From: Bradyrhizobium arachidis | Lineage (GTDB): Bacteria; Pseudomonadota; Alphaproteobacteria; Rhizobiales; Xanthobacteraceae | Assembly (NCBI RefSeq): GCF_024758505.1 | Contig: NZ_CP077970.1 | Location: forward strand, 4,588,001 to 4,652,000 | Reading direction: 5' to 3' | Length of the DNA: 64,000 bases | Shown: one piece after another, positions 1-64,000 of the stretch | Layout of the letters: the number at the start of each line of letters is the position of its first letter | Numbering within the stretch: the stretch's first letter is position 1 | Position numbers and translations under genes: made by a program | Notes under the pieces: generated by a model | What the model was told of the DNA's origin: nothing | Seen by the model: the letters and a program-made list of their open reading frames with translations, nothing else | Databases searched by the model: none

Positions 1-483
1 GATGCACATCGCAACCGGCAGGCTGATATGCAGCGAGGTGGCAATCGCCGCCGCGCCGCTGACATAGTTGCCGACATTCACCAGCAGCAGCGCGTAGATC
101 ATGATCACGGACACGGTGAGCATGGTCGACTTGCCGTATTTCTGTGCGATCGCGGCCGAGATCGTGTATTCGCCGGAATTGTAGAGTTTCTTGACCATCA
201 ACAGGCCGAACAGCAAAAAGCCGATCGAGGCGCCGAGCACCGCCCAGCCGGCGGCCATGCCAGACTGAAACGCCTCCTGTGCCGTGCCGACGGTCGACTT
301 GGCACCGACGAATTCGGACATCATCAGCACACCGACGACGACAGCGGGCATGGCGCGCGCGCCGGTCATGAACTGCTCGCTCGTCTTGCTGCGCAGCTTG
401 AACGTGAGCCAAGACGTGAAGGCAATGTAGGCGGCGATCATCGTGACGATGAGCGTGCTCTCTCCATTGAGGATGGCTTGCAT
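1..483 (-). CDS. Sodium:solute symporter family protein (N-terminal part, truncated by window edge)
   Basis: The minus strand encodes 161 residues from ATG at 483 with no stop before the window edge. The N-terminus begins MQAILNGEST. It is followed by alternating hydrophobic helices and the segment FVGAKSTVGTAQEAFQSG, which resembles the first sodium-site helices of the SSS (solute:sodium symporter) family. An inner-membrane, sodium-coupled uptake system for a small organic solute is expected. The substrate cannot be told because most of the protein lies outside the window. No 5' neighbour on this strand suggests an operon partner. Confidence 0.75.
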   Translation of the reverse strand, partial: MQAILNGESTLIVTMIAAYIAFTSWLTFKLRSKTSEQFMTGARAMPAVVVGVLMMSEFVGAKSTVGTAQEAFQSGMAAGWAVLGASIGFLLFGLLMVKKLYNSGEYTISAAIAQKYGKSTMLTVSVIMIYALLLVNVGNYVSGAAAIATSLHISLPVAMCI

Positions 484-1003
484 CGATGGTGTTTCCTCTG
501 GTGACGGGGCCGCGGTGTTATCAAGCCCGCTAGGCCCGCTGTTTCGTCCGATATCGTTTGATCGGAATGCGAACAAATGTTGTTAAAGTTATTTAACCTG
601 TCCGGACGCCGCCCGTCAAGCGAGCGCCACTGGGGTGCGCGCCTCATCAGTCGCTCACTGCAGGGGCGCTCCCTCTGGTCAGGGGCGTGAATCACTGTTC
701 GGCAGTTGTGCTCAAGATGCCCGGCTAAGGAGCGCTTTGGTCGCGATGCACCCGAATGCGGACTCGTTGTGCTTGACTTGAGAGCTTCGGCTCTTCACCC
801 GTTGCGGACATTCGCCCGCGCCTGGTGGACCGTTCCCGTTGCTGTTTGGGCCCGATACGATAGTCATAGACTTGGAGAATTCGGTGAGACGAAGCAATTT
901 CATGACGGGCCTGGGATTTGCAGAAGCGTTGCCTGCGATTTCTCGCGACCGGCAGGGGACGCCGGTCATTGGCTTCCTCAGTCCGCGCTCTTGGAGCCGT
1001 ACA
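484..1003. other. Intergenic region with a possible gene remnant
   Basis: This stretch holds the 5' side of the symporter gene and no convincing complete gene. Around 896-1000 the plus strand reads, in frame with the following gene, a fragment containing TPVIGFLSPRSW. That resembles the mature N-terminus of PF04392-type ABC substrate-binding proteins. It looks like a relic and is not counted as a gene. Confidence 0.4.
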
Positions 1004-1789
1004 ATGCCGCAGCGCGCACCGCGTCTTCTCACCTCGACCTGTCAGCTCGTCGCTCCTCTCGGCTTCCTGCTCCTCGCACTGACTTATACGGAGGCGCATG
1101 CACAGACACGCGGCGGATCGGACTCGTCACCGCCCCTTTTCGACCTGCTCTACCTCGTTGTCGTCGAGCCGCTCTTCCCGCTGTTGGCCGGCGCCGTCCT
1201 GTTCATGTGGACCCGTTCCCACTTGATCGCGGCAGGCCTTTCCGCCCTCGGCTTCGGCGCGTGGGGAGCCATGTACTACTCTCGCTTGTCAGTCGATGGC
1301 CCTTTGTCGGGCGCGCTCTACGGATTGGGTTTCGACGGCGTCACCAGCGGGTTATTGGCGTTGGCCGGCAGCGGCTACGTGCACCTGATCGGAGCGGAGG
1401 CGCGACGCCTAGGTAAGGAGCGAACGGCAATCGTGCACGCCGGCGGCATCGCCTTCGCGGCGACAGCCTTTGTTCTGCTCCTCGTGACGCATGGCTCGGA
1501 CAAGGTCGGGATCGGGCTCTATCTCGTCATGCTCGCGTGGTCGTTCGGGGCCGCGTTTGCGACCGGCAGCTTCGGCGGTGTCGTCGCCACGATGGCGTTC
1601 GCGCTGGTCGCCATGGTGCATGGCATCTGGGGCGCCGCAATCGCCAGCGGCGTCCGCGATGCCGGCCAGGCCTATATCGCGATCTTCTACGTGCCGCCGT
1701 TGCTGGTGCCTGTTCTCGCGACCGCCGCCTTTGGCAGGTGGCTCGGCGGCGCCCTCCGAGCGCGCAAAAGCAATGAGCGACCAGGATAG
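1004..1789 (+). CDS. Hypothetical polytopic membrane protein
   Basis: I do not recognise this 261-residue protein. ATG at 1004 is chosen because GGAG lies 7 bases upstream and the residues before it look like a different protein. The first 35 residues resemble a signal sequence (LLALTYTEAHAQ). After them come about six hydrophobic segments rich in Gly and Ala (for example LFPLLAGAVLFMW, FAATAFVLLLV, FGGVVATMAFALVAMVHGIW). The tail is basic (RARKSNERPG). No catalytic motif is visible. It is followed by an L,D-transpeptidase gene on the same strand about 160 bases away. An inner-membrane location is likely and the function is unknown. Confidence 0.6.
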   Translation: MPQRAPRLLTSTCQLVAPLGFLLLALTYTEAHAQTRGGSDSSPPLFDLLYLVVVEPLFPLLAGAVLFMWTRSHLIAAGLSALGFGAWGAMYYSRLSVDGPLSGALYGLGFDGVTSGLLALAGSGYVHLIGAEARRLGKERTAIVHAGGIAFAATAFVLLLVTHGSDKVGIGLYLVMLAWSFGAAFATGSFGGVVATMAFALVAMVHGIWGAAIASGVRDAGQAYIAIFYVPPLLVPVLATAAFGRWLGGALRARKSNERPG

Positions 1790-1948
1790 GCGGGCCGCGG
1801 ATCGGCTGTTGGCCGGAATGCGATGAGCGCGTTGTCCGCGTCCGGCGTTAACCATCGCTTAGGGTTCCGGTCTGAGCGAAAGTCACTTCGAAGTTTCTTA
1901 AATTTTGCTGCTTACCTCTTCCGGGCATGGCGATCCGGGGAAAGAGAT

Positions 1949-2800
1949 ATGGGTAAGCGAGCCAAACGCGGAAAGGCGGAAACGCTCGCGATACCAATGG
2001 TCGCGAGAGTTGCAATTGGCGCCGTGGCCGTCGCCGTCGTGGGGTACAGTTTGCTGTCTGGCCCGGCGAGCGTGCAAAAGCCGTCCGCGCCCCAAGCCAA
2101 GGCGTCGTCAACTCCGGTTTACGTGTCAACTCCGGTTCATGCATCGGCGCCAGCTCCGGCTCCGAATCCGGCCCCGGCGCCTCTGGTCGAACCACCAAAA
2201 GCCGCTGACGGTCCCGGAGCATTTGTCCGGCAGGTGGTTGACTACGCCAGCCGCCAGACGCCGGGCACCGTGATCATCGATACCAGGAACACATTTCTTT
2301 ATTTCGTTCTGAACGACACGCAGGCATTGCGCTACGGCATCGGTGTTGGCCGCGAAGGTTTCACATGGTCCGGAGAGCAGACTGTGGCCCGTAAGGCCGA
2401 ATGGCCGGATTGGCATCCGCCTGTAGAGATGGTCTCTCGTCAGCCCTATCTGCCGCGGTTCATGGCAGGTGGCCCCGGCAACCCGCTCGGCGCCCGGGCG
2501 ATGTATCTGGGCGAGACCGAATATCGAATTCACGGCACCAACAAGCCCGATACGATCGGGAAGCGGGTCTCGTCCGGCTGTATCCGGCTGACCAATGAGG
2601 ACGTCGTGGACCTCTATGATCGGGTGAAAGTCGGAGCGAAAGTGATCGTGCTTCCGGCAACCGCTGCCCGTCGACCATCCCAGGGAGCGCCGCCCGACGC
2701 CGCGTTCCGGTTGCCGGACCCGGCATCGCCATCGAACCGGCCCTTGGCAGCGAACGCGCAGATGCTGTCATCCGGACCGAAGGTCGCCGGGGTCCAGTAA
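1949..2800 (+). CDS. L,D-transpeptidase (YkuD domain)
   Basis: The 283-residue protein starts at ATG 1949 behind a GGGGAAAGAG ribosome site. It has a basic N-terminus, one membrane anchor (about residues 15-35) and a Pro/Ala-rich linker (about 50-85). The YkuD catalytic domain carries HGTN at 195 and SSGCIR with the nucleophilic cysteine at 211. The family forms 3-3 peptidoglycan cross-links or attaches proteins to peptidoglycan in the periplasm. The C-terminal 40 residues are Pro/Ser-rich and probably disordered. A second, larger YkuD protein is encoded at 12750-14390. Confidence 0.88.
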   Translation: MGKRAKRGKAETLAIPMVARVAIGAVAVAVVGYSLLSGPASVQKPSAPQAKASSTPVYVSTPVHASAPAPAPNPAPAPLVEPPKAADGPGAFVRQVVDYASRQTPGTVIIDTRNTFLYFVLNDTQALRYGIGVGREGFTWSGEQTVARKAEWPDWHPPVEMVSRQPYLPRFMAGGPGNPLGARAMYLGETEYRIHGTNKPDTIGKRVSSGCIRLTNEDVVDLYDRVKVGAKVIVLPATAARRPSQGAPPDAAFRLPDPASPSNRPLAANAQMLSSGPKVAGVQ

Positions 2801-2836
2801 CAGTCCTCCGTCCTCGGTCAGACGTGTGCGTTGCGC

Positions 2837-3661
2837 TCACCCGCTCATCCGCGCTGCATTGGTCAGCAGCTTCGCGACTCGCAACACTTCCGGCAGCGCT
2901 GACTTTTCAAACGTCTTCACGTCCATGCGGTTGGCATCGACGGTGAGGCTGACGCCCGCGACGATGGATTTGTCGGCGCCGAACACGGGGGCGGCGAGGG
3001 TGCGCAGGCCATAGGCGTTCTCGCCGTCCGAGACGGCATAGCCCTGCTTGCGCACCTGATCGAGCCGCGCGAGCAACGCCTTCAGATCCGTCAACGTGCG
3101 CTCCGACAGCTTGATGCGCTCGGTGGCCTCCAGCCGCGCGATCTGCTCCTCCTTTGGTAAGCCCGCAAGGATCACCTGGCCGAGCGCGGCCGCATAGGCC
3201 TTGATGCGGCTACCGGGTCGGCGGTCGATCTTGTGGCGGTCGAGGCCGGTCGAGACACGCGCGAGATAGACCACGTCGCTGCCGTCGAGAACGCCGAGCG
3301 AGGCCGCATCGCCGAGCGCCGGCACCAGCTCGCGCAGCAGCGGTTCGGCCTGGCCGCGCAGATTGCCGGCGCTGAGCGCGGTGTAGCCGAGATCGAGGCA
3401 TTTCAGGCTCAGCCGATAGTGGCGCGACTCGTTGGCGTGGAGATAGCCGAGCTTGACCAGCGTCTGCACCAGGCGGAACGTCGTGCCGCGGTCCATCTCG
3501 GCGCGCTCCGCAATCTCCGTGATCGTCAGTTCGAACTCTTCAGCCGAAAAACTCTTCAGCACCGCGAAGGCTTTGGCCACCGAGTTCACGAAATTCTTGG
3601 GATTGTCGGCGGGTGAGGCAGTCTTGGGTAAAGCAGTCTTGGGGGACGCAGTCTTGGCCAA
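2837..3661 (-). CDS. IclR-family transcriptional regulator
   Basis: The 274-residue protein has an N-terminal winged helix-turn-helix at about 30-90 (ITEIAERAEMDRGTTFRLVQ) and a C-terminal IclR effector domain at about 100-270. The first 22 residues are an unusual imperfect repeat of KTALPKTASP type, so the start may lie further in. It is transcribed away from the aldolase-kinase-dehydrogenase operon starting at 3905. It is therefore the obvious candidate regulator of that operon, probably responding to the acid sugar or a breakdown product. Other family members control aromatic or sugar-acid catabolism. Confidence 0.9.
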   Translation of the reverse strand: MAKTASPKTALPKTASPADNPKNFVNSVAKAFAVLKSFSAEEFELTITEIAERAEMDRGTTFRLVQTLVKLGYLHANESRHYRLSLKCLDLGYTALSAGNLRGQAEPLLRELVPALGDAASLGVLDGSDVVYLARVSTGLDRHKIDRRPGSRIKAYAAALGQVILAGLPKEEQIARLEATERIKLSERTLTDLKALLARLDQVRKQGYAVSDGENAYGLRTLAAPVFGADKSIVAGVSLTVDANRMDVKTFEKSALPEVLRVAKLLTNAARMSG

Positions 3662-3840
3662 GGTTCGTTCCTCTCATCTGGCGGCGCCTCGTCTCGCGAT
3701 GGAAAGAGTTGGAACTCTTCGCGAATTCGCGCTCAAGGTCGGCCGCTCCAGCAAGCAGGGAAGCGCTCTCAGCCGGATAGGCTTAAGCTGCTCGCTTGAC
3801 GGCCGCGGTTACGAAGCCTATCACCCTCGCAAGTTTTGAC

Positions 3841-3850
3841 AACAATTGTT
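3841..3850. promoter_or_regulatory. Perfect palindrome, candidate IclR operator
   Basis: AACAATTGTT is a perfect 10-base palindrome. It sits in the 243-base region between the IclR-family gene and the operon starting at 3905, and directly follows a TTTTGAC sequence that could be a -35 element. Its position suggests an operator for the divergent regulator. This is inferred from symmetry and location only. Confidence 0.4.
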
Positions 3851-3904
3851 CGGATACCGATCCAAGAGAGAAGGGGTCGGCCGGATGCCAATGGAGGAGC
3901 TTTC

Positions 3905-4810
3905 GTGGTGGATGTTCAGCCCAGAGGCGTGTTTTGCGCGGCGTTGACGCCGCTGGATGCCGATCTTGCGCCCGATCATGCCGTATTCGCAAAACATTGT
4001 CGCCATCTCCTCAGCGAAGGCTGTGACGGCATCGCCTTGCTCGGTACCACGGGTGAAGCGAACTCGTTCTCATCCGGCGAACGCAAGGCGCTGATCGAGA
4101 GCGTCGTCAAAGCCGGGGTCTCGCCATCGCAATTGCTGCCGGGGACGGGCGTGGCGGCGCTGACCGAAACCGTGGAGCTGACACGGCACGCGCTGTCGCT
4201 CGGTGTCACCACCGTCGTGATGCTGCCGCCGTTCTACTACAAGGACATCAGCGAGGAGGGGCTGTACGCCTCCTATAGCGAGGTCATCCAGCGTGTCGCG
4301 GATGCCAGGCTCAAGGTCGTGCTCTATCACATCCCCCAGATGTCGCATCAGCCGATCCCGCACGCAGTGATCGCGCGGCTGCGCGCGGCCTATCCTGATA
4401 CGATCGTCGGCATCAAGGACTCCTCCGGCGACTTTGCCAACATGACCGCGATGATCGAAAAATTCCCCGGCTTTGCGGTGCTCGCGGGCGCCGATCCGCT
4501 GCTGCTGCCGCTCCTGAAGAAGGGCGGCGCGGGCTGCATCACCGCGACCTCGAACCTGGTGGCGCGCGAGCTCGCCTACGTGTTCCGTCACTACAACGAT
4601 GATGACGCAGCACTCGAGGCGGCGCAGAACCGCATCGTCAAGGCGCGCGAGCGGGCCTCCCAGTTCGCGCAGATCGCGACGCTGAAGACGTTGCTGGCGC
4701 AACAGACCGGCCATGCCGGGTGGCGCCGGCTGCGGCCCCCGCTGCTGCCCCTGTCGCAGGAGAATGCCGATAAGCTGCTGGCGACGGTACCCCAGAAGGA
4801 GCCCGTGTGA
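3905..4810 (+). CDS. Dihydrodipicolinate synthase/N-acetylneuraminate lyase family aldolase
   Basis: GTG at 3905 is preferred because GGAGGAG lies 6 bases upstream. This gives 301 residues, normal for the DapA family of TIM-barrel aldolases. GTTGE is at 47-51, the catalytic tyrosine in VLYHIP at about 141, and the Schiff-base lysine in VGIKDSSGD at about 171. Members condense or cleave pyruvate-type keto acids. The context, with an acid-sugar kinase, a PdxA2-like dehydrogenase and an iron alcohol dehydrogenase, points to catabolism rather than lysine synthesis. The stop overlaps the next gene at GTGA, so translation is coupled. The substrate is not determined. Confidence 0.85.
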   Translation: MVDVQPRGVFCAALTPLDADLAPDHAVFAKHCRHLLSEGCDGIALLGTTGEANSFSSGERKALIESVVKAGVSPSQLLPGTGVAALTETVELTRHALSLGVTTVVMLPPFYYKDISEEGLYASYSEVIQRVADARLKVVLYHIPQMSHQPIPHAVIARLRAAYPDTIVGIKDSSGDFANMTAMIEKFPGFAVLAGADPLLLPLLKKGGAGCITATSNLVARELAYVFRHYNDDDAALEAAQNRIVKARERASQFAQIATLKTLLAQQTGHAGWRRLRPPLLPLSQENADKLLATVPQKEPV

Positions 4811-5922
4811 GGCCATCGCTCCGCCTTCTCGCCGACGATCTGACCGGTGCGCTGGATACGGCCGCCGAGTTCGTCGGCGTGTGCGGACCGTTTCAAGTGA
4901 CCTGGGCGGAAGCGCTTCCTTCACAACGTCCCGCCTGCCTTGCGGTCGATACCGGCACGCGCGAGCGCGACAAGGCAGAGAGCGTCGCGATCGTCGAGCG
5001 CCTGGTGCCGCTGCTGGCCGATGGCGCCATCGCCTACAAGAAGGTCGACAGCCTGTTGCGCGGCGCCTGGGTCGCCGAGCTCGGCGCCTGTCTGCGATCG
5101 GGTCCATGGACGTCCTGCATCGTGGCGCCGGCTTTTGCCTATCAGGGCCGCCGTACTTTTGGCGGCCAGCAATATGCGCGGGCGCAGGACGGAAGCTGGT
5201 CACGGGTCGGCGACAATCTGCTGACGCAGCTCGCAGCCGAAGGTCTAGATGCGCAATCGGGGCGGTTCGATGCCGATTTGCCTCCCGGCATCAGCGTGTT
5301 CGACGCGGAGAGCGAAGACGATCTCGATCGCATCGTCGCGATCGGGCGCCGCGCCGCGCAGCCGGTGCTGTGGTGCGGCAGTGGTGGACTTGCCGGCGCG
5401 CTCGCACGCGGCAGCGATGCGTCCGCGCCGTCGCTTCTGCACAAGCCGGTCCTCGGGCTGTTCGGATCGGACCAATCAGCGACGGCCGCACAGCTTGCCG
5501 CTTGCGGCGGGGCCGTCGTTGCACTTGCGGAAACGGGCGACGACAATGCCGGACTGGTTCGCCGCAAGCTCGGCAGCGAGGGCGTTGCACTGGTGAAGTT
5601 CGACCTCGCGCCCGGTCTGTCCCGCGGCGAAGCGGCGCGCCGCATCGCGCGCGGACTGACGTCGCTGACATCAGCGCTCGCGCCGCCGGGCACCCTGATC
5701 GTCGCGGGTGGCGAAACGTTGCGGGCCGTCTGCACTGCGCTCGGCGCGCGGGCGCTCGAGGTGACCGGGCGCATCATGCCGGGCCTGCCGTGCTCGATCA
5801 TTCGCGGCGGCCGCTGGGACGGCGTCGCGGTGGTTTCGAAATCCGGCGCCTTCGGCGCGCCGAATCTGTGGCGCACGCTGTTGCAAGACAATCAACTGAC
5901 TATCGAGAGACAACACACATGA
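4807..5922 (+). CDS. Four-carbon acid sugar kinase family protein (DUF1537)
   Basis: The 371-residue protein starts at a GTG that overlaps the aldolase stop. The N-terminal LADDLTGALDTA at about 8-19 is the hallmark of the DUF1537 kinase fold, and the C-terminal half carries Gly-rich nucleotide-binding loops (VAGGETLRAV). Characterised members phosphorylate D-threonate, D-erythronate or related acids. A PdxA2-type dehydrogenase then oxidises the 4-phosphate product, which decarboxylates to dihydroxyacetone phosphate. The PdxA2-like gene follows directly with an ATGA overlap. The exact acid sugar remains open. At 371 residues it is somewhat short for the family. Confidence 0.85.
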   Translation: MRPSLRLLADDLTGALDTAAEFVGVCGPFQVTWAEALPSQRPACLAVDTGTRERDKAESVAIVERLVPLLADGAIAYKKVDSLLRGAWVAELGACLRSGPWTSCIVAPAFAYQGRRTFGGQQYARAQDGSWSRVGDNLLTQLAAEGLDAQSGRFDADLPPGISVFDAESEDDLDRIVAIGRRAAQPVLWCGSGGLAGALARGSDASAPSLLHKPVLGLFGSDQSATAAQLAACGGAVVALAETGDDNAGLVRRKLGSEGVALVKFDLAPGLSRGEAARRIARGLTSLTSALAPPGTLIVAGGETLRAVCTALGARALEVTGRIMPGLPCSIIRGGRWDGVAVVSKSGAFGAPNLWRTLLQDNQLTIERQHT

Positions 5923-6950
5923 CCCATCCGCATCTCGCCATCACCATGGGCGATCCCGCCGGCATCGGTCCGGAGATCATCATCAAGGCCTGCGAGAAGC
6001 TGCGGTCGCGGATCGAGGCAGGCGATCTCAGGCTGCTGATCATCGGCAGCGGCGCGGCATTGAAGAACGCGGCCGCGCAACTCGCCGTGAAGCTCGATAT
6101 CCCCGAAGTGCGCGCTGCGGACAAGGTCTGGCCGAACCTGTGTTTCCTCCAGGCCGATGACGAAGGCGAGCCGATCAGGCCCGGCGTGCTGACGGCCGAT
6201 GGCGGCCGCTTCGCCTTCAAGGCGGTGGAACAGGGCGTGCGCCTGACGCAGGCGGGCCGGATCGGCGGGATCGTGACCGCGCCCCTGAACAAGGAAGCGC
6301 TCAACAAGGCCGGCTATCACTATCCCGGTCATACCGAGATGCTGGCCGAGCTCACGGGCGTCAAGGGCTCGGTGATGATGCTCGCCCATGGCAACATGCG
6401 CGTCAGCCATGTCTCGACCCATGTCGCCCTCCAGGACGTGCCGAAACGGCTGACGCCGGAACGCCTGCGCTATGTCATCGATCTCACCGACAAGGCGCTG
6501 CGCGGGCTTGGACTCGAGAAACCAAAAATCGCCGTTGCCGCGCTCAATCCGCACGCAGGCGAGGGCGGTCTGTTCGGCCGGCAGGACATCGACGTCTCGG
6601 AGCCGACCATCGCGAAGGCGGTTGCCGATGGATTGAACATCGTCGGCCCGGTGCCGGGCGACACCGTGTTCGTCAAGCTGCGCGCCGGCCAGTACGACGC
6701 CGTGATCGCGATGTATCACGACCAGGGGCATATCCCCGTCAAGCTGCTCGGTTTCGAGGTCGATCCCGCCACCGGCCGCTGGCAGGAGCTGTCCGGCGTC
6801 AACATCACGCTGGGCCTGCCGATCATCCGCACCTCGGTCGACCACGGCACCGCCTTCGACATTGCCGGCAAGGGCATCGCCAATGAGCGCAGCATGATCG
6901 AGGCGATCGAATATGCCGAGCGCCTCGCCGCCGGCAAGGCGCACGCCTGA
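5919..6950 (+). CDS. pdxA2: 4-hydroxythreonine-4-phosphate dehydrogenase family protein (PdxA2-like)
   Basis: The 343-residue protein starts at ATG 5919 within the ATGA shared with the kinase stop. Family motifs are GDPAGIGPE near the N-terminus, TAPLNKEALN, YPGHTEMLAELTG and the metal-binding YHDQGHIPVK near the C-terminus. True PdxA works in vitamin B6 synthesis. The PdxA2 branch encoded beside DUF1537 kinases oxidises phosphorylated four-carbon acid sugars using NAD. The operon position favours PdxA2, although a biosynthetic PdxA cannot be excluded from the sequence alone. Confidence 0.87.
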   Translation: MTHPHLAITMGDPAGIGPEIIIKACEKLRSRIEAGDLRLLIIGSGAALKNAAAQLAVKLDIPEVRAADKVWPNLCFLQADDEGEPIRPGVLTADGGRFAFKAVEQGVRLTQAGRIGGIVTAPLNKEALNKAGYHYPGHTEMLAELTGVKGSVMMLAHGNMRVSHVSTHVALQDVPKRLTPERLRYVIDLTDKALRGLGLEKPKIAVAALNPHAGEGGLFGRQDIDVSEPTIAKAVADGLNIVGPVPGDTVFVKLRAGQYDAVIAMYHDQGHIPVKLLGFEVDPATGRWQELSGVNITLGLPIIRTSVDHGTAFDIAGKGIANERSMIEAIEYAERLAAGKAHA

Positions 6951-6971
6951 CATTTTTCGGAAACGAGAACC

Positions 6972-8102
6972 ATGACCAATCTGTCTGCACCGATCCAGCT
7001 CATCAGCCCGGAAGTGATCGAATTCGGCTCCGGCACCATCGCGGCGGTGGCGCGGTTTGCGCGCGAAAAGGGTGTGCGCCGTCCGCTTGTCGTCGCCGAT
7101 GCGTTCAATGCAGCGCGTGTCGACGTGCTGGCGCTGCCGGGCGAGGTGACCGTGTTCGGCGAGGTCAAGCCGGAGCCTGACGTTCCCAATCTGGAGAAGG
7201 CGCTCGGCGTCGCGCGCACGGCACGGCCGGATCTCGTGGTCGGTTTCGGTGGCGGCAGCGCGATGGATCTCGCAAAACTCGTCGCCGTGCTCTGCACCGG
7301 TGAACAAAGACTTGCCGATGTGGTCGGTCCGGACAAAGTCGCAGGCCGAGCCGTTGCGCTGGTGCAGGTGCCGACGACGTCAGGCACCGGCAGTGAAGGC
7401 GGCATCCGCGCACTGGTGACCGATCCCGTGAGCCGCAACAAGTGGGCCGTGCAGAGCCGCTTCATGCTGGCCGATCTTGCCGTCGTCGACCCCGATCTCA
7501 CCATGAGCGTGCCGCCGCAGGTGACGGCCGCGACCGGCGTCGATGCGCTGGCGCATTGCGCGGAAGCCTTCACCAGCCGCAAGGCACATCCGACGATCGA
7601 TCTCTACGCACTCGAAGGCATCAGGCTCGTTGGCCGCTATCTCCCGCGTGCGGTCAAGGACGGCGCGGACCGCGAGGCCCGTGCGGCGCTGTCGCTGGCC
7701 TCGCTCTATGGCGGCTTCTGTCTCGGGCCTGTGAACACCACGGCCGGCCACGCGGTGGCCTATCCGCTCGGCACCCGCCATCACATCGCCCATGGTCTTG
7801 CCTGTGCCGTGATCTTCCCGCACACGCTGGCGTTCAACATGCCGGCAGTCGAAGCCAAGACGGGCGCCGTGCTCGAGGCGCTCGGTGCCCCCGCGACCAA
7901 AAATCCGGCGGCCGCATTCGATGCCGCCTACCGCTTCTGCGTCGATCTCGGCATCGAGATGCGCCTGTCGGCGCTCGGCGTGCCCAAAGATGACCTCGGC
8001 GCCATGGCCGACGAAGCCCACGCCATCCGCCGCCTGCTCGACAACAACCCGCGCGATCTCAGCCGCGATGCCATCCTGGGGATGTATCAAGCGGCCATGT
8101 GA
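6972..8102 (+). CDS. Iron-containing alcohol dehydrogenase
   Basis: The 376-residue protein has the group III alcohol dehydrogenase layout. The NAD-binding GGGSAMDLAK is in the N-terminal half and TTSGTGSE follows. Metal ligands are expected in GVDALAHCAEAF and the GHAVAYPLG/HHIAHG segment. It starts 21 bases after pdxA2 and ends the operon. Its likely role is to interconvert a hydroxy acid or alcohol and a keto compound feeding, or fed by, the DapA-like aldolase. The stop codon lies inside a CRP-like palindrome at 8098-8113. Confidence 0.88.
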   Translation: MTNLSAPIQLISPEVIEFGSGTIAAVARFAREKGVRRPLVVADAFNAARVDVLALPGEVTVFGEVKPEPDVPNLEKALGVARTARPDLVVGFGGGSAMDLAKLVAVLCTGEQRLADVVGPDKVAGRAVALVQVPTTSGTGSEGGIRALVTDPVSRNKWAVQSRFMLADLAVVDPDLTMSVPPQVTAATGVDALAHCAEAFTSRKAHPTIDLYALEGIRLVGRYLPRAVKDGADREARAALSLASLYGGFCLGPVNTTAGHAVAYPLGTRHHIAHGLACAVIFPHTLAFNMPAVEAKTGAVLEALGAPATKNPAAAFDAAYRFCVDLGIEMRLSALGVPKDDLGAMADEAHAIRRLLDNNPRDLSRDAILGMYQAAM

Positions 8103-8113
8103 CCAGGGTCACA
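8098..8113. promoter_or_regulatory. Candidate CRP/FNR-family site (TGTGA-N6-TCACA)
   Basis: TGTGACCAGGGTCACA is a near-perfect inverted repeat (7-base arms, 2-base centre) matching the CRP consensus TGTGA-N6-TCACA. It lies 63 bases upstream of the caspase-like gene and overlaps the stop of the alcohol dehydrogenase gene. It could regulate 8177-10036 or act as a short hairpin after the operon. Confidence 0.35.
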
Positions 8114-8176
8114 GAACAAAATTTGCCTTTGGGCATGCTCTGAGTACTCTGATCAGATTGCTGATTTGGGGCTGCG

Positions 8177-10036
8177 ATGGGCGTGTTGCGGTTTTTTACG
8201 TTTTTGATTGTTCTCATTTGTCTTGGGGGCGGTGCCGCGCATGCCGAACGGCGCGTGGCGCTCGTCATTGGCAACTCGGCCTACAAGAGCGTGCCGCGGC
8301 TGGCGAACCCCGCGAACGACGCCACTCTGGTCGGCGGCATGTTCAGGAAGGCCGGGTTCGATGCCGTCGATATCAAGCTCGACCTCAACGCGTCGGAGAT
8401 GCGGAAGGCCCTGCGTGAGTTTGGCGGCAAGACCAGGGATGCCGAGGTCGCCGTCGTCTACTACGCCGGTCACGGCATTGAACTCGACGGCGTCAACTAT
8501 CTGATCCCCACCGACGCGACGTTGGAGACGGATAGCGACGTCCTCGACGAGACCATTGCTCTGGACCGCGCGCTGTTCGCGGTCGAACCAGCAAAACAGC
8601 TCCGCCTGATCATTCTCGATGCCTGCCGGGACAATCCCTTCGCCAAGACGATGAAGCGGACGATTGCCTCGCGCGCCATCGGACGCGGCCTCGCCAAGGT
8701 CGAGCCGAACAGCCCGAACACGATGATTGCGTTTGCCGCGAAGGCGGGTTCGACGGCCTCCGATGGCGACGCCAAAAACAGTCCGTTCGCGGCGGCTCTG
8801 GTTGAGCGCCTCCCGACCCCGGGGCTCGACCTCGGCAAGGCCTTCCGCTTCGTCCGTGACGATGTCCTGAAGACGACCGGCAACAAGCAGGAGCCCTTCG
8901 TCTATGGGTCGCTCGGCGGCGACGACGTGCCGCTGGTCCCGGCGAAGCCGGTCGCCACAGGACCGCAGGCGAACCAGCAGGATGCAGTTCGCCGGGATTA
9001 CGAGTTGGCAATGCAGGCGGGCGAGAGAGATGCGTGGGACGCCTTCCTGCGTGCCTATCCCGACGGCTTCTATGCCGATCTGGCCAAGGTCCAGTTGAAG
9101 AAGATCATCGCCGAAGAAACGCGCGCCGCGGCCGCAAACAAGGCTCGGCAGGCCGAGGACGAGAAGGCGCGGCTCGCAGCTGACAAGGCCAAGAAGGCCG
9201 AGCAGGACAAGGCCGCGGCTGCCGCCAAGGCCGCCGAGGACGCCCGGCTCGCGGCCGAGAAGGCCAAGCAGGTCGAGGACGCCAAAGCCGCCGCAGCCGA
9301 ACAGCGCCGGAAGGATGCCGAGGCCGCCGTGGCGAAGGCGCTGGCCGACAAGCAGGCGGCGGCCGAGAAGGCGCTCGCCGACAAGATCGCCAACGACAAG
9401 GCGGCTGCCGAGGTGGCCGCAAAGCAGGCGGCTGAGAAGGCCCAGCGTGACGGCGAGCAGAAGGTCGCGGCAGTTGCCCCAACTCAGACGGCTCCCAGCC
9501 TATCGCCGCAGGAGACCGCAAAACTGGTGCAGTCGGAACTCCGTCGTGTCGGATGCCACCCGGCCCCTGCGGACGGCATCTGGACGGCCTCCTCAGAGCG
9601 CTCGCTGACGCTCTTCAACAAGCATGCCGGCACGAAGCTCGACGCCAAGCTGGCAAGCTTCGACGCCCTCGACGCGATCAAGAGCAAGCCAGGACGCGTC
9701 TGCCCGCTGGTCTGCGACCGCGGTTTCAAGGCCGATGGCGATGCCTGCGTGAAAATCACCTGCCGCGCAGGCCATCACGTGAACGACAACAACGAATGCG
9801 AGAAGGTCCAGGACAAGAAGCCGGTCGCGACCCGCGAGGACGCCAAGCCGCGAGACGACCAGAGGAAGAAGGTTGAGGGCACGCCCGCGAAGCCGCAGGC
9901 GACGGGACAGATGTACTGTGGACAGGGTGGCTGCAGGCCGGTGCAAAAAGGCTGTCGCCTGGAAGCCTCTCGACCTCTTACCCCGCAAGCCGCGGGAGCC
10001 TATGCATCGGGCGGGGTGGTGGAAGTTTGCAATTGA
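8177..10036 (+). CDS. Caspase-family (peptidase C14) protein with coiled coil and C-terminal Cys-rich region
   Basis: The 619-residue protein has a signal peptide (1-23) and then a caspase-like p20 domain. The catalytic pair is visible as YYAGHG with His99 and LDACRDN with Cys150. Residues about 305-430 are a long Ala/Lys/Glu-rich predicted coiled coil. At about 440-520 there is a peptidoglycan-binding-like segment (VQSELRRVGC, PADGIWTASSERSL). The tail has repeated cysteines (CPLVCDRGF, CRAGHHVNDNNEC). The architecture suggests an exported orthocaspase anchored at the cell wall. Substrate and trigger are unknown. A CRP-like palindrome lies just upstream. Confidence 0.85.
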   Translation: MGVLRFFTFLIVLICLGGGAAHAERRVALVIGNSAYKSVPRLANPANDATLVGGMFRKAGFDAVDIKLDLNASEMRKALREFGGKTRDAEVAVVYYAGHGIELDGVNYLIPTDATLETDSDVLDETIALDRALFAVEPAKQLRLIILDACRDNPFAKTMKRTIASRAIGRGLAKVEPNSPNTMIAFAAKAGSTASDGDAKNSPFAAALVERLPTPGLDLGKAFRFVRDDVLKTTGNKQEPFVYGSLGGDDVPLVPAKPVATGPQANQQDAVRRDYELAMQAGERDAWDAFLRAYPDGFYADLAKVQLKKIIAEETRAAAANKARQAEDEKARLAADKAKKAEQDKAAAAAKAAEDARLAAEKAKQVEDAKAAAAEQRRKDAEAAVAKALADKQAAAEKALADKIANDKAAAEVAAKQAAEKAQRDGEQKVAAVAPTQTAPSLSPQETAKLVQSELRRVGCHPAPADGIWTASSERSLTLFNKHAGTKLDAKLASFDALDAIKSKPGRVCPLVCDRGFKADGDACVKITCRAGHHVNDNNECEKVQDKKPVATREDAKPRDDQRKKVEGTPAKPQATGQMYCGQGGCRPVQKGCRLEASRPLTPQAAGAYASGGVVEVCN

Positions 10037-10375
10037 AGCGGCCGATCGGCGTCAGTCTTGGCCCGACACCGGCGCGCGTCTTGCGATGATGGCAAGATAC
10101 ACCTGATTTGCCCGACGGGTCAAGAGCGATTTCGTAAAATCCGCAATCGCTTACCCCTGACCTCATCTACAGAACGAGCATCGTTTTCGATCGCTTCTTG
10201 CTAACGGTGATCGAGCAAGATCCGAAAATCAGGCTCAGCCATTTTCGCTCGCGACGGCGGCAGTTTGTGCCACGACTGTCGATTTGTCCGATCAATCAGT
10301 GATTTCGCTAAATCCGCCGGGCGCCGCGCCCGCCATGCGTCCTCTACTGTGCATGGGGTTGTTTTCGACGCTTTG
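10037..10375. other. Intergenic region, convergent gene ends
   Basis: This 339-base stretch lies between the 3' ends of the caspase-like gene and the minus-strand DHFR-like gene. I see no convincing gene, repeat or strong terminator in it. Confidence 0.5.
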
Positions 10376-10927
10376 TCAGCCTCGCCGCCATGGCGTTACG
10401 ATCACCCCATCCGCGGCATCGAGCATCTGCGGCGCGTCGGCCTTCAGCCCGTGCGAGCTGAGCACCTCGTACGGCGTGCGCGCGGGCACTTCGGTAAAAC
10501 AGCCTTCGCCGCCGGGCAGGCGCACATGCGGCGCTTCCGAAAGCCAGAACGTGTCGTAGCGGTCCATGAACATGTCGAACACGACGGGGCCGCCGATGAC
10601 TGCGACCGTGCCCGAGGTGACGCCGGCGAAGTCGGCCGCCTCCTCGAAGGAGGTGCCAAGCGGATTCCACAGGCTCGCATTCGGCAGCTCCGGATCGACC
10701 GCGAGAGATGGGATCTTGCGGGTCAGGATGAGGCGCCGGCGTTTTGGCGAGTTCGGCTGCTGCTCATGGGAGTGCCGGCCATGCACGATCAGCGCGGCGC
10801 GATCGAGCGCGGATTCGAAGAAACGCTTGTCGCCCTCGAATTTGAGGCTGTCGGGCATGACGTGATCAGCGTCGGCAAGCATGCCGTCCGCGGAGACGAT
10901 GACGTAGCCTTCGATACGAAACGACAA
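10376..10927 (-). CDS. Dihydrofolate reductase-like protein (RibD C-terminal/DHFR fold)
   Basis: TTG at 10927 is the best start. It lies 8 bases after the stop of the upstream polysaccharide deacetylase gene and gives 183 residues beginning (M)SFRIEGYVIVSADGMLAD. The segments VIVSADGMLAD, LIVHGRHSHE and VAVIGGPVVFDMF match the DHFR/RibD reductase fold, including the Gly-Gly nucleotide loop. The family reduces pterin- or pyrimidine-like compounds with NADPH, but many members are uncharacterised. A dedicated folate role is not implied, and the pairing with a cell-envelope deacetylase is unexplained. Confidence 0.7.
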   Translation of the reverse strand: MSFRIEGYVIVSADGMLADADHVMPDSLKFEGDKRFFESALDRAALIVHGRHSHEQQPNSPKRRRLILTRKIPSLAVDPELPNASLWNPLGTSFEEAADFAGVTSGTVAVIGGPVVFDMFMDRYDTFWLSEAPHVRLPGGEGCFTEVPARTPYEVLSSHGLKADAPQMLDAADGVIVTPWRRG

Positions 10928-10935
10928 GGCGCCGG

Positions 10936-11940
10936 CTATTCGGAGACCGTCGTCACGACGCTGTTGACCGGACGTTGGCTGACGGTCGGCAGCTTGACGT
11001 CCTTGAGCAGCTCCTGATCGTATTCGGGCAGCGTCGCGACCGGCGCCTTCGCCCGCATCGCCACCACCTTGTAGCCACCGGCCTTCAGCTTCTGCAGCAG
11101 CGCCGGCAGCGCCTCGGCGGTGTGCTTCTGGAAGTCGTGCATCAAGAGGATGCCCTTGCCCTTGCTGTCGAGCTTCTTCATCACGGTGTCGACGATCTTC
11201 TCGGGCTTGGAGGCCTTGAAGTCGAAGGAGTCGATGTCGCAGGAGAAAATCCCGATGTTGCGGTTGCCGAGATAGGTGACCATCTCCGGCGGGTGCTGGA
11301 GTGCCGGGAAACGGAAGAAGGGCGACGGCGCGACGCCGCCGAGCGCCCATTTCACGGCGCTAAAACCCTTTTCGATCTCTTCCTTCCGCTGTTGCTCGGT
11401 CAGCTTCTTGTTGTTGAGATTGGCGTGCGACCAGGTGTGCGAGCCGACGGTGTGGCCGGCGGCGTAGACCTGCTTCAGGATCTCGGGCTCATAGGTCGCG
11501 TGCTTGCCGATCGGGAAGAAGATGCCGGTGGTGCATTCGTCCGCGAGCGCCTTCAGCACCGCGGGCGTGTTCTTCGGCCAGGGGCCGTCGTCGAAGGTCA
11601 GGACCACCTCCTTGTCGCGGAGAAAGTCGAGCTCCTTGAAATGCTCGAAGCCGAAGCCGGGACCGCCCGTCGTGTCGATCTCGACGGTGCGCGCGACGCC
11701 GAGTGCGCCCTGATTGCTGCAAGCCGCGCGCGCCGGTTGCGGCGCCTGCTTGGGCGCGGCCGCAGCGGCAGCCTGCGGGGCTGGCGCTGCGGCGGGTTGC
11801 GCCGCCGGTGCTGCGGCTGCGGGCGGCGCGGCCGCGGGTTTGGCCGCCGGCGTCTGCGACCATGCCGCGCTTGCCATCGCCACCGTAACAGCGCTTGCCA
11901 AAATCAGTCTTGCCGCAACACGCATGGTCGTTGTCCCCAT
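10936..11940 (-). CDS. Polysaccharide deacetylase (NodB homology domain)
   Basis: From ATG 11940 the protein has 334 residues; ATG 11925 is an equally good alternative. A signal peptide ends near AWSQ and is followed by a long Ala/Pro-rich linker. The NodB domain has the metal-binding TFDDGPWP motif, the HTVGSHTWSHANL motif supplying two histidines, and the C-terminal LLMHDFQKHT motif. Members remove N- or O-acetyl groups from polysaccharides such as chitin-like oligomers or peptidoglycan, outside the cytoplasm. It shares a transcript with the DHFR-like gene 8 bases downstream. Its length and linker distinguish it from classical NodB. Confidence 0.88.
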   Translation of the reverse strand: MGTTTMRVAARLILASAVTVAMASAAWSQTPAAKPAAAPPAAAAPAAQPAAAPAPQAAAAAAPKQAPQPARAACSNQGALGVARTVEIDTTGGPGFGFEHFKELDFLRDKEVVLTFDDGPWPKNTPAVLKALADECTTGIFFPIGKHATYEPEILKQVYAAGHTVGSHTWSHANLNNKKLTEQQRKEEIEKGFSAVKWALGGVAPSPFFRFPALQHPPEMVTYLGNRNIGIFSCDIDSFDFKASKPEKIVDTVMKKLDSKGKGILLMHDFQKHTAEALPALLQKLKAGGYKVVAMRAKAPVATLPEYDQELLKDVKLPTVSQRPVNSVVTTVSE

Positions 11941-12094
11941 GGATTGATCCCGTTGTTCGGCCGCGGCTTTTTTGCCTCTGGTCGAACCTGTCCTGCCCAA
12001 GATTATCTGGTCTTGACCCTAGCCTAGATGGTGCGCCATCGCCAATGCAACGGCCGTTTGAGGTTGGATGCGAATTGTGCCCAGTCCTCTCGCG

Positions 12095-12658
12095 TCAGCT
12101 GGCGGCGAGCGCCCTGGCGACCGCTGTCTTGACCCGCGTATCGGTCGGATCGATCGCTGACGGAAACACCTCGGCGATGTAGCCATCGCGGCCGATCAGG
12201 TATTTGTGGAAGTTCCAGCGCGGAACCTCCTTCGGCCGCGCTTCAGCGGCCCATTTATAGAAGGGATGTGCCTTGGGGCCGACCACGACGGCCTTGGCGG
12301 CGATGGGGAAGGTAACGCCGTATTGGTGGTGCGCGGTCTCCGAGATCTCGGTCGTGCCGCCCGGCTCCTGGCCGCCGAAATCATTGGAGGGTACGCCAAT
12401 GATGGTCAGCCCGCGCTCGCGGAACTCGCTCCAGAGCTCTTGCAGGCCGGCATATTGTGGGGTGTAGCCACAGAGCGAGGCGGTGTTGACGACGATGAGC
12501 GGGCGCCCGCTGAAGGCGGCGAGGCGGATGTCGTCGCCTGACAGCGCGGGGAAAGAGAAGGCGTAGGCCGGCATCCGGCTCATCGCAGCGTTCTCGGCGA
12601 GGGCAGGCGATGCGATTGCCGCAAGCGCCGTGCCGACAAAAGCCCTGCGGTTCAACAT
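12095..12658 (-). CDS. Glutathione peroxidase, exported
   Basis: The 187-residue protein starts at ATG 12658 with MLNRRAFVGTALAAIASPALA, a short leader with a twin-arginine-like pattern. The active-site cysteine is in NTASLCGYTPQY (Cys63), the glutamine in SNDFGGQEPG (Gln97) and the Trp-Asn pair in PRWNFHKYL (148-149). This is the standard Cys-type tetrad, so it should reduce hydroperoxides in the periplasm. The reductant may be thioredoxin-like rather than glutathione. It stands alone, with its own promoter region before the deacetylase pair. Confidence 0.9.
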   Translation of the reverse strand: MLNRRAFVGTALAAIASPALAENAAMSRMPAYAFSFPALSGDDIRLAAFSGRPLIVVNTASLCGYTPQYAGLQELWSEFRERGLTIIGVPSNDFGGQEPGGTTEISETAHHQYGVTFPIAAKAVVVGPKAHPFYKWAAEARPKEVPRWNFHKYLIGRDGYIAEVFPSAIDPTDTRVKTAVARALAAS

Positions 12659-12749
12659 GGCGATCGCGTCCCAAGCTTGATCCGGACGACGCATCATAGC
12701 GCGTACCGCCACGTGGCGATGCTCAACAACGCGTTATGCCATGCAGCGC

Positions 12750-14390
12750 CTAGCGCAGGCGGACGATGAAGTCGGTGCCTTCGCCGGTCTCGCCCTGGTT
12801 GATGCCCTGGTCAGACACGATGATCGAGCCGCCTGATGTCAGCATCTCGTTGATCTTCGCCATGGTGTCGGCGGGGATCGAAAGGCGGTCGAGCGCCTCG
12901 GCCGGGCTGTTCGGCACGATCACGGGTTTTGCAGCGACGGGGATCACGGCTGCGACGCGCTGACGGCGGTTGGTGCGGCCTTCGTCCTCCCGCTCGACGG
13001 AGCGGACGCTCACCGGCAGCGACACCACCGACCAGCGCAGCGCATTGGAATCGGCCTTGTCGACCTCAGCGGTGAACACATGCGTGCCGAGCGGACGGTC
13101 GCTCGCTGCAATGGTCACGGGTCCTTCGAACAGCGGCGCAAAGTTCTGCCGCACATAGAGCTTGGAGTCCTTGCGGCTGATGAACACCGCAATCTGCCCA
13201 GCGCGCTTCGGCGGCTCGGGCTTTGCGACCGGTGCCGGATCGGCGACGCGGGTCTGGTCCTTCTTCGCGTCGGTCGTGGCCGGCTGCGCCGGTGCCGTGG
13301 CGGTTGCGGCAGCATCCGGCGCCTTGGGCGCCTCGACGGCTTCAACCTTCGTGGGGTCGGTCTTCGGAGGCTCAGCCTTGACGGCATCAGCCTGCGCGGT
13401 CGCCGCGGGCTCGATCTTGTCGGCCGGCTTTTCCTCTGCGACCGACAAAGCTTTCGGAGCATCCGCGGTGTCGGCCGGCTTGGCTTCGGCGCTGATTGCC
13501 TCGGCGGGCTTGGCGCTTGCTTCGTCGGTCTTCACCGCCTCTTCGCCAGCCTTGTCAGCCGGTGCGTCGGCACGCGCCAGCGCATTGCCGGTGGTCGCAT
13601 CCGACATCACGTGGCCGACGCTCGAGCGCAACTCGTTGAGCGGCTCGGCGCTCGCGCTCTTGATCTCGGCGCCCTTGTCGGCCTTGTCGGCGACGTTGGT
13701 CTGCGGCTCGATGCTGGCGGCGGGCTGCGGCGGCACGCGCAGCGTTGCGAGCAGGGGATGCGAGAAACTGTGCGGCGACATCTCGCCGGGCGCGACGACC
13801 ACGCGCGCGCCCATCTTGGTCCAGTTCCACATCTTCACCGCGAACGCCATCGGCATGCGGATGCAGCCATGCGAGGCCGGATAGCCCGGCAGCACGCCCG
13901 CATGCATCGCCACGCCCGACCAGGTGATGCGCTGCATGTACGGCATCGGCGCGCCGCTATAGATGTTGGAGTGGTGGAATTTGTGCTTCTGGATGATGCT
14001 GAACACGCCCATCGGCGTGGAATGGCCCTTCATACCGGTCGACACCGGCGACTCCGCGAACACGCCGTTGGAGTCGTAGACCGTGACCTTCTGCCGCTCG
14101 ATCGAGACGGCGATGACGAGGGGCCCTTGCGGCTTGGCGCCGGTTTCCTTCTCCGGCACGGCCTTCTTGGACACTGCATTGCGCTTGCGCTGCTTCGGCC
14201 GCTGCATCTCGGGGGACGGCTGCCGGGAGTAATAGGCGCCGGCAGAATAGTCAGGCCAGTAATACAGGGCGGCTTCCGCGTAGCTTGTGGTGCCAAACGC
14301 ACCTGCCGCCGTAAAAATGGCGAGCCGCCACAGCCGCGACGTTGCGGCAGAGAAACCGGGCCCGTTCACGCCAATCATTCTCGAATCCAT
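12750..14390 (-). CDS. Large L,D-transpeptidase with YkuD domain and Ala/Lys/Pro-rich region
   Basis: The 546-residue protein has an N-terminal export signal (about 1-41). The YkuD domain spans about 90-200, with the catalytic VAMHAG histidine near 163 and SHGCIRM cysteine at 176. Then comes a roughly 180-residue low-complexity region dominated by Ala, Lys, Glu and Pro. The C-terminal part (about 400-546) begins AGQIAVFISRKDSKLYVRQ, which resembles a degenerate second YkuD-like fold, and ends TDFIVRLR. It is periplasmic and likely acts on peptidoglycan. ATG 14378 is an alternative start. It is divergent from creA. Confidence 0.88.
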   Translation of the reverse strand: MDSRMIGVNGPGFSAATSRLWRLAIFTAAGAFGTTSYAEAALYYWPDYSAGAYYSRQPSPEMQRPKQRKRNAVSKKAVPEKETGAKPQGPLVIAVSIERQKVTVYDSNGVFAESPVSTGMKGHSTPMGVFSIIQKHKFHHSNIYSGAPMPYMQRITWSGVAMHAGVLPGYPASHGCIRMPMAFAVKMWNWTKMGARVVVAPGEMSPHSFSHPLLATLRVPPQPAASIEPQTNVADKADKGAEIKSASAEPLNELRSSVGHVMSDATTGNALARADAPADKAGEEAVKTDEASAKPAEAISAEAKPADTADAPKALSVAEEKPADKIEPAATAQADAVKAEPPKTDPTKVEAVEAPKAPDAAATATAPAQPATTDAKKDQTRVADPAPVAKPEPPKRAGQIAVFISRKDSKLYVRQNFAPLFEGPVTIAASDRPLGTHVFTAEVDKADSNALRWSVVSLPVSVRSVEREDEGRTNRRQRVAAVIPVAAKPVIVPNSPAEALDRLSIPADTMAKINEMLTSGGSIIVSDQGINQGETGEGTDFIVRLR

Positions 14391-14590
14391 GAAATCAGTC
14401 AGTGGTTAGTTGTTGCAGAGGGGGTCCGCGTTCACCAGTGAAGCGGTTCATAGTCAGCCTACTTTTGGCCAAGCCGTAGCAAAAAAGCCTCACATTGCGG
14501 TAAACGGCGGCCGCCCCAGGGTAGGCCGGCCGCCTTCCTGACCGGGCCGGGAACACCTACATGCCGAAGGGCGTCTTACCGGAGAATTCT

Positions 14591-15136
14591 ATGTCATCCA
14601 GTGTCCTCGGCCTTCGTCACATCAGCTTGAAAGGCCTCGCTTTATTCCTGTTGCTCCTGGCTGGGCCGGGGGCCGCGTCTGCCGCGGACGAGCCGGATCT
14701 GATCTTCCGTCGCTCGACGGTCTTCAAATGGGTCAGCCCGAACGACAAGCTTGCGACCTATGGTCTCGACGATCCCGAGGTCGAGGGGGTGGCCTGCCAT
14801 TTCACGGTGCCGGAAAAGGGCGGCTTCAAGGGCTGGTTGGGGCTCGCCGAGGAGGTCTCGGACGTCTCGCTCGCCTGCCGTCAGGTCGGTCCCATCAAAT
14901 TCAAGGAGAAGATGGAGCAGGGCGACGACATGTTCCGCAGGCGCCGCTCGCTGTTCTTCAAGAAGATGCAGATCGTGCGCGGCTGCGACGCCAAGCGCAA
15001 CGTGCTGGTCTACATGGTCTATTCCGACAAGCTGATCGAGGGATCGCCGAAGAACTCGACCTCGACCGTGCCGATCATGCCGTGGGGCGCAGCCGACCCC
15101 AACGTTCAGAAGTGCGGGGACTATTTTACCCAGTAG
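14591..15136 (+). CDS. creA: CreA family protein
   Basis: ATG 14591 is chosen because GGAG precedes it and a signal peptide follows (LALFLLLLAGPGAASA). The mature protein matches the conserved CreA core: FKWVSPNDK, GLDDPEVEGVACHF, SLACRQVGP, LFFKKMQIVRG and VYSDKLIEGSPKNS. The 181-residue length is typical. CreA proteins are exported and widely conserved, but their biochemical role is unknown. ATG 14561 is an in-frame upstream alternative with a less good leader. Confidence 0.9.
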   Translation: MSSSVLGLRHISLKGLALFLLLLAGPGAASAADEPDLIFRRSTVFKWVSPNDKLATYGLDDPEVEGVACHFTVPEKGGFKGWLGLAEEVSDVSLACRQVGPIKFKEKMEQGDDMFRRRRSLFFKKMQIVRGCDAKRNVLVYMVYSDKLIEGSPKNSTSTVPIMPWGAADPNVQKCGDYFTQ

Positions 15137-15759
15137 CGATCAGGCGTGAGCCGGCGCGCGATGCGTGACGGCTGCTGCGCGCGGCTTGGCAAGGCGCGAG
15201 CCGGTCAGCCGCACGAACATCTGCGGCGTAGCCTCGTAGGCGCGCTGCGCCTGCAACGCCATTGCGGTGGAACAGGTCGATCTCGGATTGGCGCGGTCCA
15301 TGGATTGGTCCGTATCGCGCGCCGTTGCGCTCTTTCCCGCCATCATTTTGGCCATCCCTCAAACTGCCAGCCCGGTTTTCCGGACTTGTTGGTGTTCGAA
15401 GGCTTCGGTCGTCGCTGAGACATCCCCCGTTCAGCGCGACCAAGCCTTCGTTTGCGTTTCTTTTGCGCACAGAAACGTAAAATGCCGATGAAGCCGTGAA
15501 TCTCCGAGATGACGGCCCGGTATCCACCGCCCCGATGTTGCGAGGGAACCGATTTTTGGCCGTACGGGCGGGGCGACGCCACTTTGAAATGATTGGCTTT
15601 TTTCAACTAATGTTTCGTCGGCAGAGGCGCGACGAAACAATTCTCACAAAGATGAAACCATTTTCGGCTTTTGGCGCATCACGGCCGAAACCGGCCATGG
15701 TTATCAGGTTCCGCAACGACAGCGGCGCTCAGCCGACCGACCGAACCTGGAGACAGTCA
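15137..15759. other. Intergenic region with a hairpin and only doubtful short frames
   Basis: This 623-base stretch lacks a gene I can support. A 71-residue minus-strand frame at 15140-15355 (starting MAKMMAGKS) has no recognisable motif and may be spurious. The only clear structure is the inverted repeat at 15611-15639. Confidence 0.4.
15611..15639. repeat. Inverted repeat, 10-base arms
   Basis: TGTTTCGTCG at 15611-15620 and CGACGAAACA at 15630-15639 are perfect inverted copies separated by 9 bases. It lies about 120 bases upstream of a small exported-protein gene. It could be an operator or an RNA hairpin. There is no T-run after it. Confidence 0.5.
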
Positions 15760-15918
15760 ATGCGCGCGCTCAGCTTCATCCTCGCCTTCGGCTTTGTGAT
15801 CGCCGGCTCCTCGATCGCCGGCTCGGCCGACAGCGGGCTGCCGGGCGTCGGCACCTTCGCCTACAACGGCGCTCCGATCGCTCCGTCCCAGGCGATCGTG
15901 GTGGCGTCGCGCTTCTGA
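15760..15918 (+). CDS. Small exported hypothetical protein
   Basis: The 52-residue protein starts at ATG 15760 after CTGGAGAC. The first 24 residues form a clear signal peptide (FILAFGFVIAGSSIAGSA). The mature part is about 28 residues, Gly/Ala/Pro-rich, and ends AIVVASRF. No family is recognised. It lies 24 bases before the next small exported protein and may share its transcript. Confidence 0.5.
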   Translation: MRALSFILAFGFVIAGSSIAGSADSGLPGVGTFAYNGAPIAPSQAIVVASRF

Positions 15919-15942
15919 TCAGAACAAGAAAATCAGGCCATC

Positions 15943-16308
15943 ATGCTTCATCGTTTCTGCGCCGCGGTCTTCGTTTCCCTTCTGACGATCAGTTCAGTCC
16001 AGGCGCAGGTGCGCTCTCCCAACCGACTACCGGATCCGCGTGGCGAATTCGTGCGCCAATGCGCGCCGCACATGCTCGGGCGCTGGGAGCATCCGGAAGA
16101 GGTTTGCGGCTGCCTGCATGACCATGCCGCGGCCGTTGTCGAGGATCACGATCTGCGCGAGGCGCTGCTGCGCGGCATCAGCGAGACCGGCGTGCCGACC
16201 ATCGAGACCGATTGGGTGCCGCCGGCCAAGCAGAGCGAGATCGGGCCGACTTTCACCAAGATCGCGAAGCCGACGCTGCAGTGCATGTTCGATCCGGCGA
16301 AGCAATAG
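15943..16308 (+). CDS. Exported hypothetical protein with three cysteines near CxC
   Basis: The 121-residue protein has a signal peptide cleaved after SSVQAQ. The mature part is 100 residues long and has cysteines in RQCAPHML, EEVCGCLHD and LQCMFDP. This suggests one or two disulphides in the periplasm. The predicted fold is mainly helical. I do not recognise the family. It converges with the small minus-strand gene at 16315. Confidence 0.65.
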   Translation: MLHRFCAAVFVSLLTISSVQAQVRSPNRLPDPRGEFVRQCAPHMLGRWEHPEEVCGCLHDHAAAVVEDHDLREALLRGISETGVPTIETDWVPPAKQSEIGPTFTKIAKPTLQCMFDPAKQ

Positions 16309-16314
16309 CTCCCG

Positions 16315-16560
16315 TCATTTCGTCTTCGGACCGATCCGCGGCACGCAGTTGCGCGTCACGGTGATGCCGCTTTCCGTCATCTTCGCGCCGCGCACTTCCT
16401 TGACCTGTCCCGCAGGGCAGGTGCCGTCGTCGACGAGCACGCGCTGGCCAAGCCGCAAATTGCGAATGTCCTGTTCGCGTCCGACCGTCTGGGCGTGCGC
16501 CGGTGACGTCGCGAGCGCGGCGAGCAGGGTGGTCAGGCAAAACGCGCGAACAGCAAGCAT
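16315..16560 (-). CDS. Small exported protein, DUF6719-like
   Basis: The 81-residue protein has a signal peptide ending SPAHAQ and a mature part of about 58 residues. That part contains LRLGQRVLVDDGTCPAGQVKEVRGAKM and two cysteines that probably form a disulphide. The pattern resembles a small exported family common in Bradyrhizobium (DUF6719 from memory, not checked). Function is unknown. Confidence 0.65.
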   Translation of the reverse strand: MLAVRAFCLTTLLAALATSPAHAQTVGREQDIRNLRLGQRVLVDDGTCPAGQVKEVRGAKMTESGITVTRNCVPRIGPKTK

Positions 16561-16627
16561 GGTGCGGGGCTCCGAGAGCGATGCCGCAATCTAGGGGCCG
16601 GCCAGCGATTCTGATAGTCAGCCATCG

Positions 16628-18091
16628 TCACCGCCGCCGCGCGTTGGCGCGCAGGGCGGAGAGCGATTCCCTTGCGAGCTTTTCGGCCTCGGTCACCAGT
16701 TGCGGAACCCGATGTCCCGAAAATCCCAGCACGAAGCCGGGCAGGGGGCGTGTGCGGCTAAAAGTGTCGGCGAGCAGCCAGCCTTCGGCGCGGGCGGCCT
16801 CTTTCGCGCGCGAGGCAACGACGAGCTCGACCGCCGGATCGAACCGCGCGACGAGATGCAGGCCCTGCGAAGGCACGGGAACGGACAAATGTCCGTCGGA
16901 GGCATCCTGTAACGTCGTAGCGAGCGCATCACGCGCCTCGCGATAGAGTTTTCGCACCCGCTTGAGGTTTTGCGCGAACGCGCCGGAGTTCAGCATGTCG
17001 GCGACGGCGCCTTCCATCAGTGTCGCGGGAAAACGGTCGAGCGCCGCGCGCGCGGCCGCGACCTGCCCGATCAGTTGCTCGGGGACCGCGCAATAGCCGA
17101 TGCGAAGACCCGGAAACAGCGTCTTGGCAAAGGTGCCCATGTAGATGACGCGCTGGAGATGATCGATCCCGGCGAGCGACATCAGCGGCGCGCCGTCGTA
17201 GCGGAACTCGCTGTCGTAATCGTCCTCGAGCACGAAGGCGCCGGCTTCCTTCGCCCAGTCGAGCAGCTCCAGCCGCCGCGTCATCGACATTTGCACGCCA
17301 AGTGGAAACTGGTGCGATGGCGTGACATAGGCGGCGCGCGCCGTGGCCGCTGCCGTACGGCCCCTGATGACGCGCAGGCCGTGCTCGTCGACGGGCACCG
17401 AGACGGCGCGATAGCCGCAATGTGCAATGGTTTTCCGCGCCGCCGGATAGCCCGGATCTTCGCACCAGACCTGGTCGTTGGGCTTGAGGATCGCGCTCAG
17501 CACGATGCGCAGCGCGTGCAGCGTGCCTGACGTCAGCATGATCTGCTCGGGATCGCAGCGCAGTCCCCGGGCCGACAAGAGGTGATCGGCGATCGCGACG
17601 CGCAGCTCACGGCTGCCGCGGGGATCACCATAGTGCAGATGTTCGTCGCCAAAGGCGCGCATGCGCCGGCCGACAAAGCCCCGAAAACGTTGCAGCGCGC
17701 GCTCGTCGATATGGGTGCAGCCGAGCGAGAACGCGCCTTGCCGGGGCGCCTCGATCGCAACCTTCGGCTTCCGCGCCTCGCTCGCACGGGCCGGAATCCG
17801 CGCGGCGACGAAGGTGCCGGAGCCGACGGTGGCTTGCGCAAATCCGTCGGCGATCAGCCGCTCATAGGCCGTGACGACAGCATTGCGCCGAAAACCCGTC
17901 TGCTTGGCTAGCGTCCGCGATGGCGGCAGCGGCTCGCCGGGCATCACCAGGCCGCCGACGATCATTTCGCAGAGCGCCTGGTACAGCCGATGCGCCGCGG
18001 AGGCGCCTTGCGTGACGTGCGGGCCGGTGAGGTCGAGCGGAAGCTCACTCTTTGCCGGCGATGGTCTGGAATTGGTCGAAATTTTTCGCAT
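16628..18091 (-). CDS. MocR/PdxR-type PLP-dependent regulator (GntR HTH plus aminotransferase domain)
   Basis: From ATG 18091 the protein has 487 residues. An N-terminal GntR winged helix (about 30-100, with PLPPSRTLAKQTGFRRNAVVTAYERL) is followed by a class I aminotransferase fold. The Schiff-base lysine is at about 323 in MGTFAKTLFPGLRIGY, and the LEDDYDSEFRYDG motif is present. MocR proteins bind PLP or an aminated ligand and control nearby genes. It diverges from the PNPOx-like gene at 18167 with only 75 bases between, so that gene is its likely target. Confidence 0.9.
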   Translation of the reverse strand: MRKISTNSRPSPAKSELPLDLTGPHVTQGASAAHRLYQALCEMIVGGLVMPGEPLPPSRTLAKQTGFRRNAVVTAYERLIADGFAQATVGSGTFVAARIPARASEARKPKVAIEAPRQGAFSLGCTHIDERALQRFRGFVGRRMRAFGDEHLHYGDPRGSRELRVAIADHLLSARGLRCDPEQIMLTSGTLHALRIVLSAILKPNDQVWCEDPGYPAARKTIAHCGYRAVSVPVDEHGLRVIRGRTAAATARAAYVTPSHQFPLGVQMSMTRRLELLDWAKEAGAFVLEDDYDSEFRYDGAPLMSLAGIDHLQRVIYMGTFAKTLFPGLRIGYCAVPEQLIGQVAAARAALDRFPATLMEGAVADMLNSGAFAQNLKRVRKLYREARDALATTLQDASDGHLSVPVPSQGLHLVARFDPAVELVVASRAKEAARAEGWLLADTFSRTRPLPGFVLGFSGHRVPQLVTEAEKLARESLSALRANARRR

Positions 18092-18166
18092 GGAATTGGA
18101 ACTATCGCAGACCAAATCGGACGCTACAACTGGCTTCAAGATCGAATTCTCGACAGGAGCCATCCC

Positions 18167-18892
18167 GTGTCCGACGGTGAAAACCTCGCGTCCTATCCGA
18201 CCTCCTCGCGCAACCAGGTAAAGCGGCGTCACGATCGCGGCTTCTACGACCACGAAACCGTCCACCGCATCCTCGACGCCTCGATGATGTGCCACGTCTC
18301 CTATGTGATCGACGGCCAGCCTTATTGCACGCCGACCTTCTTCTGGCGCGAAGGCACCAGGCTGTACTGGCACGGCTCGAGCGCAAGCCGCATGCTGCGC
18401 AACCAGTCGAGCGGGCAAAGGGTCTGCCTCACCGTCGCCCATCTCGACAGCCTGGTGCTGGCGCGCTGCGGCTTCAATCACTCCGCGGATTATCGAGCGG
18501 TGATGGCCTTCGGTACGGCCTATCTCGTCACCGACGTGGAAGAGAAAGAGCGCGCCGTCATAGCCATGGTCGACCGTTTCTTTCCGGACCGCACCGCGGG
18601 CCTGCGCCAGAGCAACACGCAGGAGATCAAGGCGACCTCCTTCATCGCGATGGAGATCGAGGAAGCTTCGGCAAAAATCCGCGCCAAGGGGGTGGCCGAC
18701 GACGAAGAAGACTACGAATTGCCGATCTACGCCGAGCGTATTCCGGTGCGGACCGTGCTCGGCGCGCCCGAGCCTTGTTCGCGTCTGCTTCCCGGCGTGA
18801 TGCGGCCCGAGACGCTGAATGGCTATTCGGAGGGCCGGCTGCTCGAAGATGCATTGCGAGATGCCTATTTTCTGCAGTACCCGACGCGATGA
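18167..18892 (+). CDS. Pyridoxamine 5'-phosphate oxidase-family (flavin-binding split-barrel) protein
   Basis: GTG 18167 is chosen because AGGAG lies 7 bases upstream, giving 241 residues. The N-terminal split barrel has HVSYVIDGQPYCTPTFF, LYWHGSSASRMLRN and VCLTVAHLDSLVLAR, the pattern of NimA/PNPOx-like flavin-nucleotide-binding proteins. The C-terminal third is helical and ends YFLQYPTR. It probably binds FMN or F420-like flavin and may be a reductase. The facing MocR regulator suggests a link to vitamin B6 compounds, but this is inference. Confidence 0.85.
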   Translation: MSDGENLASYPTSSRNQVKRRHDRGFYDHETVHRILDASMMCHVSYVIDGQPYCTPTFFWREGTRLYWHGSSASRMLRNQSSGQRVCLTVAHLDSLVLARCGFNHSADYRAVMAFGTAYLVTDVEEKERAVIAMVDRFFPDRTAGLRQSNTQEIKATSFIAMEIEEASAKIRAKGVADDEEDYELPIYAERIPVRTVLGAPEPCSRLLPGVMRPETLNGYSEGRLLEDALRDAYFLQYPTR

Positions 18893-18945
18893 AATCGGCT
18901 AGCTTGCGGCTCCCAAACAACAAAAAGACCGATTGGAGTAGCCGC

Positions 18946-20223
18946 ATGGATGCCGATACGCAGCAAAGGATCTTGGACGCCGTCGACGCCGGCTTCGAAG
19001 CCCAGCTTGCGACCACAAGCGATTTCGTTGCGATCCCCTCCACCCGCGGTGCCGAGGGCCCCTGCCAGGACATGATCGGCGATCTCCTGTGCGAACGCGG
19101 CTACGAGGTCGACGACTGGCACATCGACGTCGACGACCTCAAGGATTTGCGGGGCTTCGGTCCGATCGAGCACGATTTTTCCAAGGCGCGCACTGTGGTC
19201 GGCACGTACCGGCCGACCAGCAACGGCGGCAAATCGCTGATCCTGCAGGGGCACTGCGACGTAGTGCCGGCGGGTCCGCTCGATCTCTGGGAGACGCCGC
19301 CATTCTCGCCGGTCATCAAGGACGGCAAGATGTACGGCCGTGGCGCCTGCGACATGAAGTCCGGCACGATCGGTGCGCTCTATGCGCTGGATGCGATCAG
19401 GGCCGCGGGCTTGAAGCCGACGGCGCGGATCCATTTCCAGTCTGTGATCGAGGAGGAGAGCACCGGCGTCGGCGCGCTCTCGACCCTGCAGCGCGGCTAT
19501 CGCGCCGATGCCTGCTTCATTCCGGAACCCACCAACGGCAAGATGGTGCGCTCGCAGGTCGGCGTGATCTGGTTCCGCCTGAAGGTGCGCGGTTATCCCG
19601 TTCACGTCGCGCATGCCGGCTCAGGCTCGAATGCCATCATGGCGGCCTATCATCTGATCCAGGCGCTGCAAAAGCTCGAGATCGAATGGAACGAGCGCGC
19701 CAAGCAGGACCGCCACTTCAAGACGCTCAACCATCCCATCAACTTCAATCCCGGCATCATCAAGGGCGGCGACTGGGCCTCCAGCGTCCCGGCCTGGTGC
19801 GAGGTCGACTGCCGCATCGCGGTGCTGCCGGGCTGGTCGGTCGCCGACCATCAGAAGGAAATCTTGGCCTGCGTCTCGGCCGCCGCCCGCAATCACGGCT
19901 TCCTTGCCAACAATCCGCCGGAGGTGGAGTGGTCGGGCTTCCTGTCGGAAGGTTATGAGCTGACGAACTCGGCTGCGCCCGAGGCCGCGTTCGGCAAGGC
20001 CTTCAACGCGGTCTATGGCGGCGCGGCGGAAGACCTCGTCTTCACCGCGCTGACCGACACGCGCTTCTACGGTCTCAACTACGACATTCCGAGCCTCTGC
20101 TTCGGTGCGACCGGCGCGGAGATGCACGGCTTCAACGAATATGTCGACCTGGAGTCGTTGAAGAAATCGACCAAGGCCACCGCGCTGTTCATCGCGGAGT
20201 GGTGCGGGGTGGAGAAGGGGTAG
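18946..20223 (+). CDS. M20-family metallopeptidase/deacylase (ArgE/DapE type)
   Basis: The 425-residue protein starts at ATG 18946 after GGAG. Zinc-binding motifs are ILQGHCDVVPAG (His103), GRGACDMKSG (Asp136) and VIEEESTG (the Glu pair at 169-170); a further site follows in the MHGFNEY region. An internal dimerisation domain sits at about 200-310. Members hydrolyse N-acyl or peptide bonds of amino-acid derivatives in the cytoplasm. The substrate is not evident. It is 53 bases downstream of the PNPOx-like gene and may be co-transcribed; a REP-like hairpin follows it. Confidence 0.88.
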   Translation: MDADTQQRILDAVDAGFEAQLATTSDFVAIPSTRGAEGPCQDMIGDLLCERGYEVDDWHIDVDDLKDLRGFGPIEHDFSKARTVVGTYRPTSNGGKSLILQGHCDVVPAGPLDLWETPPFSPVIKDGKMYGRGACDMKSGTIGALYALDAIRAAGLKPTARIHFQSVIEEESTGVGALSTLQRGYRADACFIPEPTNGKMVRSQVGVIWFRLKVRGYPVHVAHAGSGSNAIMAAYHLIQALQKLEIEWNERAKQDRHFKTLNHPINFNPGIIKGGDWASSVPAWCEVDCRIAVLPGWSVADHQKEILACVSAAARNHGFLANNPPEVEWSGFLSEGYELTNSAAPEAAFGKAFNAVYGGAAEDLVFTALTDTRFYGLNYDIPSLCFGATGAEMHGFNEYVDLESLKKSTKATALFIAEWCGVEKG

Positions 20224-20247
20224 GGCTCCGCCGTCATGGCGGGCTGC

Positions 20248-20338
20248 GTAGGGTGGGCAACGGCGCTCTTGCGCCGTGCCCACCGTCTTTCCTCAACGGT
20301 GAAAAAGAGGTGGGCACGCTTCGCTTTGCCCACCCTAC
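20248..20338. repeat. REP-like palindromic element with GTAGGGTGGGCA ends
   Basis: GTAGGGTGGGCA at 20248-20259 is repeated in inverse as TGCCCACCCTAC at 20327-20338, with further partial complementarity inside (GGCGCTCTTGCGCC). This closely resembles the short dispersed intergenic palindromes of Bradyrhizobium genomes. It lies in the gap between the M20 gene and the kyn operon and may act as a transcript-end hairpin. Confidence 0.8.
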
Positions 20339-20378
20339 GGCATCTGCGTCTGACCGAAGCAGTGGCGCATCCAAATGC

Positions 20379-20390
20379 TTTAAGCTTAAA
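20379..20390. promoter_or_regulatory. Perfect 12-base palindrome upstream of the kyn operon
   Basis: TTTAAGCTTAAA is perfectly symmetric, AT-rich within GC-rich DNA, and lies 73 bases before the first kyn gene. The pattern is typical of MarR-type operators. No such regulator gene is in the window. Confidence 0.45.
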
Positions 20391-20462
20391 ATAAAGACTG
20401 TTCCCGCGGCCTGGCCGGTGGCAGACTGGGTCCGACCGCCGCCGAGTCCACGAGGGAAAACG

Positions 20463-21272
20463 ATGCGCGATTGGGACGATGCCTATGCCAACTCGGCCCA
20501 TGTGCCGGGGTCGGACAAGCTGCCGGCACTGTGGACGGAGCGGGCGGCGGCCTATCGTGCGGCGCTCAAATCCTTCACGCCCGACATCGCCTATGGCGCG
20601 GGCGAGCGGCAGCGCTTCGACCTGGTCCTGCCTGACGAAGACAGCAAAGGTCTCGCCGTGTTCGTGCATGGCGGCTACTGGATGCGGTTCGACAAATCGT
20701 TCTGGACCGATCTTGCTGAAGGCGCGCGGTACCATGGCTGGACGGTGGCATTGCCGAGCTACACGCTGACGCCGGCCGCGCGTATCTCCGATATCACCAC
20801 CGAGATTGCCGCGGCGATTGTCGCCGCGGCGGCGCGCGTGGCGGGTCCGATCCGGCTCGCCGGCCATTCCGCCGGCGGCCATCTCGTCACGCGCATGCTG
20901 TGCGACGACGGCCGCCTCGAACCTGCCGTCTACAACCGCATCGCATCGACGCTGTCGATCAGCGGCCTGCACGATTTGCGCCCGCTCTTGAAGACCAAAA
21001 TGAACGACACGCTTCGTATGAGTCTGGAGGAGGCGACGCTGGAGAGCGCGGCGCTGCACCTGCCGCGCGGGCCATCGCCGGTCACCGCATGGGTCGGTGG
21101 CGGCGAGCGCCCCGAATTCATCCGCCAGTCCGAGCTGATGGCGAACGTCTGGACCGGTTTTGACGTGCCGACGCGCCTCGTCGTCGAGCCCGGACATAAC
21201 CATTTCACCGTCGTCGACGGGCTGAAGGATCCATCCTCCGCCATCACGAAAAGCCTGGTTGGTCTCGACTGA
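20463..21272 (+). CDS. Alpha/beta hydrolase, probable esterase-type kynurenine formamidase
   Basis: The 269-residue hydrolase starts at ATG 20463. It has the oxyanion motif FVHGGYW at 67-73, the nucleophile elbow AGHSAGGH (Ser136) and a catalytic histidine in EPGHNHF near the C-terminus. This layout matches esterase-type formamidases, which hydrolyse N-formylkynurenine to kynurenine. It is directly followed by kynA and kynU, the steps before and after, which strongly supports the assignment. It is unrelated to the metal-dependent KynB, so that symbol is not applied. Confidence 0.85.
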
Positions 21273-21304
21273 CGGCGGGCGGGGCAGGGATCGGAGAACG
21301 TGTC

Positions 21305-22144
21305 ATGACCAGCAACGACTACGATCCCGCGAACGAAGGCGCCGAGACCGATTTCGCAAAGAAGATGTCGTACGGCGACTATCTTCAGCTCGATGCGCTG
21401 CTTGGCGCCCAGCATCCGATCTCGGACGCGCATGACGAGATGCTGTTCATCATCCAGCACCAGACCTCGGAGCTGTGGATGCGGCTTGCGATCCACGAGA
21501 TCAGCGCCGCCCGCCGTGCGATTGCGCGCGACGAGGTGTCGCCGGCGATGAAGATGCTCGCCCGCGTCTCCCGCATCTTCGAGCAGTTGAACAGCGCCTG
21601 GGACGTGCTGCGTACGATGACTCCGAGCGAGTACACGCATTTCCGCGCGCGGCTCGGACAGTCCTCGGGCTTCCAGTCCTTCCAGTACCGGTTGATCGAA
21701 TATCTCCTTGGCAATCGCAACCATGCAATGCTGAAGCCGCACGCGCATGATGCCGAGGTGATGGCCCTGCTCGAGGCTGAGCTCGCCACGCCGAGTCTCT
21801 ATGACGAGGTGCTGCGGCTCGCCGACCGCAAGGGCCTCAAAATGCCCGCGACCGTGCTGGCGCGCGACGTCCGCGAGACCCATCATTTCGACGAGGGCGT
21901 GCTGCAGGCCTGGCGCAGCGTCTACGAGGCGCCCGAGTCGAACTGGACGCTCTACGAACTCGCGGAGAAGCTGGTCGACTTCGAGGACTACTTTCGCCGC
22001 TGGCGCTTCAACCACGTGACGACGGTGGAGCGCGTCATCGGCTTCAAGCGTGGCACCGGCGGTACCGGCGGCGTCAGCTATCTCAAGCGCATGCTGGAGA
22101 TCGAGCTGTTCCCAGAACTCTGGCGCGTCCGCACCATTCTCTGA
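21305..22144 (+). CDS. kynA: Tryptophan 2,3-dioxygenase
   Basis: The 279-residue protein has the family signatures [13 protein letters not shown] near residue 50, [17 protein letters not shown] and the C-terminal [21 protein letters not shown] substrate loop. The haem-ligand histidine is expected in [13 protein letters not shown]. It oxidises L-tryptophan to N-formylkynurenine in the cytoplasm as a tetramer. It starts 32 bases after the formamidase gene and 9 bases before kynU, in one operon for tryptophan breakdown to anthranilate and alanine. Confidence 0.96.
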
Positions 22145-22153
22145 GCTGTAGCC

Positions 22154-23362
22154 ATGACCGAGACCCGCCTTCGCGTTTACGACGACACCAGAGCGCTCTT
22201 CCATCTGCCGCCTGATGTGATCTATCTCGATGGCAATTCGCTCGGTGCCTTGCCGCTCGGGGTCGCCGAACGCGTCGTGCATGTGATCAAATCAGAGTGG
22301 GGCGACGAGCTCATCCGCGCCTGGAACACCGCCGGCTGGTACGTGCAGCCGCGCCGCGTCGGCGGCCGTATCGCCCGCCTGATCGGCGCGGAAGTGGGCT
22401 CAGTGATGATGGGCGATACGCTGTCGCTCAAGGTCTATCAGGCGCTCGCGGCCGCGCTGGACATGAACCCGGGCCGCAAGGTCGTGCTCTCAGACACCGG
22501 CAATTTTCCGACCGATCTCTACATGGCAGAAGGGCTGATCGCGACGCTTGGGCGCGGCCATCGTCTGCAACTGGCGGCGCCGGAGGATGTCGAAGCGCAT
22601 CTCTCCGACGAGATCGCGGTGTTGTATCTCACCGAGGTCGACTACCGCACCGGCCGCCGCCACGACATGGCTGATTTGACCGCGAAGGCGCACGGGCTCG
22701 GCATCGTCACGGTGTGGGACCTCGCGCATTCTGCCGGCGCCTTGCCAGTCGATCTCTCGGGCGTCGGTGCGGATTTCGCCGCCGGCTGCACCTACAAATA
22801 TCTCAACGCCGGCCCCGGCGCGCCGGCCTTCCTCTACGTCGCGCCGCGCCATGCCGACCGCGCGCGTGCCGCGCTCTCCGGCTGGATGGGCCATGCAAAA
22901 CCCTTTGCGTTTGATCTTGGTTACGCGCCGGCCGGCGGCGTCGAACGCATGCGGGTGGGCACGCCGCCGGTGCTGGCGATGGCCGCGCTCGAAGCCTCGC
23001 TCGATATCTGGGATCGCGTCGACCTCAGGGAGGTTCGCGCCCGTTCGCTGGCGCTTGGCGACCTCCTGATCGCCGAGGTCGAACGCCGCTGCCCGTCTCT
23101 GAAACTGGTCACGCCACGCGCCCACGACCAGCGCGGCTCGCAAGTGTCCTTCGCCTTCGCAGGCGGCTACGCCGCCATGCAGGCCCTGATCGCCCGCGGC
23201 GTGATCGGCGATTTCCGTGCGCCGGACATCATGCGCTTCGGCATCACGCCGCTCTATATCGGCGAGGCCGAGATCATCCGCGCGGCCGAGAGCATCGAGG
23301 AGGTGATTTCCGGTGAAGTCTGGCGCCTGCCGGAATATCAGGTCGTCAATGCGGTGACGTGA
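22154..23362 (+). CDS. kynU: Kynureninase
   Basis: The 402-residue PLP enzyme has YLDGNSLGALP at about 24, GWYVQPRRVGGRIA at about 61, the aspartate in VWDLAHSAGALP, and the Schiff-base lysine in GCTYKYLNAGPGAPAF at about 215. The C-terminal DFRAPDIMRFGITPLYIG is also characteristic. It cleaves kynurenine to anthranilate and alanine. It ends the kyn operon and is followed by a REP-like hairpin. Confidence 0.96.
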   Translation: MTETRLRVYDDTRALFHLPPDVIYLDGNSLGALPLGVAERVVHVIKSEWGDELIRAWNTAGWYVQPRRVGGRIARLIGAEVGSVMMGDTLSLKVYQALAAALDMNPGRKVVLSDTGNFPTDLYMAEGLIATLGRGHRLQLAAPEDVEAHLSDEIAVLYLTEVDYRTGRRHDMADLTAKAHGLGIVTVWDLAHSAGALPVDLSGVGADFAAGCTYKYLNAGPGAPAFLYVAPRHADRARAALSGWMGHAKPFAFDLGYAPAGGVERMRVGTPPVLAMAALEASLDIWDRVDLREVRARSLALGDLLIAEVERRCPSLKLVTPRAHDQRGSQVSFAFAGGYAAMQALIARGVIGDFRAPDIMRFGITPLYIGEAEIIRAAESIEEVISGEVWRLPEYQVVNAVT

Positions 23363-23399
23363 GGGCGATGCGGATTCGCGGGATGGGCAAAGCGACTTG

Positions 23400-23428
23400 T
23401 CCGCCGTAGCTCGAAGAGCGAAGGCGGA
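23400..23428. repeat. Hairpin repeat after kynU (TCCGCC...GGCGGA)
   Basis: TCCGCCGTAGCTCGAAGAGC continues to GAAGGCGGA. The outer arms TCCGCC and GGCGGA, plus the inner GCTC/GAGC, form a stem-loop. From experience this sequence recurs between genes in Bradyrhizobium, often as part of larger REP elements. It may mark the 3' end of the kyn transcript. Confidence 0.65.
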
Positions 23429-23468
23429 AGCGTGCCCCCACTTGCGGCCATTGCGTCGTCTCCGTTTT

Positions 23469-23927
23469 TTAGTGGACAGAGGATTGAGTCTGATCGATGG
23501 AGGCCCGTTGCGGCAACGGAAGGCGCGGATCGGCCGCGCGGAGGGTTTCGATCGCGCGATAGGACAGCCAGATCAGGTTGAAGGCCTGCGCATAGTCCCG
23601 CTCGGCAAGCCGGTTGGCTGCTTGGGTAACCGTTGGTCCGCAATGTTCCAGGCCGGCATACTGCGCAGCGTTGGCCTCGAGATAGGCAGAGAGCGAGCGC
23701 AGGGTTGCTGCGAGCATATCTCCGATCATGTTCTCCGAAGCCTGATGATCGAGCACCGGGTTCGGGATCGGGAAGTTACCAGGCATCGTCCGGAACGACT
23801 GCTCGAAACCTTGCGATTGTAGGCGCATGAGCAGCGGCATCAAATTGCCGAGCAGGCCTGCAAGCTGCTGAATGTCGGACGAGCGCTGCTGCGACCCAGT
23901 TGTGGCAAAAGGATTGGAATCTGACAT
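23469..23927 (-). CDS. Hypothetical protein with one repeat-type helix motif
   Basis: I do not recognise this 152-residue protein. The N-terminus is polar and disordered-looking (SDSNPFATTGSQQRSSD). It is followed by the helix DIQQLAGLLGNLMPLLMRLQSQG, split here as DIQQLAGLLGNLM then PLLMRLQSQG. This resembles the motif repeated in the neighbouring protein at 24027. Residues 65-140 form a predicted helical domain (MIGDMLAATLRSLSAYL, YAQAFNLIWLSYRAIE). There is no signal peptide. A GAAGGAGAG ribosome site lies before ATG 23927. It is 99 bases downstream of the Gln/Gly-rich gene on the same strand, so the two are probably co-expressed. Confidence 0.7.
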   Translation of the reverse strand: MSDSNPFATTGSQQRSSDIQQLAGLLGNLMPLLMRLQSQGFEQSFRTMPGNFPIPNPVLDHQASENMIGDMLAATLRSLSAYLEANAAQYAGLEHCGPTVTQAANRLAERDYAQAFNLIWLSYRAIETLRAADPRLPLPQRASIDQTQSSVH

Positions 23928-24026
23928 GAGGGCTCTCCTTCAGAGGAAGCGTGTAAGACGCTACATGCGCGACCGCCGCCTGTGGCGGCGGTCGCCGATT
24001 GCGCTCGGATCTGCGGCGAATTGCAG

Positions 24027-24755
24027 TCACATCATCCGCTGCTGTCCATAAGACTGAAGGTTACCGATGACCTGAGGAAGGACGCCGATCAGCTGCCGGG
24101 TTATGTCGGCGACATCCTGCTGCGTCAGTTGTCGCTGCTGGCCAAAAGCCATGGGACCGCCGAACGCCGCCTGGAATTGCGGCGCGCCGAACTGCGACCC
24201 CCAAGTCTGCGCAGGAGAAGCCTGCGACCCCCAAGTCTGCGCCGGATGGCCGGGACCGATTTGACCAAGACCTGCGAATTGACCGAAACCCGCGCCGCCG
24301 TGCATGGCGGAATGCTGCATATATGGCTGGCTTTGCAGCATTCCCACGATCTGGGGCACGATGGGCAGGATCTGCCGCACCACCTCGTTCACGTCCTGCG
24401 GGCTTAGCTGCCGCGGCGACTGGCCGTAGGCCGCATAGCCCATTCCTCCGAACGGAGTTTGCGCCTGGGCGAGGATTTGAGGCAGCGCCGGTACGAGCTG
24501 CCGCACGACCTCGCTCACATCCTGCTGCGAAAGCTGGCGTTGTTGTCCGCCCCACTGCTGACCCCACCCCATCGGTTGGGCGCCCCAGCCAGATGCGCCG
24601 AAGGTCGGCTGACCGCCGTACTGCTGCCCGTAGGCTGCTTGGCCCAATCCTCCATAGGGCTGCCCGCCTTGCGAACCGAATGCGTTCCATCCCCCTTGTT
24701 GCGGACCGAACTGGGAATGCCCGAGGTTCTGCTGCAGGGTGTCATAATGAGTCAT
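24027..24755 (-). CDS. Gln/Gly/Tyr/Trp-rich low-complexity protein with a triplicated helical motif
   Basis: The 242-residue protein has a strong AAGGAGG ribosome site. Stretches rich in Gly, Gln, Tyr and Trp (YGQQYGGQPTFGASGWG) alternate with three copies of a roughly 25-residue motif. Copies start QRQLSQQDVSEVVRQLVPAL, PRQLSPQDVNEVVRQILPIV and QRQLTQQDVADITRQLIGVL, each ending in PQI or PQV. A 20-base direct repeat (24191-24210, 24221-24240) doubles PAQTWGSQ. There is no signal peptide, cysteine or enzyme motif. The composition resembles phase-separating or prion-like domains. The function is unknown and no family is recognised. Confidence 0.75.
   Translation of the reverse strand: MTHYDTLQQNLGHSQFGPQQGGWNAFGSQGGQPYGGLGQAAYGQQYGGQPTFGASGWGAQPMGWGQQWGGQQRQLSQQDVSEVVRQLVPALPQILAQAQTPFGGMGYAAYGQSPRQLSPQDVNEVVRQILPIVPQIVGMLQSQPYMQHSAMHGGAGFGQFAGLGQIGPGHPAQTWGSQASPAQTWGSQFGAPQFQAAFGGPMAFGQQRQLTQQDVADITRQLIGVLPQVIGNLQSYGQQRMM
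24191..24240. repeat. Short direct repeat, 20-base unit with 30-base period
   Basis: CTGCGACCCCCAAGTCTGCG occurs at 24191-24210 and again at 24221-24240, inside the Gln/Gly-rich gene. The 30-base period keeps the frame and duplicates ten residues. This shows recent in-frame expansion of the low-complexity region. Confidence 0.85.
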
Positions 24756-25244
24756 CGCTTGCCTCCTTGCGATGGTGGATGCCCTCAGCCCGAATTCCTG
24801 CGAAAAGCCGTCCGCGTGCGCGGTCCTTATGGCAACAGCGGTCCGTCAGCTGCCAATTTCAAATGCTCAAGACGGAGCCACAAGACACCTTCCTCGTTGA
24901 GGCGCGCGAGCTGCGCTCCCCGAGGTGACTAGCGGATGGAAATATTTAGGGCGGCAAAACGAAAGCCGTTTGAGAGATGTGGGAGCGGGTTGTTATTTCT
25001 TGATGGCCACGTCCTGGAGGCCAGTCATTTACGTCCGCTCAGACGCTCTGCGATTGATCGCTGACTTCTCCCCGATTCTTCGGCGTGAGGAATTGGACGC
25101 AAACGCACGCAGGCCCGAATAGTTTCGCGGAAGCGCGGCGATATTTTGGCGGTGATCAAATTTCGAGTCGCGCGGATTCTTGTCAGTACTCTTTGCCTGG
25201 TCAGCGATCTTTCCGATGTGCATCGGCCTACGTTGACGCGAATG
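24756..25244. other. Intergenic region upstream of the Gln/Gly-rich gene
   Basis: These 489 bases separate the start of the Gln/Gly-rich gene from the 3' end of the M48 protease gene. It should hold the promoter of the former. I see no gene with recognisable features and no strong palindrome. Confidence 0.45.
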
Positions 25245-26309
25245 CTAATAGGCGAGGTTGAGCAAAGTGCCGACGCGCTCTGAAGTGGCGGGATGGCTGC
25301 GAAGCAAGCGCATCGGGTCATGCGCGACCGCTGACGCGCGCATCGGCGCAGCGCCAGTATGATGGCGCTCCAATTTCTCGAGTGCGGCGACGAGCGCCCG
25401 CGAGTCGCCGGTCAATTCGAGCGCTGTGGCATCTGCATCAAGCTCGCGAACGCGCGACAGCGCTAGCCCAAGGAGATGACCGAGAGTCGGAGCTGCGCTC
25501 AGCAGCGTCGCCAGCGGCCGGCTTGACGTCATGCCTCCGTGATGATGCCGCGTCCGCAGCAGTGTGAGGCCAGCGAGCGATGTCCAATCGATCGCGCGAC
25601 GCAACGCTGTCGCCCAGCTCATCGTCCATGCGTCATTGTTGCGGATATGCGCAACTTCGTGGGCCAATATCCCGGCAATTTCCTGGCGCGTCATGCCGCG
25701 CAGCAGTCCCTCGGTCAACACGATGGCGCTGCGTTCCGGTCGGCCGAGCGCATAGGCATTCATGTCGCCCGGTGCCGGCAGACAATAGAGCTCGGGTAAT
25801 CGGACCAGGCCGGCGCGGCTGCAGACCTTCGTCAGGATCGCAAACAGGTCCGGAACCTCGACGTGAGACAGCAGGCGCGCACCGAACCAGCGATACATGT
25901 TCTCGCGCGTAATGACCGTTCCATCCGGGCGAGGCGCGCTTTCCATAAGCGCCCGCTGCATTCCCGCGGCTCCGCCGACGATCCAGCCGCACACGGCAAG
26001 CAGCAACATCATTGCAAGGATCGCCAATGCAGACGATTGATGGTTCGCAGTCTGATGGGCCAGCCGCTGATGGCCAAACAAGTCCCGATGTCTTGAGTCC
26101 AGCTCGATACGGCATCGCAGGAAGGTACCCGCTGCTCCGGACGGTGTGTAAATATCCAGGATGACGGTCGTGTTGCACCGTGAAATGCGCAGCATTTGCA
26201 TCGGTGCACTTCGTACCAAAGCGAATGAAATGCCTGGCGTGGGGCCGGCGACATCTCGTCCGGACCGACTACCACGCAAGGCCATCCGGCTTACGCCAGC
26301 GTCAAACAC
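25245..26309 (-). CDS. M48-family membrane zinc metalloprotease (HtpX-like)
   Basis: The frame gives 354 residues from GTG 26309. ATG 26285, 26201 and 26195 are possible starts and none has a good ribosome site. A membrane helix (ILAMMLLLAVCGWIVGG) precedes the catalytic ILAHEVAHIRNND, with the third zinc ligand in SRVRELDADATALELTG. A second hydrophobic stretch lies around LLSAAPTLGHLLGLAL. The C-terminal SHPATSERVGTL is typical of M48B peptidases, which degrade membrane or misfolded envelope proteins. The N-terminal 90 residues before the first helix are longer than usual. Confidence 0.82.
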   Translation of the reverse strand: MFDAGVSRMALRGSRSGRDVAGPTPGISFALVRSAPMQMLRISRCNTTVILDIYTPSGAAGTFLRCRIELDSRHRDLFGHQRLAHQTANHQSSALAILAMMLLLAVCGWIVGGAAGMQRALMESAPRPDGTVITRENMYRWFGARLLSHVEVPDLFAILTKVCSRAGLVRLPELYCLPAPGDMNAYALGRPERSAIVLTEGLLRGMTRQEIAGILAHEVAHIRNNDAWTMSWATALRRAIDWTSLAGLTLLRTRHHHGGMTSSRPLATLLSAAPTLGHLLGLALSRVRELDADATALELTGDSRALVAALEKLERHHTGAAPMRASAVAHDPMRLLRSHPATSERVGTLLNLAY

Positions 26310-26971
26310 CTATCGATCCCCAATGCGCGCCCAACTCCAAAAAGCTAGGGATCGTCCGCTGTGTTGTCACGCCAATCCCATGCCGAAGACACAGAATCCA
26401 CAGGAGTGTATCCGCGCTACCACGGCGAGTGCGTTCCTGGTTAATCAGGAACCAGGTTCCCATTCAAGATAAACGATGGTTTGGTCGGATCGCGCCCGGC
26501 CGGCGCCACACCGGCGAAAGCAGGTCAGCCCGGGCAATTCAGGACCGATCAATGGCGGTTGCAGAACACGCCTGCGATGTTCGTGCGAGGTGCATGATAT
26601 TTTGCGACACCTCCGTGGCGGCAGCGGAAGGCGAAACCGTCCACATGCTCGCGCGCGTTGCTGTGTGGGCGTGATGCAGCAAGAAGCACGATGCCTAAAG
26701 CGGTGTCAGGCTTTACGAACCTCTCGATGCTCTTGTTCTCTGCCAGCACAAACGTTGGGCCCTTACGAGCAAGACAGCGAAGTCTCCCACTCATAGCCAT
26801 TGCGCAAGGGACCTCGTGAAGATGGGGGTACTGGCAGATCATGTTGATGCCATCGACGCTACGTCCTGCCAGGCTTCGAAATACCAATGCGGTGACGTAG
26901 GGGATCGCGTTACAGCCTCGCGCGAAAGCTCGCCACCATGCCTCCGTCTGCGCCGTCGCTGCGCGACGCGT
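26310..26971. other. Intergenic region of 662 bases without a supported gene
   Basis: A minus-strand open frame of 112 residues at 26549-26887 has no recognisable motif and unusual composition for this genome. It is left out as probably non-coding. I see no tRNA-like, repeat or terminator structure here. Confidence 0.4.
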
Positions 26972-27760
26972 TCACAGGCGCTTCCCCCACAGCGCCGTGA
27001 CAATCGCATCTAGTCCGTCCGTCAGCGCCGCCGGTCCCGGCTGCAAGATGATCGGCGACTTGATCTCGACGATGCGGTTGTTGCGCACGGCAGGGATCTG
27101 GTCCCAGCCGTCGCGTTTGCGGATGCGGTCGGGCACGACTTTCTTGCCGCACCATGACGCGAGGATCACGTCTGGCGCTGCCGCGCGCACGGCATCGGGC
27201 GTAACGATGCGGTCCTTGGCGGCTTGTCGATGACGCAGGTCTGGAAAGACATCCTCGCCGCCGGCGATCTCGATCAGTTCGGAGACCCAGCCGATGCCGG
27301 AGATCAGGGGATCATCCCATTCCTCGAAATAAACGCGCGGCCGTGGTGAAGGCCGCGGCGTCGCCGCGATCTGCGCCAGCCGCTTCTCAAATCCATCGGC
27401 GAGTTGGCTGGCGCGCTCGGCGCGTCCGACCAGAGCCCCCAGTGTGCGGATCATCGCCAAAATGCCGGCGATGTCGCGCTGGTTGAAGACGTGCACGTCG
27501 ACACCAGCGCGAACGAGGTCGGCGACGATGCCGGCCTGGAGATCGGAGAAGGCGAGCACCAGATCCGGTTCCAGCGCCATGACCTTGGGAATGTCCGCAG
27601 AGATGAAGGCCGACACCCGCGGCTTCTCGCGGCGGACCTGGGGCGGCCGCACGGCATAGCCGGAGACGCCGACGATGCGGTCCTGTTCGCCAAGCAGGTA
27701 CAGCGTCTCCACCGTTTCCTCGGTCAGGCAGACGATGCGGCGGGGCGGGAAGTGGGGCAT
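26972..27760 (-). CDS. BtuF-like cobalamin/metallophore-binding protein lacking a signal peptide
   Basis: From ATG 27760 the protein has 262 residues (ATG/GTG 27793 is an alternative). It starts almost directly in the fold (PRRIVCLTEETVETLYLLGE). It shows the type III substrate-binding pattern: DRIVGVSGYAV, LEPDLVLAFSD, then YFEEWDDPLISG and DVILASWCGKK. These match BtuF-like cobalamin-binding proteins. No export signal is visible, which is odd for a periplasmic binding component, and no permease or ATPase gene is adjacent. It may be cytoplasmic or use another start. Confidence 0.78.
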   Translation of the reverse strand: MPHFPPRRIVCLTEETVETLYLLGEQDRIVGVSGYAVRPPQVRREKPRVSAFISADIPKVMALEPDLVLAFSDLQAGIVADLVRAGVDVHVFNQRDIAGILAMIRTLGALVGRAERASQLADGFEKRLAQIAATPRPSPRPRVYFEEWDDPLISGIGWVSELIEIAGGEDVFPDLRHRQAAKDRIVTPDAVRAAAPDVILASWCGKKVVPDRIRKRDGWDQIPAVRNNRIVEIKSPIILQPGPAALTDGLDAIVTALWGKRL

Positions 27761-27879
27761 GGGACGAGCATATGCCTCAATGTCGGCGCCCATGTCATTA
27801 CGGCCATGACCTCAGACGTCATTGCTTTGCCGCGCCTGGCAATTCACCTTGGGCATTCAAGAGATTGGGAGGACAACCG

Positions 27880-28281
27880 ATGACGCCGCTTGAGAAACTT
27901 CACGCGATGAAAATGCCGTTCGCCGAGCTCAAGGGCGTGCAGTTCGTGGAGGCCGAGAAGGATCGCGTAGTGGCGCGGATGACGGTCAAGCCGGAGCTCT
28001 GCACCCTTGGCCGCACCATTCACGGCGGGGCCATCATGGCATTGGCCGATTCCGTCGGTGCGGCTGCGACTGTCATCAATCTGCCTGAGGACGCCAAAGG
28101 CACCACGACGCTGGAGAGCAAGACCAATTTCATCGGCGGCGCCAAGGAGGGAACCACGGTGATTGCGACTGCGACCCCGATCCACCGGGGCCGGCGGACC
28201 CAGGTCTGGCAGACCCGGCTGGAGACCGAGGATGGTAAATTGGTAGCTGTCGTCACCCAGACCCAGATGGTCCTTGTATGA
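27880..28281 (+). CDS. PaaI-family hotdog-fold thioesterase
   Basis: ATG 27880 follows GGGAGGA by 6 bases and gives 133 residues. The hotdog fold is shown by RTIHGGAIMALADSVGAAA, where HGG plus the downstream acidic residue form the PaaI-type active site, and by TTLESKTNFIGGAKEGT. Members hydrolyse acyl-CoA, often aromatic acyl-CoA. The gene is divergent from the BtuF-like gene. The substrate is not evident from the neighbours. Confidence 0.87.
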   Translation: MTPLEKLHAMKMPFAELKGVQFVEAEKDRVVARMTVKPELCTLGRTIHGGAIMALADSVGAAATVINLPEDAKGTTTLESKTNFIGGAKEGTTVIATATPIHRGRRTQVWQTRLETEDGKLVAVVTQTQMVLV

Positions 28282-28429
28282 TTACTGAGCTTTGATTTTG
28301 TTAACGAAATTTCACTTCCCGTGCCGCTATCTTGGCATCTTCCCGTCTTGAAAAAGATGGTGCGACGCACAATATTGGGGGCCTAGGGATTCGAACGCCT
28401 CCTCGAGGGACACCAAGAGGAGTTTTGAC

Positions 28430-29044
28430 GTGGCACTTGACGAAACCATCCGTACCAAGCCCGTGTCGGGCTATGTGCGGACCCTGATCCAGCAGGAAGA
28501 ACTTCCGCTCCTGCGCGATCATCTGCTGAGGCTCGATCCCGAAAGCCGGCACGACCGCTTCAACGGTTTTCTCGACGACAGCTTCATCGAGCGTTATGCC
28601 GCCCGCTGTGCGGACGACGGCACCGTGATCGTCGCCTACATCGTCGACGGCGTTGTCCGGGGCGCGGCCGAGCTGCATCCGCCGGAAGGCGATTCCCTGC
28701 CAGAAGTCGCCTTCAGCGTGGAAGCGTCCGCGCGCCGCCAGGGCGTCGGCAGCGTGCTGTTCCGCCGCCTGATCGCGGAAGCGCGCTGGAAGGGATTTGA
28801 GAGCCTGCGCATCACGACGGGCGCGGACAATCATGCGATGCGCGCGCTCGCAAAGAAGTTTGGCGCGCATCTGGTGTTCCGTCATGGCGAATCGACCGGC
28901 ACGATCGATCTGACCAAGACGCCGGAAGCCGAACTGGCCGAGCTTGCCGCCGCGCCATTCCGGGCCGGACGCGCGATGCTCAGCTTCAACTCCACCTGGT
29001 GGAAGCTGTTCTCCAGCATGGTCGGCTCGAACCGCGCCGCCTGA
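28430..29044 (+). CDS. GNAT-family N-acetyltransferase
   Basis: GTG 28430 follows AAGAGGAG and gives 204 residues. The acetyl-CoA loop is visible as ARRQGVGSVLFRRLIAEA near residue 100, preceded by the beta strand EVAFSVE. The C-terminal extension (about 175-204) is hydrophobic and aromatic (FNSTWWKLFSSM). The acetyl acceptor is unknown. A strong hairpin lies immediately after the stop. Confidence 0.85.
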   Translation: MALDETIRTKPVSGYVRTLIQQEELPLLRDHLLRLDPESRHDRFNGFLDDSFIERYAARCADDGTVIVAYIVDGVVRGAAELHPPEGDSLPEVAFSVEASARRQGVGSVLFRRLIAEARWKGFESLRITTGADNHAMRALAKKFGAHLVFRHGESTGTIDLTKTPEAELAELAAAPFRAGRAMLSFNSTWWKLFSSMVGSNRAA

Positions 29045-29046
29045 AC

Positions 29047-29078
29047 AAAAAAGCGGACCGGCCAGGGCCGGTCCGCTT
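29047..29078 (-). terminator. Rho-independent terminator between convergent genes
   Basis: A 13-base stem (AAGCGGACCGGCC and its complement) with a tiny AG loop is flanked by A-residues at 29047-29052, giving a T-run on the minus strand. It should end the small minus-strand gene at 29123-29428. It can also form at the end of the plus-strand acetyltransferase transcript. Confidence 0.85.
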
Positions 29079-29122
29079 CAAAACTCTGAACTGCAAAACC
29101 CCGGAACTGTAAGTGAGCGGCC

Positions 29123-29428
29123 TCAGGTGCCGATGCGCTTGTCGTTGCCGAAGCGGCGGACGACGCGGCGTTCGACCACCACCGAGCGCTGCGCGCCCTG
29201 TTCGCCGGCGATCACGCGGGTCGCGGTGATGCGATTGTTGACCCGCGCCTGCTTCTTGACCTCGGCCTGCACGACATCCAGCGGCATCCCCATCAGGGAC
29301 GCGGCGATCTCGGCCTGCTGCTCCTGATCATCGGTGATGCCGACAGCCGCGAAAATCGCCTCGTCCAGGGTCGGTGGATCGTGGCGGACGCGCCGCGTGC
29401 CATATTTGGTATTCCAGTCTGCGCTCAT
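29123..29428 (-). CDS. Conserved hypothetical protein
   Basis: ATG 29428 follows a GAGG ribosome site and gives 101 residues. It begins MSADWNTKYGTRRVRHDPP and contains a helical core (TLDEAIFAAVGITDDQEQQAEIAAS). The C-terminus is basic (SVVVERRVVRRFGNDKR). No domain is recognised. The strong terminator directly downstream and good start signals support it as a real gene. Confidence 0.72.
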   Translation of the reverse strand: MSADWNTKYGTRRVRHDPPTLDEAIFAAVGITDDQEQQAEIAASLMGMPLDVVQAEVKKQARVNNRITATRVIAGEQGAQRSVVVERRVVRRFGNDKRIGT

Positions 29429-29512
29429 AGGGGCCTCGTTTCGATCCGGGATACCTAGTGCCGACCATGTTGCATTGCAATATGAATTTGAGATGGCAAT
29501 CCAGCCATGCAC

Positions 29513-29812
29513 TCACAATTTCTCAATCCGGCTCGCATCGTAGAGCTCAAGCGTGGTCGCCCCTGCGGCGAGCGACCGCAGGGCGCGGACGAAGTCGCCC
29601 GAAGCCGGCACCTTGAAATGGGCGGCAAGGGCCGTCCTGTCAGCCCATTGCTCGAAAAAAACCAGCCGCAGCGGGTTCTCGCAGTCGACATGCACGGCGT
29701 GCGAGATGCAGCCGGGCTCGGTGCGCGAGCGATGCACATGCTCGAGGCTCAGCCGGCGCACCTCGTCGAACGTCTCGGGCCGGGCCGTCACGCTTCCAGT
29801 TACCACGATCAT
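29513..29812 (-). CDS. Antibiotic biosynthesis monooxygenase-like (ABM/putative quinol monooxygenase) protein
   Basis: The 99-residue protein has the dimeric alpha/beta ferredoxin-like ABM pattern. It starts MIVVTGSVTARPETFDEVRRL, then EPGCISHAVHVDCENP and LVFFEQWADRTALAAHFKVP, with the conserved EQW and AHF. Members such as YgiN-like enzymes act on quinols. No cofactor is needed. It begins 11 bases upstream of the minus-strand neighbour's position, with no clear functional partner. Confidence 0.8.
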   Translation of the reverse strand: MIVVTGSVTARPETFDEVRRLSLEHVHRSRTEPGCISHAVHVDCENPLRLVFFEQWADRTALAAHFKVPASGDFVRALRSLAAGATTLELYDASRIEKL

Positions 29813-29823
29813 CCTGCGCTCCG

Positions 29824-30510
29824 TTATTTTGCTGCCGCGTCGAGCGCCATCTCGACCGCCGGCTGTTGCGGCCAGCGCTTCAGCGCGGCGTGGCCCGCAT
29901 CGGTCAGCTCATAGATCCCGCGCTCGGCGCGCGCGAACCAGCCATAGACATTGTGCAGGAGAATCTTGCCGGCATCCGGGCATTGCACGCGCAGATCGCG
30001 TACCTTGCGCGGACCAGCTGCGAGCGCGGATGCGCAGGCGAGCGCCTGCTGGCGATAGGCGGTCATGATCGGCGCGCGTGTGCTGCCGCCGAGCACGGGA
30101 TCGCCCTGGCGGCGCTGGTGTTCTGCGACGAGCCGCGAGCGCTTCTTCGGTTCGCGGCGCGGAGCTGATGTCGGCGGCTTCACCAGCACCTCGACCTGGC
30201 CGCGATCCGTGACGCCAAGCATGCCGAAGCCAAGGCGCCGGCAGAGATTGCGATAGCGTGCGTCACCCTCGCGTCCCTTGCCGCGCGCCGACATCTTTGC
30301 GGCGATCCAGATCTCGTCGCCCTTCGGCGCGCGATCGACCGCCTGCAAGATCAGTTCAAGATTGAAGGCGAGCTTCAACTCGCCGATCACAACGACCGGC
30401 GGATCGTCGGCACTGAGGCCCACGAGATCGCAACCGCCGATCTCACCTTTCACGGTGAAGCCGAGCTTTTCCAGGAAGCGTTTGACGGGCAGATAGAGCG
30501 CGGTTTCCAC
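29824..30510 (-). CDS. DUF2161-family protein (putative PD-(D/E)XK-type)
   Basis: The 228-residue protein begins METALYLPVKRFLEKLGFTVKGEIGGCDLVG and contains VVVIGELKLAFN. The invariant Asp and the E-x-K give the PD-(D/E)XK nuclease-like signature. The C-terminal half contains RQGDPVLGGSTRAPIMTAYRQQAL and a winged-helix-like end (LHNVYGWFARAERGIYELTDAG). These match DUF2161 proteins, whose substrate is unknown. It may act on nucleic acid. Confidence 0.8.
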   Translation of the reverse strand: METALYLPVKRFLEKLGFTVKGEIGGCDLVGLSADDPPVVVIGELKLAFNLELILQAVDRAPKGDEIWIAAKMSARGKGREGDARYRNLCRRLGFGMLGVTDRGQVEVLVKPPTSAPRREPKKRSRLVAEHQRRQGDPVLGGSTRAPIMTAYRQQALACASALAAGPRKVRDLRVQCPDAGKILLHNVYGWFARAERGIYELTDAGHAALKRWPQQPAVEMALDAAAK

Positions 30511-30594
30511 GGGCGTTCCGAGGCGGAGAATCAGTGCGGGCAGTCTAGCCCGGATTGCTCCCGCGCTGATCGGGCCTTTGGGAGGAGGTGATCC

Positions 30595-31302
30595 CTATAC
30601 CCGCCCGCTTACTGGAATCAGTGCGCCGGTCACAGCGCTGGCGGCATCACTGGCCAGGAACAGGATCACCTCGGCGAGCTCCTGCGGGGTCACCCATTTG
30701 ACGAAATCGGCGTTCGGCATGCTGGCGCGGTTGGCCTGCGTGTCGACGATCGAGGGCAGGACCGCATTCACGGTGACCTTGCCCTTCCATTCGTTGGCGA
30801 GCGCCTCGGTCAGGCGATGCACGCCGGCCTTCGAGGCCGCATAAGGGCCCATGCCGGAGCCGGCCTGGAGCGCGCCCATGGCGCCGACATTGACGATGCG
30901 GCCGCTCTTGGAGGCGGCGAGATGCGACAGCGCGGCGCGCGAGGCGTTGAGCGCGGTCAGCACGTTGAGCGCATACATGCGCTGCCAGGTCTTGGTGTCG
31001 CCGTCACCAACGGTCTCGAACGCAAAGCCGCCGGCGATGTTGATGAGCGCATCCAGCCGGCCGAAATGCATTGCGGCGGCCTCGATCGCCTTCTTCGCCT
31101 GCACCTCGTCGGACAGGTCGACGCCGCCGATCTCGAGATGGTCTGCGGTGGCCGGCGTCTGCGACGGCGCGTGGTCGATACCAGCAACGCGTGCGCCGCG
31201 TGACAGGGCCGTCTCCGCGACCACTTTTCCCAGCGCGCCGAGCGCGCCAGTGATGACAATAGCTTTTCCCTGCACGAGATCCTCCGTCGGCCCAGTTCGC
31301 AT
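30595..31302 (-). CDS. SDR-family oxidoreductase
   Basis: The 235-residue protein has the Rossmann motif TGALGALGK near residue 18, the NIAGG motif (NNAG variant), and the catalytic YAASKAG at about 155. The C-terminal TGALIPVSGRV resembles the usual TG..L.VDGG end. It probably oxidises or reduces an alcohol or ketone with NAD(P). The substrate is not evident. It is divergent from the SGNH hydrolase gene. Confidence 0.88.
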   Translation of the reverse strand: MRTGPTEDLVQGKAIVITGALGALGKVVAETALSRGARVAGIDHAPSQTPATADHLEIGGVDLSDEVQAKKAIEAAAMHFGRLDALINIAGGFAFETVGDGDTKTWQRMYALNVLTALNASRAALSHLAASKSGRIVNVGAMGALQAGSGMGPYAASKAGVHRLTEALANEWKGKVTVNAVLPSIVDTQANRASMPNADFVKWVTPQELAEVILFLASDAASAVTGALIPVSGRV

Positions 31303-31395
31303 CGACTATTGCTCTCCGCGAATTCGACTTGCAATGGCGGCGGGCTCCGGACTGCGTTATAGATACAACTTTAGATCGTGAAGGAGGCTATTTTC

Positions 31396-32187
31396 ATGTC
31401 CGACATTTTGCCGACCCTCGAATTTCCCTCTGCACTCGTTAATCTCGAGCATCCGCTGAACAACTTCCGAACGGCGCTAGCCGGAACGGGCCCCGTACGC
31501 ATCGTGGCGATGGGATCGTCCTCGACGGCCGGACTCGACCATGTCGTGGCCTATCCCGCGCGGCTCGAGCTGTATTTGAGACGACACTTCAAGGATCATG
31601 ATCAGCGTCCGAACATCCGGATCGACGTGTTCAACCGCGGCAAGGGTGGCGAAGATGCGCCGCAGGAAGTGAAGCGGTTCAACGACGACATCTTTGCCGA
31701 CAACCCTTCGCTGGTGCTCTGGCAGGTCGGAACCAACGCCGTGTTTCGCAAGGAGCTGTTCAACTTCGATGAGGTGGTCAGCAAGATCGCCGAGGGATTG
31801 AAGATCCTGCGGGGCCATCCGACCATGGATGTCGTGCTGATCGATCCGCAATACGTGACGGCCATGCTCTATGACGACAATGCCGAACTCTCGGAAAAGA
31901 TGGTCTTGGCGATCCGGACAGCGGCTGAAGACGCTAAGGTCAATTTGTTCCAGCGCTGGGCGCTGATGCGGCACTGGCACGTCTCCAACAACGCTTCGTT
32001 CGAGCAGCTGCTCGCAGCGGATGACAGTCTGAAGCTGCATCAGAGCGACTGGAGCACCATGCACGTGGCCCGTGCCTTGCGTTCGGCGATCCTCAAGGCT
32101 ATCGGAGCCGCGCAAAAATGCGGGTGCTTGATTACGCCTGCAGATACCGCGCCCTCAGCGCCTCCCGCTCCGGTGGGCCAATCTTGA
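31396..32187 (+). CDS. SGNH/GDSL-type hydrolase
   Basis: ATG 31396 follows AAGGAGG by 8 bases and gives 263 residues. Block I reads VAMGSSSTAG with the nucleophile serine, block III is WQVGTNAVF and block V is DWSTMH with Asp and His. Members hydrolyse esters or O-acetyl groups. There is no signal peptide, so a cytoplasmic location is likely. The C-terminal tail overlaps the convergent phosphatase gene by 56 bases. Confidence 0.83.
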   Translation: MSDILPTLEFPSALVNLEHPLNNFRTALAGTGPVRIVAMGSSSTAGLDHVVAYPARLELYLRRHFKDHDQRPNIRIDVFNRGKGGEDAPQEVKRFNDDIFADNPSLVLWQVGTNAVFRKELFNFDEVVSKIAEGLKILRGHPTMDVVLIDPQYVTAMLYDDNAELSEKMVLAIRTAAEDAKVNLFQRWALMRHWHVSNNASFEQLLAADDSLKLHQSDWSTMHVARALRSAILKAIGAAQKCGCLITPADTAPSAPPAPVGQS

Positions 32188-32875
32188 GTCCATCGCGCAA
32201 ATAGGCTTCGAGGTCGCCGTACTCGGCGCTGACAGCCTCGAAGCCGGCGTTGAGATAGGAGGCCTCGACGCTTCCGATCGCGTCGCGCACGTCGTCCGGC
32301 AGCTCGGACGCAGCAGTGGCGTCGCGCCGGTAGAACTGGTTGGTCAGCAGATAGTCTTCCGCGATGACCTCGTCGGACACACCGAGTGCGTGCAGGATCA
32401 GCGCGCTGGCAAAGCCGGTACGGTCCTTGCCTGCCGTACAGTGGATGACGAACGGTGCGTGGTCTTCGAGCAGATGGCCGAACAGCGCGCGGAAGCTGTG
32501 CGTGTTGTGGCGGACATAGTTGCGGTAGGATTCGCGCATGATCTCCAGCGCAACGGGCGCCGTCAGCGTGCCGGCGTCGAGCCGCGCGCGCAGCGCTGCC
32601 ACCACCGTCGGCTCGATTGGCAATGAATGCACGGTGATGTCACTCATCCCGCAAACGCCCCCCAAGCGTTCCTCGACGCCGCGGAAGTCGAATGCACGCC
32701 TAACGCCGAGGCCGCGGACGATCTCGCTGTCGGCTGCCGTGAGCTGGCCGAGATGGTTGGAGCGAAAAATCTGCCGCCAGCGCGTCAGGCGGCCGTCGGC
32801 GGTTGGATAGCCGCCGAGGTCGCGAAAATTGCTGGCGCCTTGCAGATTGAGGTGGCGGGAAGGGGAGTCTGACAT
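32132..32875 (-). CDS. Tyrosine/serine protein phosphatase (DSP-like)
   Basis: The 247-residue protein has the P-loop HCTAGKDRTG with Cys146 and Arg152, the signature of bacterial dual-specificity or phosphoinositide phosphatases (PF13350). The N-terminus has NFRDLGGYPTADGR, also typical. The general-acid aspartate is expected in the AFDFRGVEER region. The substrate may be phosphotyrosine, phosphoserine or a phospholipid. Its 3' end overlaps the SGNH gene. Confidence 0.9.
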   Translation of the reverse strand: MSDSPSRHLNLQGASNFRDLGGYPTADGRLTRWRQIFRSNHLGQLTAADSEIVRGLGVRRAFDFRGVEERLGGVCGMSDITVHSLPIEPTVVAALRARLDAGTLTAPVALEIMRESYRNYVRHNTHSFRALFGHLLEDHAPFVIHCTAGKDRTGFASALILHALGVSDEVIAEDYLLTNQFYRRDATAASELPDDVRDAIGSVEASYLNAGFEAVSAEYGDLEAYLRDGLKIGPPEREALRARYLQA

Positions 32876-32953
32876 CGGAGCAGCTTGAGCTATCTTGTTG
32901 GCGAGGAGCGGCGCGCGGCTGGCGCGTAGGGCTGTCTATTACAAGGGGCGAAC

Positions 32954-33271
32954 ATGGATCGGCACAAGGCCATTATTTTGGCTGTCGCAGTTCTGGCGGG
33001 CGGAACTGTCGGCGTGCGGCCGGCGGCGGCGCAGACGTTTCAGAATTATCACTGCGCCGACGGTACCAACTTCATCGTCGGCTTTTATGACTACGACAAA
33101 CGCGCGTTCGTGCAGATCGACGGGGCGTCGCTGCCGCTGAAGAAGCGGGTCACGCTCTCGGGGGCGCGCTATTCGGGAGCGGGAATCACGCTGAAGATCG
33201 GCAAGGCCGGCACCACGATGCAGCACCTCAAGCGGCCGGTCACGGCCTGCGCGCTAGTCGAGCGAACATGA
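32954..33271 (+). CDS. Exported lysozyme-inhibitor-like (MliC-type) protein
   Basis: The 105-residue protein has a signal peptide ending RPAAAQ. The mature domain has NYHCADGTNFIVGFYD, VQIDGASLPLKK and the pattern SGARYSGAGITLKIGKAGTTM, with a C-terminal TAC. This fits the beta-barrel of MliC/PliC proteins, which bind the active site of C-type lysozyme. It probably protects peptidoglycan from host lysozyme, or is a small periplasmic protein of the same fold. A strong terminator follows. Confidence 0.72.
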   Translation: MDRHKAIILAVAVLAGGTVGVRPAAAQTFQNYHCADGTNFIVGFYDYDKRAFVQIDGASLPLKKRVTLSGARYSGAGITLKIGKAGTTMQHLKRPVTACALVERT

Positions 33272-33274
33272 ATC

Positions 33275-33310
33275 AAAAAGGGCCGAAACATCGTTGTTTC
33301 GACCCTTTTT
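33275..33310. terminator. Bidirectional rho-independent terminator
   Basis: AAAAAGGGCCGAAACA pairs with TGTTTCGACCCTTTTT around a TCGT loop, with one mismatch. Runs of A and T on the two sides give a T-tail in either direction. It ends the lysozyme-inhibitor-like gene on the plus strand and the GstI-like gene on the minus strand. Confidence 0.9.
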
Positions 33311-33365
33311 CAAACTGCCGCCGGGCGCTTGTTGGCGCGGGGCGGTACCGAGACCGGTACAGACA

Positions 33366-33569
33366 TCAGCGATCCCATTTCGGCTTGGCTTCCTCGATCG
33401 CCTCCTGGTGATACCAGCTTCCGCTGCACACCGTTTCAACGACGGGGGTGGAGCCTTGATTGGCCGGCAGCCTGGGCTCGCCGTAGCGGCGACCCCCGAG
33501 GGCGGCACGGCCCCCGACCGGGAACTGGAAGATCTCAGCAGATCCGACACTCAGACCATTGTTCATCAT
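33366..33569 (-). CDS. gstI: GstI-like/DUF2735 small protein, divergent from glnII
   Basis: The 67-residue protein starts at ATG 33569 after AAGGAG. The conserved core IFQFPVGGRAALGGRRYG and the C-terminal VCSGSWYHQEAIEEAKP match the DUF2735 family. In Rhizobium leguminosarum gstI encodes a small protein that reduces expression of glnII and lies upstream of and divergent from it. The same arrangement is seen here, although with 537 bases between the starts. The inhibitory function is inferred from homology and position, not shown for this gene. Confidence 0.78.
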   Translation of the reverse strand: MMNNGLSVGSAEIFQFPVGGRAALGGRRYGEPRLPANQGSTPVVETVCSGSWYHQEAIEEAKPKWDR

Positions 33570-33844
33570 TGCGGTAGTCTCCTTGAGTCGGAGCGGTTGA
33601 CCTCCATGGTGCGCCCGACTCGTTCGCTAGTGGTTACTGGAATCCCCATATCGGCCGCCCCTCCCGAAATTCAAAGTGCTGAAAATGAAATCAATGTTGG
33701 CCTATTTTTTGAGCAGTCGGGGTTCTGCACCCTCGAAGGCAGCGGCTGGATGACTAACGCGGAGGCCATTCCGAAGGTTGCGAAGACATGGCCTCCGGCT
33801 TCGCAAAAATTGCGGGCGGCTGATGCGTGTTTCATCGGCAGCGC

Positions 33845-33862
33845 AGTGCACAGCCTCAGGTG
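33845..33862. promoter_or_regulatory. Candidate NtrC upstream activator site
   Basis: TGCAC-N8-GTGCA at 33845-33862 matches the arms of the NtrC consensus, but the spacer is one base longer than the usual N7. It lies about 145-165 bases upstream of the sigma-54 promoter, a normal distance for an activator site. Confidence 0.4.
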
Positions 33863-34005
33863 CAACAGAATCGGGCGTTTTCCCCGGGATTTTTGCGGTG
33901 CGGCGTCACGAACTCGTGCGCTGCTATGACGCACTCGCCTGTGAATTGCCCCGGGTCCGCGGATCCGGGTTCCCCGCAGTGGAAGACCTCCCGCAATGCG
34001 GCGTT

Positions 34006-34022
34006 TTGGCACGTTAAATGCT
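34006..34022 (+). promoter_or_regulatory. Sigma-54 promoter of glnII
   Basis: TTGGCACGTTAAATGCT contains the -24 GG (34008-34009) and -12 GC (34020-34021) separated by exactly 10 bases, as sigma-54 requires. It agrees with YTGGCACG-N4-TTGC at most positions. Transcription would begin about 75 bases before ATG 34107. Nitrogen control of glnII through NtrC and sigma-54 is well known in rhizobia. Confidence 0.82.
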
Positions 34023-34106
34023 TGTAAGCGGGCGGCCGATGATGGCCGGGTACAACGTGCGGGGGCCTGAGGTCCCCACCTTTCGCATCATCTACAGAGA
34101 GGCTCA

Positions 34107-35141
34107 ATGACCAAGTATAAGCTCGAGTACATTTGGCTCGACGGATATACGCCGACTCCGAATTTGCGCGGCAAAACTCAGATCAAGGAATTTTCGTCGT
34201 TCCCCACGCTCGAGCAGCTTCCGCTCTGGGGTTTTGACGGCTCCTCCACCCAGCAGGCCGAAGGCCACAGCTCCGATTGCGTGCTGAAGCCGGTCGCCGT
34301 GTTCCCGGACGCCGCGCGCACCAATGGCGTGCTCGTGATGTGCGAAGTCATGATGCCCGATGGCAAGACCCCGCACGCCTCCAACAAGCGCGCGACCATT
34401 CTTGACGACGCCGGCGCCTGGTTCGGCTTTGAGCAGGAGTACTTCTTCTACAAGGACGGCCGTCCGCTCGGCTTCCCGTCGTCCGGCTATCCGGCCCCGC
34501 AGGGCCCGTACTACACCGGCGTCGGCTACTCGAACGTCGGCGACGTCGCCCGCAAGATCGTCGAAGAGCATCTCGACCTCTGCCTCGCGGCCGGCATCAA
34601 CCATGAAGGCATCAACGCGGAAGTCGCGAAGGGCCAGTGGGAATTCCAGATCTTCGGCAAGGGCTCGAAGACCGCTGCCGACCAGATGTGGATGGCCCGC
34701 TACCTCATGCTGCGCCTGACCGAGAAGTACGGCATCGACATCGAGTTCCACTGCAAGCCGCTCGGCGACACCGATTGGAACGGCTCGGGCATGCACGCCA
34801 ACTTCTCGACCGAGTACATGCGCACGGTCGGCGGCAAGGAGTATTTCGAGGCGCTGATGGCGGCCTTCGACAAGAACCTGATGGACCACATCGCCGTCTA
34901 CGGCCCGGACAACGACAAGCGTCTGACCGGCAAGCACGAGACCGCGCCCTGGAACAAGTTCAGCTACGGCGTTGCCGACCGCGGTGCTTCGATCCGCGTT
35001 CCGCACTCCTTCGTCAACAACGGCTACAAGGGCTATCTGGAAGACCGTCGTCCGAACTCGCAGGGCGACCCATACCAGATCGCTTCGCAGATCCTGAAGA
35101 CGGTCTCGTCCGTGCCGACCGACAAGAAGGCGGCTGCTTAA
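34107..35141 (+). CDS. glnII: Glutamine synthetase type II
   Basis: The 344-residue enzyme is the eukaryote-type GSII. It has [18 protein letters not shown] at the N-terminus, [26 protein letters not shown], the metal- and glutamate-binding [24 protein letters not shown] region (read here as its parts [14 protein letters not shown] and MHANFST), and [12 protein letters not shown]. It makes glutamine from glutamate and ammonia with ATP. Unlike GSI it lacks the adenylylated C-terminal loop. It has its own sigma-54 promoter, a divergent GstI-like gene, and two hairpins after the stop. Confidence 0.97.
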
Positions 35142-35149
35142 CGCATCCT

Positions 35150-35181
35150 CCGGCCCGGGCTGGGGGGCTTGCCCGGGCCGG
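35150..35181 (+). terminator. GC-rich hairpin after glnII
   Basis: CCGGCCCGGGC pairs with GCCCGGGCCGG around a short G-rich loop just after the glnII stop. No T-run follows, so it probably stabilises the transcript end or works with the second hairpin at 35187. Confidence 0.6.
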
Positions 35182-35186
35182 CAATC

Positions 35187-35223
35187 AAATCCGCCGAGGC
35201 CGAAAGGCCTTGGCGGATTTTTG
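35187..35223 (+). terminator. Rho-independent terminator of glnII
   Basis: AAATCCGCC-GAGGCC-GAAA-GGCCTT-GGCGGATTT forms a long stem closed by a GAAA tetraloop and followed by TTTTT. It is a strong terminator about 45 bases after the glnII stop. Confidence 0.9.
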
Positions 35224-35343
35224 CATTTTGATGACAACTCGCCTCGCGGTGGAATTGGTGCTGCATTCTCGGCCCGCGCTATATCCAGCCAGGGCGAAAG
35301 CGGGATAAACTGCGTGCGGATGCGCGCAGGCCGGGGACGGCTG

Positions 35344-36048
35344 GTGTTTGAAGGTTTCTACAAGGTACGTTTTCAGCTTGCCGACGCCGTCGGCCGGAGC
35401 GTGATGCATGTCGGCAACGGCAAGATGCTGGGCGGCAACTCGGCCTTTGCGCATATCGGCACCTACGAGAAGACGGCCGATGGACTTACGATCGAGATCA
35501 AGACTTTTCGTCACAATCCCGATCCCCACTATCGCGCGATGGCGGGCACCGACAATGCGACGCTCATCGCCAAGGGTTGGGCGGATGGCGATCTCGTTCG
35601 CTTCAAGGGCGAGATGAAAGAACTGCCCGGCGTGCCCTTCCAATCCGTGATGACGCCGATCCGAGAGGACGAGGCGCCGATCGCCGGCAGCGTCGGCGAG
35701 GGCGGCATCGCCAACGGTCTCTATTCCATCCATTTGCGCATGCTCGACGGCGTCGACGGCGGGCTCACCGGCGTGATGCTGCTCAACCAGGGCCGCATCC
35801 TGGGCGGCGATGCCTCGTTCTACTATCTCGGCAGCTACACGGCGGCGAACGGCCGCTGGAAGGGCCAGATCCTCAACCAGGAGCACACGCCGGCGCGCGA
35901 CGAGAATCCGGTGTTCGGCGGCCATGAGGTCGGCATCGGCTTCTCCGGCAGCTATGACGACGAACACGCCGTGCTGGAAGCAACGGCGCTCGCGGGCAAG
36001 CGCAGCCTGCGCCTGACCGCCGCGCTGCGGCTGATGCACCGCGCCTGA
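35344..36048 (+). CDS. GrlR-like protein with two fused copies of the domain (paralog 1)
   Basis: GTG 35344 is chosen because it aligns with the start of the paralog at 38417 and has GGGGACGG upstream. Both proteins are then 234 residues. The N-terminal copy reads [27 protein letters not shown] and the C-terminal copy [27 protein letters not shown], so the two halves are homologous. GrlR of enterohaemorrhagic E. coli is a 123-residue single domain that binds GrlA and silences type III secretion. No GrlA-like partner is seen here, so a regulatory role is only inferred. It is 11 bases before the ModA-like gene. Confidence 0.78.
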
Positions 36049-36059
36049 TCGGCAAGACC

Positions 36060-36743
36060 ATGGACACCATCCGCATGCTCTCCACGCTCGGCCTGATGGG
36101 CGCGATGCGCAGCATGTCATCGGCCTGCGAGGCCGCAACAGGCGTGCGTATCGATGTCGATTACGCGCCGACCATGGCGCTGTTGCAGCGGCTGCGCGAG
36201 GGCGAGGCGGCCGATGTCGTGATCCTCACCCGCGAGGGGCTCGACGAGGTGATCGCCGAGGGCCGCGTGGCCGCCGAAAGCGCTGTCGATCTGGCGCGCT
36301 CCTATGTCGGCATCGCTGTCAGGGCAGGGGACGCGCATCCCGACATCGCAACCGAAACCGCGCTGCGCAAGGCGCTGCTGGCTTCGCGCGCGGTCGCCTA
36401 TTCGCGGCTGGGGGCAAGCGGCATCTACTTCGCGCAATTGATCGAGCGCCTCGGCATTGCCGATGAGATCAACGCCCGCGCCGTGATCGTGCAGCAGGGC
36501 TTTACGGCCGAGCGGCTCGTGAGCGGCGAGGCCGATCTTGCCGTGCAGCAGATCAGCGAGTTGAAGCAGGTCGCCCGCATCGAGGTCATAGGTTCGATCC
36601 CGCGCGAATTGCAGACGCCCGCGCTGTTTTCGGCGGGCCGGATGGTTGCGGCGAGGAATGCTGCGGGCGCCGACCGGCTGCTGCGCTATTTGGCGTCATC
36701 AGAGGTCGCGCCGGCCTTGCGGGCGTCAGGACTCGAGCCTTGA
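36060..36743 (+). CDS. ModA-like substrate-binding domain protein without signal peptide
   Basis: The 227-residue protein follows the periplasmic-binding-protein type II fold. LRMLSTLGLMGAMRSM is not a leader, EGEAADVVILTREGLDEVIAEGRV matches the molybdate-binding group, and ASGIYFAQLIERLG follows. It appears to lack a cleavable signal and a permease partner. It starts 11 bases after the GrlR-like gene and is followed 32 bases later by the Sel1 gene, suggesting one operon. It may be a cytoplasmic sensor-like protein rather than a transport component. Confidence 0.75.
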   Translation: MDTIRMLSTLGLMGAMRSMSSACEAATGVRIDVDYAPTMALLQRLREGEAADVVILTREGLDEVIAEGRVAAESAVDLARSYVGIAVRAGDAHPDIATETALRKALLASRAVAYSRLGASGIYFAQLIERLGIADEINARAVIVQQGFTAERLVSGEADLAVQQISELKQVARIEVIGSIPRELQTPALFSAGRMVAARNAAGADRLLRYLASSEVAPALRASGLEP

Positions 36744-36775
36744 ATTTGACGACGGCCGGACGCAACCTGCGCGTC

Positions 36776-37594
36776 ATGCGAAAGATCGCGCTCGCCATCC
36801 TCCTCGCTCTCGCATCGCCGTTGCAGGCGCATGCGCAATCGGCCGACCTCGTGCTGTGTGACCGGCTGGCGGCCGACCCCAGCGATCCCGACAAGCCTGC
36901 CGACATCAGGGGCGTCGCCGAAGTTGCCCCCGCGGACATTCCGACCGCGATAAAATTCTGCAAGACCGCGTCCGGCGCCTCGCGGCGCGCGATGTTCGAG
37001 CTCGGGCGCGCCTATGCCGCCAACCGGCAAATGCCGGAGGCGCTCGCCGCCTGGCGCAAGGCCGCCGACAAGGGCTCGACCTCGGCGATGGTCGAGCTCG
37101 GCGTTCTCTACGGCACCGGCTCGGGCGTTGCGAAGGACGAAGCGCAGGCACGAAAACTGTTCGAGAAGGCGGCGGAGGCCGGCAATCCCCGCGGCGTCAG
37201 CAATCTCGCGGCGCTTGGCGGCGGCGCAGCCGCCCCCGCCAACCCCGCGCGCTCGCGCGAACTGCTCGGCAGGGCGGCCGAGACCAATGCCGAGGCGCAG
37301 TATCAACTCGGGCTGATGCTGTCGAACGGCAGCGGCGGCCAGCAGGACGACGTCGCGGCGCGCGCGATGTTCGAAAAGGCGGCGGCGCAAAACCATCCCG
37401 GCGCGCTGGAGCGGATGGGCGCCTTCGCCCAGGAAGGCCGCGGCGGGGCGAAGGACAAGGACGCCGCAAAGGCCTACTACGAGCGCGCCGCGGCGCTCGG
37501 CGACGAAGACGCAAAGAAAGCGCTGGAGCGGATCCGCTGTCCCTATGCGATCAAGAACAAGCAGGGCCAGCTCGTTACCACGCTGTGCTTCTGA
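36776..37594 (+). CDS. Sel1-repeat (TPR-like) exported protein
   Basis: ATG 36776 gives 272 residues with a signal peptide ending LQAHAQ. TTG 36740, overlapping the previous stop, is an alternative but would extend the leader. At least four Sel1 repeats are visible, e.g. AMVELGVLYGTGSGVAKDEAQARKLFEKAAEAG and AQYQLGLMLSNGSGG, mentioned here by their starts. Such helical-repeat proteins mediate protein-protein contact in the periplasm. The C-terminal CPYAIKNKQGQLVTTLCF carries two cysteines. Confidence 0.82.
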   Translation: MRKIALAILLALASPLQAHAQSADLVLCDRLAADPSDPDKPADIRGVAEVAPADIPTAIKFCKTASGASRRAMFELGRAYAANRQMPEALAAWRKAADKGSTSAMVELGVLYGTGSGVAKDEAQARKLFEKAAEAGNPRGVSNLAALGGGAAAPANPARSRELLGRAAETNAEAQYQLGLMLSNGSGGQQDDVAARAMFEKAAAQNHPGALERMGAFAQEGRGGAKDKDAAKAYYERAAALGDEDAKKALERIRCPYAIKNKQGQLVTTLCF

Positions 37595-37614
37595 TTGCGA
37601 CTGGGGGAAGGGGA

Positions 37615-37950
37615 ATGTGGGCATCGATCAGGCGGCTTCTCGCGCGGACGAAGTCGCTTGAAGTCCTGTTTGGCGATGTCCTGTTTGAGTCCCAGCCTGT
37701 TCGTGGGCAATCGTCGCATTCGAACTTCCAGTGGCAGGTCAAACGCGGGTTGGACGAAAAATCCTACTACGTCTGCGTCAAGATGAAGCCCGATGGCTAT
37801 GCAGGCCCGGAGGGCTCGCCGACCAATTACATATCCTTCGACCTCGCGACGGCCCTGAAGCTCCGCGCTGACATCGACGAATGCATCGCGCTGGCGCATT
37901 CGTACGCTAAAGCAGGTTCCCGCTCATCAGCGATTGCTCGCAAGCCGTGA
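37615..37950 (+). CDS. Hypothetical protein
   Basis: ATG 37615 follows GGGGAAGGGGA and gives 111 residues. The protein begins MWASIRRLLARTKSLEVLF and contains WQVKRGLDEKSYYVCVKMKPDG and LATALKLRADIDECIALAHSY. No known domain is recognised and there is no signal peptide. It is 20 bases downstream of the Sel1 gene, possibly in the same transcript. Confidence 0.6.
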   Translation: MWASIRRLLARTKSLEVLFGDVLFESQPVRGQSSHSNFQWQVKRGLDEKSYYVCVKMKPDGYAGPEGSPTNYISFDLATALKLRADIDECIALAHSYAKAGSRSSAIARKP

Positions 37951-38012
37951 AGGAACTTCCAACTTGCAGTCACGCTTGAGGGGAAGGAGGCGCCCAAAGA
38001 GGAGGAGCGATC

Positions 38013-38162
38013 ATGATCCGCAAGCTGGCATCCGGCGAATACCGGCTCTATTCGCGCAAGGTGAACCCGAAGACGGGCAGGCGCCGCAACCTCGGCACCT
38101 TCAAGAGCCGTGCGGCGGCCGAGAAGCACGAGCGCGAGGTGCAGTATTTCAAGCGTCACTAA
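38013..38162 (+). CDS. Small basic protein resembling an integrase-type DNA-binding arm
   Basis: The 49-residue gene starts at ATG 38013 after a GAGGAGGAG ribosome site. Its product begins MIRKLASGEYRLYSRKVN, continues PKTGRRRNLGTFKSRAAA, and ends in EVQYFKRH. The strand-strand-helix pattern with Gly-Thr-Phe and a final helix resembles the AP2-like DNA-binding domains of phage integrases. Many alphaproteobacteria seem to carry such free-standing small proteins. DNA binding is inferred from the basic charge and the pattern. Confidence 0.7.
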   Translation: MIRKLASGEYRLYSRKVNPKTGRRRNLGTFKSRAAAEKHEREVQYFKRH

Positions 38163-38416
38163 GGCGTGATGAATGCCCTCAGGAGGGCGGAACAGACAAA
38201 ACATCGAAACAACCCCATGCAAAGTAGCCGGGACGCCCGGATACGGGATTGCTGATTTTACGAAATCGCTTGACGCGTCGGGCAAATCGGGGGTATTATG
38301 CTGACATCGCAGAGGAAGGCTCCACAACGGTCCCTGCGTGAAAAAGCCTGATAGATTCGGTGCGGAGGCGGTGCTAGGTAGCGCGCGACTCGCAATGGTT
38401 TTCCGGGATCTTTTCG

Positions 38417-39121
38417 TTGCTGAACGGGCTCTACAAGGTCGAATACGGCGTCAACGATGCGTTCGGCCGCAGCATCATGTGCATGCACAACGGCAAGCTG
38501 CTCGGCGGCAATTCGGCCTTTGCCCATCTCGGCAGCTATGAGGAGCGCGGCGGCGAGATCATCGGCGAGGTGATCACCGAACGTCACAATGACGATCCCC
38601 ACTACAAGCCGCTGATGGGCATCGATGTCGCCACCATCCGCGTGCGTGGCCGGACCACCAGCCGCGGCATCCGCTTCGAAGGCGAGGCCACCCCGGTGCC
38701 CGGCGCGATGTTCTGGGCCGAGCTCACGCGGCTCGACGACGATGCGTTGCCGCCGCGGGGCATCGTCGGAGCCGGCGGCATCGCAAACGGGCTCTATTCG
38801 ATCCATCTGAAGGCGCTCGACGGCGTCGAGGCCGGGTTGTCCGGCGTGATGCTGCTTATGGACGGCCGCATCCTCGGCGGCGATGCGTTTTTCTACTATC
38901 TCGGCTCATATTCGTCCGAGAACGGCCGCTGGAAGGGCGAGATCCTCAACCAGGAGCACACGCCGGCGCGCGGCGAGAATCCGGTGTTCGGCGGCTATGA
39001 GGTCGGGATCGGCTTCTCCGGAAACTGCAACGAGGACGGCGGCGACCTCGAAGGCATCGCGCTTGCGGGCAAGCGCAGCCTGCGACTGGCCGCGTCGCTG
39101 AAGCTGATGCGACGCGCGTGA
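38417..39121 (+). CDS. GrlR-like protein with two fused copies of the domain (paralog 2)
   Basis: TTG 38417 gives 234 residues starting (M)LNGLYKVEYG. The N-terminal copy has [18 protein letters not shown] and the C-terminal copy [13 protein letters not shown] and [17 protein letters not shown]. It matches paralog 1 strongly, especially [18 protein letters not shown] and the [10 protein letters not shown] end. The two therefore derive from a gene duplication after an older internal duplication. They are 2.4 kb apart with unrelated genes between. Regulation by protein binding, as for E. coli GrlR, is possible but unproven. Confidence 0.78.
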   Translation: MLNGLYKVEYGVNDAFGRSIMCMHNGKLLGGNSAFAHLGSYEERGGEIIGEVITERHNDDPHYKPLMGIDVATIRVRGRTTSRGIRFEGEATPVPGAMFWAELTRLDDDALPPRGIVGAGGIANGLYSIHLKALDGVEAGLSGVMLLMDGRILGGDAFFYYLGSYSSENGRWKGEILNQEHTPARGENPVFGGYEVGIGFSGNCNEDGGDLEGIALAGKRSLRLAASLKLMRRA

Positions 39122-39133
39122 GCATCGCAGGGC

Positions 39134-41974
39134 TCACGGAAGTGTTGAGAACAGTTGACGTGCTGCTCGAACCTCGGGAGTCTCATTGCTCTCCCTGAAC
39201 TTGGCACAGATAGGGCCGAGAAGATTCCGCGCCTGAAGTTTCAGACCGGATGCAGCACACAACGCCGCCAAGCTCGTTGCTGATCTTAGCTCCCAGATCG
39301 CTGCCCCTTGACGGAGCGCCACCCGCAAAGCCTGCTTGAGGAGAGCCTCGGCTTGCGCCTGATTTCCGCCGGAGAGGTGCACGATTTCTGCTCGCAAGCG
39401 CAGGATTTCAGGGTCGCAAAGCGCTTCGCCGTTGTCTTCGGACTGTCGTTCGAGTTCCTCGAGAAGGCAGCTCGCCGGCTCAAGTCTCCCCATTTCGATC
39501 AGAGCGGTGGCCAGTTCGGCTTTGAAGCGGTTGTGATTGGCTGAAATTCCTCGGTCGTCCAGCCGCGCGATTCCTGCAGCTAGTTCCTTTGCGCCCGTCT
39601 CCACTTCTCCCTGACGGATCAGGATCATCCCGCGAAGGGAGGGCACCCAGTTGGCATACGGCCGATGACGCTGACCGTGGGTCTCGAGCCGGGTCAGATA
39701 TTTCTCGGCCAGGTCCAGGCGACCGGCGAAGATCGCGGTCGGACATGCAGCCTGCTGGAGAGCGTAGAATTCCGACACAGGGTCCGCTCGAGATTCGGCT
39801 TCCCGAACGGCGTCATGCGCCGTGTCGATGGCCTCTTCGATTTCGCCGCGCAGAAATTGGACCTGCGCGAGCGTGCTCAGTGCAAGGCTCCTCTGATTGT
39901 ACACGAGTCTCGCATCTATCGGAGTTTCCGACCGATCCAGGCGCTCCAGCACGCTTTGCAGAAGTCGTGCGGCTTCGATCTGGTCACCCATGACATGGCG
40001 GATATTGGCGATCAGCCGGTCTCCGATGAGTATCGCGGCAGCGTCCCCGTTGCGGACCCCCAGCTGTTTGAATGCCTCGGCATGTGCTGCCGAGACCTTG
40101 AATCGACCGGAGTTCCATGCGTTGACCATCAAGCTCCATCTGGCCCTCAATTGGTGGGGCAGATCGTTGAGAGTCTCCGCGACGGTGCGCGCACGCTCGG
40201 CGATCGCGATCATATGCGGTCCATGGGAGTCGATCTGGAGCAGCGATGCAAACAGTTCGACAAGGAGTTGCATCTCGGTTCGGGGATCGCCCGCAAGATC
40301 GGTGGACTCGAGGGCTTGGTTCACTCGCGCCCGGCACTCCTCGACAAGCTGCCACGACCACCAGAGTGGAACGGACGCCAGTGTGAGGGGCAGTCCGATC
40401 GCATATGCCTGTTCATGTGCGAAGGCCCAGTCGAGAGCCGCGCGAACGTCGTCGATCTGCACCGGCGCTTTTCGGCGTAGCCGCTCGAGCATAAGTAGCG
40501 CGTGCCGCTGGCGGATCGTTGCTTCCTCACCCTCCTGGCGAAGACGCTCCAGCGCGAAATGTCGCGTCGTGACCAGCATCCGGAAACGCCGCGTGTCTCC
40601 GTCAGATTCGATCGAAAGAAGCGATTTCACCGCCAAGGCAGCGAGTTTGCGAATTAGCGCCGCAGGTGGGCTGCTTTCATCCGCTGCAACCGCCACAGCG
40701 TCCTCGGCAGTGAACGCGCCAGCGAATACCGACAATCGCCGAAACAGCGCGCGGTCGGACGGCGAGAGCAGATCATGGCTCCACTGCAGCGTCGCGGTGA
40801 GCGTCTGATGGCGGGCGATAGCCGTCCTTCGCGAGCCCAGGTCTTCGAGCTGCAGCCGGCCGAGCTGTTCGGCTAAGCTCCTTACACCCAACGCATCTGC
40901 CTGCACCGCCGCCATCTCGATTGCGAGCGGCAGGCCGTCCAAGGCGCGGCAGAGGGCGCAGACATAGGGCGCTTCGCGATCGCCGAAGGCGAAGCCCCCA
41001 GCAGCCGCTGCGCGTTCAGCAAACAATTGGACGGCCGAATAGCTCAAGGCTTGCTGCGCCGAGGCCAGATCAACGTGGGGAACGTCGAGCGGATCGACCC
41101 GGTAGATCCATTCTCCTTCCACCCGCAGCATTTCGCGGCTGGTCGCGATAATGCGGACCCGTGGTGCACCTCGCGCCACCGTCTCGCAAAAAAGGGCGGC
41201 CGCATCGACGAGATGTTCGCAATTGTCCAGCAGTATGAGGACGCGCCTGTCCTTCAGGGCCGCGACCAGCATCTCCGTCGGATTTCCTGAAAGCACCACC
41301 TTTCCCAACGCCGTCGCGACCGCTGTTGGGACCCACTCGGGCTCGGCCACCGACGCAAGATCGACAAAGACCACGCCGTCTGGAAAGTCACGTTCCAGTC
41401 GGATCGACACGGCTTGGGCCAGCCGCGTTTTTCCGATGCCGCCGGCACCTGCGACAGTAACCAGTCGGTTTTGTTGGACCAACGCGGCCAGATGGTTGAT
41501 GGCGGCCTCACGCCCGATCAGCGACGAGAGCGGTTGCGGAACGCCTTCCGGCGTGCGGGGCTCCTGCACCGCTGCACTCGGGTGGGCTTCAAGCGTTATA
41601 GGAGCCGCCAGCCGATAGCCCCGCCCAGATTCCGTCCGGATAAGGGACGCACCGCCTTGCGTTCGACCGAGCGCGTTGCGGAGCTTGGAGACGTGTGCCC
41701 GAAGTGTGCCGTCGTCGACGTGAACCCGCCCCCAGACGCGCGCAAACAAGTCCTCTCGGCTCACAAGATCGCCGCGAGCCTCTATCAAGGCGAGCAGGAT
41801 TTCGAAGGCGCGGGGGCCGAGCGGGATCGGCGCTTCCCCCTCAAAAATCTGTCGTTTGAGGCGATCCAGGCGCAACCCTCCGAAACGGAGCACAACGTAC
41901 TCCGGGACGTCAGCCGACCGCTCACCCGTCAGTGTCATCATCGGGCGCTCGCCCACCGCAACAATTCTTCGCAA
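39134..41974 (-). CDS. Large transcriptional regulator: OmpR-type winged helix plus STAND ATPase
   Basis: The 946-residue protein (ATG 41941 or 41938 are alternatives) has a winged helix at about 28-125 (LGPRAFEILLALIEARG, TLRAHVSKLRNALG, ESGRGYRL). An NB-ARC-like ATPase follows, with Walker A GAGGIGKT at 176-183 and Walker B LILLDNCEHL at 246-255. The C-terminal half is helical with TPR-like repeats. This is the AfsR/MalT-like layout, where ligand or protein binding lets ATP drive DNA binding. It diverges from the hydrolase at 42052 and probably controls the cluster to 46500. It ends 12 bases from the second GrlR-like gene. Confidence 0.88.
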   Translation of the reverse strand: MRRIVAVGERPMMTLTGERSADVPEYVVLRFGGLRLDRLKRQIFEGEAPIPLGPRAFEILLALIEARGDLVSREDLFARVWGRVHVDDGTLRAHVSKLRNALGRTQGGASLIRTESGRGYRLAAPITLEAHPSAAVQEPRTPEGVPQPLSSLIGREAAINHLAALVQQNRLVTVAGAGGIGKTRLAQAVSIRLERDFPDGVVFVDLASVAEPEWVPTAVATALGKVVLSGNPTEMLVAALKDRRVLILLDNCEHLVDAAALFCETVARGAPRVRIIATSREMLRVEGEWIYRVDPLDVPHVDLASAQQALSYSAVQLFAERAAAAGGFAFGDREAPYVCALCRALDGLPLAIEMAAVQADALGVRSLAEQLGRLQLEDLGSRRTAIARHQTLTATLQWSHDLLSPSDRALFRRLSVFAGAFTAEDAVAVAADESSPPAALIRKLAALAVKSLLSIESDGDTRRFRMLVTTRHFALERLRQEGEEATIRQRHALLMLERLRRKAPVQIDDVRAALDWAFAHEQAYAIGLPLTLASVPLWWSWQLVEECRARVNQALESTDLAGDPRTEMQLLVELFASLLQIDSHGPHMIAIAERARTVAETLNDLPHQLRARWSLMVNAWNSGRFKVSAAHAEAFKQLGVRNGDAAAILIGDRLIANIRHVMGDQIEAARLLQSVLERLDRSETPIDARLVYNQRSLALSTLAQVQFLRGEIEEAIDTAHDAVREAESRADPVSEFYALQQAACPTAIFAGRLDLAEKYLTRLETHGQRHRPYANWVPSLRGMILIRQGEVETGAKELAAGIARLDDRGISANHNRFKAELATALIEMGRLEPASCLLEELERQSEDNGEALCDPEILRLRAEIVHLSGGNQAQAEALLKQALRVALRQGAAIWELRSATSLAALCAASGLKLQARNLLGPICAKFRESNETPEVRAARQLFSTLP

Positions 41975-42051
41975 TACGCAACATACTCCTCGGTGCCGTC
42001 CCGTCTATAGTTCGCTTGGCCCTGTTGTCGCCGACAAGCATGGAGCTGGCG

Positions 42052-42762
42052 ATGGGGAACACAACTCCGAAAACTGTCATTCTAGTCCATGGAGCTTGGG
42101 CTGACGGCTCTTGCTGGTCGCCCGTAATCACTCAACTCAATGGCGCAGGAGTCGAGGCAACCGCGGTCCAGCTCCCCTTGTCTTCGTTGGCTGAGGATGT
42201 AGCGACCGTTCAGCGGGCCATGGCTCTTGAGGAAGGACCGCTGCTGCTGGTGGGACATTCGTATGGCGGCGTGGTCATCACCCAGGCTGGCGATGATCCG
42301 AAAGTCGCGGGGCTCGTCTACGTGGCTGCGTTCGCGCCCGATGCGGACCAATCCGCCTTATCCATGGGCGAATTGCTTCCGCCATCACCCGCAGGATCGG
42401 AGCTGAAGCGCGATGGTTCCGGCTTTTTCAAACTCACTCGCAAGGGAATCTTCGAGGACTTCGCCCAGGACCTACCCGTCGGACAGAAGGAAGTCATGGT
42501 CTCCACTCAGGGACCGACATCCATCCACGCGCTCGGCGCTCCGGTCAGCAGCACCGCCTGGAGAGGCAGGTCTTGCTGGTACGTGCTGGCGGAAAATGAT
42601 CGCACCATCTGGCCTGCGCTTCAGGAAAGAATGTCGAGTCACATCCGTGCCGAGACCATTCGCGTTCCCGCTAGCCACGTCGCGATGCTCTCGTGTCCTC
42701 AAAAGGTCGCCGAGGTGATCCTGCTCGCCAGCGCAGCAACGACGCCACGACAGACATTATGA
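42052..42762 (+). CDS. Alpha/beta hydrolase
   Basis: ATG 42052 has GGAG 6 bases upstream and gives 236 residues (ATG 42040 is an alternative). It has VILVHGAWADGS at the N-terminus, the nucleophile elbow LLVGHSYGGVV and a C-terminal VPASHVAMLSCP histidine; the acid is in VLAENDRTIWP. This is the small lid-less alpha/beta hydrolase type (PF12697). The substrate is unknown. It is the first gene of the cluster divergent from the STAND regulator. Confidence 0.85.
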   Translation: MGNTTPKTVILVHGAWADGSCWSPVITQLNGAGVEATAVQLPLSSLAEDVATVQRAMALEEGPLLLVGHSYGGVVITQAGDDPKVAGLVYVAAFAPDADQSALSMGELLPPSPAGSELKRDGSGFFKLTRKGIFEDFAQDLPVGQKEVMVSTQGPTSIHALGAPVSSTAWRGRSCWYVLAENDRTIWPALQERMSSHIRAETIRVPASHVAMLSCPQKVAEVILLASAATTPRQTL

Positions 42763-42790
42763 GCACACGCCCTGGCGCAGGAGCGAAGTC

Positions 42791-43672
42791 ATGAGCGAAG
42801 CAAACATTCTGATCAGCGGCGCGACCGGGCGTACGGGGGGAGCCGCTATCGACGAACTGCTCAAGATGGGCAAGCGCGTGCGGGCCTACGTACGCTCGGA
42901 TGATGACCGGGCGGCTACGCTGAGGCGCCGGGGAGTTGATATCGCCATCGGCGGCTTCACTGATATCGACGACATCCGTGCTGCCATGGAGGACATCAGC
43001 TCGGTCTATTTCCTTCATCCGATTGCGCCGGGAATTATCGGCGCTGCCGCGTATTTCGCACAGGCCGCGAAAGAAGCGGGCGTGACAGCGATCGTGAACA
43101 TGTCACAGATTTCGGCCCGGCGGGACTCGACGAGCCATGCCGCGCAAAATCACTGGCTTTCCGAGCGGGTCCTCGACTGGTCGGACGTGGCGACGACCCA
43201 TCTGCGCCCGACGTTCTTTGCCGACTGGCTCGTCTCCCCGCATTTCGCGAAGGAGATCTGGGCCAAGAAAAGAATCGAATTTCCGTTCGGGAATGGGCGC
43301 CACGCTCCGATCAGCACGGAGGATCAGGGACGGGTCATCGCCCACATCCTCGCGAATCCGAAAGGCCACGAGAGCAAGATCTACACTCTGCACGGCCCGG
43401 TCGAGATGGACCACACCGAGATCGCCGCCGCCATGAGCGACGTGCTCGGCGCGAAAATCGCGTACGCGCCAACATCGATCGAAGAGTTCAGGCAGAGGAT
43501 GGAACAAGTGTACAAGTTTCCCCCATTTCTGGTGCAGCACCTCGTCGAAGTAGCCCAGGACTATCAGGACGGCATTTTCGCAGGCACGAACGACGTCGTC
43601 GAGACAGTTACCGGAACGCCCCCACTATCCGTCGCAGCCTTCATCGGAAAAAACCGGAGAGCCTTTGCATGA
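42791..43672 (+). CDS. NmrA-family NAD(P)-binding protein
   Basis: The 293-residue protein starts 28 bases after the hydrolase. It has the Rossmann motif LISGATGRTGGAAIDELLKMG at the N-terminus, and ARRDSTSHAAQNHWLSE and THLRPTFFADWLV further on, as in NmrA/HSCARG-like atypical SDRs. These bind NADP and act as redox sensors or reductases. It may work in the cluster with the SDR that follows. Confidence 0.87.
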   Translation: MSEANILISGATGRTGGAAIDELLKMGKRVRAYVRSDDDRAATLRRRGVDIAIGGFTDIDDIRAAMEDISSVYFLHPIAPGIIGAAAYFAQAAKEAGVTAIVNMSQISARRDSTSHAAQNHWLSERVLDWSDVATTHLRPTFFADWLVSPHFAKEIWAKKRIEFPFGNGRHAPISTEDQGRVIAHILANPKGHESKIYTLHGPVEMDHTEIAAAMSDVLGAKIAYAPTSIEEFRQRMEQVYKFPPFLVQHLVEVAQDYQDGIFAGTNDVVETVTGTPPLSVAAFIGKNRRAFA

Positions 43673-43780
43673 CGGTCACGCTTGGAGTTCGAGCAACTCA
43701 ACCGAAGCTCTGACGGAAGAAAATCGCATTCATCGGTTTGTCCAACTGGAAGCTTCCGAGATCAGCGAAAGGGCATCCTT

Positions 43781-44629
43781 ATGCCGAAGACATGGTTCAT
43801 CACGGGTGCGAGCAGCGGCTTCGGACGGGAGCTGACTGAGCTTCTGCTTCATCGCGGCGACCGGGTAGCCGCCACGGTACGCAAGCCCGAGGCTCTCCAG
43901 GGCCTCGCGACAAAGTATGCCGAGCGTCTTTGGGTAGCCGTCCTCGACGTCACGAACGGTGAGGGCGTGCGCCAGGTCGTCAGCCGCGCCTTCGCCGAGT
44001 TGAAGCGGATAGACGTCGTGGTCAGCAACGCCGGTTACGCGCTGTTCGGCGCGGCGGAAGAGGTCAGCGACGTCCAGATCGAGCGCCAGATCGACACCAA
44101 CCTGCTCGGTTCCATCCGGCTCGCCCGCGCGGCAATCCCCCACCTTCGGCTGCAGGGCGGTGGGCGGATCATTCAGATTTCGTCATCAGTCGGTCAAGCG
44201 GCCTATCCGACGATGGGCGTCTATGCCGCCACCAAATGGGGCATCGAAGGTTTCTTCGAGGGTACGATCCCGGAGATCGCACCCTTCGGCATCGAGGTCA
44301 CGCTGGTTGAACCAGGCGCATCACGCACGAATTTCGCGTCGTCTAGCGCAGACGCGGGCCAAATCCTCCACGTTTATGACCAAACGCCTGCCGGCGACTT
44401 CCGTCGCATGGCAGAGTCAGCCGGCCTCGCGATGTTTCCCGGTGATCCGCGCAAGGTTGCTTCGGCGATCATCGCCTCCGCCGATCAGACCCCGGCGCCG
44501 AAACGTTTGACACTAGGCAGTGACGCTTTTGCGCTCGTCCATGCGGCGCTGACGGAACGGCTTGCAGCCCTGGAAAATCAGAAAGCATTGGCACACTCGA
44601 CCGACGTGGCGATCCAAGGAGCCGCGTAG
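43781..44629 (+). CDS. SDR-family oxidoreductase
   Basis: ATG 43781 gives 282 residues. The Rossmann TGASSGFGREL, the NNAG-type SNAGYALFG and the catalytic SSSVGQAAYPTMGVYAATKWG region (YAATK) are typical of classical SDRs. The C-terminal residues after about 250 form an extra helix region. It presumably oxidises a secondary alcohol or ketone. It lies in the STAND-regulated cluster with two hydrolases and an NmrA-like protein. Confidence 0.88.
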   Translation: MPKTWFITGASSGFGRELTELLLHRGDRVAATVRKPEALQGLATKYAERLWVAVLDVTNGEGVRQVVSRAFAELKRIDVVVSNAGYALFGAAEEVSDVQIERQIDTNLLGSIRLARAAIPHLRLQGGGRIIQISSSVGQAAYPTMGVYAATKWGIEGFFEGTIPEIAPFGIEVTLVEPGASRTNFASSSADAGQILHVYDQTPAGDFRRMAESAGLAMFPGDPRKVASAIIASADQTPAPKRLTLGSDAFALVHAALTERLAALENQKALAHSTDVAIQGAA

Positions 44630-44738
44630 TGACCGCTCAAATCGAGAGAGCCGGGGAGACGTGCGCGATCTCGCATAGGTAACGCGCCGGAGCTCGCAGT
44701 TGTTGCAACACAGAACAACCACGGAAAAGGATCTTGAG

Positions 44739-45743
44739 ATGGACTTCTTCACCGACGCAAACCTTGCCTCCCGCCGCGACTTGCTGTTTGCGACCGCTGG
44801 AGGCTTGGCTCTCGCTTTGGCCCATCCGGCCCGTGCAGCTCAAAACACGACGAGCGTTGAAGCGCCGATGGCCTCGGCCGTTCCATATGTCGAGCATCGC
44901 ATAGCTCACGGCGGCCATATGATTTACGCTCGCGAATACCCCGGCCAGGATCCGACTTTCGTCCTGATGCATGGATTCCCGGACAATCTCCACATTTACG
45001 ATTACCTGGTGCCGTATTTGACGCGCGCCGGCAGGCGGGTGGTGATGTTCGACTTCCTGGGCTTCGGCCAGTCGGAGAAGGTCTCAGCAGAAGGCTATCA
45101 GTACACATTCAAGCAGCAGGTCGGAGACGTTGCTGCCGTTGTCGATGCGCTGAAGATCGACAAGTTCGTTCCGGTCGGTCACGACTCCGGCGGCCCGTGC
45201 GCTGCCAACTACGCACTCGACAATCCCGATCGCGTGGCCTGGCTTTGCCTGCTGAACTGCTACTATTCGGACTCGCCAACATGGAGACTGCCCGAAATCA
45301 TAGAAGTGTTTGGCGATCCCTGGCTCAGGGAGCTCGCTCAGGCATTTCTGTCCAATCCGGACAAAATGAATTGGCTGATCACGTTCCAGGACAACCATTT
45401 TCAGGTCAACATGCCGCCGAATTTGAGGGAGCGCTTTGTCGGCATCGTGCGACCGATCGTCGATGGCAACTTCGCCGGCGGCGCCGGCCCCGCCTTTTCG
45501 CAAATGACCTCTCAAGTGCGCGAGAGCGTCGCCTATAATACGTCGCGACTCCCGGACGTCCGTCGCTTCAGCCCAAAGGTCAACCTGATCTGGGGCGCCA
45601 TGGATCCCTATTTGACATCCGCTACGGCGGCCGCGATCGCCGCGAACTATCCCCACAGCGAAGTAAAGTCGATCGAAGCCGGCCACTGGCTGATGATCGA
45701 CAAGCCGGCTGAGGTGGCGCGGCTCCTGCTCACAGCGGCCTAA
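44739..45743 (+). CDS. Exported alpha/beta hydrolase, epoxide hydrolase/dehalogenase-like
   Basis: ATG 44739 gives 334 residues with a twin-arginine leader (SRRDLLFATAGGLALALAHPARA). The fold motifs are LMHGFPDN, DFLGFGQSEK and VGHDSGG. The nucleophile elbow position holds Asp149 rather than serine, as in epoxide hydrolases and haloalkane dehalogenases. The other acid is in IWGAMDPY and the histidine in EAGHWLMIDKP. It should open epoxides or C-halogen bonds in the periplasm. The substrate is not known. Confidence 0.83.
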   Translation: MDFFTDANLASRRDLLFATAGGLALALAHPARAAQNTTSVEAPMASAVPYVEHRIAHGGHMIYAREYPGQDPTFVLMHGFPDNLHIYDYLVPYLTRAGRRVVMFDFLGFGQSEKVSAEGYQYTFKQQVGDVAAVVDALKIDKFVPVGHDSGGPCAANYALDNPDRVAWLCLLNCYYSDSPTWRLPEIIEVFGDPWLRELAQAFLSNPDKMNWLITFQDNHFQVNMPPNLRERFVGIVRPIVDGNFAGGAGPAFSQMTSQVRESVAYNTSRLPDVRRFSPKVNLIWGAMDPYLTSATAAAIAANYPHSEVKSIEAGHWLMIDKPAEVARLLLTAA

Positions 45744-45858
45744 CAATCATGCTTGCGCACCGCCTTCATTTGAGCGCTTGCGCAGGCTCACCCGCGGACG
45801 CTGCTGATATTGCGACCCGGGCTGAAAAGGCGCGGGCCTTAAATTCTGAGGAAGATAC

Positions 45859-46500
45859 ATGAGTACACCTGTCGCCATCGGAGGAATTGTTGCTCCGGAT
45901 TCAGATCTCGCTCGCAAGAGCGCCGCACTCGCCGAGCATGCCCATTCCAAGGTTCTGCTCAACCACGTGCACCGGACGTGGTGGTTTGCCGAGTTTATCG
46001 GCAAGAAGAGAGAGATGAAATACGATCGCGAGCTCGTCTACATCGCATCGCTCCTCCACGACCTCGGCCTTTCGCCATCGCACGCCGCCGGCAAGCGATT
46101 TGAAGTCGACGGCGCCGATGCCGCCAGCCGTTTTTTGGCTGAAAGCGAATACCCGAAGGCGAAAGCCGACGTCGTATGGGATGCGATTGCACTCCACTCC
46201 CTCGCCGACATCGCCGACCGCAGGCAAGCAGAAGTGGCCCTTGTCCATTTCGGCGCACACGTCGACGTCATGGGGCTTCGGATCGAGGAAATTTCCCCGT
46301 CTCTGATCGACGATACCCTGGCTCTCTATCCGCGAATCGGAATGAAAGCAGCATTCACGGAAGCTCTGGCCGAGGTCGCCAGAAAGAAGCCGCATACGGC
46401 GATTGGCACAGGCTTGGCCGACATCGGGCGCCGCCTCGTGCACGGTCTCGAGATTCCGAACGTATGTGACATCATCCACGCCGCGCCTTTCGAAAGCTGA
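45859..46500 (+). CDS. HD-domain hydrolase, cyanamide hydratase-like
   Basis: The 213-residue protein has HVHRTWW near residue 36, the HD pair at 67-68 in ASLLHDLG and RFEVDGADAASRFL, then VVWDAIALHSLAD. This resembles the HD-domain family that includes cyanamide hydratase. Related proteins hydrate nitriles or cyanamide using two metals. The segment from 180 contains no known domain. It ends the cluster following the STAND regulator, and substrate specificity is inferred only. Confidence 0.8.
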   Translation: MSTPVAIGGIVAPDSDLARKSAALAEHAHSKVLLNHVHRTWWFAEFIGKKREMKYDRELVYIASLLHDLGLSPSHAAGKRFEVDGADAASRFLAESEYPKAKADVVWDAIALHSLADIADRRQAEVALVHFGAHVDVMGLRIEEISPSLIDDTLALYPRIGMKAAFTEALAEVARKKPHTAIGTGLADIGRRLVHGLEIPNVCDIIHAAPFES

Positions 46501-46748
46501 AAGTGCAGTCCGTCGAGTTGATGATTGCGGGCCTGCCTTTTGAGCAGAGGCCTCGCGGGCCGCGATGCGGCGACCACGCGAGATGTCGGCTGTCTGCCTG
46601 GGAGCTGCACCAAGGCAGCCATCACGAGAGGTCCGAGTTGGGCCGGTGCGTTTCGCAGTTCCAGTCGGTCGGAACGAATTACCTATTTGATCTATCTCAA
46701 CGATCGTCTGGCCTGACTGCACGATTGCTCGTCCAAGAGGAGGCGGTC

Positions 46749-46838
46749 GTGACGCACGACAGTACGCGGATACTGCACTCGCTGGCCTGGACAGCAGCCT
46801 TGATCGGTCTGCTGGCTCTTGCCTCGATGCTCTGGTGA
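46749..46838 (+). CDS. Possible small single-span membrane protein
   Basis: GTG 46749 follows GAGGAGG by 5 bases and encodes 29 residues starting (M)THDSTRILHSLAW and ending in a hydrophobic span TAALIGLLALASMLW. The good ribosome site and clear membrane span support it, but the length makes it uncertain. It stands between the HD-domain gene and a candidate terminator. Confidence 0.4.
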   Translation: MTHDSTRILHSLAWTAALIGLLALASMLW

Positions 46839-46878
46839 GTGGAGCGAAGGCGCGGTCGACCCCAAAAGTGCAGGGGCG

Positions 46879-46916
46879 AGAAAAGCCGTTCGGCTAATCC
46901 GGCCGAGGCCTTTTCC
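46879..46916. terminator. Imperfect AAAAG...CTTTT hairpin
   Basis: GAAAAGCCGTTCGGC pairs imperfectly with GCCGAGGCCTTTTC. The A- and T-rich flanks allow termination in either direction between the plus-strand small gene and the minus-strand gene at 46932. Confidence 0.4.
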
Positions 46917-46931
46917 GCAATGGCAATTGGA

Positions 46932-47198
46932 TCATTGCTCCGCGTGGTCTCGCCAGGCGTGCGTAGCTTCGAACGCCGCTTCCCAATAAGAGGACGGAGG
47001 CATCCTGTGCTGACGTAAAATCACCGCCAAATGCTGGATGGAAGCTATTGCATCCGCCCGATGCGGGTCATCTTGCTGCGTTGGTCTAAGGTCTTGCAAT
47101 AGATTATTGAGCAGCTTTGTTGCTCGACCTTCGCTGGTTTCTCGCGCTTCTTGCAATGTCAGCAGCGCGTATCGCGCCTCTACATACTGGCTCATCAT
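46932..47198 (-). CDS. Hypothetical small protein
   Basis: From ATG 47198 it has 88 residues starting MMSQYVEARYALLTL, helical throughout (ATKLLNNLLQDLRPTQQDD, ADAIASIQHLAVILRQH) and ending in AWRDHAEQ. GTG/ATG 47228 further upstream is possible. No domain is recognised. It lies 62 bases downstream of the PF04392-type gene on the same strand. Confidence 0.45.
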   Translation of the reverse strand: MMSQYVEARYALLTLQEARETSEGRATKLLNNLLQDLRPTQQDDPHRADAIASIQHLAVILRQHRMPPSSYWEAAFEATHAWRDHAEQ

Positions 47199-47260
47199 CG
47201 TCGCCTGCAAATGCAATTGACTCAACATTCACAGCGACCGAAATTGTTCCTCGGCTGCCG

Positions 47261-48229
47261 CTATTCGATCACCTCCATGGCCTGCGCGAGCAGAGTGGGC
47301 GGGACGGTGAGGCCGAGTGCATTCGCGGTCTTGCGATTGATGACGAGTTCGAACTTTGTCGGCAGCTCGACAGGCAGGTCAGACGGCTTTGCGCCCTTGA
47401 GGATCTTGTCGACGTAGCCGCCCGCGCGAATAAACAAATCGGCCAAATCGGGGCCGTATGAAATCAATCCGCCATTGGTGGCGAATAGTCGGAATAGGTA
47501 AATCGCGGGCAGACGATGCTTCGCCGCCAGCGCGGTAACGCGTGGGGCGTTGTTGACGGTCAAAGCATCGCCCAAAACACTTATTGCGTCGGCGTGCTCT
47601 GCTGCGGCCGAGGCAAAGGCGACGTCGAGTTCCTCCACCGTGGTCGCCTCTACTATCGGCAGAGCCACGCCTAGGTTCCGGGCAGTTTGGGGTAACTCCT
47701 CGGCGACTATCAGCCTGTGACCTGGAGTGCCGGGATTGACCAAGACTGCAATTTTCGAGGCGGTAGGAACCATCTCCCGCAGTAGCTCTATTAATTTGCC
47801 AACGAATCCGGGCGCGACCGCCGCGAGACCCGTTATGTTGCCGCCAGGATGCGACATACTTTGTACGAGGCCGAGCCTCTCAGGAAAGGAGGCCGCCACG
47901 AATACAATCGGAATGCTGGCAGTTGCCGATTTCAGCGCTGCGGCTGCTGGTGGATTGGGGGCGATGAGCAGATCGGGGCTGAGAGCTACAAGCTCGGCGG
48001 CGAAAGCTGGGAGGCGATCCGGGGAGGGGGCATAACGATACTCGATGATCAGGTTTCTTCCATCAATCCAGCCGTGCTTTCGCAGCCCCTCAAGCCACGC
48101 TTTTTGAACGGTCGGCTCCACCACATCCATGGCGAGAAAGCCAACCCGACGACGTGTCCCTTGCGCCAGCGAACGGCGCGGCGAAACGAGCAGCGCTGCA
48201 CTGGCCGCAATGAACTCTCGCCGCTTCAT
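47261..48229 (-). CDS. ABC transporter substrate-binding protein (PF04392-type), Tat exported
   Basis: The 322-residue protein has a twin-arginine leader MKRREFIAASAALLVSPRRSLAQ. The mature type I binding fold shows RRVGFLAMD, WIDGRNLIIEYRYA, IPIVFVAASFPERLGLVQS and FLISYGPDLADLFIRAGGYVDKIL features. The PF04392 family is linked to tryptophan, tyrosine or other small-ligand uptake, often with DUF-type permeases. No permease is adjacent, so it may be an orphan. The start is well supported by the leader. Confidence 0.87.
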   Translation of the reverse strand: MKRREFIAASAALLVSPRRSLAQGTRRRVGFLAMDVVEPTVQKAWLEGLRKHGWIDGRNLIIEYRYAPSPDRLPAFAAELVALSPDLLIAPNPPAAAALKSATASIPIVFVAASFPERLGLVQSMSHPGGNITGLAAVAPGFVGKLIELLREMVPTASKIAVLVNPGTPGHRLIVAEELPQTARNLGVALPIVEATTVEELDVAFASAAAEHADAISVLGDALTVNNAPRVTALAAKHRLPAIYLFRLFATNGGLISYGPDLADLFIRAGGYVDKILKGAKPSDLPVELPTKFELVINRKTANALGLTVPPTLLAQAMEVIE

Positions 48230-48313
48230 TCGATCCTCCTCGCAGCTTGAGGAGACGGGTGGAGCGTATCACGTCTCGATGGTCACCGCATTCACTGCGG
48301 GTGCAGATGGAAG

Positions 48314-48853
48314 CTACTTCGGATTGCGCGGAAACGGGATGAACCCGTCCCGGTTCGGCATTCTCACCTTAGGCAGTGACTGCGCATCGATCACATCGTT
48401 CGATCCGACGATCCCGTTGAGATTGAGGATATAGGCCGATACCGCGTAGAGTTCGTCCGCGGTGAGCGATTTCGATTCCTGGAATGGCATTGCGCGGCTG
48501 ATGTAGTCGAACAGCGTCGTTGCATAGGGCCAGAAACTTCCCACAGTCTTTATCGGTGTTTTGTCCGGCGCCAGTGTACCCATGCCGCCGACGAGTGCTC
48601 CAGCGAACGCGACACCGGGGTTGGTTCCCTTCTCGCCGTGACAGGCCTGACATTTCGCTGCATATATGGCTTCCCCCTCGATTGCGGTGCCACGACCAGG
48701 CGGCAGACCTGCGCCATCCGGTGCGATGCTGATGTCCCAGGCTGCGATGTCGGCGGGCTCGATCGGTTGCCCGAACTGCGGGGCCTGGGCCAGGGCCGCC
48801 GGTGCAATGGTCAGCATGGATACGCAGACTGAAATGGGTTTAAGCGTAGACAT
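48314..48853 (-). CDS. soxD: SoxD-like c-type cytochrome (mono-haem)
   Basis: ATG 48853 gives 179 residues with a signal peptide ending PAALAQ. One haem site is at 68-72 (CQACH), and a Met ligand is likely in SRAMPF. The core ADIAAWDISIAPDGAGLPPG, GSFWPYATTLFDYISRAMPF and RMPNRDGFIPF matches the SoxD N-terminal cytochrome domain. Paracoccus SoxD is a di-haem protein of about 380 residues, so this is a short single-domain form. Its start overlaps the end of soxC by 14 bases. Confidence 0.85.
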   Translation of the reverse strand: MSTLKPISVCVSMLTIAPAALAQAPQFGQPIEPADIAAWDISIAPDGAGLPPGRGTAIEGEAIYAAKCQACHGEKGTNPGVAFAGALVGGMGTLAPDKTPIKTVGSFWPYATTLFDYISRAMPFQESKSLTADELYAVSAYILNLNGIVGSNDVIDAQSLPKVRMPNRDGFIPFPRNPK

Positions 48854-50108
48854 TGCTGGCCTCCCCCATCTCGTCGATGCGCCAGCTTGCGATGGCGTTG
48901 TAGTGATAGACCCCGCGCAAGCCGCGCTCGTCGGCGAACTGCGCGCGCGTTGGCTGCACCATGCCGGTGTCGTCGGTGGCGCGACTCTGCAGCACGGCGG
49001 GACCGCCATTCCATTGCCACGCTGCGCGGAAGCGCACAGGCGCCTTTGGCAGGATCGGGCCCTGCAAAGCCGCCGGCGCCCAGCTTCGTCCGCCGTCAGC
49101 CGACACGTCGACCTGCCGGATGCTGCCGTTGCCCGACCAGGCCAGCCCGGAAATCTCGTAGAATCCCGGTTCCCTTAGCGCGAGTCCCGGCGACGGACGC
49201 GTGATGATGGATTTTACTTCGATCGGGAACACGAACTGCCAGGCCTTCTCATCCTTGAGCAGGATCGTGTATTTCGATGTTTCGTCTTTGGTCATGGCGG
49301 GGCCCGCAGTCAGCTTGAGCCGGCGCAGCCACTTCACGTTCATGTTGCCTTCGAAACCAGGCAGCAGCAGCCTCACCGGATAGCCGTTCGAAGGCCGCAC
49401 TCGCTCGCCATTCTGATAGAGACAGAGCAGCGCATCATCCATCGCCTTGGTGAGCGGGATGCTGCGGCTCATTGCGGCGGCATCGGCGCCCTCGGCGATC
49501 ACCCAGCGCGCCTCGGGTTCGATGCCGGCTTCGTCGAGCAACGTGGAGAGACGCACGCCGGTCCATTCCGCGCAACCCAGCAGGCCATGAATAGCCGCCA
49601 CATTGAGCGGCTGTGCCTGCGGCGCGTTGAGCGCCTGGCTGTTGCCGCCACACTCGATGAAGGCGATGCGCGATTGCATCGGATAGCGCGACAGCGCCTC
49701 GACCGTAAACACAAGCGGGCGCTTCACAAGTCCATGGATCAGCAGCCGGTGTTGATCCGGATCTATTTCCGGGATGCCGGAATGGCTACGCTCGAAATGC
49801 AACCCGGATGGTGTGATCATTCCCTCGAGCATGTGCAGCGGCGTGCGTGACGCGCCGACACCGGCCGGGTTGGGGGGCGGCGGAAAGATTTTGACGACCT
49901 TGCTCTCGAACGGTGAGGGTTGGCCGTAGCCCGGAAATCCCGGACCCGGCACCTTCATCCATGGCTGCACCGTAAGCTGTTCTGCCGATCCGCGGGACAG
50001 GCCCGCACCGGTCGCACCGACAACGAGCGCGCCTTCAAAAAAAATGCGGCGGCTTAGAATTCCATTGCCGGCCGCCGGATCGCCTGGTTCGGGATGTGTT
50101 TTTCTCAT
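48840..50108 (-). CDS. soxC: SoxC-type sulfur/sulfite dehydrogenase, molybdopterin subunit
   Basis: ATG 50108 follows GAGGGAG and gives 422 residues with a twin-arginine-type leader (SRRIFFEGALVVGATGAG). The mature N-terminus PWMKVPGPGFPGYGQPS is characteristic of SoxC. The molybdenum-coordinating cysteine is at 153 in FIECGGN, and the dimerisation domain continues to AIASWRIDEMG. SoxCD removes electrons from protein-bound sulfane sulfur in the Sox pathway. Other sox genes are absent from the window, so the pair may act as an orphan sulfite or sulfane dehydrogenase. Confidence 0.87.
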   Translation of the reverse strand: MRKTHPEPGDPAAGNGILSRRIFFEGALVVGATGAGLSRGSAEQLTVQPWMKVPGPGFPGYGQPSPFESKVVKIFPPPPNPAGVGASRTPLHMLEGMITPSGLHFERSHSGIPEIDPDQHRLLIHGLVKRPLVFTVEALSRYPMQSRIAFIECGGNSQALNAPQAQPLNVAAIHGLLGCAEWTGVRLSTLLDEAGIEPEARWVIAEGADAAAMSRSIPLTKAMDDALLCLYQNGERVRPSNGYPVRLLLPGFEGNMNVKWLRRLKLTAGPAMTKDETSKYTILLKDEKAWQFVFPIEVKSIITRPSPGLALREPGFYEISGLAWSGNGSIRQVDVSADGGRSWAPAALQGPILPKAPVRFRAAWQWNGGPAVLQSRATDDTGMVQPTRAQFADERGLRGVYHYNAIASWRIDEMGEASNVYA

Positions 50109-50593
50109 GAGCGGCACTCCCTCGTTGCGGTCAAGTTTAGCATTTCGCCTGCCCGTCCGCACGAGCGAGTGCTCGGTGAGGGACCGGCACCAAAGAACTG
50201 TCGGTTTTATTGAGTGTGATGCCCGCCGACGGCATTCCGCGCTGCCATTCGCTTCGAACGGAGACGTCGGCACGTCCTCGAAAAGCAGCTCTAGAAAAGA
50301 CTACGCCCCTCCAAAAGACCTTCATATTGGCAAGGATGTCGCACAAGCAATCTGGTCAAAACCAGCGATTCCGATGTCCGAGTTGGGTCAAAATGCGAAG
50401 GACCCGGCGTAAGCAAATCGAGACCGCTAATGCCCGAGCGGATCTCCATGAGAGATGACGCGACCTCGCTGATGGGCCGAATGCGGAAGCAATCGGCACC
50501 GGCCCAGTCAACTGGTGCGTACAGCCAACCTCTTTCTCTCAGGCTCTCGGCCAGCCCTCGATATGCTCCCCCGTGAAACCATGTCCGCCGCGC
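50109..50593. other. Intergenic region between soxC and a small exported-protein gene
   Basis: These 485 bases contain the soxC promoter side. No complete gene is supported, and there is no clear palindrome or terminator. Confidence 0.4.
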
Positions 50594-50938
50594 TTAGTCG
50601 CAGTCCTTGTCGGCCGCCGTCATCTTCCGCTCGGACGGAGCGGGCTCGGCCGCACCGGCCGTCGCCTTCTTTGATTGCTCGGCGGCGGTGGGCTGGCTCT
50701 GCATCTGGCGCTGCGCGTCTTCCGACGACGTTGCGGTATTCTCCGAGGCTTTGCTCATTGAGGATGTCGGCGGTTGCTGCTTGGAATCAGCAGCTGTGGA
50801 GCCAGTGGTTTGTCCGGTATAGCCCGGGACATTCCCTGAGCCTGCGTCGCGGCTCGTCGTGTTGCAGGGACCCGCATACACGGAGCTGGCGCTGAAGGCG
50901 AGCGCCGCACCCAGGATCATAAGTCTATTAGCGATCAT
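50594..50938 (-). CDS. Small exported Ser/Thr/Ala-rich protein
   Basis: ATG 50938 follows AAGGAGA and gives 114 residues with a signal peptide ending SSVYAG. The mature part has one CN pair, a C-terminal Cys, and a long low-complexity polar segment (SSMSKASENTATSSEDAQRQMQ). It is probably disordered and periplasmic. I recognise no family. Confidence 0.65.
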   Translation of the reverse strand: MIANRLMILGAALAFSASSVYAGPCNTTSRDAGSGNVPGYTGQTTGSTAADSKQQPPTSSMSKASENTATSSEDAQRQMQSQPTAAEQSKKATAGAAEPAPSERKMTAADKDCD

Positions 50939-51318
50939 AGTCCTTCTCCTTTGAACTCTCTGGACGATTGAACAAAAGTGGGGGCCTTCCATTCCGGACG
51001 CGCGAGAGCAGCGCCAACATTGACGAGTGGCTGAGTTCACGGGGAAACAAGGCTGCCTCAGTTGGCGGCCTCGTCGTTTTCATCATCGTCCTTGCCCACG
51101 CCGCCTTCCACCGGAAGGCGAACGTGTCTCGACCAGCGAAGCCAAGGACAACTTCGGCCAGCTCGGCTGAAAGGACACCCGCGACCTTGACGCAGATTTT
51201 TCGCCAGCAGATTTCGCCATGAGTCATCGGAGCCGGAGTTGTCAGGATTGGCGCTGCGACATGTTCTCCGAAGCCAGGAACGCCCCGTGGCGGCCGAGTT
51301 AAGCTGACCAAACCACTT
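50939..51318. other. Intergenic region with only doubtful short frames
   Basis: An 84-residue plus-strand frame at 50968-51222 contains one hydrophobic stretch (GGLVVFIIVLAHAAF) but no ribosome site or known motif. I do not call it a gene. Confidence 0.35.
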
Positions 51319-51713
51319 ATGAGGGAGACGAAGTCACGGCCCGTGCAACAGCCCATCCGGATCATCAATGCATCTCGAGCGAAGACGTTCAAGGAACTGA
51401 GGTTTATGGAGCAGACGGCAAAAATATCGGTGAGATAGATCACCTCATCATCGACAAGGTGACAGGCCGCGTGGCTTATGCCGTCATGAGCTTTGGTGGA
51501 TTTGTCGGGTTGGGCCACAGCCATTACCCCATTCCCTGGGGCGCTCTGACATTTGATACGTCGCGTGGCGGTTTTCGAACTGATATCACCGAGCAACAGC
51601 TGAAGGACGCGCCTGAGTTCAGTGATGACTCATGGCAAGATCGAGACTGGGAAACGCGCACCCATCGGTACTATGGGACGCCCACGTACTGGGAGGGCCG
51701 TGGAGGCCTATAA
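51319..51713 (+). pseudogene. Broken PRC-barrel domain protein gene
   Basis: The reading frame from 51303 to the stop at 51713 encodes a PRC-barrel protein. It includes SSEDVQGTEVYGADGKNIGE, AYAVMSFGGFVGLGHSHY, PIPWGAL and ITEQQLKDAPEFSDDSWQ. Those residues are continuous, but this frame has no ATG, GTG or TTG between its last upstream stop (51300-51302) and GTG 51459. ATG 51319, where a start would be expected, lies in another frame. A one-base indel near 51322-51370 would explain this. Without correction, only a fragment from 51459 could be made. Confidence 0.65.
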
Positions 51714-51807
51714 CGCCCGGCAGCGCACCAAGGCGCGATTCCAGTCGCGCCCTGAGCGTTGCATCAAACGGCGCGTTCAATCGCTGGATCGCCGCGCGCT
51801 TCAGCCC

Positions 51808-52443
51808 TCAAGGAGCGGGGCAGGCAGCGCCGGTCTTGACCCAGGCTTCGACGAGCGCACCGGCCTGTTCCTGCGTGCCCGGCGCAGGTGAGCGGCCAAA
51901 GCCCGGCTTCCAGGCCCAGCCGACCAGCGTGTCCTTGCCGATGTGCTCGACGAGGTCCTGTGGCTTGCGGCCGCCATTGCGCGCGGGGTCGGTGATCTGC
52001 GCGCAGATCTCGCCGACCGTCTTGCCTTCCCAGGCCATCTCGCGCGGCGCCAGATGCCATTCGGGGTGGCCGGGCACGCGACCCGGCTCGAAATTGGCCT
52101 TCTGGTGGCAGGTGTGACAGCGCATCGCCTCCAAGCCGTGGCCGTCGGCGCCGCGCGTGACGGGCGGCTGATGGATGCGGGGATTGTCGCCCTGGCGCGG
52201 GCTGTCGCCGGCCGGATGGCAGTTGGTGCAACGCGGATGCGTCAGCACCTTGCCGAGCTCGGTGAACATCGCGGCCGATCGCTGCGCGGTGTCGCGGATG
52301 TCAGCAAAGCTTTCGGGAGAAGCAAGCGCATGGCTTCCCGTCTCCGAGGCCGCGTAGCCTGCGCAGAAGCTGCTGGTGAGTGCGGCAGTGATAACGAGCA
52401 GTCGAAACCGCGCGGGTCCCATGGTTTTTAACCCCGCGCTCAT
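51808..52443 (-). CDS. Di-haem c-type cytochrome subunit of a molybdenum hydroxylase (isoquinoline 1-oxidoreductase-type)
   Basis: ATG 52443 overlaps the preceding stop as ATGA and gives 211 residues with a signal segment to about residue 32. Two CxxCH sites are present, CTNCH at 72-76 and CHTCH at 109-113. Later segments ([41 protein letters not shown]) match the cytochrome encoded beside IorAB-like genes. It should carry electrons from the hydroxylase to the respiratory chain. Confidence 0.85.
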
Positions 52444-52964
52444 TTGGTGGCGATGAGGTAGCGCTTGGCGTCGGCCAAAATCACGTCGCGCACGGCCTCG
52501 TGGTACTTGATGTAGCCGGTGCAGCGGCAGAGATGGCCGTCGAGCGCTTCAGCGATGGTGGCCTCCAGCGCGTCGCGCGCGACCGGCGTGCGCGAGAGGC
52601 GTTCGAGCAGCACCTGTCCCTCGTTGAGGAAACCCGCGGTGCAGTAGCCGCACTGGAATGCGAAATGGTCGATGAAGGCCTTTTGCAGGGCGGAGAGCTC
52701 GCCGTCCCTGGCGTGACCCTCGACGGTGCGGATCGACTTGCCGTCAAAATTGACGGCGGGAGCGATGCAGGTCGGACTGGTGTAACTCGTGCCGTCGGGG
52801 TTATCGACGATGATGGCGCAGCTCAGGCACTGCGCGGCGCCGCAGCCGAACTTCGTCCCGGTCATGCCGAGCATCTCGCGCAGAAGATCGTTCATCGAGA
52901 GATCGTCGCGCACGTCCATCGGGCCGTGCTTGCGGCCGTTGATGGTGAGGCTAAGTATCGTCAC
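52440..52964 (-). CDS. 2Fe-2S subunit of a molybdenum hydroxylase (IorA-like)
   Basis: The 174-residue protein starts at GTG 52964 within the GTGA overlap with the large subunit. It has the plant-type ferredoxin cysteines at 41, 46, 49 and 66 and the helical 2Fe-2S domain cysteines at 105, 108, 146 and 148 ([18 protein letters not shown]). This is the small subunit of the xanthine dehydrogenase superfamily. No FAD subunit is encoded here, as expected for the Ior type, where the cytochrome takes the electrons. Confidence 0.92.
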
Positions 52965-55732
52965 GCGAGCACTCCCTTGAGCAGGCTTGCGGTGACCGGC
53001 AGCGCGCGGAAGCGGTGGCCGGTGGCGTCAAAGATGGCGTTGATGAGGGCGGGCACGATCGGGATCATGACGACCTCCGCCATGCCCTTCGGCGCCTCGT
53101 CCGGCGTCAGCGGCTTCAGCATCTCGATTTGGAGATCGCGCAGGGGCAGGTCCGAGCCGCGCGCGACCAGATAGCGGCCAAGATTCCATTCGCCGTTGCC
53201 GGGGCCGCCCTCGAACGGCGGCAGGCTTTCCAAGAGCGCGTAGCCGACACCCATGGCAAAACCGCCATGCGACTGGCCCATCACGGCCTCAGGCACCAGC
53301 GCGGTGCCGCATTCGAACACGCTGTAGGCTTTTGCGATGCGCAGGGCGCCCGAGGCGCGCTCGATCTCGACGCGGACCAGCGTGCCGCACATCGAGGTGT
53401 AGGCGGTGCCGATGCGGTTGTTGTCAGTCGGCGGAAATTTGACGCTTGTTCGGTTGATCCGCTCGAACTTGCCGTTGCCCTTGCGGATCGCGAGCGCGTC
53501 GATCTCGGCGCGGTACTGTTCGCCGAACAGGGGGAAGCGGGCGCGCGACCAGGCCCAGCGCGAAAAGGAGTGCGCGACCGCGCCGGTGACGAAGCCGCGC
53601 GCATGCGCGGTCGCGGCCAGCACCGGCAGCGCGAGCGGTGCGAGGTTGTCCATCACGAGCTGGCCATTCTGCCAGCGCACGTTCGCCCATTGTTTTGTAC
53701 GGGGATCGGTCTTCGGGATATGCCAGAGCTCGAGCGCCGCGGGCCACAGGCCGAAGCGGAAAATGACGCGCGCGGCTTCCGATGCGGAATGCGTGCCGAC
53801 ATGGGCGCCGATGGAGGCTGATGTCGCCGAGCTGATCGAGGGCACCCAGCGCGGATTCCTCGCGGCGGCGTCCTGCGTCTTCTGGTCCATCGTGTAGGGA
53901 TCGCCCGACGTGACGAGCCCGAGGACATCGTAGCTGTCGACCCGCGCGACCGAGACTTCGTCGGCGATGGCGCCGAGATGGCCTGCGACGCGGTTGGCAA
54001 GCGCCGTCCCGATGCCGTTGCCCATCTCGACGTGGTCGCAAAAGATCGCGATCCTGCCGTCGGGGGTGAGCTCGACGCGGCCGAGCGAGCAGTCGGCGCC
54101 GGAGCCGTAGTCCTTTGTCACGCAGGCGACGCCGGTGCCGACCAGTCGATCGCCGGATGTTTGCTTGAGCTGCGCGCGCTGCTGCCAGATCGGGTGCTTT
54201 TCGAGCTTGTCGAGAATTTCGGGCGTACGCACCGAGACGATGTAGGGATTGCCGGTCATGGTCCGGCCGTTCTGCGTCAAGGCATTGCGCCGGCGGAAGT
54301 CGATCGGATCGAGCTTCAATTCGGCCGCCGCCTCGTCGATCAGCACCTCCAGAGCCGTCATGGTCTGGAGCGTGCCGTAGCCGCGCATGGACCCCGCGGT
54401 CACGCCGCGCGAATGCATCGCCACCGTGGTGACGTCGACCTTGGGAATATCGTAGATGCCGATCGCACCGGTCGCCGCGACGACGGCGACGTTGGCGGAG
54501 AAGTTGGCGAGGCCGCCGCCGTCGAGCACGTGATCGGCGGCAAAGGCCTTGATCCTGCCCGTGGCCCGATCGATGCCGATGCGCGAACGCATCTTGATCG
54601 GGTGGCGCTTGATGCCGCCCTGGAACTGCTGGTAGCGATCATGCGCCAGCCGCACCGGCTTGCCGGGAAAGCAGACCGCGGCCAGCGCGACATAGAGAAT
54701 GAACGGCGTGTGATCGCGGCCGCCAAAGCCGCCGCCGACATGGGCGAACTGTGCATTGATATGCGCCGGCTTGTAGGGCGCGCGGGCCTTGGCGAGCAAA
54801 TGCGCGAGCGACTCCGCCGCCTCATAGGGCGACTGCACGCCGAGGACCAGCTCGAGATTGCCGGCCTTGCCGTCGTACCAGGCGAGCCCGCTTTCCGGCT
54901 CGAGGAACATCGGGTCGACCGACTGCGTCTCGAACTCGCGATCGAGCACCAGCACGGACGCATTGTCCGCGGCAAGCTCGGCGCGGATCTGGTCGCCATG
55001 TTTCGCGGCCTTCGCGTAGTCCGGCGGCATCTCCTTGGCGAGCGGCGACCACACCGGCAGCGCCGCGTTCTGCACCTTCTTCGGCGAAACCCAGCCGGCC
55101 TGGATCGGCGAATAAACGTCCGGCTGCTCGGGCGAGGCGCCTGCGACGCGCGTAAAACGGTAGGCCCCGTAATCGGGCATGATGACCGGGCCGGTTTCCT
55201 CGCCAAATTTGACGAAGCTGCCGTCGCGCAAGGCGAGCCGCGCCTGGTCGAAGGCGTCGAACCGCTCGAAGATCAGAAGCGCGACCGGCTGGCCCAGATA
55301 GATCGGCGTCTTGCCGACCGGGCAGAACAGGTCGCCTTTGTAGAACTCGGGAACCTGCGTGCCGATGCGATCGAGATCGGCTGATGTGACGACCACTGAC
55401 GGCTTGAGCGCGCCGGAGAGGCGGGCGAGGTCCATGCCGGTGTAGACATGCGTGGCGTCATTGGCGCGTACGAGGATGGCGTGCGACGTGGTCGCGGGCC
55501 AGCCCGGCATGTCGTTGGCGCGGAAGTCGGAGGCGTAAAGTTTTGCGCCGGTGACCTTGGCGACGCCGTCGACGCGGCCGGCGCCTTTTGCCGCGGGATT
55601 GAAGTTGCCGCGTCCGGGCAGCGTCTCGTGCGTCGCGAACGGCGCTTCCTTCGCCAGAGCCAGGTGCGACAGGCTGACCGAGATGCCTCCCGCCGATAAC
55701 CACTTCACGAACTCGCGTCGCGAAGGCCCCAT
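52961..55732 (-). CDS. Molybdopterin large subunit of a xanthine dehydrogenase-family hydroxylase (IorB-like), Tat exported
   Basis: ATG 55732 is chosen because the protein then begins with the twin-arginine leader GPSRREFVKWLSAGGISVSLSHLALA; the length is 923 residues. The aldehyde oxidase/xanthine dehydrogenase domains contain ASDFRANDMPGWP, FGGRDHTPF and GSMRGYGTLQT (the Q/R/G signature), and the conserved EMGNGIGTALANRV. It is probably in the periplasm and hydroxylates an N-heterocycle or aldehyde with water. It forms an operon with the IorA-like and cytochrome subunits. The substrate is not evident. Confidence 0.9.
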   Translation of the reverse strand: MGPSRREFVKWLSAGGISVSLSHLALAKEAPFATHETLPGRGNFNPAAKGAGRVDGVAKVTGAKLYASDFRANDMPGWPATTSHAILVRANDATHVYTGMDLARLSGALKPSVVVTSADLDRIGTQVPEFYKGDLFCPVGKTPIYLGQPVALLIFERFDAFDQARLALRDGSFVKFGEETGPVIMPDYGAYRFTRVAGASPEQPDVYSPIQAGWVSPKKVQNAALPVWSPLAKEMPPDYAKAAKHGDQIRAELAADNASVLVLDREFETQSVDPMFLEPESGLAWYDGKAGNLELVLGVQSPYEAAESLAHLLAKARAPYKPAHINAQFAHVGGGFGGRDHTPFILYVALAAVCFPGKPVRLAHDRYQQFQGGIKRHPIKMRSRIGIDRATGRIKAFAADHVLDGGGLANFSANVAVVAATGAIGIYDIPKVDVTTVAMHSRGVTAGSMRGYGTLQTMTALEVLIDEAAAELKLDPIDFRRRNALTQNGRTMTGNPYIVSVRTPEILDKLEKHPIWQQRAQLKQTSGDRLVGTGVACVTKDYGSGADCSLGRVELTPDGRIAIFCDHVEMGNGIGTALANRVAGHLGAIADEVSVARVDSYDVLGLVTSGDPYTMDQKTQDAAARNPRWVPSISSATSASIGAHVGTHSASEAARVIFRFGLWPAALELWHIPKTDPRTKQWANVRWQNGQLVMDNLAPLALPVLAATAHARGFVTGAVAHSFSRWAWSRARFPLFGEQYRAEIDALAIRKGNGKFERINRTSVKFPPTDNNRIGTAYTSMCGTLVRVEIERASGALRIAKAYSVFECGTALVPEAVMGQSHGGFAMGVGYALLESLPPFEGGPGNGEWNLGRYLVARGSDLPLRDLQIEMLKPLTPDEAPKGMAEVVMIPIVPALINAIFDATGHRFRALPVTASLLKGVLA

Positions 55733-55873
55733 GATCTCATCCTTGTGCAAGGTCTTGAGGGGCACGGCGATGCTGACGGCATCGATGCCCGAGACGAACG
55801 CGCCACCGCCGTTGCGACGTCACGATTCGTCACGCCACGATAGAAGCGGGTGGGGCGTTACCATTCAGTGAAG

Positions 55874-55898
55874 ACGGCGGCGGTGATTCCGCCGCCGT
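55874..55898. terminator. GC-rich hairpin between genes
   Basis: ACGGCGGCGG and CCGCCGCCGT form a perfect 10-base stem with a TGATT loop. It lies between the hydroxylase operon's upstream side and the 3' end of the minus-strand gene at 55919. It may end that transcript, although no T-run follows. Confidence 0.5.
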
Positions 55899-55918
55899 GT
55901 GTCGCGATGTTTCGCTGA

Positions 55919-57010
55919 TTATTTGAGATCGGCGATCGTCGCGGGGCCCGGGCCCGGCGTGACCAGCGTCGGCCACTGCTTCGAGCCGAATGGAACCAGC
56001 GGCGGCAGGAACGGCGTCATGCCGCGCTTGGCCGTCTCCGCGATGATGGCGGCGCGCGCGTCGCCTCCCATCAACTCGTAGTCCATCAGGTGATAATTGC
56101 CGAAGAACAGCGAGCCGACCGAGCGATCGGCGATGATCCGGGTCAGCGACTCCAGCATGTCCGCCGGCGTCGTCGTGAAGGAGACGGTCTCGATCAGAAG
56201 AAGGCGGGTGTTGATGGCGTCGGGGCCGAAGAACTGCGCGAGCACGCTGAAGATCACGTTGTTCTGCCGCGCGACATAGATGGTGTTGCTGGCGGCATAG
56301 GTCTTTTCCCAGTCGGGACCGAGCTGCGTCTTCCAGTCGGCGAGCACGCCCATCCAGTGCGCGACCTGGATCTGCGCGGCCCAGGCGACGTTCTTGGCGA
56401 GGAACGGCGCCTGCTTCTTGCCGAACGCCTCCAGTTTCGCGAAGGGAATGGCGCCGGCGGCGAGGCATTCATCCATGAAGGCGAGATTGTTTTGCAGGAT
56501 GGTGCGGTTGTTGTCGCGCCAGTCGGCCTGCATCGGCGTTGCATCGAGGCTATCGAGCGCCGATTGCATGCGGGTGCGGAAGGCGAGCATCGGACCGCGC
56601 CACGACTTGTTGTCGGGATTGTCGACATAGGGGCCGACGACTTCGGCCAGCGCCATGGTGCTGTGACCGACCGATTTCAGGAGCTGATAGACGATCGGCA
56701 CCTGCGGCGCGTCGAGCGGCGGCTGGCCCGGGCGGTAGAGGATCAGGCGGCCGCCGGCGCCGGAGAACAGGCCGAGGATGACCGGGTGCTTGCTCAGGAT
56801 GTTCTTCTGGAACAGCTTTGCCGCGTCACCATACAGCTCGAACATCGCCGTGTTCAGCGCAAGCACGTCCTTGGTCGCGACCTCGCCGGGTGCGGCCGTG
56901 CTCTTGCCGGAGATCGGCGCCATGTAATCGGGCAGGTTTTGGGCGGTTGCGGCGGCGCCGCTGCCCAGCAGCAATGCGGCGGCGACGGCAAGGTGAAAGT
57001 GATGTTTCAT
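55919..57010 (-). CDS. Exported hypothetical protein
   Basis: ATG 57010 gives 363 residues with a signal peptide ending AAATAQ; ATG 57016 would leave the ribosome site too close. The mature protein is largely helical with motifs such as DYMAPISGKSTAAPGEVATKDVL, HPVILGLFSGAGGRLILYRPG and NYHLMDYELMGGDARA. I do not recognise the family. It is upstream of the molybdenum hydroxylase operon on the same strand and may be linked to it. Confidence 0.72.
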   Translation of the reverse strand: MKHHFHLAVAAALLLGSGAAATAQNLPDYMAPISGKSTAAPGEVATKDVLALNTAMFELYGDAAKLFQKNILSKHPVILGLFSGAGGRLILYRPGQPPLDAPQVPIVYQLLKSVGHSTMALAEVVGPYVDNPDNKSWRGPMLAFRTRMQSALDSLDATPMQADWRDNNRTILQNNLAFMDECLAAGAIPFAKLEAFGKKQAPFLAKNVAWAAQIQVAHWMGVLADWKTQLGPDWEKTYAASNTIYVARQNNVIFSVLAQFFGPDAINTRLLLIETVSFTTTPADMLESLTRIIADRSVGSLFFGNYHLMDYELMGGDARAAIIAETAKRGMTPFLPPLVPFGSKQWPTLVTPGPGPATIADLK

Positions 57011-57221
57011 CGGCATTTCCCCGGGGCTTTTTTTGAAGGCGTAACGTCGACACACGCCCGTTAAATTTCCGTCGGGCGCCTCAGCGCTTTTGGCGCAAAA
57101 TTGCTAAGGATTTGTCAGGAACGCCGGATCCCCCAGGGCAACACCGGGACCTTGCCGGGCTTCCCCTAGCCGCCCATATGGATTAAGAGGCGGCAACGCA
57201 AAATTCCCCCGAAAAGAACTC

Positions 57222-58844
57222 ATGATCCGCCTTGATAACGTCAGCAAGCAGGCTGGCCACCAGATCCTTTTTATTGAAGCCTCGGCGGCCCTGAACAAGG
57301 GCGAAAAAATCGGCCTCGTCGGCCCGAACGGCGCCGGCAAGACCACGCTGTTCCGGATGATCGCGGGCGAAGAGGTGCCCGACGAGGGGCAGGTCTCGAC
57401 CGATCGCGGCATCACCATCGGCTATTTCAGCCAGGATGTCGGCGAGATGGCCGGCCGCAGCGCCGTGGCCGAAGTCATGGACGGCGCGGGGCCCGTTAGC
57501 GAGGTGGCAGCGGAGCTGCGCGAGCTCGAGGCCGCGATGGCCGATCCTGACAAGGCCGACGAGATGGACGAGATCATCGCGCGCTACGGCGAGGTGCAGC
57601 ACCGCTTCGAGGAGCTCGACGGCTATGCGCTCGATGGCCGCGCGCGCGAGGCGCTCAACGGCCTCGGATTCAGCCAGGAAATGATGGAGGGCGACGTCGG
57701 TGCGCTCTCCGGCGGCTGGAAGATGCGCGTAGCGCTCGCCCGCATCCTCCTGATGCGTCCGGACGTCATGCTGCTCGACGAGCCGAGCAACCATCTCGAC
57801 CTCGAAAGCCTGATCTGGCTGGAAAAATTTCTGCACGATTACGAAGGCACGCTGCTGATGACCTCGCACGACCGCGAGTTCATCAACCGCGTGATCTCCA
57901 AGGTGATCGAGATCGATAGCGGCTCGCTCACGACCTACACCGGCGATTACGAGTTCTACGAGCAGCAGCGTGCCCAGAATGAGAAGCAGCAGCAGGCGCA
58001 GTTCGAGCGCCAGCAGGCGATGCTTGCCAAGGAGATCAAGTTCATCGAGCGTTTCAAGGCGCGCGCTTCGCACGCAGCCCAGGTGCAGAGCCGGGTGAAA
58101 AAGCTCGACAAGATCGAGCGCGTCGAGCCGCCGCGGCGCCGCCAGAGCGTCGCGTTCGACTTTCCGCCGGCCCCGCGCTCCGGCGAGGACGTCGTGGCCT
58201 TGAAGAAGGTCTTCAAGGGCTATGGAGCCAAGCGCATTTATGACGGGCTCGATTTCATGATCCGCCGGCGCGAGCGCTGGTGCGTGATGGGCGTCAACGG
58301 CGCCGGCAAGTCGACGCTGCTCAAGCTGGTGGCGGGCGCGAGCGAGCCGGACGAGGGCACGGTGGCACTCGGCGGCAGCGTCAAGATGGGCTATTTCGCC
58401 CAGCACGCGATGGATCTGCTCGACGGCGAGCAGACAGTGTTTGAGTCGCTCGAATACGCGTTTCCGACCGCGGGGCAGGGAAGCCTGCGCGCGCTTGCCG
58501 GCTGCTTCGGTTTCTCCGGTGACGACGTCGAAAAGCGCTGCCGCGTGCTCTCGGGCGGCGAGAAGGCGCGCCTGGTGATGGCAAAAATGCTGTTCGATCC
58601 GCCAAACTTTCTGGTGCTGGACGAGCCGACCAACCATCTCGATCTCGCCACCAAGGAAATGCTGATCACGGCGCTGTCGGATTTCGAAGGCACCATGCTG
58701 TTCGTCTCGCACGACCGGCACTTTTTGGCGACGCTCTCCAACCGCGTGCTGGAGCTGACGCCTGAGGGCATCCACCAATATGGCGGCGGCTACACCGAAT
58801 ACGTCGCCCGCACCGGCCAGGAAGCGCCGGGATTGCGGTCTTAG
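57222..58844 (+). CDS. ABC-F family ATPase
   Basis: The 540-residue protein has two ATP-binding cassettes and no membrane part. Walker A sites are GLVGPNGAGKTTL (about 32-44) and MGVNGAGKST; the signatures are LSGGWKMRVALARIL and LSGGEKARLVMAKML. The linker between them (FYEQQRAQNEKQQQAQ onward) is the charged P-site tRNA-interaction motif. ABC-F proteins act on ribosomes in translation control or antibiotic protection. The exact subfamily was not settled. ATG 57222 begins MIRLDNVSKQAG. Confidence 0.93.
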   Translation: MIRLDNVSKQAGHQILFIEASAALNKGEKIGLVGPNGAGKTTLFRMIAGEEVPDEGQVSTDRGITIGYFSQDVGEMAGRSAVAEVMDGAGPVSEVAAELRELEAAMADPDKADEMDEIIARYGEVQHRFEELDGYALDGRAREALNGLGFSQEMMEGDVGALSGGWKMRVALARILLMRPDVMLLDEPSNHLDLESLIWLEKFLHDYEGTLLMTSHDREFINRVISKVIEIDSGSLTTYTGDYEFYEQQRAQNEKQQQAQFERQQAMLAKEIKFIERFKARASHAAQVQSRVKKLDKIERVEPPRRRQSVAFDFPPAPRSGEDVVALKKVFKGYGAKRIYDGLDFMIRRRERWCVMGVNGAGKSTLLKLVAGASEPDEGTVALGGSVKMGYFAQHAMDLLDGEQTVFESLEYAFPTAGQGSLRALAGCFGFSGDDVEKRCRVLSGGEKARLVMAKMLFDPPNFLVLDEPTNHLDLATKEMLITALSDFEGTMLFVSHDRHFLATLSNRVLELTPEGIHQYGGGYTEYVARTGQEAPGLRS

Positions 58845-58865
58845 GAAAGGGCAGGCTAGCGTGAC

Positions 58866-59138
58866 CTAGTAGGCGCGGCCTTGTCGCCTATGGACGTGCC
58901 CTGGCGAGGCTTGATTTGGCTGCGGCGAATATGGGTTGGCGGAGCACGTGGCTGAGAGTCCCGACGCCGTCGCCCTGCACTGTTCCAGGGAAGTATAGCT
59001 GCAGTCAATGTAAGTGCCGCCGCTCTGTCCCCACCGCTGGAGGCAAAACGGATTTTGGGAATCGTATCGTTGAGCCGCGGCCGGGGCGACGGCCAGGATC
59101 GTCGTGAACGCCAGGACCATCCAGCGAAGCATGCGCAT
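58866..59138 (-). CDS. Small exported DUF3551-like protein
   Basis: ATG 59138 (or 59132) follows GAGG and gives 90 residues. A signal peptide ending AVAPAAAQ precedes a mature domain with PFCLQRWGQSGGTYIDCSYTSLEQCRATASG. The four cysteines (C, C, C, C) and the WG.. GG pattern match DUF3551, a family common in Bradyrhizobium. The role is unknown. It converges with the ABC-F gene. Confidence 0.75.
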   Translation of the reverse strand: MRMLRWMVLAFTTILAVAPAAAQRYDSQNPFCLQRWGQSGGTYIDCSYTSLEQCRATASGLSATCSANPYSPQPNQASPGHVHRRQGRAY

Positions 59139-59414
59139 CGCAACCTCGTTCCAACCGGCGCCATAGAACAGGACCCCGCCGACCCGCGCAAGGTGCACTT
59201 GGCCGCGCTCAAGAAGAAGTGCGTGGTCGACGAGCGTGGACGATCTTCGATCGTCAGGGCGAATAAGGATCCGCCAGGGGCAATGTGCGTCGATAGCGAA
59301 CGACGTGACGACCGAGGATGCGCTGCCGTTTGAGATGCCATGCGGTGCCGTGCCTTGACGCGTTGATACCTCCCGCTACGCTCGCCTCGCTTTTTGGAAT
59401 GCGGGAGTGTCGAG

Positions 59415-60905
59415 ATGGGCGGCTTGGTGATCGCGGGTGGCCGGGTGGTGGATCCGGCGAGCGGGATGGATGCGGTCGGCGACGTCGCGGTCATGGATGG
59501 CAAGATCGCCGCCGTCGGCACCTCGCTTTGCGGGGCCGAAAGGACCATCGACGCGACCGGGCTGGTCGTGGCGCCCGGCTTCATCGATCTGCACGCGCAT
59601 GGCCAGTCGCTGCCGGCCGACCGCATGCAGGCATTCGACGGCGTGACCACGACGCTCGATCTCGAGGCCGGCGTGCTGCCGGTCGCCGCCTGGTATCGCA
59701 AGCAGGCAAGCAAGGGACGCGTGCTCAACTACGGCGCGGCAGCCAACTGGGCCTTCGCGCGCATCGGCGCGATGACGGGCTCGAACTCCGAGAGCTCGCT
59801 GGAGGCGTTTGGCAACGCCATGCGCGACCGGCGCTGGATCGAGAACGTCGCGAGCGAGACCGAGGTTGCCGGCATCCTCGATCGTCTCGCCGGCGGGCTC
59901 AACGAGGGCGGCATCGGCATCGGCATCCTCAACGCCTATGCGCCGGGCGCGGGCGTGCAGGAGCTCACCGCGGTGTGCCAATTGGCGGCCAAGCACGACG
60001 TGCCGACCTTCACCCATGTCGCCTTCATGTCCCGCATCGATCCCGAAAGCGCGGCGGAGGCCTATATCCGCCTGATCGGCTATGCCGGCGCCACTGGCGC
60101 GCATATGCACATCTGCCACTTCAACTCGTCCAGCAAGACCGACATCGAGCGCTGTGTCGCGCTGGTGGCCAAGGCACAGGCGCAGGGGCTTCCGATCACG
60201 GTCGAATCCTATCCCTACGGCACCGGTTCGACCGTGCTCGCGGCGGCGTTCTTCAGCGACCCCGAATTCGAGGCGCGCAACGGCACCGGCTACGAGTCCG
60301 TACAGCGCGTTACCGACGGAAAGCGTTTTCGCGATCGCGAGGAGCTGCTGGCAGCGCAGGCGGCCGAGCCCTCCACACTGGTGCTCTGGCACGTCCTCGA
60401 TATCGAGAACAACGCGCATCATCGCGATCTCCTCGACATGGCCGTGCTCTATCCCGGCGGTGCGATCGCGTCCGACGCGATGCCCTGGACGCTGTCCGAC
60501 GGCAAACCCTATACCGGCGATGCCTGGCCGCTGCCGAAGGACGCCACGTCACATCCGCGCTCGGCCGGTTGCTTCACACGCTTCATTCGCGAGTGGGTGC
60601 GCGAGCGCCGAAAAGTGTCGCTGCTGGAGGGCATCCGCAAATGCTCGCTGATCCCGGCGCAGATTCTCGAGCACTCTACGCCGGCAATGCGCGCCAAGGG
60701 ACGGCTTGCGGCCGGCGCGGATGCCGACATCGTGGTGTTCGACTACAATACGCTGACCGACCGTGCCGAGTTCTCGGCGATGAACCGCCCGTCGGAGGGC
60801 GTGCGTCATCTCGTGGTGAGCGGCCATCCGCTGATCGCCGACGGTGTGCTGGATCTCGCGGCACGGCCTGGCCAACCGGTGCGCCGGCCCGTCGCGGAGG
60901 TCTGA
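59415..60905 (+). CDS. Metal-dependent amidohydrolase (D-aminoacylase/dihydroorotase-like)
   Basis: ATG 59415 gives 496 residues. The N-terminal beta-sandwich is LVIAGGRVVDPASGMDAVGDVAVMDGKIAAVG, followed by the metal-binding FIDLHAHGQ, and histidines appear in FTHVAFMS and HICHFNSS. The late APGIDLV-type segment and ASDAMPWTLSD (with the catalytic Asp) are also present. This resembles D-aminoacylases and N-acyl-D-amino-acid deacylases. The substrate is not certain. It is followed after 3 bases by a CobW GTPase, so both are translated together. Confidence 0.86.
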   Translation: MGGLVIAGGRVVDPASGMDAVGDVAVMDGKIAAVGTSLCGAERTIDATGLVVAPGFIDLHAHGQSLPADRMQAFDGVTTTLDLEAGVLPVAAWYRKQASKGRVLNYGAAANWAFARIGAMTGSNSESSLEAFGNAMRDRRWIENVASETEVAGILDRLAGGLNEGGIGIGILNAYAPGAGVQELTAVCQLAAKHDVPTFTHVAFMSRIDPESAAEAYIRLIGYAGATGAHMHICHFNSSSKTDIERCVALVAKAQAQGLPITVESYPYGTGSTVLAAAFFSDPEFEARNGTGYESVQRVTDGKRFRDREELLAAQAAEPSTLVLWHVLDIENNAHHRDLLDMAVLYPGGAIASDAMPWTLSDGKPYTGDAWPLPKDATSHPRSAGCFTRFIREWVRERRKVSLLEGIRKCSLIPAQILEHSTPAMRAKGRLAAGADADIVVFDYNTLTDRAEFSAMNRPSEGVRHLVVSGHPLIADGVLDLAARPGQPVRRPVAEV

Positions 60906-60908
60906 GGC

Positions 60909-61832
60909 GTGGCCGTCCCGGTTCTGCTCGTGGCGGGCTTCCTCGGGGCGGGAAAGACCACGGTCGTGAACCACCTCTTGAAGCATGCCGAGGGCCGGCG
61001 GATCGCCGCCGTCGTCAATGATTTTGGCGCTATTAACATCGACGCCGAGCTGATCGCTGATGCCGCCGACGGCGTGGTGAGCCTTGCCAATGGCTGCATC
61101 TGCTGCACGCTGGAAGGCGATCTCTTGCGCACGCTTGCCGTTCTCCTGCAGCGCGAGCCACGGCCGGAGTTCATCGTCATCGAAACCAGTGGCGTCGCCG
61201 ATCCCGCCGACATCGTGCGCAATCTGATGGACCCCGTGATCTTTCGCGAGGCGCCGCTGGAAACGGTGCTGTGCGTGGTGGACGCGTCGATGCCGGTGGC
61301 AAAGCTCGACGACGCGCTTCTGCGCTCACAGGTGCGCGCGGCCGATGTGGTTGCGCTGAGCAAGGTCGATCTGGCTGACGCCGCCGGTTCCGCGCAAATC
61401 CGCGATGCCGTGCGTGCGCTGCGTCCTGCGGCAGTGGTGGTCGATGCCATCCAAGGGCAGGTGCCGGCGGCGCTGCTTTTTTCGCCTGATGTCGATCGCG
61501 TTTCAGTGCCGCGCGAGGTCGGGCCGCGCCGGCCGGCGGTCGAGCGGTTCGAGACGCTGAGCTGGACTTCGGACAAGCCGGTGTCCTTGCCGCGACTGCA
61601 GGCGGCGATCGGCCGCCTCGCGCCAAAGCTGGCGCGGGCGAAGGGGGTGTTCGAAGCGGTCGAGCAGCCCGGGCGGTCGATGGTGTTTCAGCTCGCCGGC
61701 GGGCGGGCGACGCTGGCCGCGGGCGGGCCGAGGGCCGAAGGATTGCCGCGCACGCGGATAGTCTTCATCGCCGAACTCGGCGTGCTCTCGCGCGAGGCGA
61801 TTGAAACGGCGATGCAAGGATGCGTCGTATAG
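60909..61832 (+). CDS. CobW/COG0523-family GTPase
   Basis: GTG 60909 starts 3 bases after the amidohydrolase stop and gives 307 residues. It has Walker A GFLGAGKTT at 10-18, the metal-binding CxCC in NGCICCTLEG (Cys63, 65, 66), and switch region ETSGVADP. The C-terminal CobW domain is shorter than usual and ends AMQGCVV. COG0523 GTPases act as metal chaperones for zinc or cobalt enzymes. The tight coupling suggests that it supplies metal to the neighbouring amidohydrolase. Confidence 0.9.
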   Translation: MAVPVLLVAGFLGAGKTTVVNHLLKHAEGRRIAAVVNDFGAINIDAELIADAADGVVSLANGCICCTLEGDLLRTLAVLLQREPRPEFIVIETSGVADPADIVRNLMDPVIFREAPLETVLCVVDASMPVAKLDDALLRSQVRAADVVALSKVDLADAAGSAQIRDAVRALRPAAVVVDAIQGQVPAALLFSPDVDRVSVPREVGPRRPAVERFETLSWTSDKPVSLPRLQAAIGRLAPKLARAKGVFEAVEQPGRSMVFQLAGGRATLAAGGPRAEGLPRTRIVFIAELGVLSREAIETAMQGCVV

Positions 61833-61862
61833 GGCCGATGTCAACACAATCGCCGTGGCGAG

Positions 61863-62357
61863 TTACGGCTTAAGCCGGGCCATGATGATTTCGTCGTGAT
61901 GGATATCGCCGATCAGGATCGCTCGCCGCTTGATGCCTTCCTCCACAAATCCCGCCTTGCGATAAAGGGCGATCGCAGCCGCGTTCGTTGCGAATACGCC
62001 GAGCTCGATGCGCTGAAACCCGAACGCATCTGCCGCTTCAATTGCGTGCCGCAGCAGTCCTTCGCCAAGGCCCTTGCCTCTATATTCCGGGATGAGGCCC
62101 ATGAAGAGATCGCCGACATGCGCGGACACGGCCCGGCTCGCAGGGGGCACATTGCACCATCCGACGACCAGATCGTCCGTGACAGCGACGATCTGCGGAT
62201 AGCCGTGCTCGACATTGCGTTTGACGAAGGCACGCACCTGTTCGATGGGCGGCGCCTCCAGCAGAGCAAGGTAGCTGCGTTCGCGGGCAACGCGGTCGAT
62301 CGCCGCGCGAAAGGCGTCGGTATCTTCGGTCCGGATCTGGCGAAATTCGATAACCAC
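61863..62357 (-). CDS. GNAT-family N-acetyltransferase
   Basis: GTG 62357 follows GGAG and gives 164 residues. The acetyl-CoA motif is visible as LIPEYRGKGLGEGLLRHAIEAA, with GVFATNAAAIALYRKAGFVEEG at the C-terminal side. The layout is that of RimJ/PhnO-like acetyltransferases. The acceptor is not known. It converges with the CobW gene. Confidence 0.85.
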   Translation of the reverse strand: MVIEFRQIRTEDTDAFRAAIDRVARERSYLALLEAPPIEQVRAFVKRNVEHGYPQIVAVTDDLVVGWCNVPPASRAVSAHVGDLFMGLIPEYRGKGLGEGLLRHAIEAADAFGFQRIELGVFATNAAAIALYRKAGFVEEGIKRRAILIGDIHHDEIIMARLKP

Positions 62358-62495
62358 GGATCGATCTCCCGCTTCGACAAGAATAAGCCCGCTGAAAGCG
62401 GATCTTCCGCTCAGGTCAATCCTGCGGCGCCCGCAATGCTTTCTACTGGAAGCCGACCCGAGGAGAGGGCCGACAAATATTCCGGTCAAGCGCCC

Positions 62496-62636
62496 CTATC
62501 GCGCGGCGGGAAGCGGCCGCCACGAGAGGTCGTCGGACCATAGGTAGATCGCAATTGCCGCAAGGCACAGAGCAATGCCGATCCAGAAGATCGGCGAATG
62601 ATGGATCGGCCGTCGATCACGCGCAGTTGGCTTCAT
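62496..62636 (-). CDS. Small single-span membrane protein
   Basis: ATG 62636 starts a 46-residue protein beginning MKPTARDRRPIHHSPIFW and carrying one hydrophobic span (WIGIALCLAAIAIYLW) before DDLSWRPLPAAR. The span and the flanking residues look like a conserved small protein found in Bradyrhizobium genomes. It stands between the GNAT gene and the PsiF-like gene on the same strand. Confidence 0.65.
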   Translation of the reverse strand: MKPTARDRRPIHHSPIFWIGIALCLAAIAIYLWSDDLSWRPLPAAR

Positions 62637-62693
62637 TCGATCACCTCATCGGCGCGGGCCAAGTCTGCAGATTGAGAGCCGTGAATTGGCAAA

Positions 62694-62720
62694 GATAAGC
62701 CCGCCGGAGGCGGGCTTATC
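62694..62720 (-). terminator. Hairpin after PsiF-like gene
   Basis: GATAAGCCCGCC pairs with GGCGGGCTTATC around a GGA loop. It lies just downstream of the minus-strand PsiF-like stop and is likely its transcription terminator. The T-run is weak (TTT). Confidence 0.75.
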
Positions 62721-62745
62721 GCTTGTTGCAAATTCCGGGCAGCCC

Positions 62746-62994
62746 TCACGCGCTGGTCTCGCACTTCTTCATAAAGCTGTTCTTGGCGGCGCCCGCGAGT
62801 GGCTTGCCGTCGGAGCCGACGGCCTTGGCGGTGCAGGCGTCTTCCTTGCACTTCTTCATGAACGACGTCTTGGCGGCGCCGGCCAGCGCCTTGCCGTCCT
62901 TCCCGACCGCCTTGCTCTCGCAGGTTTCTTGCGCGAATGCCGAGCCGGCCGCGAAGGTGGCAACGACCGCAGCCAGGAAAATCCGCTTCATCAT
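62746..62994 (-). CDS. PsiF-repeat exported protein
   Basis: ATG 62994 (or 62991) gives 82 residues. A signal peptide ending GSAFAQ precedes two copies of the PsiF repeat, CESKAVGKDGKALAGAAK and CTAKAVGSDGKPLAGAAK, each ending TSFMKKC or NSFMKKC. PsiF proteins are periplasmic, associated with phosphate starvation in E. coli, and of unknown mechanism. It is followed by a hairpin terminator. Confidence 0.88.
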   Translation of the reverse strand: MMKRIFLAAVVATFAAGSAFAQETCESKAVGKDGKALAGAAKTSFMKKCKEDACTAKAVGSDGKPLAGAAKNSFMKKCETSA

Positions 62995-63084
62995 GGGTGT
63001 CTCCCTAAACCAGAATTGGCGCTTCAAATTGAACGCGGAATCGTGGCGCAATCAAGCAGGATCGCATGAACGCGTCGTTCATAT

Positions 63085-63951
63085 TCATTTCTTCCAACGC
63101 TCGACGGCGGCGCGCGCCTTGGTCAGGACATCGCCGAGCGCGGCCTGATTGGCGCCGACGGACTGCCGGCGCGACGAGGGCTCGTCGAAACCATGCGTCG
63201 CGCCCGGATAGAGCGTGATGTCGATCGGGGTGCCAGCCGCCCGCGAGCGCTCCGCGACGTCCTGGCATTTCACCGCCGACACTTCCTCGTCACTGGTGCC
63301 ATGGAAGATCGCAATGGGCGTGGTCGTGACGACGGTCTGCTGAAGCAGAGCCTTCACGCCGCAGCCAGGGTAGAACGCCAGCGCGCCGCGAAAGCCCGTG
63401 CCTGCCCCCTGCCGGATCATCACATTGAGGGCCGTGCTGCCGCCGTTCGACCAGCCGTGCAAAAAGACCTGGCCGCCGCTGACGTCGCTTCGGCTGCGCA
63501 AATAAGCGAGCGCGCCCTCGGCATCCAGCGGCCGCACCGTCTTTTCATTGACGTCGTCGCGGTCGGGATCGCCGTGGGTGAAGCGGCCAAAGCCGTGCGC
63601 CTTGCCGCGCGGCCCAAAGCTGTCGGGCAGCAACGCCAGGTAACCGCGATCGGCCCAGTACTGGCCCCACATGACATTGCGCTTCGACAGCGTCGAGGCG
63701 TTGCAGGCCGATGTTATCTTTGGCGCGACGAGGGTGCAGCCGCCGTTGGTGTTGCTCGAATAGGGGCCGCCGCGACCGTGCAGCATGACGATGGCCGGGT
63801 AGGGGCCGGCCGTCTTCGGCTTGAAGACATAGCCGACGATTTGGGTCGTGCCGTCGCCACTCGGAAAATACACCGTTTGCGGTTCGGCGGCGGCGCCGGT
63901 GGCCAGCGACGTCCAGGCGAGGGCAGCACACAGGATCAAACGAGTTGGCAT
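63085..63951 (-). CDS. Dienelactone hydrolase-like alpha/beta hydrolase, exported
   Basis: From ATG 63951 (or 63960) the protein has 288 residues with a signal peptide ending ATGAAA. The oxyanion motif is VMLHGRGGPYSS and the nucleophile elbow FLHGWSNGGS carries the serine. The acid and histidine are in FHGTSDEEV and YPGATHGFDEP. These match the dienelactone hydrolase family (PF01738) of esterases. The location is periplasmic and the substrate unknown. Confidence 0.85.
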   Translation of the reverse strand: MPTRLILCAALAWTSLATGAAAEPQTVYFPSGDGTTQIVGYVFKPKTAGPYPAIVMLHGRGGPYSSNTNGGCTLVAPKITSACNASTLSKRNVMWGQYWADRGYLALLPDSFGPRGKAHGFGRFTHGDPDRDDVNEKTVRPLDAEGALAYLRSRSDVSGGQVFLHGWSNGGSTALNVMIRQGAGTGFRGALAFYPGCGVKALLQQTVVTTTPIAIFHGTSDEEVSAVKCQDVAERSRAAGTPIDITLYPGATHGFDEPSSRRQSVGANQAALGDVLTKARAAVERWKK

Positions 63952-64000
63952 GGCCGGCAAGAATCTCTCCCCGCGACAGCAGACACCAGCACGGTTACGG

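Follow-up and report, generated by a model that had tools for sequence, protein, structure and literature searches.

Two adjacent genes on the minus strand of the 9.43-Mb chromosome of Bradyrhizobium arachidis raise the question of which system they belong to and what connects them. The window analyzed here, a stretch of 64,000 nucleotides, contains both. In the initial annotation the two proteins were described as unrecognized, were linked through a helix motif with three copies in the larger and one in the smaller protein, and were considered as a possible scaffold or condensate-forming pair. Both open reading frames are present as described. The first, c1 (24027..24755, minus strand), was characterized by ORF list, composition, homologues and structure model and encodes a 242-aa repeat protein rich in Gln, Gly and aromatic residues. 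The second, c5 (23469..23927, minus strand), was characterized by ORF list, homologues and model and encodes a helical protein of 152 aa.

The protein c1 consists of 20% Gln and 17% Gly, contains 24 aromatic residues and has no Cys. Three helix motif copies were located by profile comparison and AlphaFold2 at 24453..24542 (residues 72-101), 24324..24416 (residues 114-144) and 24048..24140 (residues 206-236), all on the minus strand. These copies are genuine repeats: the profiles of copy 1 and copy 2 reach a score of 58.7 against each other, compared to a mean of 9.1 and at most 17.0 when the columns were shuffled 100 times, and the copy-to-copy scores within c1 range from 51.8 to 58.7. By pattern count, 177 of 200 c1 proteins carry three copies and the other 23 carry two. 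All three copies could be located in 47 of 52 aligned proteins, and in these the mean modal frequency is 0.93 for motif columns vs. 0.77 for linker columns. In the same 47 sequences the spacing between copies 1 and 2 is nearly constant (41-44), and both the spacing between copies 2 and 3 (77-109) and the N-terminal stretch (68-117 residues) are variable. The AlphaFold2 model of c1, built from 52 sequences, is of low confidence (mean pLDDT 43) and contains helices only at residues 77-98, 119-129, 132-141 and 212-240, with the remainder unstructured; the chain outside the helix motifs is probably disordered. A 30-base in-frame duplication, which had been taken as a sign of recent expansion, is located in a linker of c1 (24192..24246, minus strand) in the form of two 25-nt copies with 96% identity and 30-nt spacing. 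It is also present in locus L008 from Bradyrhizobium liaoningense SZCCT0420, the closest named relative of the source by c1 match, and is therefore not genome-specific.

The proposed fourth motif copy was assigned to the N-terminal helix of c5 (23814..23906, minus strand, residues 8-38). Its profile score of 9.0 lies at the level of the shuffled controls (mean 8.6, sd 2.1, maximum 15.0) and is exceeded by the reversed profile (17.9), so that a relation of this helix to the c1 motif is not supported. The description of the pair as free of cysteines does not apply to c5, which contains one Cys (0.7% of 152 residues). Its model, based on 71 sequences, has a mean pLDDT of 77 and comprises a compact helical domain at 23532..23759 (minus strand, residues 57-132); between residue 61 and about residue 140 the block means are 89-97.

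Neither protein is covered by a family of Pfam, NCBIfam, PADLOC or PHROG, and two library matches of c1 (14 bits) are far below the cut-offs. At an E-value of 0.001, homologues were found in 841 protein clusters for c1 and in 368 clusters for c5; among the best 120 clusters listed for each, nearly all organism-named matches belong to Bradyrhizobium. The c1 repeat is thus conserved beyond the source genome, both in these 841 clusters and in 23 further loci that were identified by a scan of named genomes for c1. A scaffold or condensate role would fit both composition and conservation.

What connects c1 and c5 is their gene neighborhood. All 23 loci contain an M48 metalloprotease gene together with c1 and c5, and in 22 of them an S8 subtilase gene is present as well, including a partial match in L022 that covers residues 1-353 only. 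The M48 gene adjoins the c1/c5 pair in every locus, and the cassette genes are always co-oriented. The order M48-c1-c5-S8 was observed in 19 loci and the order c1-c5-S8-M48 in three (L026, L028 and L030, all from metagenome-assembled genomes); L008 has the order M48-c1-c5 and no S8. Hence, c1 and c5 almost certainly form part of a conserved cassette with proteases (type A in the following). They do belong together, as had been suspected, which is shown by this cassette and not by a shared helix. Likewise, the statement that enzyme motifs are missing holds for c1 and c5 in the libraries searched, but the cassette contains two proteases beyond the coordinates considered at that time.

In the window, the first cassette gene is the M48 (HtpX-like) metalloprotease gene at 25245..26309 (minus strand, 354 aa), which matches Pfam PF01435 with 92.9 bits. 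The HExxH motif is present, in the form HEVAH or HEVGH in all nine aligned proteins, and one N-terminal hydrophobic stretch was recognized by eye. The best NCBIfam matches of this protein are HtpX models; with 113.2 bits against a cut-off of 369 for PRK03001.1, it was rejected as an HtpX equivalog, and it differs from HtpX further in that it was found in Bradyrhizobium only together with the cassette. About 490 bp of non-coding DNA (24756-25244) separate M48 from c1 and contain conserved blocks in the window and in nine Bradyrhizobium loci. A search of this region gave no Rfam match and no support by covariation; it may represent a large promoter or a leader. Two genomes carry an additional, shorter copy of the cassette M48 (L070, 7145-8185; L071, 2067-2978), near genes that by eye resemble IS110-type transposases.

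Of 265 genomes of the genus, 25 contain c5, and the cassette M48 was found in exactly these 25; the presence of c1 was checked in the 23 loci and the source genome. In a class-wide draw, c5 was detected in one of 385 genomes, which is the source genome itself, and beyond the genus the c1 scan found c5 in a few metagenome-assembled genomes. An S8 gene with at least 65% identity is present in 23 of the 25 genomes and is missing from the source genome and its nearest relative among these genomes (G007). Accordingly, no S8 match was found in the 64-kb window or in L008. The non-synonymous to synonymous ratios between the window and L008 (Nei-Gojobori) are 0.33 for M48, 0.20 for c1 and 0.15 for c5, with binomial probabilities against neutrality below 2e-4 for all three genes under an assumed fraction of non-synonymous sites. 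Judged by these ratios, the trio of M48, c1 and c5 is under purifying selection without S8 in the source lineage. Since both the window and L008 are devoid of S8, the simplest reading would be that it was lost before the two lineages split and that the trio is still used.

The HtpX-like protease could indicate a function in proteostasis, in which a condensate of c1 and c5 captures damaged or aggregating proteins and passes them to M48, S8 and, in some genomes, nearby HtrA-type proteases. A trypsin/PDZ (HtrA-like) protein adjoins the cassette in L028 (5171-7444), and relatives are encoded near it in L029 (14522-15400) and L027 (10048-10926). Furthermore, the c5 domain weakly resembles simple helical bundles including the DnaK lid, but the scores fall into a range that the tool itself regards as uninformative for helical bundles. 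HtrA-like genes occur in only three of the 23 loci, from three distant genomes, and the sporadic distribution of the cassette in the genus is unlike that of core quality-control genes, so that this function appears improbable. In L028 and L029, the trypsin/PDZ proteins are accompanied by a small regulator that resembles LuxR by eye. Also by eye, one of the L028 copies seems to have a degenerate active-site region.

A second conserved feature of c5 is its C-terminus, which in the window consists of a Ser-Val-His tag (23472..23480, minus strand), assigned from the ends of the c5 clusters and from a tail common to the partners of S8 proteases. S-[ILVM]-H ends were found in 116 of the 120 c5 clusters listed and a final His in 119. 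The His is also retained in every one of the 24 c5 proteins from the 23 loci and the window, including three distant ones with ends off the consensus (MTH in L026 and L030, TSH in L028).

The same type of tail, [Ser/Thr]-hydrophobic-His, is found next to related subtilases. A genus search revealed S8 relatives with 34-43% identity in 27 genomes distinct from the 25 above, and in 24 of these 27 loci a tailed ORF was found upstream of the S8 gene. As the script favored tagged ORFs whose end lies, relative to the S8 frame start, between about 0.9 kb upstream and 0.4 kb downstream, the number of 24 means that a tagged ORF is present, not that it is strictly adjacent. In the remaining three loci, the sequence stops at a contig end (L115) or the S8 motif was missed by the script (L119 and L120); L120 nevertheless holds an ORF ending in GTMH. 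Often a small prodomain-like ORF is located between the tagged ORF and S8. Of the tailed upstream ORFs with at least 200 residues, 18 show the repeat pattern of a type B cassette, which is composed of a BTAD regulator, a glycine-zipper repeat protein, a small prodomain-like protein and S8. Five belong to type C, with a glycine-zipper protein of ten units (counted by eye), a small protein and S8. Near-identical repeat units and a glycine-zipper protein ending in GTMH were seen for type B in L067, L068, L072, L074 and L079, and its stand-alone prodomain-like protein in L072, L074 and L079. The 25 genomes with type A and the 27 with type B/C S8 relatives (E-value 1e-60) do not overlap; with about 2.5 shared genomes expected by chance, this is only suggestive.

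Outside of Bradyrhizobium, a phylum-wide draw detected S8 in three of 378 genomes, two of Bradyrhizobium and one (G930) of a second proteobacterial genus, in which 18 of 37 genomes carry S8. The most Q/G-rich ORF just upstream of S8 ends in T-[ILMV]-H in all 18 of them. Among 72,556 plasmid records, two plasmids of Streptomyces match S8, and both encode a Q/G-rich ORF just upstream of S8 that has no tail. Profile comparison relates the glycine-zipper partners of all three proteobacterial types to one another with probabilities of 88-99.9%, part of which may be due to low complexity; c1 and c5 show no profile relation to them (all probabilities below 1%).

The specificity of the tail was assessed with 306 distinct long ORFs from the loci (at least 200 residues, high GC3). 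It is present in 37, all of which are S8 partners by inspection, and the other 269 include three ORFs with a final His and lack the tripeptide altogether. The ORFs within each type are related, and the 37 are therefore not 37 independent events; the independent evidence is that c5 and the glycine-zipper group have the tail in common without detectable homology. It is rather probable that the tail serves the partnership with S8. Docking on S8 is opposed by the tailless partners in Streptomyces and by the ends off the consensus in the three distant c5 proteins. Moreover, c1, c5 and the tail have been kept in the source genome and in G007 although both lack S8, so the tail cannot serve this S8 there.

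Partners of related S8 proteases contain near-identical tandem units, and one of them matches glycine zippers weakly. Together with the S8 gene beside c1 and c5 in nearly all loci, this would also be consistent with precursors, i.e., repeat proteins acting as polyproteins that are cut by the subtilase, together with M48, into helical or glycine-zipper peptides. The released peptides would act on membranes or as signals, with the tail as a recognition element for processing. For c1, however, the helices have a weak acidic character (charge of -1 per helix) and a modest hydrophobic moment, and the linkers vary and reveal no fixed cleavage site, although the Arg preceding each helix is invariant across 52 sequences. 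Moreover, c1 and c5 are still constrained in the lineage without S8. Processing of this kind is thus considered rather unlikely.

A protease that is kept inactive by its low-complexity partner and is freed upon infection or stress could also kill the cell or harm an invader. Such a cell-death or defense module would agree with the sporadic distribution, with the occurrence of more than one cassette form in one genus, with the related S8 genes on Streptomyces plasmids and with the free-standing prodomain-like partner of the other cassette forms. For the latter, one stand-alone small protein was compared to 16 S8 N-terminal regions and scored 29, with a shuffled maximum of 15, which is in line with a free prodomain. 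PADLOC, on the other hand, gives only a generic subtilase model and weak matches to IetS of the IetAS anti-phage system (16-21 bits) for two related S8 proteins, those of type B and of the second genus; for the type A S8, IetAS was discarded, as no IetS match was obtained at an E-value of 0.01. A search of 50,697 phage records with the type B S8 gave no match (E-value 1e-20), no relative of c1 was found in viral contigs, and toxin-like genes were not recognized among the part of the neighbors scanned. A defense function is therefore regarded as quite improbable.

The preferred mechanism, with c1 as an assembling scaffold and the tail as a docking or restraining element, is put forward tentatively and is given somewhat less than an even chance. 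In this mechanism, c1 would be a multivalent scaffold that assembles into a condensate, gel or fiber via its Q/G/aromatic linkers and its helices, and c5 would be an adaptor whose C-terminal tail docks on the subtilase. The assembly would store, restrain or localize the proteases until a signal frees or activates them; its probable place would be close to the membrane that holds M48. In the source lineage, S8 would have been lost with the trio of M48, c1 and c5 remaining under selection. More broadly, and more speculatively, subtilases without evident signal peptides might be coupled by the tag to polymerizing or phase-separating low-complexity or glycine-zipper partners in a widespread, undescribed class of protease assemblies. 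The tag might then have been kept or gained on partners without detectable mutual homology, and the source cassette might be a variant with a separate scaffold (c1) and tag carrier (c5), to which a membrane M48 has been added. No description of such a protease-scaffold system was found in Pfam, NCBIfam, PADLOC, PHROG or a limited literature search. If this is true, prion-like or glycine-zipper proteins form the core of bacterial protease assemblies, a three-residue C-terminal tag marks the partner in a testable tag-and-dock rule, and low-complexity assembly gains a bacterial setting with a defined enzyme client. Irrespective of the mechanism, the cassette places hundreds of unnamed bacterial protein clusters in one system.

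A comparable link between a low-complexity repeat protein and a subtilisin-like protease, in the cassette given by gene neighborhood alone (22 of 23 loci), is known from spores of Clostridioides difficile. There, the levels of the subtilisin-like Csp proteases and pseudoproteases are under the control of the repeat protein GerG, which gels in purified form (PMC5241399). GerG is Asn-rich and spore-specific, whereas c1 is Q/G-rich, and the parts of the GerG report used here mention no M48, c5-like adaptor or tail (PMC5241399). According to the same parts, the repeats are needed for gelling and are reported as dispensable for the role in germination, so the comparison does not show that gelling matters. 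The cassette may work like GerG-Csp, in the sense of an analogy and not of homology or membership.

In the type A S8, the N-terminus is prodomain-like, an Ig/CarboxypepD-like region was matched weakly, and a signal peptide was not evident by eye. For three S8 proteins tested, the best NCBIfam match is the T7SS mycosin (TIGR03921), which was rejected with 105.2, 115.6 and 111.0 bits at a cut-off of 278.75. The two regions named above distinguish the type A S8 from mycosins. No secretion-system (ESX/T7SS) genes were recognized among 18 neighboring ORFs scanned, a minority of the neighbors. Cyanobactin PatA/PatG (TIGR03895) shares the S8 domain and presumably the position of an S8 gene beside repeat-bearing proteins; it was rejected for the type A S8 with 23.7 bits at a cut-off of 421.05. 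The S8 proteins (P0241, L072, L069 and L078) have distinct short motifs at their C-termini, which are LRxxMxxAGL-like in Bradyrhizobium and often GW in the second genus. In part of the latter, the S8 protein ends in PQGW, similar to the PQGW with which the repeats of the partner begin.
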